NCBI GenBank assembly: GCA_949288455.1
Contig: CASEKF010000070.1
Location: forward strand, 1 to 45,268
Source: an uncultured bacterium
GTDB taxonomy: Bacteria; Vulcanimicrobiota; CADAWZ01
Length of the DNA stretch: 45,268 bases
Reading direction: 5' to 3'
In this document: positions 1 through 45,268 of the stretch, one piece after another
How the letters are laid out: every line of letters begins with the position of its first letter
How positions within the stretch are numbered: position 1 is the stretch's first letter
The notes under the pieces: generated by a model
Seen by the model: only the letters and a program-made list of their open reading frames with translations
The model's database searches: none
What the model was told of the DNA's origin: nothing
Position numbers and translations under genes: made by a program

Positions 1-4
1 GATT

Positions 5-1390
5 ATGCGTTTAAGAATAGTTCTTATATTTGTTTTAGTTTTTTTTTGTTGTCTTTTTAGCGTATGTTCATGCGAATCGGAGCTTCCCGCCGGAAGCGTG
101 ACTCCTGAAATATTGCGCAAAGCGTCTTTAAATAAGCCGTCCGAGGCCCTCATTAACGCTGCGACTTCTCAAAGGCTGCCTCTTTTGGTTCAAAACAGGA
201 AAATCCTTTCCGGAAAGGATTCGTTTTTTTCTTCCTCGATTGATTCCGGAAGCGTTATGCATCAGTACGCAACGGGAAGATGCTGGATGTTTGGAGCCGT
301 TTCTACTTTGACCGCGGGAGTTATAAGAAATCTGAAATTAAAAGATTTCAGATTTTCCCATACTTATTTATATTTTTGGGATAAATTTGAGAAGGCTAAT
401 TTGTTTTATGAATTAATGATTAAGCACTCCGACAGAGACATTATGGACAGGGAACTGCGGTTTTATTTAAAAGATCCCTCTCCTGACGGCGGACATTGGA
501 ATTATGCCGCGGATCTTATAAATAAGTACGGCATGGCGCCGGAATCGGCGATGCTTGACTCTTATCATACGAAAGACAGTTCTCAGCTGAATTATGTTCT
601 CGGACGTTTATTGCGTAAGCATGCCTTTGAGATAAGGACCTTGGCGGCAGAAGGAGTCGGCTTGGAAGATTTGCGGCTGCGGAAGGAAGAATATCTTAAG
701 GAAATTTATTCTTTGCTGGCAATGTTTTTGGGCGAGCCTCCGGAACGTTTTCCCGTCGTATTAAGTTATAAAAACGGCCGCGATATCGTTAAAAGAGATG
801 TCGATGCGCTTCAATTAAAGGATATGCTGGGCGTCAAGCCTGACGATTATATTTCGGTTTTTTCAAATCCTGCCTGGGAGAATATGTCCGTTTATGAAAT
901 AGAGGATAATAAAAATATTGCCGAACGTCCTGATTTTAAAATGCTGAACGTTACCGACATGCCGCTTTTAAAGCAAATTATGCTGACTTCCGTGAAAGCG
1001 GGAGACCCTGTTATGATCGCTCTGGATTCTTGGAACGATATGAATAAATTAACCGGTATTATGGCCGTAGATTTGTTTGATTATCAACCCTTGCTTAATA
1101 TAAATTTTAAAGCGGACAAAAAGGATCGATTTTTATACGGTTCAAGTTTTCCAACTCATGTAATGTCTATCGTCGGAGTCGACGAAATTAATAATAAAAC
1201 GGTTAAATGGCTGGCTAAAAACAGTTGGGGAACTTCGTTCGGCGAAAATGGATATTGCGTTATCTATGATTCCTGGATTGACGAAAACGTGTATCAATTT
1301 GTTTTTTTAAGAAAATATGCGACTTCACGGATGCTTAAAGCTGAAAAATCAGAGTCTAAAATATTGCCGTCATACGATTTAATGAGATAA
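5..1390 (+). CDS. Exported C1B (bleomycin hydrolase/aminopeptidase C-like) cysteine peptidase
   Basis: Papain-fold cysteine peptidase of the bleomycin hydrolase family, 461 residues, close to the usual length of about 450. The catalytic set is visible: oxyanion Gln87, nucleophile Cys93 in GRCWMFG, His385 in PTHVMS and Asn406 in KNSWGTSFGENGY. Family members trim peptides, normally in the cytoplasm. Here the first 25 residues form a basic, strongly hydrophobic signal with Cys-rich SVCSCE at its end, so the protein is probably secreted or lipid-anchored (a weak lipobox ending at Cys23). The conserved NQ before the active site is replaced by HQ. The ATG lies five bases into the window, so its ribosome site and any upstream partner are not visible. 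mntP follows after 14 bases. Family assignment is firm; location is inferred. Confidence 0.85.
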   Translation: MRLRIVLIFVLVFFCCLFSVCSCESELPAGSVTPEILRKASLNKPSEALINAATSQRLPLLVQNRKILSGKDSFFSSSIDSGSVMHQYATGRCWMFGAVSTLTAGVIRNLKLKDFRFSHTYLYFWDKFEKANLFYELMIKHSDRDIMDRELRFYLKDPSPDGGHWNYAADLINKYGMAPESAMLDSYHTKDSSQLNYVLGRLLRKHAFEIRTLAAEGVGLEDLRLRKEEYLKEIYSLLAMFLGEPPERFPVVLSYKNGRDIVKRDVDALQLKDMLGVKPDDYISVFSNPAWENMSVYEIEDNKNIAERPDFKMLNVTDMPLLKQIMLTSVKAGDPVMIALDSWNDMNKLTGIMAVDLFDYQPLLNINFKADKKDRFLYGSSFPTHVMSIVGVDEINNKTVKWLAKNSWGTSFGENGYCVIYDSWIDENVYQFVFLRKYATSRMLKAEKSESKILPSYDLMR

Positions 1391-1404
1391 AGAGGGGTTA
1401 TCGT

Positions 1405-1977
1405 ATGAGTATTTTCTGGATTTTTCTTACTGCGGTCGGGCTTTCTATGGATTCTTTTGCGATGGCGATCGCTTTAGGTCTTCGCAATGCCCGCTTTGAA
1501 TGGCGCAGAGCTTGCAAAATAGGCTTGTTTTTCGGAGCTTTCCAGGGAGTTATGCCTATTATAGGCTTTTTTCTGGGCTTTCAATTTTATGCGTATATAG
1601 CGTCTTTCGCTTATTGGATAGCTTTTCTTTTGCTGGCGTCGATCGGCGGAAACATGATAAGAGAGGCTTTTTCTTCCGATGCGAAGACGTCTTGCGACTC
1701 TAATGACGAGAGTTTTTTAGCTCTTTCGTCGCTTTCTTTAGCTACAAGCATAGACGCGTTTGCCGTTGGCTTTTCTTTCGCTTGTCTTCGCGCCGATATA
1801 TTTATTTCGTCTTTAATTATTTTTTTCATAACTTTTGTTTTGTCTTTTCTTGGAGTAAAAATAGGGTGTATTTGCGGAGAGAAATATAAGTCTAAAGCCG
1901 AGTTGGCCGGCGGAGTTATTTTGATTTTGACAGGGTTAAAAATATTGCTGGAACATTATAATTTTTTCTTGTCATAG
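1405..1977 (+). CDS. mntP: Manganese efflux pump MntP
   Basis: Small integral membrane protein of the MntP (YebN, DUF204) family, which exports Mn2+ to prevent manganese toxicity. The 190-residue length is typical. About six hydrophobic segments are visible in two related halves, each carrying the family's acidic motif: MDSFAMAIALG with Asp16 and SIDAFAVGF with Asp117. The start is an ATG preceded by AGAGGGG at good spacing, 14 bases after the peptidase gene, so the two are probably co-transcribed. Many mntP genes have a yybP-ykoY Mn riboswitch; none fits in this short gap. Confidence 0.93.
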   Translation: MSIFWIFLTAVGLSMDSFAMAIALGLRNARFEWRRACKIGLFFGAFQGVMPIIGFFLGFQFYAYIASFAYWIAFLLLASIGGNMIREAFSSDAKTSCDSNDESFLALSSLSLATSIDAFAVGFSFACLRADIFISSLIIFFITFVLSFLGVKIGCICGEKYKSKAELAGGVILILTGLKILLEHYNFFLS

Positions 1978-2023
1978 TTTGTATATTTCAGGTTTTGTTT
2001 TTATTTTTAGATATCTAAAAGTG

Positions 2024-2052
2024 TTGCGTTTTTTGTTGCGTTGTAGTATAAT
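2024..2052 (+). promoter_or_regulatory. Sigma-70-type promoter for prs
   Basis: TTGCGT at 2024-2029 and a perfect TATAAT at 2047-2052, separated by 17 bases. The prs start codon is 30 bases downstream and is preceded by GGGAGG. A fresh promoter here makes prs-rplY a unit separate from mntP. Confidence 0.7.
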
Positions 2053-2082
2053 TTAACGGCTAATCTGTACCGGGAGGTTGTT

Positions 2083-3096
2083 ATGGAGTCGGCTGAAGCT
2101 GAATTCAAAGAAAGATTTTCGCTTGTAGGCAGCAATGTTAAGATTTTTTCCGGCAACGCTCATCCTCGACTGGCTTATGACATATGCAGATATTTGGATC
2201 TTCCTTTAGGCAGATCTTTGGCCTCCGTTTTTAGAAACGGAGAGACGAGAATCAGGATCGAAGAGACCGTGAGAGGCAAAGACGTATATATTGTTCAGCC
2301 TATATGCGGCAGGGTTAACGATAGTCTTGTCGAGCTGCTTCTTATGATCGACGCCGTAGCGAGGGCTTCGGTAAAAACGATAACCGCCATAATCCCTTAT
2401 TACGGATATGCCAAGCAGGAAAAGAAGAGCATGGGGAGGGAACCTATAGCCGCTAAGCTTTTTGCTAATATTTATACGATAGCCGGAGCCGGCAGAATAA
2501 TAACCGTAGATTTGCATTCCGCGGCCATACAAGGTTTTTTTGATATTCCGGTAGATAATTTGACTTTTTTGCCGTTGTTGCAGAATTATTTTGCTAATAA
2601 GCTTGAGAACGAAGAGATCGTAATAGTTTCTCCCGACGCCGGAGGAGTAGCGAGAGCAAAGATGTTTGCGGATAATATGAGGGCTTCTCTTGCGATTATA
2701 TTTAAGAGACGAAACAGACCGGATCATGCCGAAGCCATAGATTTTGTGGGAGACGTTAAAGGCAAAACGGTCGTAATTCTGGACGATATGATATCTACCG
2801 GAGGAACTCTTATAGAGGCGGCGAAACTTCTTAAACAACATGGAGCCGGCAAAATTTATGCATGCGCGACTCATCCGCTTCTTGCAGGAAGCGCTATTAA
2901 AGACATAGAAGAATCTGACATAGAAGAGGTCGTGGTGGCCGATACGGTGCCGATTCCCATTGAAGCTCAGAGAGGCAAATTTATTTATCTGTCTGTAGCT
3001 CCTCTTATAGCGGAGGCTATAAGGCGGGTTCATTATAATTTATCGGTAAGTATGCTTTTTGACTGGAGGAAAAAATATGAAACAAGTAGCTATTGA
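2083..3096 (+). CDS. prs: Ribose-phosphate pyrophosphokinase (PRPP synthetase)
   Basis: Makes PRPP from ribose-5-phosphate and ATP for nucleotide, His and Trp synthesis. Visible features: N-terminal FSGNAHPRLA, the flexible-loop region YYGYAKQEKKSMGREPI, the metal/ATP histidine in DLHSAAIQGFFDIP, and the PRPP loop VVILDDMISTGGT near residues 230-243. The usual DDMIDTGGT has Ser instead of the second-loop Asp, a mild departure. At 337 residues it is slightly longer than the usual 310-320, with extra residues at both ends. The C-terminus overlaps the start of rplY by 20 bases, suggesting coupled translation. The pairing of prs with the L25/CTC gene is common in bacteria. Confidence 0.95.
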   Translation: MESAEAEFKERFSLVGSNVKIFSGNAHPRLAYDICRYLDLPLGRSLASVFRNGETRIRIEETVRGKDVYIVQPICGRVNDSLVELLLMIDAVARASVKTITAIIPYYGYAKQEKKSMGREPIAAKLFANIYTIAGAGRIITVDLHSAAIQGFFDIPVDNLTFLPLLQNYFANKLENEEIVIVSPDAGGVARAKMFADNMRASLAIIFKRRNRPDHAEAIDFVGDVKGKTVVILDDMISTGGTLIEAAKLLKQHGAGKIYACATHPLLAGSAIKDIEESDIEEVVVADTVPIPIEAQRGKFIYLSVAPLIAEAIRRVHYNLSVSMLFDWRKKYETSSY

Positions 3097-3709
3097 AGCT
3101 AAAAAGAGAGAATTAGGCAAGAAAAACGTAAAAAAGGTAAGAAACGAGGGAGGAATTCCATGCGTAGTGTACGGTAAAAATATCGAATCCTTCTGTATTT
3201 CGATTAACTGTTTGGATTTTGAGAAAAAACTTCATGCTCACGGTATGAACGCTCTTTTTAATTTGAAGGTAAATTCTGATTCATATATAGCTATGATCAG
3301 CGAAATTCAAAGAGATCCCGTTTCACGAAATATTAAGCATATTGATTTCCATAATATTTCTCTTGACGCGACCGTAGAAGTCACCGTTCCGATACGTCTT
3401 GAAGGAGATTGCAAAGGCGTAAGATCGGGCGGAATTCTCGAGCAGGTTATGTGGGAGCTTGATATTGAAACTCTGCCTGCGAACGTTCCCGAAGCCATAG
3501 AAGTCGATATTTCAAACCTTGCTCTTGAAGAAGAGATCAGAGTCGGCGATATAGCTGTTCCCGAAGGAATTGCCGTATTGTCTCCTGCTGACGGGGTCGT
3601 AGCCTTAGTCTTCGCTCCCAAGTCTCAGGAAGAAGAGACCGAATCTGTTGGCGACGAAGCCGCGGCCGAGCCTCAGGTTATTAAAAAAGGCAAGGAAGAA
3701 AAAGAGTAG
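3077..3709 (+). CDS. rplY: Ribosomal protein bL25 (CTC/TL5 long form)
   Basis: Binds 5S rRNA in the large ribosomal subunit. The 210-residue form has the L25 beta-barrel (about 1-95) plus the C-terminal TL5/CTC domain (about 100-190) and an acidic, Lys-tipped tail. Motifs include VKKVRNEGGIPCVVYGKN and EIQRDPVSRNIKHIDF. The ATG at 3077 is chosen because GGAGG sits seven bases before it; an in-frame codon six residues upstream lacks such a site. It overlaps the end of prs. A terminator hairpin lies 20 bases after the stop. Confidence 0.94.
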   Translation: MKQVAIEAKKRELGKKNVKKVRNEGGIPCVVYGKNIESFCISINCLDFEKKLHAHGMNALFNLKVNSDSYIAMISEIQRDPVSRNIKHIDFHNISLDATVEVTVPIRLEGDCKGVRSGGILEQVMWELDIETLPANVPEAIEVDISNLALEEEIRVGDIAVPEGIAVLSPADGVVALVFAPKSQEEETESVGDEAAAEPQVIKKGKEEKE

Positions 3710-3728
3710 TTTTTTATCCGATCTTTTT

Positions 3729-3757
3729 AACGCTCGTTCATTCGGGCGTTTTTTTAT
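3729..3757 (+). terminator. Rho-independent terminator after rplY
   Basis: AACGCTCG / CGGGCGTT stem with a six-base loop, followed by seven or more T residues. Confidence 0.85.
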
Positions 3758-3785
3758 GTTCGGCGCTTTAGAAATATTACCGTTA

Positions 3786-3820
3786 AATAAGGAAAGCCTT
3801 TAATTAAAGGCTTTCCTTAT
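3786..3820. terminator. Perfect inverted repeat between convergent rplY and era
   Basis: ATAAGGAAAGCCTTTA and its exact complement are separated by two bases. It lies between the converging ends of rplY and era and probably stops transcription arriving from the era side. The T-tract is poor on both strands, so termination strength is uncertain. Confidence 0.6.
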
Positions 3821-3862
3821 CAGCGTTAAAAAGTACGGCTATAGAATACGAATCTTGGCTCT

Positions 3863-4756
3863 TTAGACATATCCCCATGATTTGAGCAGATCCGCGCGGT
3901 TTTTCCATTTTTCTTTTACTTTTATCCAAAGATCAAGATAGACTTTCCCGTTAAGATGTTTTTCGATTTCTTTTCTGGATCTTATTCCGATAGTTCGCAG
4001 TAATTTTCCGTTTTTACCTATAATAATTTTTTTATGGGTTTCGCGTTCTACGTATATTGTTATTTGAAAATACGTCGTTCCTTCTGATTTTCCGGCGCGC
4101 GTTTCTTCGGTATGTACGAAGACTCCGTGAGGCACTTCTTCTTTTAGCATTTTTAATATATTTTCTCTGACTATCTCCGCGGCGAAAAATTCCGGAGTTT
4201 GATCCGTAACGGTTCCTTTTGGAAAATATGCCGGGCCTTCCCGGAAAATATTTTTTAACGTTTTTAAAACTTCGTCGAAGCCTTCTCCGGTAATTGACGA
4301 TATAACGAACGTTTTATTGAACGGTCCCAAGTTTATATAGTCCTCAAAATATTCTTTCTTAGCTTTATCGGATTTGTTAATTAAAAGAAATACCGGAATA
4401 TTGGACTTAAAAATTTCGCTGAGCAGTTTGGCCGCTTCCGCGTCTTTTTCCGACGCATGAGAAGAGCCGTCAACCAGGAACAGCACGACGTCCGCTTCTT
4501 TAGTCTCTTCTTTATATATTTTTTCCATAAAAGAGTCTAAAGCGTTTTCCGCCCGTATTATGCCCGGAGTGTCTATAAATATGATCTGCGAATCTTCGTC
4601 TGTTCTTATGCCCATGATTCGATGTCTTGTCGTTTGCGGCTTTGAAGAAGTTATAGCGACTTTTGATTTCGACATGGCGTTGACGAAGGTGGATTTGCCT
4701 GCGTTAGGTTTGCCAATAACCGCCGCAAAGCCTGATTTGAACGGTATCGAGCGCAT
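3863..4756 (-). CDS. era: GTPase Era
   Basis: Essential Ras-like GTPase that binds the 3' end of 16S rRNA and checks small-subunit maturation. Motifs in order: G1 GKPNAGKS, the switch region PQTTRH, G3 DTPG, G4 NKSD, and a C-terminal KH domain with IIIGKNGKLLRTIG. From the ATG at 4756 it has 297 residues, normal for Era. The open frame extends upstream to a TTG at 4816, but MRSIPFKSGFAAVIGKPNAGKS is the usual type of N-terminus, so the internal ATG is preferred. A clear promoter lies about 100 bases upstream. It converges on rplY, and the preceding lipoprotein gene on the same strand appears unrelated. Confidence 0.95.
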   Translation of the reverse strand: MRSIPFKSGFAAVIGKPNAGKSTFVNAMSKSKVAITSSKPQTTRHRIMGIRTDEDSQIIFIDTPGIIRAENALDSFMEKIYKEETKEADVVLFLVDGSSHASEKDAEAAKLLSEIFKSNIPVFLLINKSDKAKKEYFEDYINLGPFNKTFVISSITGEGFDEVLKTLKNIFREGPAYFPKGTVTDQTPEFFAAEIVRENILKMLKEEVPHGVFVHTEETRAGKSEGTTYFQITIYVERETHKKIIIGKNGKLLRTIGIRSRKEIEKHLNGKVYLDLWIKVKEKWKNRADLLKSWGYV

Positions 4757-4859
4757 ATGGCAAAAGACTTTCCGTAAAATAAAATATGCCGGGGAACAAG
4801 CGACAGGAGAGTTCAATTGGTTTGCGAAGTAGCTCCTATCTGCGCCACCGGCTTATTTT

Positions 4860-4888
4860 ATTTTAACTGTATTATTACCCTTTGTCAA
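4860..4888 (-). promoter_or_regulatory. Promoter for era
   Basis: On the minus strand TTGACA (4888-4883) and TAAAAT (4865-4860) are separated by 17 bases. The -35 lies within the left arm of the palindrome at 4881-4910, so that palindrome could also be an operator. Confidence 0.75.
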
Positions 4889-4895
4889 TATAAAA
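4880..4895 (+). repeat. 16-bp direct repeat, left copy
   Basis: CTTTGTCAATATAAAA, identical to 6919-6934. The two copies bracket the lipoprotein gene and its leader. Both copies also read as TTGACA -35 boxes on the minus strand, so shared promoter architecture is an alternative to an insertion footprint. Confidence 0.75.
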
Positions 4896-4910
4896 CTTTA
4901 TATTGACAAA
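4881..4910. repeat. Perfect 14-bp palindrome covering the era -35 region
   Basis: TTTGTCAATATAAA, two bases (AC), then the exact reverse complement. Each arm contains an outward-facing TTGACA. The left arm is part of the 16-bp direct repeat that recurs at 6919-6934. It could be an operator, a half-duplicated recombination site, or a weak terminator for the lipoprotein gene. Confidence 0.8.
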
Positions 4911-4969
4911 TTTGTATATTTAAAAGTACTTTGAACGGTTGTATTCAAAGGTTCCGAGCGTATGAACGT

Positions 4970-6757
4970 TTATGTCGGTTCAATGCTTGGGTAGTTGAGT
5001 CTCATAAAGTAGCGGAAGTGACAGTTTTTTTGTAAAAGGACTCGGTTCATCTCGTCAATTGCGTTATACCAATCGCCGTTCGTTATTTCACTGGCTCCGC
5101 TGGTGGAGCCGCTTCCAATACCCGCTCCGGAGCCGTCGCTCCAGTAGCAGGCGACGAAAGATCCGTTGTTGCGACCGCCTACTCCCCCTGCTGTGTCGGA
5201 GGAGCTTGTTACGTTGCCAATAGCGTGATAACAGGCAAAGACACGGCTTGTTTCATTCCATCCTATTACTCCGCCGACGTCTCTAGAACCTGTTACGCTG
5301 CCATGTGAATAGCAGGTTATAACTTCGCTGTCTTTATCTAATACTCCCGCTATTCCTCCGACGCCTCCGAAACCCATGACGTTGGCTAAAGAGACGCAGG
5401 CTTCGATGTAGCTGTTCCATGACGCCATTCCTATTATTCCGCCGGCAACGGAATCTTTCGCCGTCACTGTGCCTTCAGAGCTGCATGCGATGATACCTCC
5501 GCCTTCGTTAAATCCCGCCACTCCGCCGACATAACCATTGCCCGCTATAGCTCCGTTTACTGAGCAATTCTCTATAATTCCATTGTTGTATCCCGTTACT
5601 CCTCCTGTAAAGTTATTGCCTTTTATTTGTATGTTTTTCAAATATAGGTTTAGTACCTTGCCTTCAGTGCCGATGGCTCCGAACATTCCCGCGCAGTCTA
5701 TATTCTGAGCGTCGTAGGTTAATCCGGTGACGGTATTCTTATTACCGTTGAAGGAGCCGGTATACGGGGTATTGTAGCTGCCTATCGGAATCCAGTCCAG
5801 ACCCGTAAGATCAATGTTGTTGGTCAGAGCAATGTTGATTTTGAGATTCCCGTTATTTGCTATGTCGGCTACGGCTCTTAGACCTTTTCCCGAGCTGACG
5901 TTATAGGTATTGGAGTCCGCGTCGTAGACATATCCCAAGATTGCCGCGTCGGTTATAAGGATTACGTGCCGATCAGGCGCCAGCAGCGTATCGGGAAATA
6001 CCTCCTTATCGGTTCCTGTTTCGTCGGTATATTCGAGCGTTATCGTCTCAGTTTCTCCTCGGCATATCACGTAGAAGCTTCCCATTTCTTCGTCGGCTTG
6101 GGCCGAGGTAAAGCCGCTGAAGACAAAGTCCGTTTTCTTTGATTCCTCCAATGGTTTCATCAGGCTTACGTCGTATGCCTCGTAGCACAATGGCACCGCC
6201 GCTTTCAGCGTATGAGCGTCGTCTATAAGGGCATCGGCGTTCGTTTTTACGCTTATGCGGGTAACGGCGCACTTAAGCTCTGTTTCGATTCCCTGCCGGT
6301 TCCATCCCTGATCCTCGATTTTAGCGGCAAACGCGATAGTATTCCCGTCCGCGTTGTATTTTACGTTTTTGAGGTTGGTCGGAGTTTCTTCCGCGTTGTC
6401 CGCCCAGAATAGAAAGTCGTATTTTACGTTTGGATCGATCATTACGGCGATGCTGAAAGTTTCTCCGTTCTTGTCCATTTTTATTACTTTAGACTGATCG
6501 TTCGGCAGTTCGCTTCCGTCTTCGGCAAGCAGCTGCAGATAACAGTTTTTCGCCTCGGGAACTTCGATATTCGCCGCCTTATCGGAGCCGTTGTAAATGC
6601 CCGTCTCCGGCAGCGAGGCTCCGACGATCATCTGTACGTTCTGCTCTCTCGGTATGATAGGTATTCCCTCCGCGTTATGCGAGTCCTCATGGCCGCAAGA
6701 GGTCAGCAGGAGGCATAGTCCGAGGAAACAGATGGCAGTTTTATGTATAGTCTTCAT
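4970..6757 (-). CDS. Fimbrillin-like / GLUG-repeat surface lipoprotein
   Basis: 595-residue exported lipoprotein: signal MKTIHKTAICFLGLCLLLTSC with acylated Cys21. Residues about 35-270 are beta-rich and resemble Bacteroidetes fimbrillin-like domains (pattern 'FLFWADNAEE', alternating strands). Residues about 310-550 hold glycine-rich repeats of the GLUG kind, with recurring GGVxGxN...IxxCxSxGxVT units, a likely beta-solenoid for adhesion. The C-terminus (DWYNAIDEMNRVL...YPSIEPT) also resembles Bacteroidetes repeat lipoproteins. The ATG follows AAGAAAGGAACTAATA. Sampled lines run about 48-65% G+C, visibly above the neighbours, and the gene is bracketed by 16-bp direct repeats, both pointing to transfer. 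Exact function and ligand unknown. Confidence 0.8.
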   Translation of the reverse strand: MKTIHKTAICFLGLCLLLTSCGHEDSHNAEGIPIIPREQNVQMIVGASLPETGIYNGSDKAANIEVPEAKNCYLQLLAEDGSELPNDQSKVIKMDKNGETFSIAVMIDPNVKYDFLFWADNAEETPTNLKNVKYNADGNTIAFAAKIEDQGWNRQGIETELKCAVTRISVKTNADALIDDAHTLKAAVPLCYEAYDVSLMKPLEESKKTDFVFSGFTSAQADEEMGSFYVICRGETETITLEYTDETGTDKEVFPDTLLAPDRHVILITDAAILGYVYDADSNTYNVSSGKGLRAVADIANNGNLKINIALTNNIDLTGLDWIPIGSYNTPYTGSFNGNKNTVTGLTYDAQNIDCAGMFGAIGTEGKVLNLYLKNIQIKGNNFTGGVTGYNNGIIENCSVNGAIAGNGYVGGVAGFNEGGGIIACSSEGTVTAKDSVAGGIIGMASWNSYIEACVSLANVMGFGGVGGIAGVLDKDSEVITCYSHGSVTGSRDVGGVIGWNETSRVFACYHAIGNVTSSSDTAGGVGGRNNGSFVACYWSDGSGAGIGSGSTSGASEITNGDWYNAIDEMNRVLLQKNCHFRYFMRLNYPSIEPT

Positions 6758-7286
6758 TATTAGTTCCTTTCTTAACGAAGTTTTTCGGGATCACCCGTTA
6801 TTTGATACTTAAAGTTGATATTTTCGCTTAAAGATGACGCGGAATCAGTTCCCCGCAACTGTCCGATATAACGACTTAAGGTTAACGTTGCCGTAGAAAT
6901 CCAACGGTTACGTTGTCGCTTTGTCAATATAAAATGTGGGGGGACGATTGGTCAGAGAGCCTGAGGTCAGAGCGTTTAGTCCGTTGGTATGTCAATAAGG
7001 CGCGGATACCCGAGACGGGCTCCGTCATGGATTGGCTAATGCGATAATATTTTCGTCTGCGTTTTATTTTGCGTTTTAGCGGTTTGTCGAAGACTCGCCA
7101 GCGTTGTCCGAACGGCGGATAAAGTCTTATTTTAAGTGCGGGTTGAATAACGACAACTCTGAAGCTTCAGCGGTTGCCGTACGTTTTATTTCCTTCATTC
7201 CGGATAGTTCGGCAGCAGCGCGCTTTGGTGATCTGTGCAACGGCTTTTATTTTGAGTATTTTGTTATGCCGTTGTTGACATGCTTT
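6758..7286. other. 529-bp intergenic region with a weak cobalamin-riboswitch-like pattern
   Basis: No convincing gene. On the plus strand, 6841-6866 reads GGAATCAGTTCCCCGCAACTGT and 7000-7010 reads GCGGATACCCG, loosely like the CCCGCAACTGT and GGATACC (B12-box) parts of a cobalamin riboswitch in the right order. The upstream GGGAA and GGTG elements are poor, and no plus-strand gene follows, so this may be a decayed leader or chance. On the minus strand it is the leader of the lipoprotein gene and holds the right 16-bp repeat copy, whose TTGACA lacks a good -10. Confidence 0.3.
6919..6934 (+). repeat. 16-bp direct repeat, right copy
   Basis: CTTTGTCAATATAAAA, identical to 4880-4895 about 2.04 kb away. 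Unlike the left copy it is not extended into a palindrome. Confidence 0.75.
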
Positions 7287-8396
7287 TTAAATTTGAGGTT
7301 GAACATAAAACAAATCGTTTTGCCCGTCTTCCAGAGAATTTTCCGAAGCGTATTCACGCTGACGCATAATATGCTCTTCATAACTCATTGTGTCTATAAT
7401 TTTCCCCGTTTGATCCCTAACGGGAAGCAGAAGAGCATATTCGGGAAACAGAGCTGAAAAGGTCAAGAGGTTGTATGAGTTAAAGTAGACGCCGCATATT
7501 GTGTTTGCCGCTATAATTACGGGCAGATAACAAAAGACGTAATAGACTGTGACAGCCGACGCCAGCGGCTGATCCGCTTGCGGCAAAGTTAATGCGAGAA
7601 TATTGGCCGGCATGATAAGAACGCTTCCGATAAGAGTAATAACGGCTCCCGCCGCAAAATTTAATAAAATACAGAGAAAAAAAGTAAAAAAAGCTTTTCC
7701 CTTTCTCGTCTTTGTCAGATTATATATTTTTTTTATGATTTCTATCGCTTTCTCGCCGTCAGGCGTTCTCAGAAATGCCGGAGCCGCCAGAATGTTCAAA
7801 AGGTTTAAAGCAGTCATTACGGTTAAGAAAATTAAAGATCCTGATATTAATACGATAACGGTAAATAACAATCCGTTATTTCCGTAATATTTTGGCTGAC
7901 CAAATATAAACGCCCATAAAATTATTGTGAAGATTATGGAGTATATTACTATCCTTAGCAGAATTAAGGAGTAATCGTAGGCTTTCGCCGAGCGCTTTTT
8001 ATAGAACATTCTCCATCCGATATTATTTTTCATAATTGCGTCGAGAACCATAAATTTGCCCAGCGCAGCGAGATATACGCTGATAGTCGGAATTATAATT
8101 ATTAGCAGAATCGTCAACGTAATTCCGAATATGACGGCCCCATGCTCCGGATTTAATATTTTTCCAACCGCATCGACAAACTCGGATATGGCGGTTATAA
8201 AATTTGCATATGATTCCATTCCTTGAGCCGGAGAAATTTTCTTAGGCATAGAGTTTAAATTTAACCCGAACGAGAACCCTGATAAAGCGACGATTATAAA
8301 GAAAAATGCCCATTTCGTTATATTAACGTTATTAAATAGAAGTTTTTTTGTTTGAATGTAAGCCGGAACCCACATATCCAAGGGGCTATTTTTCAT
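7287..8396 (-). CDS. Multi-pass membrane protein of unknown function
   Basis: 369 residues with about six hydrophobic segments (near residues 27-48, 90-118, 143-165, 178-203, 230-262 and 275-305) and a polar C-terminal tail of about 60 residues. I recognise no family with confidence; the arrangement resembles uncharacterised bacterial proteins with paired helices around a membrane-bound core. The start ATG is preceded by GGAG at good spacing. It is the last gene of an apparent minus-strand operon starting at the pilC-like gene, 47 bases after the stop of the long helical-repeat frame. Context suggests an inner-membrane partner of those proteins, but nothing in the sequence gives its activity. 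Confidence 0.7.
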   Translation of the reverse strand: MKNSPLDMWVPAYIQTKKLLFNNVNITKWAFFFIIVALSGFSFGLNLNSMPKKISPAQGMESYANFITAISEFVDAVGKILNPEHGAVIFGITLTILLIIIIPTISVYLAALGKFMVLDAIMKNNIGWRMFYKKRSAKAYDYSLILLRIVIYSIIFTIILWAFIFGQPKYYGNNGLLFTVIVLISGSLIFLTVMTALNLLNILAAPAFLRTPDGEKAIEIIKKIYNLTKTRKGKAFFTFFLCILLNFAAGAVITLIGSVLIMPANILALTLPQADQPLASAVTVYYVFCYLPVIIAANTICGVYFNSYNLLTFSALFPEYALLLPVRDQTGKIIDTMSYEEHIMRQREYASENSLEDGQNDLFYVQPQI

Positions 8397-8443
8397 GCGA
8401 GGTTTTCTCCTTCTTTTATTTTCTTAAAAAAGTTTTATATTGG

Positions 8444-10558
8444 TTAATTTTGGAATTGTATATTCCAAAGCTCGTTTATCAGCGTTACGAAATCAGATTT
8501 AGTTTCGGATAAAAGTCTTGTCCAGGTCTCTTCTCCGTTAACTTCGGAAAAATGGATTCTGTAGAGATCTATAAACTGCCGCGCGAAATCTGCGGTAAAT
8601 TTATCTTTATGTCCGAAGACCAGGAAGCGATGCAAAGTTCTTAATTTGGAAATATCGCTAAATAATTCCAAAAAGTTTTCCGGAGATAATATTTTTAGAG
8701 TGGACATAAGGTATGAACCGCGCGTTTTTCTATCCGCAAGGCCCGATGAAGCGCAGAATTCAATAAGAACTTTAGCGGTCATAAGAGCGTCTGTTTTTTG
8801 AGCCGCCTCAATATATTCCCGTTCAATATCTTCGTCGTAACATTCTTCCGCTTTATTTAAAATTGTTCTTATAGCTTTTAATTTTAGCTCTCCGTTCATT
8901 AAACAGCCGCATTTAGAAAGTTGTCTTACCGCTTTATTTCGTATGTCCACGTAATTTTCGCCCGCAGCGTTAGCTAAAATTGACGAAGCCCAGGCGTTTT
9001 TTCTGACGACCAGTCCGGCAGTAAGGTCTATAGCTTTTTCATAATTGATTGGCTGTATCTTTTGAGAAAGCGGTCTTAAAAGAAGAGGCTCGTCCGCGCT
9101 GATATGATGCAGTATATCCAAAGCGTCGGATATTTTTGAATCGTCGTTTTCTTTCATCATTAAAGAGACGAATTCCTCAAGCAGTACGTCGAGACGTTTA
9201 TTTTCAAACGACGGAGTTCGAGAAGTTACGGGAGATTTCAGAGATAAAAGATTTGATAGCGCTCGGCATGAAGCTCCCTGAGATCTGTTTAATAAAGCGT
9301 CTTTAGCAAACGCTATCGCATATTTTTTATAAATGCCGGCCGAGTTGAAATTCAGAAAACCGTTTCTTTTTAGGGCTTCAAACGCTTCCATTTTTAATAT
9401 ATCGAGACAACTGCCGTAATAAAGCGAGAATAAAAGAGCCTTTTCAGCCGCAGAGAGGGCAGAGGCAAAATCTTCTCTTTTTGCGGATAAAACCGCCTTC
9501 GCCGCAGGTATGATTTTATCAAACGGTTTTCTCCCTGATTTTAGCATATTAAAATCAAGAAGCTTTATATACTTTTCGCAGTTAACGCCGTTCTTAATTA
9601 ATTTAGAACAATAGTCAAATTTTTCTTCCGAATTCCAAGAAGCTTTAAGATAAGTTAAAATATCCTCTTCGACCGGATAAAGCAATTCGCTTTCGATATC
9701 TTCCGTATACGACTCGCAGGTTCGGGGCTTTTCTTCCGTTTCGTCTTCATATTTGCTTAATTCCGAGATTGTCATCAGCAGAGAAGCAGAAGGGCGTTTT
9801 TGCTTCGCGGAGCCAAGCATTGGAAGCAGATCCATCGCTCTTGCGGAGACGACTTCGGGAAGTTCCGAATCTGACATGAACACTCTAAGCTCGCGCCTGA
9901 GCATGTCTTTCATAACAAAACCTTCGGAAAAATATTCCCGTATATAATCTTTGATATCAAGGATATCCTGCTCAGTTCCTTGTTTTATCAGTTCAAGCAT
10001 AAGCTCCAGAGTCTTGGAAACAAAAGATGCCTGCAGCTCTTCTTGAGGAGTTTCTTTAATTTTTCTTAAATTGGAAGCTATCGTATCGCTTGGAGTTTCT
10101 TCAGTCTTTCGTTTTATTTCTGTTTTGTCTATGTCCGGCCTGGTATTTGCGGTAGGTATAACTACGGTTTCCAAAGTGCGGAGAGATTCGTCGTATTTGA
10201 GAATATCTTTGGAATATGGCGCCTTGCGGATCCGGGGAGGGGACGAATTGAGGTTATATGACGGCAAAAGCGATTTTTGTTTTTCTAATTCATTTGAATG
10301 GGCCAAAGACGTCTGTTCTTTGCTAAGGTTTTCCGCTTCCGGAACCAAAGACGTCTGTTCTTTGCTAAGGTTTTCCGCTTCCGGGGCCAAAGACGTTTGT
10401 TCTTTAACGAGGTTTTCCGCTTCCGGGGCTAAAGACGTTTGTTCTTTAACGAGGTTTTCCGCTTCCGGGGCTAAAGACGTTTGTTCTTTGATAAGGTTTT
10501 CCGCTTCCGGGGCCAAAGACGTCTGTTCTTTGCTAAGGTTTTCCGCTTCCGGAGCCAA
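8444..10558 (-). CDS. Alpha-helical-repeat protein with 14-residue tandem repeats (probable 3' part of a frameshifted gene)
   Basis: 704 codons from a TTG. It opens with six near-identical 14-residue units (APEAENLSKEQTSL type), then a Ser/Lys/Pro-rich linker (about 90-180), then a long all-helical region (about 190-704) with HEAT/ARM-like spacing. No signal peptide or catalytic motif is seen. There is no ATG and no purine-rich ribosome site near the TTG. The same frame stays open upstream to 10603, inside the A13 run that ends the preceding gene, and the residues just before the TTG (TKQTS) continue the repeat pattern. The natural product is therefore probably a fusion with the upstream frame through a -1 shift (about 969 residues). 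Role inferred to be a scaffold, perhaps with the PilC-like protein. Confidence 0.75.
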   Translation of the reverse strand: MAPEAENLSKEQTSLAPEAENLIKEQTSLAPEAENLVKEQTSLAPEAENLVKEQTSLAPEAENLSKEQTSLVPEAENLSKEQTSLAHSNELEKQKSLLPSYNLNSSPPRIRKAPYSKDILKYDESLRTLETVVIPTANTRPDIDKTEIKRKTEETPSDTIASNLRKIKETPQEELQASFVSKTLELMLELIKQGTEQDILDIKDYIREYFSEGFVMKDMLRRELRVFMSDSELPEVVSARAMDLLPMLGSAKQKRPSASLLMTISELSKYEDETEEKPRTCESYTEDIESELLYPVEEDILTYLKASWNSEEKFDYCSKLIKNGVNCEKYIKLLDFNMLKSGRKPFDKIIPAAKAVLSAKREDFASALSAAEKALLFSLYYGSCLDILKMEAFEALKRNGFLNFNSAGIYKKYAIAFAKDALLNRSQGASCRALSNLLSLKSPVTSRTPSFENKRLDVLLEEFVSLMMKENDDSKISDALDILHHISADEPLLLRPLSQKIQPINYEKAIDLTAGLVVRKNAWASSILANAAGENYVDIRNKAVRQLSKCGCLMNGELKLKAIRTILNKAEECYDEDIEREYIEAAQKTDALMTAKVLIEFCASSGLADRKTRGSYLMSTLKILSPENFLELFSDISKLRTLHRFLVFGHKDKFTADFARQFIDLYRIHFSEVNGEETWTRLLSETKSDFVTLINELWNIQFQN

Positions 10559-10559
10559 A
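10308..10559 (-). repeat. Six tandem 42-bp repeats (in-frame, 14 residues each)
   Basis: Six units begin at 10308, 10350, 10392, 10434, 10476 and 10518. The units at 10392 and 10434 are identical; the others differ at a few positions, altering one residue (S, V or I) after AENL and A/V at the unit start. The length is a multiple of three, so copy-number change would lengthen or shorten the linker without a frameshift. Confidence 0.95.
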
Positions 10560-10599
10560 GACGTCTGTTTTGTTGCGGATTTCGATATATTTCTATTGA

Positions 10600-11352
10600 T
10601 TATTTTTTTTTTTTTGATTCTTCTTCCCGCTTTTTTTGCATGTCGATTTTTATTTGTTCAAATCTTGACATGCGTCTTTCTTCTTTAGACTTACGTTCTT
10701 CGGATGCGGTTTCTTCAGATGACGGCCCGTTTTCTTTTTCGCCTGATTTGTCATCTTGAGATTTTAGATGTTCAAGAACAGAAATATCTTTTCCGGCTTT
10801 TTTTAGAAAGTCGAGCATATTTGCGTTCGAGGCATATTCTTCTTTGCAAAGAAAGGCTAGAAGTTCTTCTGAAATTTCAGATGTATAATTTTCTATCAAT
10901 TTTACGGCGGACGCTACTCCGTAAGGATCTTGATTTTTTACGATTAGTTTAGCGATTTTTGCGAAGGCGTTGGGATTTTTAGTAAGCTCGTATCTATATA
11001 GAGTTTCATTTAAGGCCCATGCCAAAGGACTTAGAGCCAATTCGTGTTTTTCGGCCCTGAAAAAGCCCATTTTGGCCAAAGCTTTTCTGGCTCTCTGCCT
11101 GGGAACGCCCGGAGAGTTGTTCCTCATGTAGCTGAATAGACTGCGTCTAAGCATTTCTGAAAAACGTCGGTCTTGAATTTCGGAAAGAAAGTCAAGCGGT
11201 AATTTCGTTTTTAAAACGTAGAAACATGCCGCTTTTGCCGAAGCAAAAATTAAATCCGGATTGCCGGAGGTTATATTATATTGAAGATAAAGCTTTATGC
11301 CTTCAATGTCTTTTTTTAGAATAAGATCTTCAAATTTTGTATTGTCGAACAT
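10600..11352 (-). CDS. Helical-repeat protein, probable 5' part of a frameshifted gene
   Basis: 250 residues, wholly alpha-helical in pattern. Residues 1-175 look like HEAT-type helix pairs. About 180-250 is a highly charged tail rich in Glu, Lys and Ser, ending in KKKK at the A13 run. No signal peptide or enzyme motif. The ATG at 11352 is used because CGGAG lies seven bases before it; a GTG two codons upstream would be too close. It begins 37 bases after the stop of the pilC-like gene, so it is co-transcribed. The charged tail would serve as a hinge if joined to the downstream frame. Function unknown. Confidence 0.75.
   Translation of the reverse strand: MFDNTKFEDLILKKDIEGIKLYLQYNITSGNPDLIFASAKAACFYVLKTKLPLDFLSEIQDRRFSEMLRRSLFSYMRNNSPGVPRQRARKALAKMGFFRAEKHELALSPLAWALNETLYRYELTKNPNAFAKIAKLIVKNQDPYGVASAVKLIENYTSEISEELLAFLCKEEYASNANMLDFLKKAGKDISVLEHLKSQDDKSGEKENGPSSEETASEERKSKEERRMSRFEQIKIDMQKKREEESKKKK
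10603..10615 (-). promoter_or_regulatory. A13 slippery run at the junction of two frames
   Basis: Thirteen consecutive A on the coding strand, directly followed by TAA, which ends the upstream frame. Rereading one A gives an open frame that continues for 719 more codons. Such a run is a classic site for transcriptional slippage, -1 ribosomal shifting or phase variation. It is also a classic site for a homopolymer sequencing error. Confidence 0.8.
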
Positions 11353-11388
11353 ATTCACGCTCCGATTAAATTTAATTCCAGACTCTTC

Positions 11389-12633
11389 TTACATTCCGAA
11401 GTTCTGTATAATCTGATAGATGGGAAGCATAACGGCCAAGACTATAGAGAGTACGAACGCGCTCATGAATACTATCATGAAGGGTTCCATAAGCGTAAGA
11501 GATTTTTGAAGCGCGGAAGTTAAATCAAGTTCCAGCATTTTTGCGGCGTCCTTAAGACATGCCGAAATGTCTCCCGTAGCTTCGCCCGCGGCTATAAGAT
11601 TAACGCTGGTTAAGGGCATAAGTCCGGTTCTTTTCATGGCGTCGGCAATAAAGATACCTTCGCTTACGGCGTCTATTATGGGATAAACTAATTTTTGTTC
11701 CATAAAGCTGTTGTTTGCTATTTTTCCTGAGATAAAGACGGCTTCTTGAATCGGCACTCCGTATTTTATGAGAAGACTGAGCGATCGGCAAAATTGTTCG
11801 GCATAGCGGCATCTGTTAATATATCCTACTATAGGCAGTCTCAGTTTAATAAAATCATAATTATATTTTCCTACCGGAGTAGATATGTAGCATACGATTT
11901 GATAAGCCGCGAATATAACCATAACTAACGTTATGATTACAAGATAAGGATTGCACAGATAATCCATAAAAACCATAAGAGCTTGAGTTATCCAGGGAAG
12001 TTTGACGTTTAAATCGGCTATGACGACTACTATTTTAGGAAGCACGAAGACGAATAATCCTATATTGAGAACCAAAGACAGAAAAAACGTAATAGTCGGA
12101 TAAGTCATGGCGGCGGATATTTTTTTCTTCAGAGAAACTTCTTTTTCAAGATCCTCAGCCAGAGATTTAAACGCGTCGGCTATCGCGCCGGTGTTCATTC
12201 CCAAAGCTACTACGCCTCTGTAATTAGCCGTGAAAATATCCGGATATTTTTCCATGGATTTATCCAGGCGTTTGCCTTCTTTAATGCCTTTCAGCAAGTA
12301 TTGAAGAGGTTCTTTTAACGGGTCTTTTCTGTCTGCCGAATCGATAATAACATTAAAGGCTTCGGCTATCGTGATCCCTGCCGCCAGCAAAGTCGCCAGC
12401 TGCCTGGTAGCTATCGCCAGGTTCTCCGAATAGTCTCGTTTTCTGAAAAAGCTCGCGAAGTTTTTAACGGACGCGCGGATATTATGCGAAGTTTCCGTTA
12501 TCTCTTCAATTGATATAATAGAATACCCCTGCGTTAAGAGGGAATCTATAATTTTTTGCTTTTCAGGAGCTTCTCTTACTATTTTTTGCTTTTTTCCATC
12601 GGGAGCAACGCTTTGTATGACAAAAGTCGGCAT
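11389..12633 (-). CDS. Type IV pilus/type II secretion inner-membrane platform protein (PilC/GspF family)
   Basis: 414 residues with the two T2SSF domains of PilC/GspF (about 65-190 and 270-400). Each has the family's helical pattern, such as LATLLAAGITIAEAF and LSLLIKYGVPIQEAV, with hydrophobic segments near 170-200, 220-245 and 380-405. The N-terminal 60 residues match the usual cytoplasmic lead-in (GYSIISIEEI). Family members sit in the inner membrane and link the assembly ATPase to pilin subunits. No PilB/GspE ATPase, pilin or secretin gene is nearby, so its system must be encoded elsewhere or be reduced. It heads the minus-strand operon with the helical-repeat and membrane proteins. The ribosome site is weak (GGA ten bases before ATG). 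Confidence 0.88.
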   Translation of the reverse strand: MPTFVIQSVAPDGKKQKIVREAPEKQKIIDSLLTQGYSIISIEEITETSHNIRASVKNFASFFRKRDYSENLAIATRQLATLLAAGITIAEAFNVIIDSADRKDPLKEPLQYLLKGIKEGKRLDKSMEKYPDIFTANYRGVVALGMNTGAIADAFKSLAEDLEKEVSLKKKISAAMTYPTITFFLSLVLNIGLFVFVLPKIVVVIADLNVKLPWITQALMVFMDYLCNPYLVIITLVMVIFAAYQIVCYISTPVGKYNYDFIKLRLPIVGYINRCRYAEQFCRSLSLLIKYGVPIQEAVFISGKIANNSFMEQKLVYPIIDAVSEGIFIADAMKRTGLMPLTSVNLIAAGEATGDISACLKDAAKMLELDLTSALQKSLTLMEPFMIVFMSAFVLSIVLAVMLPIYQIIQNFGM

Positions 12634-12986
12634 AAATTATAATCCGCATATCTTTAAAAATATATATTTAAATCTATATTTCTTCACAATATTGTTTCAT
12701 CCTTGTCGTAAAGAACCTTTGATTAAAAATTTAACTTTGCAATTCTTCAGTTTGAAAATTTTCAAAAATCTTATCGACGCTTTTTTGTCCGCCGAGCGTT
12801 ATAGCCGCTTACGCGGCTGAGTTTTCATATGTTCGTCGTTGCCGTCTTGAGAGAGAACGCAAAACTTGAATTGAACGGGTCGTTTGGAATTAAAGCAGGC
12901 TATTTTTTTTTAAAAGCGAATAATAGCGAATAAAAATGAGCTGATGAAAGACCCGGAAGCCTTTTTATCAATTAGGAGGAGCAATT
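12634..12986. other. Divergent intergenic region, no gene seen
   Basis: 353 bases between the pilC-like operon and the TPR operon. It holds the candidate promoter above and a small perfect hairpin (AGCCGC/GCGGCT, 12803-12818). The plus-strand promoter of the TPR operon is not clear. Short open frames here have no ribosome site or recognisable product. Confidence 0.5.
12661..12689 (-). promoter_or_regulatory. Candidate promoter for the pilC-like operon
   Basis: On the minus strand TTGTGA (12689-12684), 17 bases, then TATATA (12666-12661). The start codon of the pilC-like gene is 28 bases downstream. Confidence 0.5.
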
Positions 12987-14792
12987 TTGAAAAAGTTATC
13001 TATACTGCTGCTAATACTTTTGGCGGCGGTTTTGCAGGGGTGCATGGAATCTAAACAGGAAGCTGAAGAGCGCTTTGAGTCTGCCTATAAATTTGAGCGG
13101 CAGGGCGAATATGATAAAGCGGCTAAAGAATATGAGGCCGCCATTAAAAATTGGAAAACTTATACCGAAGCTCATAGGCGTTATCAAGATATTGAGATAG
13201 CCCGAGGAAACTATGACGCTCTCGTTAAAAAATATGAGAAATATGTTAACGATAATCCTAAAAGCCCTTGTTTCAACTATCTGATGGGGCGTTTGGCGCC
13301 CGATTCTGAGAAGAGAATCGCTTATTACCGAAAAGCGCTGACGTATGATCCCAATTATTTATGGGCTATAGACGGTATTGGAAGCGAATATTTAAAACAG
13401 GGGAAACAGCAGGAAGCCATAAAACAGCTTAAAAAAGTTATAGAAATAGATTCGGAATTTCCTCAAGTGCATTTGAGTCTTGCCAGAGCATGGTACTCGA
13501 TGGGAAATTTAAATCCCGCGTTGAGCGAAATAAAAAAATATAACGACTTATCTCCTAATTCTTACGTAGGCCTCGAGCTTATGGGGCAAATCTATTTGAA
13601 AAAACGTCAGACGGATAAAGCCGCCGAAGCTTGGATTGAAGCCAATAAAGCGGATCCTTACAGAACTTTGCCTCTTATTCGCCTGGCTGAATTATATCTT
13701 AACGAGAAAAAATACGACGAGACTTACGAGATTTTGAAGAAGGCGTATGCGCTTGATCCGAGTCATCTTGGAGCTAAATTGATAGAAGCCGAATTGGCTT
13801 TAGCCATGAACGATACCGCAAAGGCGGCCAAGCTTGCGGACGTAGCGTTGGCAAAAGAGGAAAATAACAGAGACGCTTTAATGATAAAAGCTTTGGTTCT
13901 TGCCGGAAAAGGCGATAAGGTTAAAGCTGAAAACCTGCTGAAACAGATATTGAGTATATATCCCGACGATCTGGGAGCGTTGGAGCAGTTGGGAATCATG
14001 AATTATAATAAACGCAATTTTGCGGACGCGGAGAAATTTTTATCGAAAGCGGCGCTTAATTCTTCTATGTCTTTAAACGCTAAAAGAGTTTTAAGAAATT
14101 CTCTGATGTTGCTGGATAAAATTGCCGCCGCCGAACCTTTAGCCGAACGCCTGGCCATGGAGCCCGAGCGCATAGAGAAAGATTCGCTTGCTCTGCTTGA
14201 AATTTACGCTTATTTAAATGACGTCAAATCCTTTCGCGAAACTTTTTTGAAATTTTACGACGACGGCAATATAACTAAGGCGACGGTTTTTAAAGCCTAT
14301 TGTTCTATTGGCAAAGGAGACCCGAAGCCTTTTTCCGCCGAGTTCGCAGACGTTTCGGTAAGACTAAAAAGGCCTGAAGAAAGGCGGTTCATTTCTTCGA
14401 TTTCCGATATTTTATCGGGAGAATATAAAAAAATATCGGCAAGATATAAGGATGCCGCCGGCCTTGACGAGTACGATTCCCTGATTTTCTCGTACGCTTT
14501 ATTTAAAGCCGGCGAAGTCAAAAAGGCCCGCGATATCCTTTCGTCTCATAAAATCCGTAAAGAAACCAAGGAGTTTGCGTCTTTATGGTCTATAATGTTT
14601 ACTCCTTCCGGCAATGCGAAAATTCTTGGAGCTCAGATAAAATCTCTTGAAGCGATACGTTCCAAATCTTTCGATTTCGCAGTCGTTTCGGTATCTTTGA
14701 GAGAAATTGAAAATAAGAAAGTTCAGTCGCAAAAAATGCCTCGTAACGGAAAAAATCTTAAGCCGAAAGAAAAAAAGGGAAATAAAGAATGA
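12987..14792 (+). CDS. TPR-repeat lipoprotein
   Basis: 601 residues. A lipoprotein signal (LLAAVLQGC, acylated Cys19) is followed by tetratricopeptide repeats through about residue 400, with typical A-x-x-x-Y/F patterns such as GEYDKAAKEYEAAI and GKQQEAIKQLKKVIEIDSE. The C-terminal part continues as less regular helices and ends in a Lys-rich tail. The start is TTG: AGGAGGAG lies at ideal spacing, the signal peptide begins directly there, and the next in-frame ATG would remove the signal. TPR arrays are protein-docking scaffolds; the partner is unknown. It overlaps the next TPR gene by four bases. Confidence 0.85.
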   Translation: MKKLSILLLILLAAVLQGCMESKQEAEERFESAYKFERQGEYDKAAKEYEAAIKNWKTYTEAHRRYQDIEIARGNYDALVKKYEKYVNDNPKSPCFNYLMGRLAPDSEKRIAYYRKALTYDPNYLWAIDGIGSEYLKQGKQQEAIKQLKKVIEIDSEFPQVHLSLARAWYSMGNLNPALSEIKKYNDLSPNSYVGLELMGQIYLKKRQTDKAAEAWIEANKADPYRTLPLIRLAELYLNEKKYDETYEILKKAYALDPSHLGAKLIEAELALAMNDTAKAAKLADVALAKEENNRDALMIKALVLAGKGDKVKAENLLKQILSIYPDDLGALEQLGIMNYNKRNFADAEKFLSKAALNSSMSLNAKRVLRNSLMLLDKIAAAEPLAERLAMEPERIEKDSLALLEIYAYLNDVKSFRETFLKFYDDGNITKATVFKAYCSIGKGDPKPFSAEFADVSVRLKRPEERRFISSISDILSGEYKKISARYKDAAGLDEYDSLIFSYALFKAGEVKKARDILSSHKIRKETKEFASLWSIMFTPSGNAKILGAQIKSLEAIRSKSFDFAVVSVSLREIENKKVQSQKMPRNGKNLKPKEKKGNKE

Positions 14793-16432
14793 TATTTTCG
14801 ACTCCGGACTTTTTTAATAACCCGTATGTGCCCATGAGTTTTCCGGACGGTTTAAAAAGTAAGAGTCTGATGTTCATGGGATCTCTCGGCGAGAATGATT
14901 CCTTAAATTCTTTGGTCCTCTCAGGTTTAAATCAGACTTCGTCTTCTGCTGAAACCGAATTTTTGGAATTGGCTTTTAAATCTATAGGACAACCGAATAA
15001 GAAGGACGACGATCCTTCCGCTTATAATTACATGGGTATAGCCTTATCCGAACTTGGTTTTTATGATAAGGCGGAGAAAGCTTTTTATAAAGCTTTAAAG
15101 ATTGCTCCCGAGTACACTTTCGCGAATTATAATATGGGCGTTATTTATTTAAAATCGGGACGTTTAAGAGAAGCCAAAGAAGAATTTATCAAACATCTTG
15201 AGGTGATGCCGGACGACGTATACGCCTTAAACAAATTAGGCGCGGTCTATCTTAAGATAAAAGAGCCGGCGAAAGCCAAATCTTATTTTCTGCGCGCTTA
15301 TAATTTAAATCGGACAGACGGCATCACTCTTAATAATCTTGGGCTTATTTGCGAATCTGAAGAAAAATTAGCCGAAAGCGAGGATTTTTTCAGACGTTCT
15401 TTAATCTATTTGCCCGGATTTTCAGACGCAGGAAATAATCTGGGAAGAATTTTAGCTAAACAAAATCGTTTGGAAGAGGCTAAGATAGAGCTTTTTAAGG
15501 TTCTTTCGAGGGAACCGGACAATTCGGTTACTTATCATAACTTAGGCGCGGTATTTTGCAGACAGTTTTTGTGGAGAGACGCTTTAAATTTTTTTAGAAA
15601 GGCGGCTGACGCAGATAAGAAAGATACTTATCCCAGAAACGCCATGGGCAACGTATATATGTCCTTGGGAGATTACGCCGAGGCGATGAGGCTTTTTGAC
15701 GAGGCGTTAACGTTAAATCCTTCGGACCCCTATACTCTTTTAAATAAGTCGGTATGTTATTTTAAAATGGATTTATTTGAAGAAGCTCTGACATTTTCCG
15801 AAAAAGCCGCCGAATTAGAGTCGGGAGACAGGCTTCTCAACGTTCTTCAAACTTGCGGTTGTCTGTGTATGCTGCTTGAACGTTATGACAAGGCGGAGGG
15901 ATATTTTTTGGAAGGTTTAAAGTCTTTTCCGGCAGATCTTTATTGTTTGAATAACCTGGCTCTTTGCAAAATTGAAAACGGAGACGTCGATTCGGCTTTA
16001 AAAACGGCTTACGAAGCTTATAGGCTAGGTAGCGAAGACTTAGTCTCCCTGAACGGCCTCGCTCTTTGTCTGTTTCATGCCGGAAGACCGGAGAAAGCGA
16101 TTGAAATCCTTCGCTTTGCCGAGACTTTAGCTCCCGAATATCCGTATACTCTTTCAAATCTTGCCTTTATTCTTACGGCGGCGGATAAGTGTGAAGAAGC
16201 CTACGCTTATTATTCCGTTATTTTGGAGGCCGATCCGAAAGATTACGTCGCTTTGAATAATTTGGGAGTGGCTTACGCTAAATGCGGCAATCTTCGCGAA
16301 TCTGTAAACCTTTGGAAAAAAGCCGCGGAGCTGTCGCCTTCATACGAACCGGCAAGAAAAAATTTAGAGTTGGCATGTTGTTGCAAGAACGATAAAAAAA
16401 ATTCGACAAGAGTTTTTTTTGAAACTTTGTAG
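14789..16432 (+). CDS. Cytoplasmic TPR-repeat protein
   Basis: 547 residues with no signal peptide. After about 65 irregular residues it is almost entirely tetratricopeptide repeats (about 13 units of 34), for example NYMGIALSELGFYDKAEKAF and NNLGVAYAKCGNLRESVNLW. The ATGA overlap with the TPR lipoprotein gene implies translational coupling, so the pair may act together, one tethered to the membrane and one soluble. No catalytic domain is fused. Similar TPR arrays are found in pilus, secretion and assembly scaffolds, but no specific role can be claimed. Confidence 0.85.
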   Translation: MIFSTPDFFNNPYVPMSFPDGLKSKSLMFMGSLGENDSLNSLVLSGLNQTSSSAETEFLELAFKSIGQPNKKDDDPSAYNYMGIALSELGFYDKAEKAFYKALKIAPEYTFANYNMGVIYLKSGRLREAKEEFIKHLEVMPDDVYALNKLGAVYLKIKEPAKAKSYFLRAYNLNRTDGITLNNLGLICESEEKLAESEDFFRRSLIYLPGFSDAGNNLGRILAKQNRLEEAKIELFKVLSREPDNSVTYHNLGAVFCRQFLWRDALNFFRKAADADKKDTYPRNAMGNVYMSLGDYAEAMRLFDEALTLNPSDPYTLLNKSVCYFKMDLFEEALTFSEKAAELESGDRLLNVLQTCGCLCMLLERYDKAEGYFLEGLKSFPADLYCLNNLALCKIENGDVDSALKTAYEAYRLGSEDLVSLNGLALCLFHAGRPEKAIEILRFAETLAPEYPYTLSNLAFILTAADKCEEAYAYYSVILEADPKDYVALNNLGVAYAKCGNLRESVNLWKKAAELSPSYEPARKNLELACCCKNDKKNSTRVFFETL

Positions 16433-16522
16433 TATATGCGACGCGTTTTTACGCCGTCTATTAATAGGGCAGAATCGGCAGATATACGCCGTTTGTTGCC
16501 GGATAATCACTAGGAGGTATTT

Positions 16523-17242
16523 ATGTCGGGGCATTCTAAATGGCATAATATAAGAGAAAAGAAATCAAAGACAGACAGCGCCAGAGGTCAAATTTTTACC
16601 AGAGTTTCTAAAGAAATACATATGGCCGTCAAAGAGGGAGGAAGCAATCCGGACACTAATTTCCGCTTGAAGGTTGCCATTCAAAAAGCTAAAGAAGTCA
16701 ATATGCCTTCCGATAATATTAAGAGAACCATAGAAAAAGCTTCAGGAGCCGGAGCGGCAGAGTACGAGGAATTATTATACGAAGGCTACGGACCGTCCGG
16801 AGTCGCCTTGATGATAGAGATAGCCACTGATAACAGAAACCGCAGCGCGGCGTCGGTAAGAAGCGCTTTAAGCAAACATGGAGGAACTCTGGGAGAAAGC
16901 GGTTGCGTTTCTTATATGTTTTCAAAAAAAGGAGTTTTCTTTATTTTAAGCGAGAACGCTTCGGAGGATAAGCTTATGGAAATAGCTCTCGAAGCCGGAG
17001 CCGAAAATATTGAAAATGAAGACGAGGGTTTTGAGATCACGTCCGCTCCTTCCGATTTCGCAAGCGTTAAAGACGCGCTTGATTCCGCCGGAATACAATG
17101 CGAATCCGCTGAAATAGCATGGGTTCCCGAAACTTATATTGAAGTTTCCGAAGAAATCGGACTTAAAATAGCTAAATTAATAGACGCTCTTGATTCAATA
17201 GACGACGTACAGAACGTTTATTCAAACTATGAGGTTAAATAA
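16523..17242 (+). CDS. yebC: YebC/TACO1-family protein (transcription or translation factor)
   Basis: 239 residues, the normal length. It begins with the family signature SGHSKWHNIREKKSKTD and continues with GSNPDTNFRL, NMPSDNIKRTIEKA, EGYGPSGVALMIE and TDNRNRSAASVRSALSKHGG. Family members were described as DNA-binding regulators and more recently as ribosome-associated factors that relieve stalling at proline-rich stretches. ATG follows AGGAGG at good spacing. It lies five bases before ruvC, the common yebC-ruvCAB arrangement. Confidence 0.95.
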   Translation: MSGHSKWHNIREKKSKTDSARGQIFTRVSKEIHMAVKEGGSNPDTNFRLKVAIQKAKEVNMPSDNIKRTIEKASGAGAAEYEELLYEGYGPSGVALMIEIATDNRNRSAASVRSALSKHGGTLGESGCVSYMFSKKGVFFILSENASEDKLMEIALEAGAENIENEDEGFEITSAPSDFASVKDALDSAGIQCESAEIAWVPETYIEVSEEIGLKIAKLIDALDSIDDVQNVYSNYEVK

Positions 17243-17247
17243 CGGCT

Positions 17248-17736
17248 GTGATTATACTCGGAATTGATCCCGGAACGGGGAGAACAGGCTTTGGATACGT
17301 TGAAACTCGTCCCGGCTCAAATCCGGCAATGCTTTCATGCGGCTGTATAACTACGCCGAAAGATGCCTCAAGAGCGCGTAGGCTTGAACTGCTTTTTCTT
17401 GCGCTTGACGAAAAATTATCTGAGCTGAGACCTGACGTTATGGCTATAGAACAGTTGTTTTTTAATAAAAACATAACTACCGCCATGAACGTGGGAGAAG
17501 CCAGAGGCGTTATTCTTCTTTCGGCCGCGTTGAACGCCGTGCCGGTCGCGGAGTATACTCCTTTACAGGTAAAGGAAGCTTTGTCAGGGTATGGAAGAGC
17601 TTCTAAAAGCGAAGTAAGGGAGATGGTTAAGGTTTATTTAAATATCGATAAAATAAAGGGGCCTGACGACGTAGCCGACGCTTTGGCGATAGCTCTGTGC
17701 CATTCGTTCGCGCTTCAATTGCAGGATTGTTTATGA
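17248..17736 (+). CDS. ruvC: Holliday junction resolvase RuvC
   Basis: 162 residues. The RNase H-like endonuclease cleaves Holliday junctions with RuvAB. Acidic active-site residues are visible: Asp in ILGIDPGT (residue 6), Glu in AIEQLFF (about 69), and the C-terminal Asp pair in GPDDVADALAIALCH. The start is GTG at 17248, giving the canonical N-terminus; there is no suitable ATG. ruvA starts inside its stop codon (ATGA). Confidence 0.95.
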   Translation: MIILGIDPGTGRTGFGYVETRPGSNPAMLSCGCITTPKDASRARRLELLFLALDEKLSELRPDVMAIEQLFFNKNITTAMNVGEARGVILLSAALNAVPVAEYTPLQVKEALSGYGRASKSEVREMVKVYLNIDKIKGPDDVADALAIALCHSFALQLQDCL

Positions 17737-18344
17737 TTTCTTATATTAAAGGTATATTAGGCGAAGTCGGAGAGGGGTTTGTAGTTATCGAAGCCGGGGG
17801 ATTGGGATACTTTCTCTCTACTCCGGCTTCAGGCGATTATAAAAAATTGAAGCCGGGAGACATGGCGACGTTTTATACGTCTTTTTGCTTGGGAGAAAAA
17901 AACGTCGAATTATCCGGATTTCTCTCTCGCGAAGAAAGAGATCTTTTTGTCGCGGTAAAATCAATTTCTTCTTTTGGCTCTAAATTGTCAATGACGATAT
18001 TATCATCCTTGACCGTTAAAGAATTCGCCGACGCAATAGTTAACGAAGATAAAAAGATTTTGAGGAGTATCCCCGGTTTGGGAGATAAAAAAGCGGATCG
18101 TCTCGCTCTTGAGTTGAGAAAAAATCGCGTAATTTTAGCTTTGGCTTCTCTTTCGGCGGAAGCTGAAGAAGATAGGCATGGCTCCGTAATTTTCGACGAG
18201 AACGCCGAAAACGCCGCGGCCGCTTTGGAAAGTTTCGGATGTTCCGGAGCGGAGGCTCGTAAAGCCGTTGAGAAAGCTCTTGCCGAACATGGACCTCTTG
18301 CTTTTGAAGAACTTTTCAGCAAGGCTTTAGAGGCGATAAAATGA
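17733..18344 (+). CDS. ruvA: Holliday junction DNA helicase subunit RuvA
   Basis: 203 residues. It binds four-way junctions and loads RuvB. The OB-fold domain begins with MISYIKGILGEVGEGFVVIEAGGLGY. The helix-hairpin-helix region includes ILRSIPGLGDKKADRLALELR, and the C-terminal RuvB-binding domain (about 150-203) includes AAALESFGCSGAEARKAVEKAL. The ATG at 17733 overlaps the ruvC stop by four bases and gives the standard N-terminus; a longer open frame upstream is rejected for this reason. Confidence 0.95.
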   Translation: MISYIKGILGEVGEGFVVIEAGGLGYFLSTPASGDYKKLKPGDMATFYTSFCLGEKNVELSGFLSREERDLFVAVKSISSFGSKLSMTILSSLTVKEFADAIVNEDKKILRSIPGLGDKKADRLALELRKNRVILALASLSAEAEEDRHGSVIFDENAENAAAALESFGCSGAEARKAVEKALAEHGPLAFEELFSKALEAIK

Positions 18345-19360
18345 AAATTGTCGGGAAACGCAAAAACGAATTGCTGTCTGACGGCGCTTTATCGGAAGAC
18401 GTTATGGGAGACGAGAGCGTTAGACCTATGTATTTAAAAGATTATATAGGTCAGGACAACGCGCGTGAAAATCTCAAGGTTTTTATAGAAGCGGCCAACA
18501 AACGGGAAGAACCTTTGGAACATATTCTTCTTTACGGCTCGGCCGGCTTGGGAAAAACGACTCTGGCCGCGATAATCGCAAGAGAAACCGGGCGCAGATT
18601 TAGAGTAACTTCAGGCCCCGCAATCGAAAGGCCGATAGATCTTGTCATAACTTTAAAAACGCTTTCCGAAGGCGACGTTTTGTTTATCGACGAGATTCAC
18701 AGACTTAGAAGGCCTATAGAAGAGATTCTTTATTCGGCTATGGAAGATTTTATGCTCGATCGGGTTATAAACAAAGGCATAGGATCCCGTCCGGTCAGAA
18801 TTCCGATACCAAAGTTTACTTTAATAGGAGCCACTACCAGAAGCGGAAATCTATCTTCGCCTTTGAGAGCCAGGTTCGGAATAATGTTGCCTCTTTCTTT
18901 TTATTCCGAAGAACAGTTGAAAGAGATAATCGTTCGTTCCGCAGGTATTCTTCGCGTGCGTATTACGGAAGAAGCCGCTTTTGAAATAGCCGTTCGATCG
19001 AGAGGCACTCCAAGAATAGCTAATAGACTTTTGAGAAGAGCCAGAGATTTTGCCGACGTTGAAAACGACGGTTTTATAGATATTCAAACGGCCGATTACG
19101 CGCTGTCATGCCTGGAAATAGATCGCTGCGGTTTAGATATGGTCGACAGAAATATTTTAACGGCTTTGGCGGTTAATTTTAAAGGGCGGCCGGTCGGTCT
19201 TGGCACGTTAGCCGCTTCCGTTTCCGAAGAGCCTGAAAATATAGAAGAGGTATATGAGCCGTATCTTTTAAAAATGGGATTTATCGAAAAGACAAATAAG
19301 GGACGAATGGCTACTTCCGCAGCTTACGATTATCTTTCTTTGAAAAAGCCGGAAACATGA
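18341..19360 (+). CDS. ruvB: Holliday junction branch migration ATPase RuvB
   Basis: 339 residues. AAA+ motor driving branch migration with RuvA. Walker A GSAGLGKTTLA, Walker B LFIDEIHRL, sensor 1 ATTRSG, arginine-finger region SPLRARFG, and the C-terminal winged-helix region ending TNKGRMAT are all present. Start overlaps the ruvA stop by four bases, so ruvCAB is translated as a coupled unit. Confidence 0.97.
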   Translation: MKIVGKRKNELLSDGALSEDVMGDESVRPMYLKDYIGQDNARENLKVFIEAANKREEPLEHILLYGSAGLGKTTLAAIIARETGRRFRVTSGPAIERPIDLVITLKTLSEGDVLFIDEIHRLRRPIEEILYSAMEDFMLDRVINKGIGSRPVRIPIPKFTLIGATTRSGNLSSPLRARFGIMLPLSFYSEEQLKEIIVRSAGILRVRITEEAAFEIAVRSRGTPRIANRLLRRARDFADVENDGFIDIQTADYALSCLEIDRCGLDMVDRNILTALAVNFKGRPVGLGTLAASVSEEPENIEEVYEPYLLKMGFIEKTNKGRMATSAAYDYLSLKKPET

Positions 19361-19755
19361 AATAAGGAATCGTATGAATCGTTTTCCGCTTTATTTTTGC
19401 CGCCTGACCGCGCCGACTCAATTCGTTAAATAGACAAATTGCAATTACCTTATGACCGCCTCTTGACTATTATAGAAAAAAAGTATAAAATAAACGGGAT
19501 AATTCGTAGGAATATGCGTGTCCTGAAGCCTTTCCCTTTTATTGGCGGTTTTCTTTTCCGCGGTGAAAATTGCGGTTTTGCAGGATGTAATTTTACTGCG
19601 TATTTATTTTTGCCTTTACGGTTTCAGCGCGATTATCGCTTTGCGACAGCTTCGCGTTATTTTTTCGATTCGGCATGATCTTTTGACAGCTCGGTTATTT
19701 TTCCGTCTGAGCCGTAGTAATTAAAATAATATTTTTCTGAAAGAGGATATTTATT
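19361..19755. other. Long leader region before rpmH, no gene supported
   Basis: 395 bases from ruvB to rpmH. A strong promoter sits at 19463-19491, leaving an untranslated leader of about 260 bases. Short frames at 19515-19678 and 19542-19724 lack recognisable products; the first has only a poorly spaced AGGA. No DnaA-box cluster is seen, so this is not an evident origin despite the adjacent rpmH-rnpA genes. Confidence 0.5.
19463..19491 (+). promoter_or_regulatory. Promoter upstream of rpmH
   Basis: TTGACT, 17 bases, TAAAAT: close to the sigma-70 consensus. It points at the rpmH-rnpA-yidD-yidC-jag genes. Confidence 0.7.
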
Positions 19756-19890
19756 ATGAAGAGAACTTTTCAGCCTAATAATTCAAAACGCAAGAAAACT
19801 CATGGCTTTTTAAAAAGAATGTCTACCTTAAGCGGCATTAACGTTATAAAAAGAAGAATGAAGAAGGGGAGAAAGCGTCTTACCGCGTAA
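19756..19890 (+). CDS. rpmH: Ribosomal protein bL34
   Basis: 44-residue, highly basic protein of the large ribosomal subunit: [18 protein letters not shown] at the start and a Lys/Arg-rich end ([13 protein letters not shown]). It is shorter than the cut-off of many ORF callers but is a complete L34 of normal size. ATG follows AGAGGA. Its stop overlaps the rnpA start (TAATG), the usual coupling of these two genes. Confidence 0.97.
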
Positions 19891-20243
19891 TGCCTCGTCT
19901 TCGCGTAATAAAAAGCTCGAGAGAATTTTCTTACATAATAAAAAATGGCTCAGGATTAAACAGTCCATTTTTTATTTTTTATTTTAAAAAAAGCGATAGA
20001 CCTTCGGAATTTGGCGTCTGCGCCGGTAAAAAACTCGGCGGAGCCGTCGTGAGAAATCGAGTTAAGCGAAGATTGAGAGAAATTTTAAGATTTTTTTCCC
20101 CTCGTTTAAATTTTTCCGGCTCATTGATTATAGTCGCCAGAAAGGCGGCCGTAAACGCTGATTTTTTAACTTTGAAAAAAACTTTTTTAGATTTAGCCGA
20201 TAAGCTGGGGATTATCAGCTCGTCGAGATGTGAGAATTTATAA
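19890..20243 (+). CDS. rnpA: Ribonuclease P protein component
   Basis: 117-residue basic protein that assists RNase P RNA in maturing tRNA 5' ends. The RNR motif is clear in GGAVVRNRVKRRLREILR, and the N-terminal RVIKSSREFSYIIKNG is typical. It overlaps rpmH by one base. Confidence 0.95.
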   Translation: MPRLRVIKSSREFSYIIKNGSGLNSPFFIFYFKKSDRPSEFGVCAGKKLGGAVVRNRVKRRLREILRFFSPRLNFSGSLIIVARKAAVNADFLTLKKTFLDLADKLGIISSSRCENL

Positions 20244-20599
20244 AATTGACCGGGCGAAGCGGTTATTTATTCCTTTCTCTTGGACAAGCCCGTAAACCCC
20301 GGCTTCAGCTATGGGAATCCAAGGACGGTTAAAATTAAATCCGCGCCGTAAATCATACGGAAAAACGCTATAATTCGGCTTTGGCGGAGTCGCGTAAATA
20401 ATTTGAGCTGCGCAAAGCCTCGAGAAAACGCGGGGCGGCGAGTAAAGCTAGATGCCTTCGCGCTTTAATCTCGGAAATGTCAAGACAGAGAATATTTATC
20501 GCGGTTAAGTTTTTCCGGTTGATATCTTTCCTCGTTTGTTTGCTTTTTCTTTGATAAGCCGTTTAATTTATGCCAGTTGTTATAAATCAGGAACTTTTA
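20244..20599. other. 356-bp gap between rnpA and yidD, no gene seen
   Basis: These genes usually abut or overlap, so the gap is unusual. It contains several short hairpins (for example CCGT/ACGG near 20350) and GC-rich stretches, but no open frame with a ribosome site. I find no RNase P RNA, tmRNA or SRP RNA signature. Confidence 0.45.
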
Positions 20600-20809
20600 A
20601 TGGCTGTTAAAATTTGCGTTTGGTTAATTGAATTTTATCAAAATGTCAAAAAAGGCTTTCCTCCCGTCTGCCGCTTTATTCCGAGCTGTTCCCAATATAC
20701 TAAGGAAGCCGTGATTAAGTACGGCGTGATAAAGGGAATTTTTAAAGGTTTTATGCGTATATGCAGATGTCATCCTTATAACGGCGGCGGTTACGATCCC
20801 TTAGACTGA
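20600..20809 (+). CDS. yidD: Membrane protein insertion efficiency factor YidD
   Basis: 69 residues, as usual for the family. The conserved core [22 protein letters not shown]...[16 protein letters not shown] is intact. The protein is membrane-associated through an N-terminal amphipathic helix and helps YidC-dependent insertion. The ATG at 20600 is chosen for AGGAA six bases upstream; an in-frame codon ten residues earlier lacks a site. yidC follows after 36 bases. Confidence 0.94.
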
Positions 20810-20845
20810 TTTGAGCTGAAGTCTCGGCTGGAATGGAGTTTTCTT

Positions 20846-21562
20846 TTGTTAGATTTTTTTAGCGGAATTATAATGTCTTTTATTAACTATCTTTTTGAGT
20901 TGACCGGCAATTACGGCTGGGCTTTGGTTTTGCTTGCCGTAGTGATAAAAATAGTTCTGTACGGTCCGACCAAGCAGCAGTTTGAATCGATGAAAAAACT
21001 TCAAGAGATTCAGCCCAGCATGCAAAAAATTCAGGAAAGATATAAAGACGATCAGGAAGCGGCAAGCAGAGAACTTATGAAGCTTTACAAAGAAAACGGA
21101 GTCAATCCTTTGGGCGGATGTTTGCCCATGGTAATTCAGCTCCCGATTTTGTGGATTATCTGGCATGTAATCATGAATTATCAGAGTATTTTTGAAAGCT
21201 CTTATTTTCTATGGCTCGGCTCGCCTCTGGCATATAAATATCCTGAATTTTTAGGCAAAAGCCTGGCCGGTCAGGACGCTCTCCTTATACTTATATACGG
21301 ATTCAGCATGTATTTGACTCAAAAAACGGCTTCGGTTTCTTCCGATCCTAAAACCGCCGGTCAGCAGAATTTTATGGGGCTTTTTATGACGGTATTTTTT
21401 ACTTTCATGATGTGGCAGTGGAAGATTCCATGCGCGCTGATTATATATTGGCTCGTATTTAATATTTTCAGCATAGTACAGCAAATACTTATAATGAACG
21501 CCAAGCCTCGGCCCAAATCGGAAACGTTGGAGAAAAAAACTGAAGTTGCCGCGGCAAATTAA
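20846..21562 (+). CDS. yidC: Membrane protein insertase YidC (short form)
   Basis: 238 residues. It lacks the large periplasmic domain of proteobacterial YidC and so resembles SpoIIIJ/Oxa1-size insertases. Core features: WALVLLAVVIKIVLYGP (Lys in place of the common groove Arg), the cytoplasmic hairpin IQPSMQKIQERYKDD, and NPLGGCLPMVIQLPILW, followed by three more membrane segments. Start is TTG with GGAG seven bases before; an alternative ATG lies nine codons downstream. It inserts membrane proteins alone or with Sec. Gene order yidD-yidC-jag supports the call. Confidence 0.94.
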   Translation: MLDFFSGIIMSFINYLFELTGNYGWALVLLAVVIKIVLYGPTKQQFESMKKLQEIQPSMQKIQERYKDDQEAASRELMKLYKENGVNPLGGCLPMVIQLPILWIIWHVIMNYQSIFESSYFLWLGSPLAYKYPEFLGKSLAGQDALLILIYGFSMYLTQKTASVSSDPKTAGQQNFMGLFMTVFFTFMMWQWKIPCALIIYWLVFNIFSIVQQILIMNAKPRPKSETLEKKTEVAAAN

Positions 21563-21605
21563 CCGTTATACGGTTTAAACATAAATAAAACGGAGGCTTT
21601 TATAT

Positions 21606-22235
21606 ATGAAAGTCCAAGAAGAATATGCCAGAACTGTTGAAGACGCAAAGAAAGCTGCTATAGAAAAATTGGGAGTGGACGAGAATGATCCAAGTCTGGA
21701 AATAGAAGTGATCGACGAAGGTTCCAAAGGCATTTTCGGCTGGGGAAATAAATTTGCCAGAGTCAGAGCTATCTTGAGGAACGACGCCGAGGACGTTATC
21801 GACGAAACTTTACATAGAATTCTTGCATATTTTGATTTAACCGGGCATGTCGAAAAAGAGCAGGACGGCGACATTTTAAGATTTAACGTCATAGGCGGAG
21901 ATATGGGGCTGCTTATAGGCAAAAGAGGTCAGACTCTTGATGCGCTGCAGTTTTTGCTCAGTTTGATTTATAACAAAAAAAGAAAAGATAAAGCTAAAAT
22001 TATTCTCGACGTGGAAGGATACAAGCAGCGCAGAGAAAGAACTTTGCGAGATCTTGCGATTAAATCGGCTGAAAAGGCTAAATATGAGAGGAAAAATATT
22101 TCTCTGGAGCCTATGACTCCCAACGAACGGAGAATAATACATATGGCTCTTCAGAACAATCCCGACGTAGCTACTTTTTCGCAAGGCGAAGAACCGTCAA
22201 GATATATAATTATAACTCCTAAAGATAAAGAATAA
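21606..22235 (+). CDS. khpB: RNA-binding protein Jag/KhpB
   Basis: 209 residues in three parts: N-terminal Jag-N domain (EYARTVEDAKKAAIEKLGV, GSKGIFGWG), a KH domain with IGKRGQTLDALQFL, and a C-terminal R3H domain with NERRIIHMAL. KhpB/Jag is an RNA chaperone linked to cell elongation and division in Gram-positive bacteria. ATG follows CGGAGG at good spacing, 43 bases after yidC. Confidence 0.93.
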   Translation: MKVQEEYARTVEDAKKAAIEKLGVDENDPSLEIEVIDEGSKGIFGWGNKFARVRAILRNDAEDVIDETLHRILAYFDLTGHVEKEQDGDILRFNVIGGDMGLLIGKRGQTLDALQFLLSLIYNKKRKDKAKIILDVEGYKQRRERTLRDLAIKSAEKAKYERKNISLEPMTPNERRIIHMALQNNPDVATFSQGEEPSRYIIITPKDKE

Positions 22236-22279
22236 ATTTTGTTTTGCCGCGCTGTAGATTATATGCTTATTTTACGGCG

Positions 22280-22336
22280 TTTTTTCGTTTTATAAGCGGC
22301 AGTTTTTTTAAAGCGACCGCGTATAAAACGAAAAAA
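22280..22336. repeat. Long inverted repeat downstream of khpB
   Basis: Perfect 15-base arms (TTTTTTCGTTTTATA and its complement) enclose a further GCGG/CCGC pair. It could end khpB transcripts or protect mRNA ends; a T-tract follows neither strand's hairpin cleanly. Confidence 0.6.
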
Positions 22337-22423
22337 TCTTTGCGCGGTTTAGCTCCGATTGTTGAAAATTTGTCCGTTTTATCTGAGAATAGAGGCGGAA
22401 AATAAGTCGGATAGTCTCTTTTG

Positions 22424-22446
22424 AGCCGTTTTAAACGGCTTTTTTA
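22424..22446 (+). terminator. Rho-independent terminator before mnmE
   Basis: AGCCGTTT/AAACGGCT stem followed by six T. It lies 65 bases before mnmE and probably separates the rpmH-khpB unit from mnmE-rsmG. Confidence 0.75.
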
Positions 22447-22510
22447 GTCTTAATTTAAGGCGTTCGCTCAATAGTTTGAGTTTTCGTCAATATTTTAAGG
22501 GTTTACAGAT

Positions 22511-23905
22511 ATGTGCGAATTGTATATTCATGACACAATAGCGGCTTTATCCACTCCTTATGGAGAGGGAGGCGTCTCGATTGTTCGAATAAGCGGGAAA
22601 GACGCCGTAAAAATAGCGGAACAAGTTTATTTAAGTCCTTCCGGCCGCAGAATCCGGTTTTCGCATTGCCATGCCGCGTTCGGATACGCGGTCGATCCAA
22701 ATAGCGGAACTAAGATAGACGAAGCTATTTTCCTGCCTATGCTGGCTCCTAAATCTTACACCAGAGAGGACGTAGTTGAAATTCAATGTCATGGCGGGAT
22801 GGTTGTCGTTTCGAAAATTTTGGATCTTATATTTTCCCTGGGAGCTCGTCAGGCTGCGCCAGGAGAGTTCACAAAACGGGCTTTTTTGAACGGAAGAATA
22901 GACCTTCTTCAGGCGGAAGCCGTTATGGACGTTATTAAAGCGAAAAGTTCCGAAATTTTGTCTTCGGCGATGGATAAGCTCGCGGGTAAGTATTCTTCTG
23001 AACTGGCCGTTTTTAAGGAAAAAATTCTTTCCTTAATCGCAAGTCTGGAAGCTCCTTTGGATTATCCTGACGAGGATTTATTTTCCTTTGATACGGAGAC
23101 TACGATCAGTTCTCTGTCCAGTTTGGCCGAAGAAGCTGAAAATATGCTGAAATCTGCTTCCGACGGAAAAATTCTTGAAGACGGATTAAAAGTTTCTCTT
23201 ATCGGCAAGCCTAACGTAGGCAAATCTTCGCTTCTAAATATGCTTCTGGGAGAGAATAGGGCTATCGTTACCGAAATCGCGGGCACCACCAGAGACGTAA
23301 TAGAAGAGTCATGCCTTATCGACGGCCTGCCGGTCAGGTTATGCGATACCGCGGGGATTCATGATACCGACGGTAAGATAGAAAAATTGGGCATAGAAAA
23401 AACTAAACGGGCCGTTGACGAATCGGATTTTCTTATGGTCGTTTTAGACTCCTCCGCCCCTTTTTCCAAAGAAGACGAGACTGTTATGGATATCGTTTTA
23501 AACAGCGGCAAAAATTTTATGGTTGCGCTTAATAAAAACGATCTGCCTGAAAAAATATCTTCCGCTTTTTTAGCTTCTAAATATTCTTGCGAGACTTTTA
23601 GCATATCGGCTAAAAGTTCTTACGGAAAACAAGAGTTGAGAACGGCTTTGGGACTTAGGCTGAAAACGGTTTTTAAAATTAATTTTTCTTCTTGTTTCTG
23701 GGCTTCTTCGCGTCATCGGGAAGCTTTGTCGTCGATATCGGCCGATCTGCGTTCCGCATTGGAAACGGTTAAGCAAGGTTATTCTCCGGATATGCCCGTT
23801 GTATTTCTGAGAGGGGCTTTGAACGCTCTCGAAGGATTGACGGGAGAAAATTACGACGAGGAGATTTTGGATAGAGTTTTCAGTAATTTTTGCGTAGGCA
23901 AATGA
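22511..23905 (+). CDS. mnmE: tRNA modification GTPase MnmE
   Basis: 464 residues. With MnmG it modifies U34 of certain tRNAs. N-terminal tetrahydrofolate-binding domain (DTIAALSTPYGEGGVSIVRISG), helical domain, then an inserted G domain with G1 GKPNVGKSS, G2 AGTTRDVIEE, G3 DTAGIHD, G4 NKND. The C-terminus is the family's essential CVGK. ATG at 22511; the ribosome site AAGG is weak. mnmG is not adjacent; rsmG follows instead. Confidence 0.97.
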   Translation: MCELYIHDTIAALSTPYGEGGVSIVRISGKDAVKIAEQVYLSPSGRRIRFSHCHAAFGYAVDPNSGTKIDEAIFLPMLAPKSYTREDVVEIQCHGGMVVVSKILDLIFSLGARQAAPGEFTKRAFLNGRIDLLQAEAVMDVIKAKSSEILSSAMDKLAGKYSSELAVFKEKILSLIASLEAPLDYPDEDLFSFDTETTISSLSSLAEEAENMLKSASDGKILEDGLKVSLIGKPNVGKSSLLNMLLGENRAIVTEIAGTTRDVIEESCLIDGLPVRLCDTAGIHDTDGKIEKLGIEKTKRAVDESDFLMVVLDSSAPFSKEDETVMDIVLNSGKNFMVALNKNDLPEKISSAFLASKYSCETFSISAKSSYGKQELRTALGLRLKTVFKINFSSCFWASSRHREALSSISADLRSALETVKQGYSPDMPVVFLRGALNALEGLTGENYDEEILDRVFSNFCVGK

Positions 23906-23926
23906 TACGGGAGGAGTTTGACGGAG

Positions 23927-24559
23927 ATGATAGAAAGGCTTGCGAAGAATCTTGACGATTACGGCGTGTCTTTAAGCTCTGCCGCTCTCGGCGGTTTTGA
24001 AAATTATCTTGATAAAATCATGTTTTTTAATAAATCCGCAGGTTTGACCGCTTACAAAACGGAAAATGAAATTATCGATTTTATGTTTCGAGATTCTTTA
24101 GCCGGAGGGCTCTGCAGAGAATTTTTAAGGGGAAGAATATGCGATTTCGGAACGGGAGGAGGCTTTCCGGGTCTGCCTCTTAAATTAGCCTTTCCGGAAT
24201 TAGACGTCACTCTTCTGGACGCTTCCCGAAAGAAATGCGATTTTCTTGCGCAGATGATTAAAACTTTAAAGATCGACGGCTGTAAAGTTTTATGCGTTCA
24301 TGGAGATGCATGTTTGGAAAAATTCGACGTTATTTTGTCCAGAGCTTGCAAAGAATTGCCCGAACTTATAAGCCTTACTTTTCCTCATCTGCATTCGGGA
24401 GGTTTTCTTGTCGCCTGGAAAGGCCCCTTATGGCGGAAAGAGTTAAAAGCAGCCGGAGCAAATTTAAAAAAGTACGGCGGAGAATTTGTTAAGAGCGCGC
24501 CGTATTCGATTAATGATATGCAAGCGGAAAGAGCGATTCTTATAATAAAAAAGAATTAG
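23927..24559 (+). CDS. rsmG: 16S rRNA (guanine527-N7)-methyltransferase RsmG (GidB)
   Basis: 210 residues. SAM-dependent methyltransferase acting on G527 of 16S rRNA. The SAM site is visible in ICDFGTGGGFPGLPLKLAFP followed by VTLLDASRKKCDFL; NKSAGLTAYK is the family's N-terminal motif. The start is uncertain: ATG at 23927 has GGAGG about ten bases upstream, while TTG at 23918 would add three residues but sits too close. It follows mnmE by about 20 bases. Confidence 0.92.
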   Translation: MIERLAKNLDDYGVSLSSAALGGFENYLDKIMFFNKSAGLTAYKTENEIIDFMFRDSLAGGLCREFLRGRICDFGTGGGFPGLPLKLAFPELDVTLLDASRKKCDFLAQMIKTLKIDGCKVLCVHGDACLEKFDVILSRACKELPELISLTFPHLHSGGFLVAWKGPLWRKELKAAGANLKKYGGEFVKSAPYSINDMQAERAILIIKKN

Positions 24560-24666
24560 TTTTTATCGTTTTTCATATAATATTTCAGCAAGGAATAACT
24601 TACCGTTTAGGCAGAATAGATACCATAATATATATTTTTTAGCATACCCGGCGGGAGATTTTAGTT

Positions 24667-26313
24667 ATGGGAGATATGTCTCTTTACAGAAAATGGCGTT
24701 CTCAGACTTTTCAGGATATAGTGAGTCAAAAGCATATAACCAGGACTTTAACCAACGTAGTTAATAATCCCAGGCTTTTGGCTCATGCTTATTTGTTCGC
24801 CGGTCCCAGAGGAACGGGAAAGACAAGTATGGCGAGAATATTCGCAAAGGCTTTGAATTGTCGGGGAAACGAGTCTGTTCCTCCTTGCAACGTTTGCGAT
24901 AATTGCGTATCGATAACCGAAGGAACTTCAATGGACGTGATGGAGATCGACGCGGCTTCTCATACTTCGGTAGAAATGGTACGAGAATATATTATTAATA
25001 AAGTAAATTTTGCGCCTGTAGACGGAAAGTATAAAATATATATTATAGACGAAGCGCATAAGTTATCCAATTCTTCTTTTAACGCTTTATTGAAAACTCT
25101 CGAGGAGCCTCCGGGACACGTCGTTTTTATTCTGGCGACTACGGACGCTAACGATTTGCCGCCCACTATTATTTCAAGATGTCAAAAATTTGATTTTCGC
25201 CGTATTTCTCACCAGGATATAGTCAGACGTCTCAGGCATATTTGCCAAGTCGAGGGATTTGCGGTTGCCGAGAGCGCTTTGAGCATCATAGCCTCTCTAT
25301 CTTCCGGCTCTCTTCGCGACGCTATCGTTCTTCTTGAACAGGCCGCTTCTTTTACTGACGGAGAAATTACCGCCTCCAATATATCTTCGCTTTTGGGATT
25401 ATCCGATCTTAGCGCGTTATTTTCGCTTAGTCAGCTGATAGCGGAAGGTAAAATTCAGGAGCTTCTGATTTTGGCGAACAGAATCATAGGAGAGGGAAAG
25501 GACATAATTCAGTTCGCTAAAGATATCGTAGAACACTATAGAAAAATTTTGTTGGTAAAGGTTATGTCCGACGCCAATAAAGTTTTAGATCTGCCGGACG
25601 AAACGTTTGAATCCTATAAGAAGGCGGCGGAGCTTTACGACTCGTCCGATATAATGCGCGTGACCGATATAATGAAAACGGCGTTCGAGTTATCAGCCGG
25701 CTTAAAGGATGCGTTTTGTCAGCGTCCTTTGTTTGAGATAGCCTTGATTAAGATGGCTATTCCTGAATCGGAGACTTCCATATCTTCTCTTTCCGCCAGA
25801 ATTGACAAGTTGGAAACGATAGTCGGGAATTTGCGCCGCCCCGTTTCGCAGGATTCCGACTCGTCTCAGACAGGCGCGGCGGTTGCCGTCGAAGCAGTTT
25901 CGGATACGGCTTCGGACGCAGGCTCGGACGCTTCGGAAAAAATGAAGATTAGAGATTTATGGCCAAAAATAATGCAGTCCATAAAAGCGGAAAAGATGTC
26001 TCTTCATGCTATTTTGGCGGATCCGAACGTCAACGCTTCTTTTAAGGATTCGGGAGAGATACTCATAAACGTAAAGCCGGGCTACTCTTTTCATAAAGAA
26101 CAAATAGATAAGAATAAAGAATTTCTTAAGAGTTTAATATGTAAAATAGTCGGCGAAAAAGTCCAGATTTCCACGGCTTTTGCGCCGCCGTCGAAAAGCA
26201 AAATTCCTTCAAAGGAACAGAATGCCGTTCAGGAGGATATGTATTCCATCCAGCACAAAGAACTTGTGGAAGAAGTGATGGGTATATTTCAAGGAACGAC
26301 GATACGCTTATAA
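24667..26313 (+). CDS. dnaX: DNA polymerase III subunit gamma/tau
   Basis: 548 residues. Clamp-loader ATPase: Walker A GPRGTGKTS, a four-Cys zinc module (CRGNESVPPCNVCDNC), Walker B IIDEAHKLS, sensor 1 LATTDAND, and the SRC motif ISRCQKFDF. Domain III and a linker from about residue 395 (Ser/Asp/Ala-rich) lead into a tau-like C-terminal domain (about 420-520). ATG with GGGAG upstream. The dnaX-ybaB-recR order is common. Confidence 0.95.
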   Translation: MGDMSLYRKWRSQTFQDIVSQKHITRTLTNVVNNPRLLAHAYLFAGPRGTGKTSMARIFAKALNCRGNESVPPCNVCDNCVSITEGTSMDVMEIDAASHTSVEMVREYIINKVNFAPVDGKYKIYIIDEAHKLSNSSFNALLKTLEEPPGHVVFILATTDANDLPPTIISRCQKFDFRRISHQDIVRRLRHICQVEGFAVAESALSIIASLSSGSLRDAIVLLEQAASFTDGEITASNISSLLGLSDLSALFSLSQLIAEGKIQELLILANRIIGEGKDIIQFAKDIVEHYRKILLVKVMSDANKVLDLPDETFESYKKAAELYDSSDIMRVTDIMKTAFELSAGLKDAFCQRPLFEIALIKMAIPESETSISSLSARIDKLETIVGNLRRPVSQDSDSSQTGAAVAVEAVSDTASDAGSDASEKMKIRDLWPKIMQSIKAEKMSLHAILADPNVNASFKDSGEILINVKPGYSFHKEQIDKNKEFLKSLICKIVGEKVQISTAFAPPSKSKIPSKEQNAVQEDMYSIQHKELVEEVMGIFQGTTIRL

Positions 26314-26314
26314 A

Positions 26315-26463
26315 AGGCGTTCCTCTATGCAAGTTAACTCATTCGGCCCTCTGAGGCGGGGATTAACCGCTTGAGCGTAGTACGGAGGCGATGTCGAACC
26401 TAAACCGGCCGTTCTTCGGGAGCTAAATGAAGCTCCCGCCTTTTGGGCTGAGAGGATGTCACT
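26315..26463 (+). ncRNA. Unassigned structured RNA candidate between dnaX and ybaB
   Basis: GC-rich stretch with nested pairing. Ends TCCTCT (26321-26326) and AGAGGA (26450-26455) pair, then CGGCCC (26344-26349) with GGGCTG (26445-26450 region). Inside are GCGG/CCGC (26357-26370) and a seven-pair hairpin GGGAGCT/AGCTCCC (26418-26435). No open frame. The place often holds SRP RNA in bacteria, but the GGAAG tetraloop motif of SRP RNA is absent, and I match it to no known riboswitch. It could be a ybaB leader or an independent RNA. Confidence 0.35.
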
Positions 26464-26490
26464 TAATAATAAGACAAGGAGATTTAAAAC

Positions 26491-26859
26491 ATGTCAAGAC
26501 AATTTAGGCGTCAGCAGCAAAAAAATTCTAAAAGCTCTGTTCCTTCAATGCCTAATTTAGGGGCTATGGGCAATCAAATGGGCAATATTATGAAAATGCA
26601 GGAGATGATTCAGGAGGATTTGGCTTCTAAAGTCGTAGAAGGAACGGCCGCAGGAAATATGATTAAAATTGAGATGAACGGCAGACAGGAAATTTTAAGC
26701 GTAAAGATAGATCCTTCAATTGTAAATCCCGAAGAAACGGATATGCTTGAAGATTTATTATTAGTCGCGTTTAAAGACGCTCTTTCTAAATCTCAAGAGC
26801 TTGGAATGGAGTCGATGAGTAAACTTACCGGCGGTTTACATATTCCCGGACTTTTTTAA
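26491..26859 (+). CDS. ybaB: YbaB/EbfC-family nucleoid-associated protein
   Basis: 122 residues. The YbaB core (about 30-120) is recognisable: MGNIMKMQEMIQEDLASKVVEGTAAGNMIKIEMNGRQEILSVKIDPSIV, then DMLEDLLLVAFKDALSKSQEL. Dimeric DNA-binding protein often linked to RecR function. The N-terminal tail (SRQFRRQQQKNSKSS) is basic and longer than usual. ATG with AAGGAG. recR begins three bases after the stop. Confidence 0.93.
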   Translation: MSRQFRRQQQKNSKSSVPSMPNLGAMGNQMGNIMKMQEMIQEDLASKVVEGTAAGNMIKIEMNGRQEILSVKIDPSIVNPEETDMLEDLLLVAFKDALSKSQELGMESMSKLTGGLHIPGLF

Positions 26860-26862
26860 AAT

Positions 26863-27462
26863 ATGATTTATTCCTTTGCAAAACCGGTCGAAAATTTAAT
26901 AAGAGAATTGATGAAACTTCCTTCCGTCGGCCCTAAATCGGCTCAAAGATTGGCGTTCCATTTTATAGAGAGGGATAAAACCGAAATCGAGACGCTTTGC
27001 CGGGCTTTGCGCGACGTAAAATATAAACTCAGAGTTTGTTCTGTCTGCGGCAATCTTTCCGAGGAGGAAGTTTGTCCCGTTTGCCGCGATTCGTCCAGAG
27101 ACAGAAGCATGATATGCGTAGTTTCTGACGTCGGAGATTTGACGGCTATAGAAAAAGCCGGAACATATAAAGGCTTATATCATGTTTTAGGCGGTCTTAT
27201 TTCTCCAATGGATGGAATAGGGCCGGAAGATTTGAATATAGATTCTTTAAAAAATCGCGTTTTAGCCGGGACGTCCGAATTGATTATCGCCACCAACCCT
27301 ACCGTTAACGGGGAAACCACCGCGCTTTATATCGCTCGAGCTTTTTCGGGAAGCGGAGTGAAAATCACCAGAATAGCTTACGGTCTGCCGGTCGGCTACT
27401 CCTTGGAATATGCTGACGAGATTACTTTATCCAGGGCTATAGCCGGTCGAAGAGAAATTTAA
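26863..27462 (+). CDS. recR: Recombination mediator RecR
   Basis: 199 residues, standard. Helix-hairpin-helix LMKLPSVGPKSAQRLAFHF, a Cys4 zinc finger (CSVCGNLSEEEVCPVC), and a Toprim domain with VVSDVGDLTAIEKAG and ATNPTVNGETTALYIA. With RecF/RecO it loads RecA at gaps. Overall the family's full set of motifs is present. Confidence 0.97.
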   Translation: MIYSFAKPVENLIRELMKLPSVGPKSAQRLAFHFIERDKTEIETLCRALRDVKYKLRVCSVCGNLSEEEVCPVCRDSSRDRSMICVVSDVGDLTAIEKAGTYKGLYHVLGGLISPMDGIGPEDLNIDSLKNRVLAGTSELIIATNPTVNGETTALYIARAFSGSGVKITRIAYGLPVGYSLEYADEITLSRAIAGRREI

Positions 27463-27484
27463 ATAAAAAAATATAATCTGCCTA

Positions 27485-27513
27485 TTGATTTTTTTATATG
27501 CCTTTGCTATAAT
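27485..27513 (+). promoter_or_regulatory. Promoter for tRNA-Pro
   Basis: TTGATT, 17 bases, perfect TATAAT. The tRNA begins 14 bases after the -10, as expected for a short leader. Confidence 0.8.
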
Positions 27514-27526
27514 AAGGAAAGTTTAG

Positions 27527-27602
27527 CGGGGTGTAGCTCAGCTTGGTTTAGAGCACTAGCATGGGGGGCTAGGGGTCGGAAGTTCGAATCTTCTCACTCC
27601 GA
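27527..27602 (+). tRNA. tRNA-Pro (GGG)
   Basis: Cloverleaf can be drawn by eye: acceptor CGGGGTG/CACTCCG (one G-U), D arm GCTC/GAGC, anticodon stem CTAGC/GCTAG with loop ATGGGGG (T33, anticodon GGG), and T arm GGAAG-TTCGAAT-CTTCT. The CGGGGTGTAGC start is typical of proline tRNAs. The discriminator is A and CCA is not encoded. It has its own promoter and a terminator. Confidence 0.93.
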
Positions 27603-27652
27603 TAAAAATAAAAAGAGTTTCAAAACGTTTTGAAACTCTTTTTATTTTTATC
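27601..27652. terminator. Bidirectional terminator after tRNA-Pro
   Basis: Perfect 52-base palindrome, core AAGAGTTTCAAAACGTTTTGAAACTCTT, flanked by A- and T-rich tracts that serve either strand. Confidence 0.85.
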
Positions 27653-27728
27653 GCGTCGTTCTTTTGCGTATTACGCTTTTTCGATATTTATAAACGTGTC
27701 ATTTTCCGTTTATGGTTTTAGGAACTTA

Positions 27729-27773
27729 TAAAATAACGCTTCGGGCTTTATAAAGCTCGAAGCGTTATTTTAT
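27729..27773. terminator. Terminator for gdhA
   Basis: AAAATAACGCTTCG ... CGAAGCGTTATTTT stem with a GCTTTATAAAGC core and T/A-rich ends, 34 bases beyond the gdhA stop. Confidence 0.8.
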
Positions 27774-27806
27774 ATTTATTTACGCGCCTTTTAGGCTAAT
27801 TGCGGC

Positions 27807-29081
27807 TTACGGGAATATGCCGCGTTCTTTAAATACTATCTCGAGTCTTGCGAGCGCTACGATATACGCCGCCGTTCTCCAGTCTACGTTATATTTTTCT
27901 GCGGCCGCTTTTACTCTCTGGTAGCCCGCTATTATTTTTTTGTAGAGTTTTGAGTCTACTTCTTCAAGATCCCAGAATTCGGAACGTTTGTTCTGAAGCC
28001 ATTCGAAATAGCTTACGATAACGCCTCCGGAATTGCATAGAACGTCCGGAATTAAATCTATTCCCTTTTCTTTTAGAATTTTATCTCCGTTGACGTCCGT
28101 AGGACCGTTCGCTCCTTCGGCGACCAGCTTGACTTTAAGTTTGCCGGTCGTTTCTTCCGTGAGCTGACCTTCCAGAGCAGCCGGAATAAAGATGTCGGCT
28201 TCGATCGACAGGAAGTCTTTGTCGTCTATTTTTTCGGTTCCGGGGAATCCTGCGACTCCTCTCTTTTCCGCGACGTAATCGGCTAATTTTTCGGCGTCGA
28301 TGCCGTTTTTGGAATATATTGTTCCGGTGTGATCCTGAACCGCGATCAGTTTAGCTCCATGTCTGGCTACCAGCTTCGCGCTCCAAGAGCCGACGTTGCC
28401 GTAGCCCTGAACGATGAAGGTAGCTTTTGAAAGATCAAAATTATGATCTTTTGCCCACTGCTCTATGCAGAAACATACTCCCTGACCCGTCGCTTTGTTT
28501 CTTCCTACGCTGCCTCCCGCTTCTATGGGTTTGCCGGTTACTACATGAACGGAAGCATGACGCATCTGCGGAGGAACCGTGGATTGGAAAGTGTCGAGTA
28601 TCCAAGCCATAATTTGCCCGTTCGTATTGACGTCAGGAGCCGGAATATCGTATTCCGGACCTATATTTGAGCCTAGCGCGTAAGCGAATCTTCTTGAAAT
28701 TCTTTCGAGTTCCGCCTGGGAATATTTGCTTGGATCTATTTGAATGCCGCCTTTGGCTCCTCCGTAGGGAATATCCGCTATAGCGGATTTCCAGGTCATC
28801 CAAGTTGCCAGAGCTCTTACTTCGTCAATATTGACGTTCGGGTGGAATCTGAGACCTCCTTTGTATGGGCCTAGAGCGTTGTTGTGCTGAACTCTGTAGC
28901 CCGTGAACATTTCAACTCTACCGTCGTCCATTTTTACGGGAAAATTGACGATGATTTCGTTTGTTGTCTTCGAAAGAATGGATCTTACGTCCGGATCGAG
29001 CTTCATAATATCCGCGGCGTTGTTAAACTGCCTAATGACATTTTGATAAACGCTGTGCTTTTCAGCTTTTGCTGCTGACAT
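27807..29081 (-). CDS. gdhA: Glutamate dehydrogenase
   Basis: 424 residues, typical of hexameric catabolic-type Glu dehydrogenases. Interconverts glutamate and 2-oxoglutarate plus ammonia with NAD(P). Seen: the substrate-site region GPYKGGLRFHP, the catalytic-Lys stretch PYGGAKGGI, DVNTNGQIMAWI, and a Rossmann motif VQGYGNVGSWSA in domain II. Start is ATG at 29081 with AAAGGAG eight bases upstream; an upstream GTG would add eight residues and is not preferred. Monocistronic, convergent with tRNA-Pro and divergent from the peptide-binding gene. It suits an amino-acid fermenter but is not diagnostic. Confidence 0.95.
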   Translation of the reverse strand: MSAAKAEKHSVYQNVIRQFNNAADIMKLDPDVRSILSKTTNEIIVNFPVKMDDGRVEMFTGYRVQHNNALGPYKGGLRFHPNVNIDEVRALATWMTWKSAIADIPYGGAKGGIQIDPSKYSQAELERISRRFAYALGSNIGPEYDIPAPDVNTNGQIMAWILDTFQSTVPPQMRHASVHVVTGKPIEAGGSVGRNKATGQGVCFCIEQWAKDHNFDLSKATFIVQGYGNVGSWSAKLVARHGAKLIAVQDHTGTIYSKNGIDAEKLADYVAEKRGVAGFPGTEKIDDKDFLSIEADIFIPAALEGQLTEETTGKLKVKLVAEGANGPTDVNGDKILKEKGIDLIPDVLCNSGGVIVSYFEWLQNKRSEFWDLEEVDSKLYKKIIAGYQRVKAAAEKYNVDWRTAAYIVALARLEIVFKERGIFP

Positions 29082-29420
29082 CCTAAAAACTCCTTTCCAA
29101 AACACTTTTTAGCGGTTTTTCCGCTTTTAAAAATTAAAATGTTGGCAAAAATACGCCCCGAAGCTTTTCCGAAAGGAGAGAATCAGGACGTTTTCAGCCA
29201 GGCTTTTAGTATTCTTCTCTACCGTTTTTTTTTATCCTTCTCCTTTGATTTTTCTTTTCTTAAGTCTTTTTTTGCCGCTTTTGCGTTTTGCCTTATATGT
29301 CTAATTGGCTTTATTTGGCGATATTTTTAGCGAATTTCAACGATATTAGATTTGGTTGAAGAAAAAGGAGAAGCTTTTCTATGGCAGGAATTTAAGCCGT
29401 CGTGAAAAAATGCTTTATTT
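29082..29420. other. Divergent intergenic region, no gene supported
   Basis: 339 bases between gdhA and the peptide-binding gene, including gdhA's AAAGGAG ribosome site. It contains a short hairpin (AGCGG/CCGCT, about 29111-29125) and a 63-codon open frame (29139-29330) with a hydrophobic C-terminus but no ribosome site, which I do not accept. Confidence 0.5.
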
Positions 29421-31034
29421 ATGTTTGATTTCATGTTTAACTTCGGCGTTTTTAAGCTGAGACGATGTATTTTTATACTTTTGGCCGCAGTATTTTTTTT
29501 AAGTCTTTCGGGATGTTCGAGGCCTGAGCCTCCGGGCGATATTTTAATATATGCCCTAAAGTCGGATCCGATTTTTCTGAATCCCGTATTAGCTTCCGAA
29601 ATTCCCTCTAAGACGGTTAATTCCGTTATTTTTGGGAGTCTGGTCAAATATGACGAAAATTTGGAGATAGCTCCGGATCTTGCCGTCTCTTGGCATTCCG
29701 ATCCTTCGGGCAAAATATGGACTTTTAATTTGCGCGAGGGAGTAAAGTGGCATGACGGCGCAGAGTTTACTTCCAAAGACGTCGTTTTTACTTTTGAAAA
29801 ACTTTTCGATCCTTCTTCCAATACTTTTAACAGAGGTCTTTTTACGGTAGATTCTAAGCCTTTGAAAGTATCGGCTAAGGATAGGCATACTATTGAAATA
29901 GAGCTGCCTAAGCCTTTCGCGCCTTTTATCTCGAATCTTCCTTCTTTAGGCATAATACCTGAACATCTGCTGAAGGGAAAAGATATAAACAGAGATCTTT
30001 TTAATTGGCATCCCGTTGGAACGGGCCCGTTCAAGTTTAAGGAATGGCAGAGCGGAGAGAAAGTTTACGTTGTGAAAAACGAGGATTATTACGGTTCCGC
30101 TCCTCTTTTGAAAGGTATAATGTTTAAGGTTATTCCTTCCGCGGAATCTCGGAGAATAGCTTTAATAACAGGCTCCGCGGATATCGGCGAGGTTTCTCCC
30201 GAAGATTTAAAAACTCTTGAGAAATACTCCCGTTTGAATATTTACAAGTGGGATCAATTTTTATATTGTTATATGGGATTCGATTTGTCAAATCCGTTAT
30301 TTTCCGACGCGAGACTTAGGAAAGCCATAAATTATTCGGTCGATAAAGACGGCATAATAAGAGCGGTCTTCAAAAATAACGCCGTTAGAGCGTTGGGGCC
30401 TATTTCTCCGGCTTCGGAATATTATTCCGAAGATTTGAATAAATACGACTGCGATCTTGCCGAATCCGAGAGGCTGTTAACTTTAGCCGGATGGAGCAAG
30501 GGTAGAGACGGCATTATGGCAAAAGACGGCGTTAGGCTCTCTTTTGAAACTTTATATCCTTCCGGGAACGCCGCTTTTGAAAAAGCGGCCGTATTTATGC
30601 AGGCTCAAATGAAAAAAGCGGGGATTGAAATGAGGCTAAAATCTATGGAATTTTCCGCCTTAATCGATCGGTGTTATCCCGGAAAATTTGAAGCGGTTAT
30701 TTTTGACTGGGCAGAAGGCGTAGATCCTGATTCGTATACCGTTTGGCATTCGTCTCAGCGCGGAGACGACGGAATGAATTTTATGTCTTACTCCAATGAT
30801 GAAGCAGACAGACTTTTAGAAAAAGGGAGGACAACATATAAAAAAAACGAAAGAAAAAGTATTTACGGCAGTTTTCAAAAAATTGTCGTCGAAGATTCGC
30901 CTTATCTGTTTTTATGGACTCCAAAGGGAATAGCCGCAGTTAACGAAAGAGTCTCCGGACTCTCTAAGCCCGGAGCGGCTGGACTTCTTCTGCAAGCTGA
31001 GAAAATCTATATAAAAGGAGATAAAAATGACTAA
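29421..31034 (+). CDS. ABC peptide/nickel-type substrate-binding lipoprotein (SBP family 5)
   Basis: 537 residues. The N-terminal signal ends in LSLSGC with lipidated Cys32, then a DppA/OppA-type fold: opening ALKSDPIFLNPVLASE, the conserved WTFNLREGVKWHDGAEFTSKDVVFTFE, later LPSLGIIPEHLL and WHPVGTGPFKFKEW. It captures oligopeptides or similar ligands for an ABC importer. No permease or ATPase gene is adjacent, so it is an orphan binding protein here. The start could also be the internal ATG at 29433. It overlaps the transaldolase-RpiB gene by eight bases, an unusual pairing. Confidence 0.88.
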   Translation: MFDFMFNFGVFKLRRCIFILLAAVFFLSLSGCSRPEPPGDILIYALKSDPIFLNPVLASEIPSKTVNSVIFGSLVKYDENLEIAPDLAVSWHSDPSGKIWTFNLREGVKWHDGAEFTSKDVVFTFEKLFDPSSNTFNRGLFTVDSKPLKVSAKDRHTIEIELPKPFAPFISNLPSLGIIPEHLLKGKDINRDLFNWHPVGTGPFKFKEWQSGEKVYVVKNEDYYGSAPLLKGIMFKVIPSAESRRIALITGSADIGEVSPEDLKTLEKYSRLNIYKWDQFLYCYMGFDLSNPLFSDARLRKAINYSVDKDGIIRAVFKNNAVRALGPISPASEYYSEDLNKYDCDLAESERLLTLAGWSKGRDGIMAKDGVRLSFETLYPSGNAAFEKAAVFMQAQMKKAGIEMRLKSMEFSALIDRCYPGKFEAVIFDWAEGVDPDSYTVWHSSQRGDDGMNFMSYSNDEADRLLEKGRTTYKKNERKSIYGSFQKIVVEDSPYLFLWTPKGIAAVNERVSGLSKPGAAGLLLQAEKIYIKGDKND

Positions 31035-32550
31035 ACTTGAAAAGTTGAAAAAAGCCGGACAAAGCCCTTGGCTGGATTTTATCAGCAAAAGGATTATTGA
31101 CGACGGCTCGCTTAAGAAGCTAATTGAACAAGGTCTTTCCGGGTTAACGTCAAATCCTTCGATTTTTGACAACGCCATCAGCAAAACCGACGACTATGAC
31201 GATGAAATAAGACGTCTTTCTCAGTCGGGAGCAAGCGCCTTCGAAATTTATGACGAGCTTACCGTTACGGATATTCAAAAAGCTGCCGATCTTTTTATGG
31301 AAACATATGAAAAAACGAACGGATCCGACGGTTACGTTAGTCTTGAGATAAATCCTAAACTGGCTAAAAATCTGGAGGAGACGATTAAAGAAGGCAAAAG
31401 GATTCACGCCAAAGTAAACAGACCTAATCTGATGTTGAAAGTTCCCGCGACCGAAGAATGTTTCGCGGCGATCAGAGAGTTTACGGCCTGCGGCATAAAC
31501 GTTAACGCCACGCTGATTTTTTCTCTCGAACAGTATGAAAAAACCGCTCTGTCGTATATACAGGGAATAAAAGAGGCTAAAGAGAAAGGGCTGGACGTTG
31601 CTAAGATTTATTCGGTAGCAAGCGTTTTCATAAGCCGTATAGACGTCGCGGTAGATAAACTGCTATCTGACGACGACGATCTTCGAGGAACTGCCGCGAT
31701 AGCGAACGCCGCTTTGATTTATAACCGTTTTAAAGAACTTTTCAAATCCTTTAAAGGCAATATTCAGCGGCCTCTTTGGGCTTCTACGAGCGTTAAGAAT
31801 CCCGATTACAGAGACGTTAAGTACATAGAAGAGTTAATAGCAAAGAATACGGTTAACACTATTCCTCTAAACGCTTTGGAGGCGTTTGTCGATCATGGCG
31901 AAATAATGCCTATGAGATATACGTATTCTCAGGCTATGGACGTCTTTAGAAAATTTGAAGATATGGAGATAAATATCGATAAAATTTGCGGCAAGCTTTT
32001 GGAAGACGGCATAGTTCTTTTTGAGAAGGCTTTCGAATCGCTTATGAAAAGTATAGACGATAAGGCCGCGGCTCTTAAGGATAAAGTTATCGCCATAGGC
32101 TCTGATCATGCCGGATTTCAGCTTAAATCTTTCATAGCCGGTTTTCTTATGTCGCTAGGATATAAAATCAACGATTTGGGAGCGTATTCTCAGGATATAA
32201 GCGTAGATTATCCCGATTTAGGGGAGGCTGTCGCTAAAGAAGTAGCCTCCGCAAGAGCCTGCCGCGGAATCGTAGTATGCGGATCGGGAATAGGAATATC
32301 TATCGCGGCCAATAAAGTTAGAGGCATACGCGCCGCTTTGGTTTCGGACGTAGAAGCGGCCGTTCTTTCAAGAAAGCATAATAACGCCAACGTTTTAGCG
32401 CTTGCGGGACGTCCTTATAATCCTGAAAGAGCCGCCGAAGCCGAAAAAATTATAAAGGCTTGGCTTTCGACAGACTTTGACGGCGGAAGACACCAGCAGA
32501 GATTAGACAAGATCAGCGCCATTGAGCAAAGACAGCTTTCAGGTTTATGA
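31027..32550 (+). CDS. Transaldolase-ribose-5-phosphate isomerase B fusion
   Basis: 507 residues in two enzymes. Residues 1-345 are a long-form transaldolase with the Schiff-base Lys138 in NLMLKVPAT and the GLTSNPSIF motif at about 38. Residues about 354-507 are RpiB/LacAB-type: VIAIGSDHAGFQLK, active Cys418 in GIVVCGSGIGISIAANK, then HNNANVLALAGR. The first moves a three-carbon unit between sugar phosphates, the second interconverts ribulose- and ribose-5-phosphate, so one chain covers two non-oxidative pentose phosphate steps. ATG with GGAG upstream. The linker is a short Lys-rich stretch. Transketolase is not in the window. Function of each half is well supported; the fusion is unusual. 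Confidence 0.92.
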   Translation: MTKLEKLKKAGQSPWLDFISKRIIDDGSLKKLIEQGLSGLTSNPSIFDNAISKTDDYDDEIRRLSQSGASAFEIYDELTVTDIQKAADLFMETYEKTNGSDGYVSLEINPKLAKNLEETIKEGKRIHAKVNRPNLMLKVPATEECFAAIREFTACGINVNATLIFSLEQYEKTALSYIQGIKEAKEKGLDVAKIYSVASVFISRIDVAVDKLLSDDDDLRGTAAIANAALIYNRFKELFKSFKGNIQRPLWASTSVKNPDYRDVKYIEELIAKNTVNTIPLNALEAFVDHGEIMPMRYTYSQAMDVFRKFEDMEINIDKICGKLLEDGIVLFEKAFESLMKSIDDKAAALKDKVIAIGSDHAGFQLKSFIAGFLMSLGYKINDLGAYSQDISVDYPDLGEAVAKEVASARACRGIVVCGSGIGISIAANKVRGIRAALVSDVEAAVLSRKHNNANVLALAGRPYNPERAAEAEKIIKAWLSTDFDGGRHQQRLDKISAIEQRQLSGL

Positions 32551-32621
32551 AAAGTTAGTTATTAACTATCATATTAAGAGTAAGTAAATTAACTAAGATG
32601 AATATAGTATAGGAGACAGTT

Positions 32622-33881
32622 ATGGAAGGTAGAAAACTTGCGATTCTGGTAGGGGGAGGTCCTGCTCCCGGAATCAATTCGGTTATAAGTTCGGTTACAA
32701 TAGAGGCTATAAAAAAAGGGGCCGCCGTAGTCGGTATTTACGACGGTTTTTCTCATCTTGAAAAACGCCATAAAAACGTCGAATTTCTCACTATCCCTAA
32801 AGTCAGCAGAATTCACATTACCGGCGGAAGTATTTTAAGAACTTCAAGAGCTAATCCCACCAAGAGCGAGGAAAAATTAAAAAACGTCGTTGAAATGTTG
32901 ACTGAGATGGAAGTGGATTACCTTGTGACCATAGGCGGAGACGATACGGCCTTTTCGGCGAGAAAGGTAGCCGAGTTCGCCGGTAAAATGGGATATGAGC
33001 TTAAATGCGTTCATGTGCCAAAAACAATCGATAATGATCTTCCTCTTCCGGCCGGAATAGACACGTTCGGATATGAGACCGCCAGATCTGAGGGATCCAG
33101 AATTATTTCCACTCTTATGGAGGACGCGCGCACTTCCGGAAGATGGTTTATCGTTACCGCGATGGGCCGCAAAGCCGGACATCTTGCGCTTGGCATAGGA
33201 AAGGCCGCGGGAGCTACTTTGACTTTAATTCCCGAGGAGTTTTTCTCATCCGGAAATCTTTCGATTGAATGCGTTATAGATTCCATCGCCGGCGCTGTCG
33301 TTAAGAGAAAAGCTGCCGGTTACGGGTACGGAGTCGCCGTAATTGCCGAAGGTTTCTTTGAATTTTTTAAGGAAGAGGACGTTCTAAATTATATAGGCAA
33401 GGAAATCGAAAGAGACGAGCATGGTCATATACGGCTCGCCGAAATTAATATAAGCGACGTGATAAAGTCGGGAGTTAAGCGTAAATTGGCAAAATTTGGA
33501 ATAACTCCCACGATCGTAGATCAAAAGTTGGGTTATGAACTCAGATGCGTGGCTCCATGTCCTTCGGATATCGAATACACCAGAAATTTAGGATATGCCG
33601 CCGTAGATTATTTAGCTCAGGGCGGTTCCGGAGTTATGATCACGATTCAGCATGACAGAATAACTCCTATGAATTTTGAGGAATTAGTGGATCCTGAAAC
33701 AGGCAAGACCAGGGTGAGGCTCGTGGATATTAATTCCATAGCTTTTACGATCGCGCAGGAATACATGATTCGACTCAAAAAGTCTGATTTTGCGGACGAC
33801 GAGAAACTTCTTAAATTAGCTAAGGCGGCTAATACTACGCCGGAAGAGTTCCGCAGGGAATTTGAGGATTGCGTTAGGTAG
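32622..33881 (+). CDS. 6-phosphofructokinase, PPi-type
   Basis: 419 residues, longer than the 320 of ordinary ATP enzymes. It opens LAILVGGGPAPGINSVISS. The diagnostic residues are those of PPi users: GGDDT (Asp107, Asp108) where ATP enzymes have GGDGS, and PKTIDND with Lys134 where they have PGTIDND. Also MGRKAGHLALGIG. It would reversibly phosphorylate fructose-6-phosphate with pyrophosphate and spare ATP. Cofactor use is inferred from these motifs and not certain. ATG after AGGAGA. A terminator follows. Confidence 0.88.
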   Translation: MEGRKLAILVGGGPAPGINSVISSVTIEAIKKGAAVVGIYDGFSHLEKRHKNVEFLTIPKVSRIHITGGSILRTSRANPTKSEEKLKNVVEMLTEMEVDYLVTIGGDDTAFSARKVAEFAGKMGYELKCVHVPKTIDNDLPLPAGIDTFGYETARSEGSRIISTLMEDARTSGRWFIVTAMGRKAGHLALGIGKAAGATLTLIPEEFFSSGNLSIECVIDSIAGAVVKRKAAGYGYGVAVIAEGFFEFFKEEDVLNYIGKEIERDEHGHIRLAEINISDVIKSGVKRKLAKFGITPTIVDQKLGYELRCVAPCPSDIEYTRNLGYAAVDYLAQGGSGVMITIQHDRITPMNFEELVDPETGKTRVRLVDINSIAFTIAQEYMIRLKKSDFADDEKLLKLAKAANTTPEEFRREFEDCVR

Positions 33882-33892
33882 AAATACGTTAA

Positions 33893-33928
33893 AACGGAGG
33901 GCGGTTAATCCGAACCTTCCGTTTTTTT
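33893..33928 (+). terminator. Terminator after phosphofructokinase
   Basis: Stem AACGGAGGG/CCTTCCGTT with inner CGG/CCG and a seven-T tail. Confidence 0.85.
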
Positions 33929-34081
33929 GTTGCAAGACGGCGTAATCGGCAAAACTTTAGACCGCATGAAAGAAAAAATGAAGCGGCGTAGAATAATATA
34001 TGATAGACTGACATACAAAGAGTTTTACTTGTTTTTGTGTCGGTCAAGTTATTTTTTATCAAGGAAGGTTTTTATTGCCAT

Positions 34082-35581
34082 ATGCAACCAGATTCTGTAC
34101 AAGATGTTCCCGTGGACTCAGGCGACCTTATAACGAACCTTGTTATGTTGGGAATATTGCTTACGGTTATTCTTATTTATTTTTTAAATAATCCTCTTAA
34201 GCATGCTAAAGATTTTAGAATAAGATGTTTTTTAAATTGGTTTCCTCTGGGTCTTACTTACGCTTTTTTATATATGGGAAGATACAATCTTACGGTAGCT
34301 AAAAGTTCTTTGGGCGATTTAATTCCGAATCAAAGTTTCGGCGATATTTTTGGTTTAGGCTCGGTCGTATACGGCTGCGCTTTTTTGTTGAACGGCCCCA
34401 TAACTGAAAAAATAGGCGGTAAGAAAGCCATATTAATCGCTTCCGCCGGTTCTCTGATAATGAACGTGTTAATGGGAGTTTGTTTATACGGGGTTTTGAA
34501 CGGTCTTCTAAATCCGGACGCGTTAGTGATTTCCTTCATGGTTCTTTACGCCGTAAATATGTATTTCCAGAGTTTTGGGGCCGTCGCCGTCGTTAAAATT
34601 AATTCCCACTGGTTCAACATAAAAGAGAGAGGAGTTCTCGGAGGTATTTTCGGCACGCTGATTTCTCTTGGTCTTTTTTACGCTTTTAACTGGGGCGATT
34701 TGATCGTAGAGGCTACGAAAGCGAAACCCGACGCGTCTATGGGAGTCATAGAGGGAGCTTTACGCTCGCTTCTTAACGTGAATGGAAACATAGATCAAAT
34801 TTGGTACGTATTTTTTATTCCCGCTTTTATCCTGGTTATTTTCTTTTTTATAATTCTATTTTTCATCAAGGATTCTCCGGAAGAAGCCGGTTTTGCCAAT
34901 TTTGAATTGGGAGACGCTTCAGAAAGCGATCATAAAGACGATCTGGAAGGTTTGGCTCTTATAAAGAAGCTTATTGCCAATCCGATCATTTTAACCATAG
35001 CCTGTATTGAATTTTGTTCCGGCGTGCTCCGCCAAAGCGTCATGCATTGGTACAAAATATTCGTAGAGGATTTCGGATCTCTTCCGGGCAACGTGGAAGC
35101 TTTTCAGCCCGCTCAGTTTTTCTGCGATAATTGGGGGCTGTTGCTTTGTTTTGCCGGTATTCTCGGAGGAATGTTCGCCGGTTTTATTTCCGATAAGCTT
35201 TTTGGTTCCAGACGCGGCCCTTCAGCCGTATTTTTATATGCGGTTATGTTGATTTCCGCCGCAGTTATGGCTTTTACTCTTAAAGGGAATCAATTCTTAG
35301 TCGGCTGCATAGTCGTTTTGATGTCTCTGTGCGTTATAGGAGTTCACGGCATGCTTTCCGGCACCGCTACCATGGATTTCGGAGGTAAGAAAGCGGCCGC
35401 TACCACTACCGGTCTTGTCGACGGGTTCGTATATTTGGGAACGGGGTTTCAGGCTTTCGCCTTAGGAAGACTGACCACGATAGACTGGGGATGGTGGCCC
35501 GTATTTATGATTCCTTTCGCATGTATAGGCCTGTATTTCTCTTTAAAAATATGGAAGGCTTTTCCTGGAACTTCCAAATAA
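34082..35581 (+). CDS. Organophosphate:phosphate antiporter (GlpT/UhpT-like MFS)
   Basis: 499 residues, about 12 membrane segments, of the OPA family that exchanges sugar phosphates or glycerol-3-phosphate for phosphate. The pattern LTYAFLYMGRYNLTVAKSSL and, in the second half, CSGVLRQSVMHWYKIF carry the Arg pair that in GlpT binds substrate phosphate. Cytoplasmic loops have the usual GGKK and basic patches. Start is ATG at 34082; AAGGAAGG lies 14 bases before, longer than ideal, and a GTG at 34037 is an alternative. It sits between phosphofructokinase and cysteine synthase and fits the sugar-phosphate theme. The exact substrate is unknown. Confidence 0.85.
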   Translation: MQPDSVQDVPVDSGDLITNLVMLGILLTVILIYFLNNPLKHAKDFRIRCFLNWFPLGLTYAFLYMGRYNLTVAKSSLGDLIPNQSFGDIFGLGSVVYGCAFLLNGPITEKIGGKKAILIASAGSLIMNVLMGVCLYGVLNGLLNPDALVISFMVLYAVNMYFQSFGAVAVVKINSHWFNIKERGVLGGIFGTLISLGLFYAFNWGDLIVEATKAKPDASMGVIEGALRSLLNVNGNIDQIWYVFFIPAFILVIFFFIILFFIKDSPEEAGFANFELGDASESDHKDDLEGLALIKKLIANPIILTIACIEFCSGVLRQSVMHWYKIFVEDFGSLPGNVEAFQPAQFFCDNWGLLLCFAGILGGMFAGFISDKLFGSRRGPSAVFLYAVMLISAAVMAFTLKGNQFLVGCIVVLMSLCVIGVHGMLSGTATMDFGGKKAAATTTGLVDGFVYLGTGFQAFALGRLTTIDWGWWPVFMIPFACIGLYFSLKIWKAFPGTSK

Positions 35582-35609
35582 TCTTAAATTTTTTTAGGCG
35601 ATAAAGATT

Positions 35610-36533
35610 ATGAAATACTACGAATCGGAAGCCTTTTCAATAGGCGAAACTCCTTTGGTTAGAATAAGGCGCAAAAGTAGAAATATATTTTTGAAGCTGG
35701 AGTCAAGGAATATGTCCGGGTCGGTTAAAAGCCGTTTGGCTTGCGCTATGATTACGGACGCTTTTTCCGAAGGACGTTTATCCAAAAAAACTACGATTGT
35801 GGAAGCCACAAGCGGAAATACCGGAATAGCTCTCGCTCAGATTGCCAAAGCTCTTGGATTTAAATTAATTATAGTTATGCCTTCTTCTATGAGTTACGAA
35901 CGGCAGAAAATAATAAAAGCCTTCGGAGCTAAACTGATTTTGACCGACGGGACTCTTGGAATGCCTGCTTCCATAAAAAAAGCTTTTGATATAACGAAAG
36001 GGAAAACTGATTTCGTTACGCTTGATCAGTTTTCCAATCCTGCGAATATCAGGATTCACCGTTTAACTACCGGTCCGGAAATTTGGAATGATCTCGACGG
36101 GCAAGTAGACGCTATTGTCGCGGGAGTAGGCACGGGAGGCACCATAAGCGGCATAGCGGAATATATTAAATACGATAAAAAGCGATCGATAAAAGTTATA
36201 GCGGTTGAACCTTCGTCGTCTCCGGTTATTTCTCAGACATTGAACAATGAAAAGCCGACTCCCGGAATTCATAAAATACAGGGTATCGGAGCCGGGTTTA
36301 TTCCCGCCTCTTTGAATTTAAAGGTAGTCGATGCCGCCGAGACGGTAACGGACGAAGAAGCCGTTTGGCATACCCGTTCTCTGGCTCGTGACTACGGCGT
36401 TTTTTCCGGTATTTCCGGAGGAGCGGCTTTTGCCGCGGCCGTTAAAATTATTGAAACTTTGCCGAAAGGCTCCAACGCCGTTGCGATTATACCGGATTCC
36501 GGCGAACGTTATCTCTCTTCCGACTTATTTTAA
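35610..36533 (+). CDS. cysK: Cysteine synthase (O-acetylserine sulfhydrylase)
   Basis: 307 residues, PLP fold type II. It forms cysteine from O-acetylserine and sulfide. The PLP Lys is in SGSVKSRLA (usual NPGGSVKDR; here slightly altered), with substrate loop EATSGNTGIALAQ, phosphate loop GVGTGGTISGIAEY, and GISGGAA near the C-terminus. Similar enzymes include CysM and cystathionine beta-synthase; CysK/M cannot be separated with certainty. ATG at 35610, 28 bases after the transporter. Confidence 0.9.
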   Translation: MKYYESEAFSIGETPLVRIRRKSRNIFLKLESRNMSGSVKSRLACAMITDAFSEGRLSKKTTIVEATSGNTGIALAQIAKALGFKLIIVMPSSMSYERQKIIKAFGAKLILTDGTLGMPASIKKAFDITKGKTDFVTLDQFSNPANIRIHRLTTGPEIWNDLDGQVDAIVAGVGTGGTISGIAEYIKYDKKRSIKVIAVEPSSSPVISQTLNNEKPTPGIHKIQGIGAGFIPASLNLKVVDAAETVTDEEAVWHTRSLARDYGVFSGISGGAAFAAAVKIIETLPKGSNAVAIIPDSGERYLSSDLF

Positions 36534-36615
36534 TTGATTGTTCGCAGGAAGATGTTTAAAAATTGCAGAAAATTTACCAAATCAGCATATCGCCGTATAC
36601 GAAAGGTTTGCCTTT

Positions 36616-39465
36616 ATGAACGTTAACTATTCTGGTCCAGATTCCGAAGTTCAAAAAGATATGGAGAACAAGATATCCGCTCTTATCAGAATAGCGGATA
36701 TAGCTAAGCAGGATAACGAGATAAATATTCTTTTCGAGCAGTTTTTGGATATACTTATCGAGATGATCGGAGTCGACAGCGGCCTTGTTAAATTTTTGGA
36801 GCCGCGAGGCAATTTTTTTATGAAGCCGGAGATATTTCATGGAGTTTCGCAGAAGTATCTCGATAAAATTTCAAATATGCCGTCCGGCGGATGTTTGTGT
36901 TCTATCGCTTTGGCCTCTAAAGAACTTGTTTTTTCAAGCGATATAACCAGAGACAGAACCTTAAGCTGTCCTCATTGCAAGAGCGAAGGGTTTAAATTTG
37001 TCGCGGTTATTCCTTTGCTGCGTAATGACGACGTTATAGGCGTAGTTCAGCTCGCTTCTTATAAAATAAAGAAAATTAAGCCGGTGGAAAAATATCTGAT
37101 GTCATGCGCGGGAAAGTTATTCAATTACGCCATGAATTATTATGATATGAATAACAGTATTAACTTATGTAAAAATTACCATGAGTTTTATTTGAAGATT
37201 TCGCAGCGTCCCATCATAATTGTCGATACAGAATGGCGGATTAAGCATATCGGCAGTTATGCGGTAAAACTTTTGGATATTCCGGCTGAAAATCTGATTG
37301 AGGCTCCCTTGTCCGATATAATGCCCAAAGAAGATATAGAGAAGATTCCTCAGTTCGCTTTCGAATCTTCTCCGCCTTTGACAACGTCTCTTAAGGGTAT
37401 CAAATCTCCTATTGAAGTTTCGGCTTCCGTTCATCCGGTGAGAGAAGCGATAAATAATTCCGTTATCAGATATATTCTTGATATGGAATGTATTCAGAAA
37501 GAAGAATCCATTCAGGAAAAATTTGATAAATTCAAGATGAAATCCAACGATTTTCTTGAAATAGTGGCGAATCTTGACTTTAAGACCACGGTTCAGGATT
37601 TCTGCGATTCCTCAATGGCAAAAATATCGGGACTTCTTTCGGTCGATCCTTCTAAATATCTCGTCTATTTCTTTGATTCGCTGTCTCAGGAGTTGACTTT
37701 GATCGCTCATTCCGGTTATTCGGTCGATTTTCTGGAAAGTCATGCCGTCGTTTCTTCGGAAACTTACGAATATAAAACTGCTCTTAATACTCAAAAGCTT
37801 TATTCTTCTTCGTCTGACGGAGAATGGAACGTTATAGTTCCTCTTATTTACGGAGGTCAGTCTAAGGGGCTTTTTATCCTGAATTCTCCTTTGGAGCCTT
37901 CCGATAGTCTTTACGAAAGAAACAGATTTACGGCTATAGCTACTCTTATCGCCAGTATGATGGAAAAGCAGGCTTTATATGATTCTCTTTCTCAGAATTC
38001 TGACGCGATAGCGGATATAAATGCTAAAAGCGAGATTTTATCTTGCGCTATATCTAATGATTCCTTGGAGCCGGATGATAAAATTCGGAAAATATTTGAA
38101 GCTATGCTTGACATTTCGACTTGTTCTTTTGTTTCCGTTATGATCAAAAAAGACGGGGAAATGGCCGTTTATTCTATGCATAGCGGAAGCGGTTTATCCT
38201 GCGCCGTATCTCCTCCGAATTTCGATTCCAGAGAATCGTTTGTTTTTGAAAAAGCTCAGTCTCTTTTCTATCCCGATTCTTCCGGATCTCAAACTCAGTT
38301 TGACGGCGACGAGAAACTTGAGGGCAGATATGCCGCGGTTATGCCGATTATATGCGAAAGCGGCGTCAAGGCGGTTGTCCGTCTTGAAAACGACGCAGCC
38401 GTGAACGAGCTTCCTGTTAACGTTTTATCAATTGCGGCTAAGATTTTCTTATATTATTTGGAAACCGAGCGTTTAGCGGAAAATATCGCCGGCCTGAAGA
38501 GAGATAATGAAGACGCTCTGGGACGTCTTTCGGCAAAGCAGGCGGAATTTGAAGAGGAAGTGAACAAGAATTCCGAATTGGAAAAAAATAACGCCATACT
38601 TATGGAGGAGCTTCAAGAAGTTCAAATTGCCGAAGAAGAGAGCAGAGATCTTTTAGAAGACACTCAAAAAGTTTTAACCGAAACCGTCAAAGAAAAAGAA
38701 AATTTAGAAAAAGAGAGACAGAGTTTTATCGATAAGATTAATCTTCTGGAGGAGAACGAACGGAACCTTCGCCTTAAATTAGACGCGAAACAGGACGAGA
38801 TCATACGGGAACGCAGCAGGGCTAAATTGGAGGACGACAGATTAAGGGAAGAGATCCAGAAGATTAAGAATGACGCTTTGAATGAAAAAGAAAAATCTGC
38901 TTTGTTAATAGAGCGTTATTCTTCGGATTTGAACTCGTTAGCTCAAGATCTGTCTCGGGAAAAGCAGAAAAATTTGGAAATTGAGAAAGTTATGCGGAAC
39001 GAAGCCGATATGCGCAGGCTGGAAACTTTATCTCAAGAACAAAAGTATAAACGTCAGATCGAGGATTTGGAGCAGGATCTTCTTTTAGGTCAAGCGCGTC
39101 TAAAAGCCGCGGAGGCTGAGGAACAGAATTTAAAAGATAAAGCCTTGAAGATGGAAGAGAAGAGTTTCGCTTCTTCGGAACTTATCAAATTTGCGTCTTT
39201 GGCTATAAAGCGGATCCTTGAAGCTTCGTATAAGGATTCGATAGTCGACATACTTCAGGATTCGGCTTTATACCTTACCGGACACAGGGTTTCTCTCGTT
39301 TCTTCAGATCTCGTTTCTCTTCGTTCTTCTTTAAAGTTGGTTTCGTCTCTAATGGAGGAGGGCGGAGTTAAAAAGCTTGTTTGGGAGTCTGTTTCGGACA
39401 CGGCTTTAAAGCGCCTTCATGAGTTTTGCATTATGCTTAAGATTTCGGACGTTTTAAGTTCGTAG
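36616..39465 (+). CDS. GAF/PAS sensor-like protein with long coiled coil, no catalytic output
   Basis: 949 residues. Order: GAF-like domain (about 20-170), PAS-like domain (about 185-305, RPIIIVDTEWRIKHIGSYAV), two more GAF-like domains (about 320-460 and 490-620), coiled coil (about 625-870, rich in E/K/Q/L), and a helical tail. The first GAF has a CLC and SCPHC set (Cys93, Cys95, Cys118, His120, Cys121) that could hold a metal or act as a redox site. No histidine kinase, GGDEF, EAL, phosphatase or HTH domain follows, and no signal peptide or membrane segment is seen. Start chosen at ATG 36616 with GAAAGG upstream; 26 more codons are open upstream. It may be a cytoplasmic structural or signalling scaffold. 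Function unknown. Confidence 0.8.
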   Translation: MNVNYSGPDSEVQKDMENKISALIRIADIAKQDNEINILFEQFLDILIEMIGVDSGLVKFLEPRGNFFMKPEIFHGVSQKYLDKISNMPSGGCLCSIALASKELVFSSDITRDRTLSCPHCKSEGFKFVAVIPLLRNDDVIGVVQLASYKIKKIKPVEKYLMSCAGKLFNYAMNYYDMNNSINLCKNYHEFYLKISQRPIIIVDTEWRIKHIGSYAVKLLDIPAENLIEAPLSDIMPKEDIEKIPQFAFESSPPLTTSLKGIKSPIEVSASVHPVREAINNSVIRYILDMECIQKEESIQEKFDKFKMKSNDFLEIVANLDFKTTVQDFCDSSMAKISGLLSVDPSKYLVYFFDSLSQELTLIAHSGYSVDFLESHAVVSSETYEYKTALNTQKLYSSSSDGEWNVIVPLIYGGQSKGLFILNSPLEPSDSLYERNRFTAIATLIASMMEKQALYDSLSQNSDAIADINAKSEILSCAISNDSLEPDDKIRKIFEAMLDISTCSFVSVMIKKDGEMAVYSMHSGSGLSCAVSPPNFDSRESFVFEKAQSLFYPDSSGSQTQFDGDEKLEGRYAAVMPIICESGVKAVVRLENDAAVNELPVNVLSIAAKIFLYYLETERLAENIAGLKRDNEDALGRLSAKQAEFEEEVNKNSELEKNNAILMEELQEVQIAEEESRDLLEDTQKVLTETVKEKENLEKERQSFIDKINLLEENERNLRLKLDAKQDEIIRERSRAKLEDDRLREEIQKIKNDALNEKEKSALLIERYSSDLNSLAQDLSREKQKNLEIEKVMRNEADMRRLETLSQEQKYKRQIEDLEQDLLLGQARLKAAEAEEQNLKDKALKMEEKSFASSELIKFASLAIKRILEASYKDSIVDILQDSALYLTGHRVSLVSSDLVSLRSSLKLVSSLMEEGGVKKLVWESVSDTALKRLHEFCIMLKISDVLSS

Positions 39466-39485
39466 CGCGTTATCGTTATTTAATC

Positions 39486-39524
39486 GGACAGTTTCCTTAA
39501 AAGGGACTGTCTTTTTATTTTTTT
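39486..39524 (+). terminator. Terminator after the GAF/coiled-coil gene
   Basis: GACAGT/ACTGTC stem with additional CC/GG pairing, followed by CTTTTTATTTTTTT. Confidence 0.8.
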
Positions 39525-39616
39525 AAATATGCACGGTTTTTTCTTTCTTTTAACAGGTAAATAAACGTTTTCGGAAGAAATTCTTTTTATGAAATACAAT
39601 GAAACGAGAGGTTTTT

Positions 39617-40927
39617 ATGTCGGAAATAGTATTAGATTATTCAAATACTTGCGATTGCGTTACAGAGAGCGATATAGACGCTATAATACCCGAGGTTCTT
39701 GCGGCTAAGGAGCTTGTCGATTTAAAAAGCGGACAGGGCGGCGATTTCCTGGGATGGTTAGATCTTCCTTCGTCCGTTTCGGAGGAGCTTATTAAGGATA
39801 TTGAGGAAACGGCGGAGAAGGCTCGTTCTTTATGCGATCTGTTTATAGTGATCGGCATAGGAGGTTCTTATTTGGGAGCCAGGGCCGCGATATCCGCTTT
39901 AAAAGGCGAAGGATTAGCCGAGTTTGAAAATAAATCGGGCAACTCTCCCGATATTTGTTTCGCCGGTTTTAACATGTCTTCTTCAAGCTTGTCTTCCCTG
40001 CTTGATTTAATCAAACGCAGGCGCGTTTTCGTCAACGTAATTTCCAAATCCGGCACGACTACCGAGCCTGCCATCGCCTTGCGGGCCGCGTATGAAGCGA
40101 TGAAGGAGAAGGTGGGAAGGGAAGAGGCTTCGAAACGTTTCGCAGCCACTACCGATAAAGCGAAGGGAGCTTTGAAGACTCTTGCCGACAGAGAAGGCTG
40201 GAAAACCTACGTAGTGCCTGACGACGTCGGCGGCAGATACAGCGTTTTGACTCCCGTAGGTCTTCTTCCAATAGCGGCCGCCGGCCTTGATATAAGGAAA
40301 ATGCTGGCCGGAGCCAGGGCCGCGAAGGAAAACGCGGCTGTTAAAGACGTCAGACAAAATACGTCTTGCCTTTATGCCGCTATCAGGAATATTTTATATA
40401 GAAAAGGCAAAAAGATAGAGATTTTATCTAACTTTGAACAATATTTGCATTATTTCGGCGAATGGTGGAAACAGCTTTACGGAGAGAGCGAAGGAAAAGA
40501 CGGAAAGGGATTATATCCCGACAGTCTTGATTTTTCGACTGATCTTCATTCTATGGGGCAGTATATTCAAGAGGGGGAAAGATTATTGGCCGAGACTTTT
40601 ATAAACGTCTTGGAATCCGATAAAAAGATTTTCGTCCCTCATTGGGAAGACAATCTCGACGGTTTGGGCTATCTTGAAGGAAAATCTCTGGATTATATAA
40701 ATTCCATAGCTTTAAAGGCCACTGCCGAAGCGCATTTACAGGGCGGCGTTCCTAATATGGAATTTAAAATTCCGCGTTTGGACGAATATTTTATCGGTTA
40801 TATGTTTTATATGTTTGAGTATGCATGCGCAGTGAGCGGATATATTTTGGGAGTAAATCCTTTTAATCAACCGGGAGTGGAAGCTTATAAACAAAATATG
40901 TTCCGTCTTCTCGGCAAGTTTAAGTAA
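39617..40927 (+). CDS. pgi: Glucose-6-phosphate isomerase
   Basis: 436 residues, the shorter form seen in many Firmicutes and thermophiles. It interconverts glucose- and fructose-6-phosphate. Motifs: [47 protein letters not shown], and the late QGGVPNMEF and [13 protein letters not shown] at 39617 with GAGAGG upstream; the frame is open six codons further without a suitable site. glgB follows after eight bases, so the pair is likely co-transcribed. Confidence 0.95.
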
Positions 40928-40935
40928 AGGAGTAT

Positions 40936-43275
40936 ATGTATAAAATGGCTGCTACCGTTACTTTAGAACAGATTTACAGCGTACTGTATGCGGACTTATC
41001 GGATCCTTTTGATATTCTGGGAGCGCATATAGTTGAATTTGACGGAAATAAGCTTGTGGCAATACGTTGTTTTTTCCCTGACGTCGATAGAGTTTTTGTG
41101 ATTGACGTCGCTTCGGGCAAAGAATACGAAATGGAGAAGATCCACAAAGACGGCTTTTTTGAAAGAATTTGTGAAGACAGAACGACCGTTTTTAAATATA
41201 AGCTTAGAAAATGCTTTAAGAATGGCGGGGAACAGGTCGTTTACGACAAGTACAGTTTTTTGCCCGTAATTTCCGAGGACGATTTATATCTTTACAATAA
41301 AGGCGATCTTCATTACGCTTATAATTCTTTGGGGGCGCACATCGTCGAAGCGGACGGAGTACGGGGCGTATTGTTTGCCGTCTGGGCTCCTACCGCTCGC
41401 AGAGTAAGCGTAGTTGGCGATTTCAATAATTGGGACGGCCGCGTAGATATTATGCGTATGCGCGGATCTTCCGGCATTTGGGAATTGTTTGTTCCCGAGC
41501 TTGACGAGGGCGAAATTTATAAATATGAGATTTTTACGCAAAGACGTCAAATTATCCTTAAAATGGATCCGTTTTCTTTCAGCGCCGAACTTGCTCCCAA
41601 TACGGCTTCATACGTTTATAATCTTGACGATTACGAATGGAGCGACGGAGAATGGATGGCGAACAGACGTGGGCGCGATTATAAAAAAGAGCCCGTTTCG
41701 ATTTATGAAGTTCACTTGGGTTCGTGGATGAGAACTGCCGAAGGCAAGAACGAGATGCTTCCGTATACCGAATTGGCGCGAAACCTTGTCGATTACGTAA
41801 AAGATATGGGTTACACTCACGTTGAGCTTCTTCCCGTGGCAGAGCATCCGTTCAGCGGTTCCTGGGGCTATCAGGTTACGGGTTATTACGCTCCTACAAG
41901 CCGATTTGGCGAGCCGGACGAGTTTATGTATTTTGTAAATTACTGTCATCAAAACGGCATATCCGTAATTTTGGATTGGGTTCCGGCGCATTTCCCGAAA
42001 GATATTCATGCGTTAGCCTGTTTTGACGGAACTTGTCTTTACGAACATCAGGATCCGCGTCAAGGCGAACATATGGATTGGGGCACTTTGATTTTTAATT
42101 TCGGCAGAAACGAAGTTAAAAACTTTTTGATTTCTAACGCTCTTTTCTGGCTTGACAAATATCATATAGACGGATTAAGAATCGACGCCGTCGCCTCTAT
42201 GCTATATTTGGATTATTCCAAGAAAGAGGGTCAATGGATTCCTAATAAGTACGGCGGCAAAGAGAATCTTGAAGCCATCGACTTTATTAAACAGCTTAAT
42301 CAGGTAGTCGGCAAATATGATCCCGAGGTTATGATGATAGCCGAAGAATCGACGGCATGGCCAAGAGTGTCCTCTCCCGTTTACATGGGCGGATTAGGTT
42401 TTGGCTATAAATGGAATATGGGTTGGATGAACGACATGCTTCGATATATGTCTCTTGATCCGATTTATAGAAAATATAATCAAAACATGTTGACTTTCAG
42501 TATTTTATACGCTTTTTCAGAGAAGTTTATTCTTCCTCTTTCGCATGACGAAGTCGTACATGGCAAGGGGTCGCTAATGAATAAAATGCCCGGAAGTCCT
42601 TGGGAAAAGGCGGCTAATTTGAGACTTCTTTTCTCATACATGTTCGCTCATCCCGGCAAGAAGCTGATATTTCAGGGCAGCGATTTCGGTCAGCCTGCCG
42701 AATGGAATCATGACAAGAGCGTGGATTGGCATCTTTTGAATTACGAGCCTTACAGCGGGCTTCAGCAGTTTATGCGCGATTTGCTTCGCGTTTATAAGTC
42801 CGAGCCGTCTCTTTATGAGGTTGATTTTGACTACAAGGGTTTTGAATGGATAGATTTTAACGATAATTTAAACAGCATCGTTTCTTTTATCAGGAAAGAC
42901 GAATCGGCTAAAAAGCTGATAATCGCCGTATTCAATTTTACGCCGGTAGTGCGCAGAGGTTATAGAATAGGAGTTCCCGCAAAGGGTTTTTACAAGGAAA
43001 TTTTCAATTCCGATTCTTCCGTATACGGAGGCGCTAATTTTGGCAATTTGGGAGGCATTTGGTCTGAAAATATTCCTACTCATGGCAAAGAATTTTCTAT
43101 TTCTTTGACTCTTCCGCCTTTAGGAGCTTTATATTTTGGAATAGACGTTCCGGAAAAAGAACTTTCCTCGGCTTTTTCCGAGAATGTAAAGGATGAGGGA
43201 GAAACTTCCGAATCTATGGGCGTTAAAAAGGTTATAGCTCGAAAAAAAGCGGAAAAAAATAAGACTGATATATAA
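40936..43275 (+). CDS. glgB: 1,4-alpha-glucan branching enzyme
   Basis: 779 residues, GH13 branching enzyme of the GlgB type with N1 (about 1-130) and N2 (CBM48, about 130-240) beta domains. Catalytic residues are visible: nucleophile Asp417 in [16 protein letters not shown], acid/base Glu470 in MMIAEES, Asp538 in [11 protein letters not shown]. It makes alpha-1,6 branches in glycogen. A C-terminal 30-residue Lys/Glu-rich tail extends the usual end. Two starts are possible: ATG at 40936 (AAAGGAG is close) or at 40945. No glgA/C/P is adjacent in this window. A terminator follows. Confidence 0.95.
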
Positions 43276-43284
43276 AAAGATTGC

Positions 43285-43346
43285 AAGCCGAGTATTGATC
43301 TTTCAGCGTTTCCAGCTTTAAAATGATGCTCGGCTTTTCTTTTTTA
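43285..43346 (+). terminator. Terminator after glgB
   Basis: AAGCCGAG/CTCGGCTT stem with a 36-base loop and T-rich tail. Confidence 0.7.
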
Positions 43347-43368
43347 TATTTATTGACGCGGAGGCTTT

Positions 43369-43746
43369 ATGAAGAAATTTGTATTATTTATTTTTTTATT
43401 TACGTTTATGTTTTCATATTCTTACGCTTTTTCAAGACATATCAGGCATGATATGGTAAGAATTGATCCGGGATTGCGGACCACGTGGCAATACGGAAGG
43501 ACTTACGTTAAAGAATATTCCGGAATTGTCGTCAGGATAGACACTGCGGTAAAATGGGACAGATATTTGGATCTTAAGCGCGAAAACGGCGAAACCATAA
43601 AAATAAAACTTGACTCAATGACCGATTATAAACCTTCATGGTCGGCTTTAAAAGAAGGAAGTTTTATTAAAGTTAAGGCGGACGCAAATAATTACGCGTC
43701 TTATATAGAAGTTTGTTTCGGGAAAGATATCAAGCTTAAAGACTAA
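43369..43746 (+). CDS. Small exported protein of unknown function
   Basis: 125 residues: a signal peptide (MKKFVLFIFLFTFMFSYSYA) followed by a 105-residue, strand-rich domain with basic and aromatic residues (KEYSGIVVRIDTAVKWDRYLDLKRENGETIKIKL). The pattern resembles a small OB-like beta barrel, but I recognise no family. ATG follows GCGGAGG. It lies alone between the glgB terminator and the WG-repeat gene. Probably periplasmic or surface. Confidence 0.75.
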   Translation: MKKFVLFIFLFTFMFSYSYAFSRHIRHDMVRIDPGLRTTWQYGRTYVKEYSGIVVRIDTAVKWDRYLDLKRENGETIKIKLDSMTDYKPSWSALKEGSFIKVKADANNYASYIEVCFGKDIKLKD

Positions 43747-43817
43747 AGAAATCCGTTTTAGATTATGGAAAATTAATCCGTTTTTTACAATCGAATTTTA
43801 TAAAGGGAGTTATATTT

Positions 43818-44897
43818 ATGAATAAAACTGCGGCCCTATTAGCGGTTTTTATGTTTTTTGCGCTAAGTTTGTTCGGTTGTTCCGATAAGAAAGTTTCAGA
43901 ATCGGAAGAGTCGAAAAAAATAAAATCGACCGTTTCGGGAAGAGTCGCGTTAAATAAAGTTTACGGTTTTATTGATAAAAACGGCAAACAGGCGATAGAC
44001 GTTAAATTCAGCGAGGCTAAATCTTTTTCTGAAGGTTTGGCCGCCGTTGAGCTTGATTCATCTTGGGGGTTTTCAGATAAAAGCGGGAATATCATAATAG
44101 AGCCCGAATACGACGACGCAAGGAATTTTTCCGAAGGTTTAGCTCCCGTCAGAAAAGGCGGACGTTGGTTTTACGTTGATAAAGACGGAACTTCCGCTTT
44201 AGATATCGAGGGCATGACCGACGCTTATTCTTTTAAGGAAGGTCTTGCAAAGGTTTTTATAAATGATTCTTGGCATTTTATCGATAGGAAGGGCAATTTT
44301 ATAATCGATCTTGACAAGAACGTTTATCCTTTGGATTTTTCTGAAGGTTTAGCGCCCGTTAAAATTAACGATCTTTGGGGTTTTATCGATAAAAAGGGCA
44401 AGATGGTTATAGAGCCTCGTTTCTATTATAAACCTTGGGTTAGAAATCTTAGTTTTTCGGAAGGTTTTTTCCCTGCGTTTTCGCTTTCCAAATGGGGTTT
44501 TATCGATAAAAAGGGCAAGTTTGAGATAGAAAGGAAATATGATTTCGCCTTAAATTTTTCGGAAGGGTTGGCGGCGGTAAAATTAAACGGCAAGTGGGGC
44601 TATATCGATAAGAAAGGTAATTTTGCGGTTTCTCCCGAATATGACTTGGCTTTAAAATTTTCCGAGGGTTTAGCCGCGGTTATGTCTAACGGCAAGTGGG
44701 GCTATATCGATAAAAAGGGCGGCACGGTTATAGAGCCTTCGTTTGATCTGGCTTTTAATTTTTCCGACGGAGCCGCCGTAATAGTTCTTAACGAAAAATA
44801 CGGTTTTATAGATAAGTCGGGAAAATTTATTTATCCCGCCGAACTTAATTTCGCGGATAATTTTTCGGAAGGCTTGGCCGCAGTCGTCCCGGAGTAA
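43818..44897 (+). CDS. WG-repeat lipoprotein
   Basis: 359 residues. Signal with FGC (lipidated Cys21), then nine repeats of about 35 residues with the core WGFIDKKGKxVIEPxYDxAxxFSEGLAAV, the WG repeat (KWG motif). Repeats three and four are more divergent (WFYVDK, WHFIDR). Such proteins form beta-propeller-like or solenoid surfaces of uncertain role. ATG follows AAGGGAG. Confidence 0.9.
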   Translation: MNKTAALLAVFMFFALSLFGCSDKKVSESEESKKIKSTVSGRVALNKVYGFIDKNGKQAIDVKFSEAKSFSEGLAAVELDSSWGFSDKSGNIIIEPEYDDARNFSEGLAPVRKGGRWFYVDKDGTSALDIEGMTDAYSFKEGLAKVFINDSWHFIDRKGNFIIDLDKNVYPLDFSEGLAPVKINDLWGFIDKKGKMVIEPRFYYKPWVRNLSFSEGFFPAFSLSKWGFIDKKGKFEIERKYDFALNFSEGLAAVKLNGKWGYIDKKGNFAVSPEYDLALKFSEGLAAVMSNGKWGYIDKKGGTVIEPSFDLAFNFSDGAAVIVLNEKYGFIDKSGKFIYPAELNFADNFSEGLAAVVPE

Positions 44898-44978
44898 ATA
44901 ATTGAGGCGTAAATATCGCCGCGATTATTTGAACGCTGAGACGACTTTTTGATTTTGGAATCGGTTAATAATTTTATT

Positions 44979-45268
44979 ATGAGCAGACTTGAAGAATTGA
45001 TACGGGAACTCTGCCCCGACGGGGTGGAATATAAGAAGCTTGAAGAATGTTGCATGGTTTTAGATAATAAAAGACAACCTGTGACTAAAGCTCTCAGAAA
45101 TGCTGGAGAATATCCATATTATGGCGCAAATGGTATTCAAGATTATGTTTCTGATTACATATTTGATGGGGTTTATGTACTTGTAGGGGAAGATGGAAGC
45201 GTAATGACGGCCAACGGCAAACCTATTGTGAATTGGGCATATGGAAAAATTTGGGTTAATAATCACGC
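44979..45268 (+). CDS. hsdS: Type I restriction-modification specificity subunit, 5' part (cut by window end)
   Basis: Open from ATG at 44979 to the end of the window (96 complete codons). It starts MSRLEELIRELCPDGVEYKK, a very common HsdS N-terminus, and continues into a first target-recognition domain (PYYGANGIQDYVSDYIFDGVYVLVGEDGSV). HsdS determines the DNA sequence recognised by the HsdM/HsdR complex. No ribosome site is clear, and no hsdM or hsdR lies upstream, so partners must be to the right or elsewhere. The base composition is more AT-rich than the preceding genes. Confidence 0.85.
   Translation, partial: MSRLEELIRELCPDGVEYKKLEECCMVLDNKRQPVTKALRNAGEYPYYGANGIQDYVSDYIFDGVYVLVGEDGSVMTANGKPIVNWAYGKIWVNNH

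Follow-up and report, generated by a model that had tools for sequence, protein, structure and literature searches.

The minus strand of the DNA analysed here, a stretch of 45,268 nucleotides referred to as the window, carries two consecutive reading frames that meet at a run of 13 A residues. Comparison with related sequences well supports the view that both frames derive from one ancestral two-domain gene of gut bacteria. The interruption of this gene is very probably unprogrammed: either an indel has arisen recently or the homopolymer was miscounted in the assembly. An earlier note on this DNA had joined the two frames across the A run and had proposed that the cell makes a short and a fused protein in a fixed or switchable ratio. 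The fusion is supported by the present analysis, whereas a fixed or switchable ratio was found to be without support. Likewise, the terms "programmed" and "switchable" were not retained, since the tract is absent from the relatives, no stimulator was found and other A runs within genes lie in intact frames.

The A13 tract and the two frames

The features of the locus are collected in Table 1. The minus-strand junction reads GAAGAATC, followed by exactly 13 A and TAATCAATAG, with the TAA of the upstream frame at 10602–10600. Re-reading of the coordinates and counts reproduced what had been described for the upstream frame, i.e., its extent, its KKKK end and the TAA immediately after the A run. 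The sequence GGAG precedes the ATG of this frame. The −1 frame read from 10603 comprises 719 codons including the overlap and is open as far as its stop at 8444, confirming on the sequence a fused length of ∼969 residues for both halves together.

Table 1. Coordinates of the interrupted gene, its parts and its neighbours in the window
Feature	Coordinates	Strand	Description
Upstream neighbour	11389..12633	-	T2SS GspF / type IV pilus PilC-like inner-membrane protein; 36 bp away
5' part of gene	10600..11352	-	250 codons, ATG 11352, ends SKKKK*
5' part layout			Predicted helical N-terminal domain (~residues 1-190), then charged low-complexity tail
A13 tract	10603..10615 (+ coordinates)	-	Abuts TAA of upstream frame; frame-break site
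3' part of gene	8444..10602	-	Open -1 frame; linker repeats, then predicted helical-repeat C-terminal domain
Linker repeat	10300..10569	-	6.4 copies of 42 bp (14 residues, TSLAPEAENLSKEQ), in frame
C-terminal ARM/HEAT-like helical domain (predicted)	8447..10126	-	560 residues; identity to relatives, AlphaFold2 and Foldseek
Downstream neighbour	7287..8396	-	DUF7544 membrane protein; 47 bp away

The downstream frame had been described as lacking an ATG, which holds for its 5' portion: the first two ATGs are located at 10000 (codon 202) and 9913, with none farther 5', and both fall within the conserved C-domain. The TTG at 10558 is not preceded by a Shine-Dalgarno-like sequence, in agreement with the earlier description, and sits within the 42-bp repeat array, whose beginning (10569) is upstream of the TTG. 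A strong independent start, which had been named as the observation that would speak against fusion, was sought, and no credible one was found at the 5' end of the frame. It is thus very improbable that the gene has undergone true fission, with the halves made as separate proteins and the second begun at an internal codon. Such a start could be provided by ATG 9913, which has GAAGG seven bases upstream, but translation from it would begin within the conserved C-domain, and TTG 10558, the nearest 5' start, has no ribosome site and belongs to the repeat array. When the residues encoded by the 15 codons that follow the A run were aligned directly to the relative G002, 791 of 2000 shuffles scored as well, so that the match lacks significance; hence, these codons alone are no proof of fusion.

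One gene in an order-restricted family

A search for the family in 149 genomes of the phylum revealed five genomes in all and no others. Within this set the family occurred in one order only, its other carriers being four genomes, three of which share the GTDB family of the window while the fourth belongs to a different family. A scan of the genome contigs identified only three family members, in a horse-faeces MAG (G001) and two RUG-named MAGs. None of the genomes searched represented another member of the species or the genus, and no closer copies were found in plasmid DNA (DNA search) or in viral contigs (protein search). In three relatives, two from the same GTDB family and one from another family within the order, the gene is a single unbroken ORF of 1000 (G002), 1005 (G003) or 942 (G004) codons, so that the domain of the downstream frame lies within the same ORF in homologues, as in tssM1-type cases. 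When the family profile was compared with the window, positions 1–240 corresponded to the upstream frame and 252–995 to the downstream frame. The upstream frame also aligned with residues 1–240 of the single-ORF relatives. The N-domain showed 46–47% identity to G002 and G003, and the C-domain 48–49% (ungapped columns) to three relatives. The single-ORF relatives and contiguous profile matches, along with the absence of a credible separate start, bear out the earlier proposal that the two frames are one fused gene.

In G001 a TAG codon replaces a conserved Tyr of the gene (L012:1775-1777, on the same contig as L048; IYKK*SLAFAKNALL), in a frame that is otherwise open. This TAG may be an independent interruption, in which case the gene may be expendable in the family, or the G001 MAG may contain an error of its own.

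The genomic neighbourhood is also shared in part. The upstream neighbour matched Pfam T2SSF (E 1.7e-43) and was GspF-like in NCBIfam. A GspF/PilC-like gene is positioned directly upstream in G002 and G003 and is also present on the G001 fragment at the contig end, and in G002 a DUF7544 gene is likewise found near the locus. The link of the family to the GspF/PilC-like gene is thus seen in the closest relatives. As regards annotation, two "hypothetical proteins" would represent one protein of an order-restricted family, and split ORFs would mislead. Elsewhere in the window, ORF 43818-44897 harbors a 102-bp tandem repeat (44536-44718) whose consensus encodes WGYIDKK-like (WG-repeat) units.

Origin of the frame break

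Judged by sequence, the tract is located in a repeat-rich, low-complexity and presumably flexible linker that differs completely among the relatives. The 42-bp copies are near-identical, and the relatives carry unrelated repeats at the same place, e.g., EKTEPVA/S in G003. Unrelated linker repeats between conserved flanking domains indicate that the repeats turn over fast. Of the eight columns that vary among the repeats, five are third positions when read in the downstream frame, although the numbers are small. The upstream frame aligns with G002 through QIKxDMQKK, ending ∼10 residues before the tract, and the REEESKKKK segment is extra relative to G002. The earlier note had suggested comparing the run length in related genomes; this comparison showed that A13 is absent from all of them, the longest A run within the gene in the four relatives being 7. 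The short runs in the relatives and the extra segment together suggest that the tract is new in this lineage.

The ancestral gene would have encoded two domains, helical at the N-terminus and ARM/HEAT-like at the C-terminus, joined by a fast-evolving linker. Within that linker, consecutive AAA codons for Lys have probably grown into A13 in this lineage, and the assembled length of the tract would place the two halves out of frame without any programming. If A13 is real, slippage of RNA polymerase could allow a minority of mRNAs to be read through to the full-length protein, and the length of the tract would be expected to change often in the population. In E. coli and Buchnera, insertions during transcription increase exponentially with the length of the A/T run (PMC5574713). 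Since RNA polymerase slips on such A runs by precedent, some full-length protein is likely if A13 is real, and the cell would then probably make mostly the 250-residue N-terminal domain together with some full-length protein.

Features of dedicated recoding were evaluated at the junction. For -1 ribosomal frameshifting of the dnaX type, the A run is present, but neither a structural nor a Shine-Dalgarno-like stimulator was found: the RNA downstream of the tract is no more structured than shuffled sequences (z -0.19), and the upstream GGGAAGAAG is, by eye, at best a weak Shine-Dalgarno-like match. The slippery site expected of programmed recoding is not conserved among the four relatives (longest run 7). 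It is improbable that the tract has been kept by selection, through recoding or phase variation, for two products at a set or switchable ratio. Such selection would be consistent with a break in the linker between two domains, so that both products could fold, and has a precedent in tssM1, where both products are needed (PMC4256274). However, A13 is absent from every relative, no stimulator was found near the tract, the linker is also the site most tolerant of neutral low-complexity growth and the case rests on one genome only. Still more doubtful is the idea of A13 as a selected expression switch, next to a gene of type II/IV secretion kind, that would set or vary the ratio of free N-domain to full-length protein and, by translational polarity, also act on the DUF7544 gene. 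Since the relatives have the gene unbroken, the run has most likely either slipped recently or been miscounted, and a built-in switch is not favoured.

The A13 tract was also viewed against the other A runs of the genome. Markov models of the window predicted ∼4–17 A runs of at least 13 in 2.13 Mb and four were observed, so that A13 by itself is no surprise. All 30 A runs of at least 10 in the genome were looked at, along with 30 of the ∼150 A9 runs. The A13 described here was the only run of at least 12 found in coding DNA, other runs of that length being intergenic, and the only gene-breaking one among the runs of at least 10. An A11 run (L018) and two A10 runs (L019 and L035) are present within long intact ORFs, the A11 at G000:C7:19148-19158 in an intact frame of 525 codons. 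At least 13 of the 30 A9 runs examined lie within open frames and none of the 30 breaks one. Another locus, L029, at first resembled a second poly-A break but was rejected, as it proved to be the leader, not translated, ahead of a TetR-like gene that has a start of its own. Given the A9–A11 runs in intact frames, poly-A frame breaks are not a general feature of this genome. That the one in-gene run of at least 12 lies exactly where the one break occurs indicates that the tract itself is the cause.

Long homopolymers are classic sites of indel miscalls, and no part of an assembly is less reliable than runs of this length. A miscount, in which case the gene of the cell would be an intact single frame and the break without biology, is a substantial possibility, though short of an even chance. 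It would agree with the intact gene in the relatives, with the otherwise clean sequence of both halves and with an assembly in 70 contigs. On the other hand, two A14 runs are reported elsewhere in the same assembly, indicating that 13 is no length ceiling, and a tract this long would be expected to vary truly within a population. It is rather likely that the tract is hypermutable and that replication slippage within it has recently produced an indel. Chances are about evenly balanced that such a real indel has left the gene off or leaky, with slippage in transcription rescuing a minor share of full-length product, like the poly-A frameshifts of endosymbionts. In favour of a real indel, the break falls exactly at the only in-gene run of at least 12 found, no other damage was seen across 719 codons, and a precedent is available from Blochmannia and Buchnera (PMC3017870). 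The TAG of G001 would also fit an expendable gene. In contrast to the situation in endosymbionts, the runs examined included no further poly-A break. The 719 downstream codons contain no other stop, and the C-domain has accumulated 41 lineage changes as against 68 in G001, showing no acceleration. A break of recent date, a full-length product that is still expressed and selected, or a miscount would each agree with these observations and with the third-position variation of the linker repeats, which do not tell them apart.

Predicted protein and comparison with known systems

Structural modelling predicted two all-helical domains parted by the low-complexity linker. The AlphaFold2 models of the N-domain and C-domain, both based on shallow alignments, were all helical with pLDDT values of 78.8 and 73.5, respectively. 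In the upstream frame, pLDDT was mostly 80–96 for residues 1–190 and below 50 for residues 195–228. No family above the cut-off was obtained for the split protein in Pfam and NCBIfam, and a sequence search of solved structures returned no match worth naming. Foldseek gave no significant match for the N-domain. The C-domain resembles the ARM/HEAT alpha-solenoids in that its model is all helical and its best Foldseek matches are armadillo/HEAT proteins. It differs from them in lacking a family match at the curated cut-off and in its low TM-scores, only ∼0.2–0.3; HEAT_2 was detected in the relatives at E 0.04, below the cut-off, and no such match was obtained for the window protein. The low TM-scores and the lack of a curated family match limit the ARM/HEAT assignment to class only. 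As the GspF/PilC-like gene lies so close upstream on the same strand, the protein is a candidate scaffold for secretion or pilus machinery, which is a reasonable guess and no more.

The kind of event described here is already known; the gene is new. In Citrobacter rodentium tssM1, the shortened frame has an A11 run close to its end, and extra A's in the mRNA lead to 20–25% of extended product (PMC4256274). The present gene is similar in being interrupted just past an A run, A11 in tssM1 and A13 here, in that extra A's in the mRNA would restore a long 3' frame, and in having no nearby stimulator of ribosomal frameshifting (PMC4256274). As is typical of the tssM1 type, where the stretch is some 9 A or longer, the two frames here meet at A residues in unbroken succession. 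In tssM1, however, both products, their ratio and the need for them were shown by experiment, while the present case is known from DNA, where a miscount is possible. The likeness to Blochmannia and Buchnera lies in a single poly-A indel within an otherwise intact gene (PMC3017870). Their genomes are very AT-rich, with more than 100 in-gene A runs of at least 9 and several such genes (PMC3017870), whereas the window has 42% GC and only a single gene of this kind came to light. Should the tract prove both real and slippery, it would provide a further example of poly-A slippage rescuing a frameshifted gene, beyond the known endosymbionts and enterobacteria. Similar to the poly-A tract of Listeria inlA, A13 would be a hypermutable tract altering the frame, but it is located mid-gene in a linker, whereas that of inlA is at the 5' end (PMC2831843).
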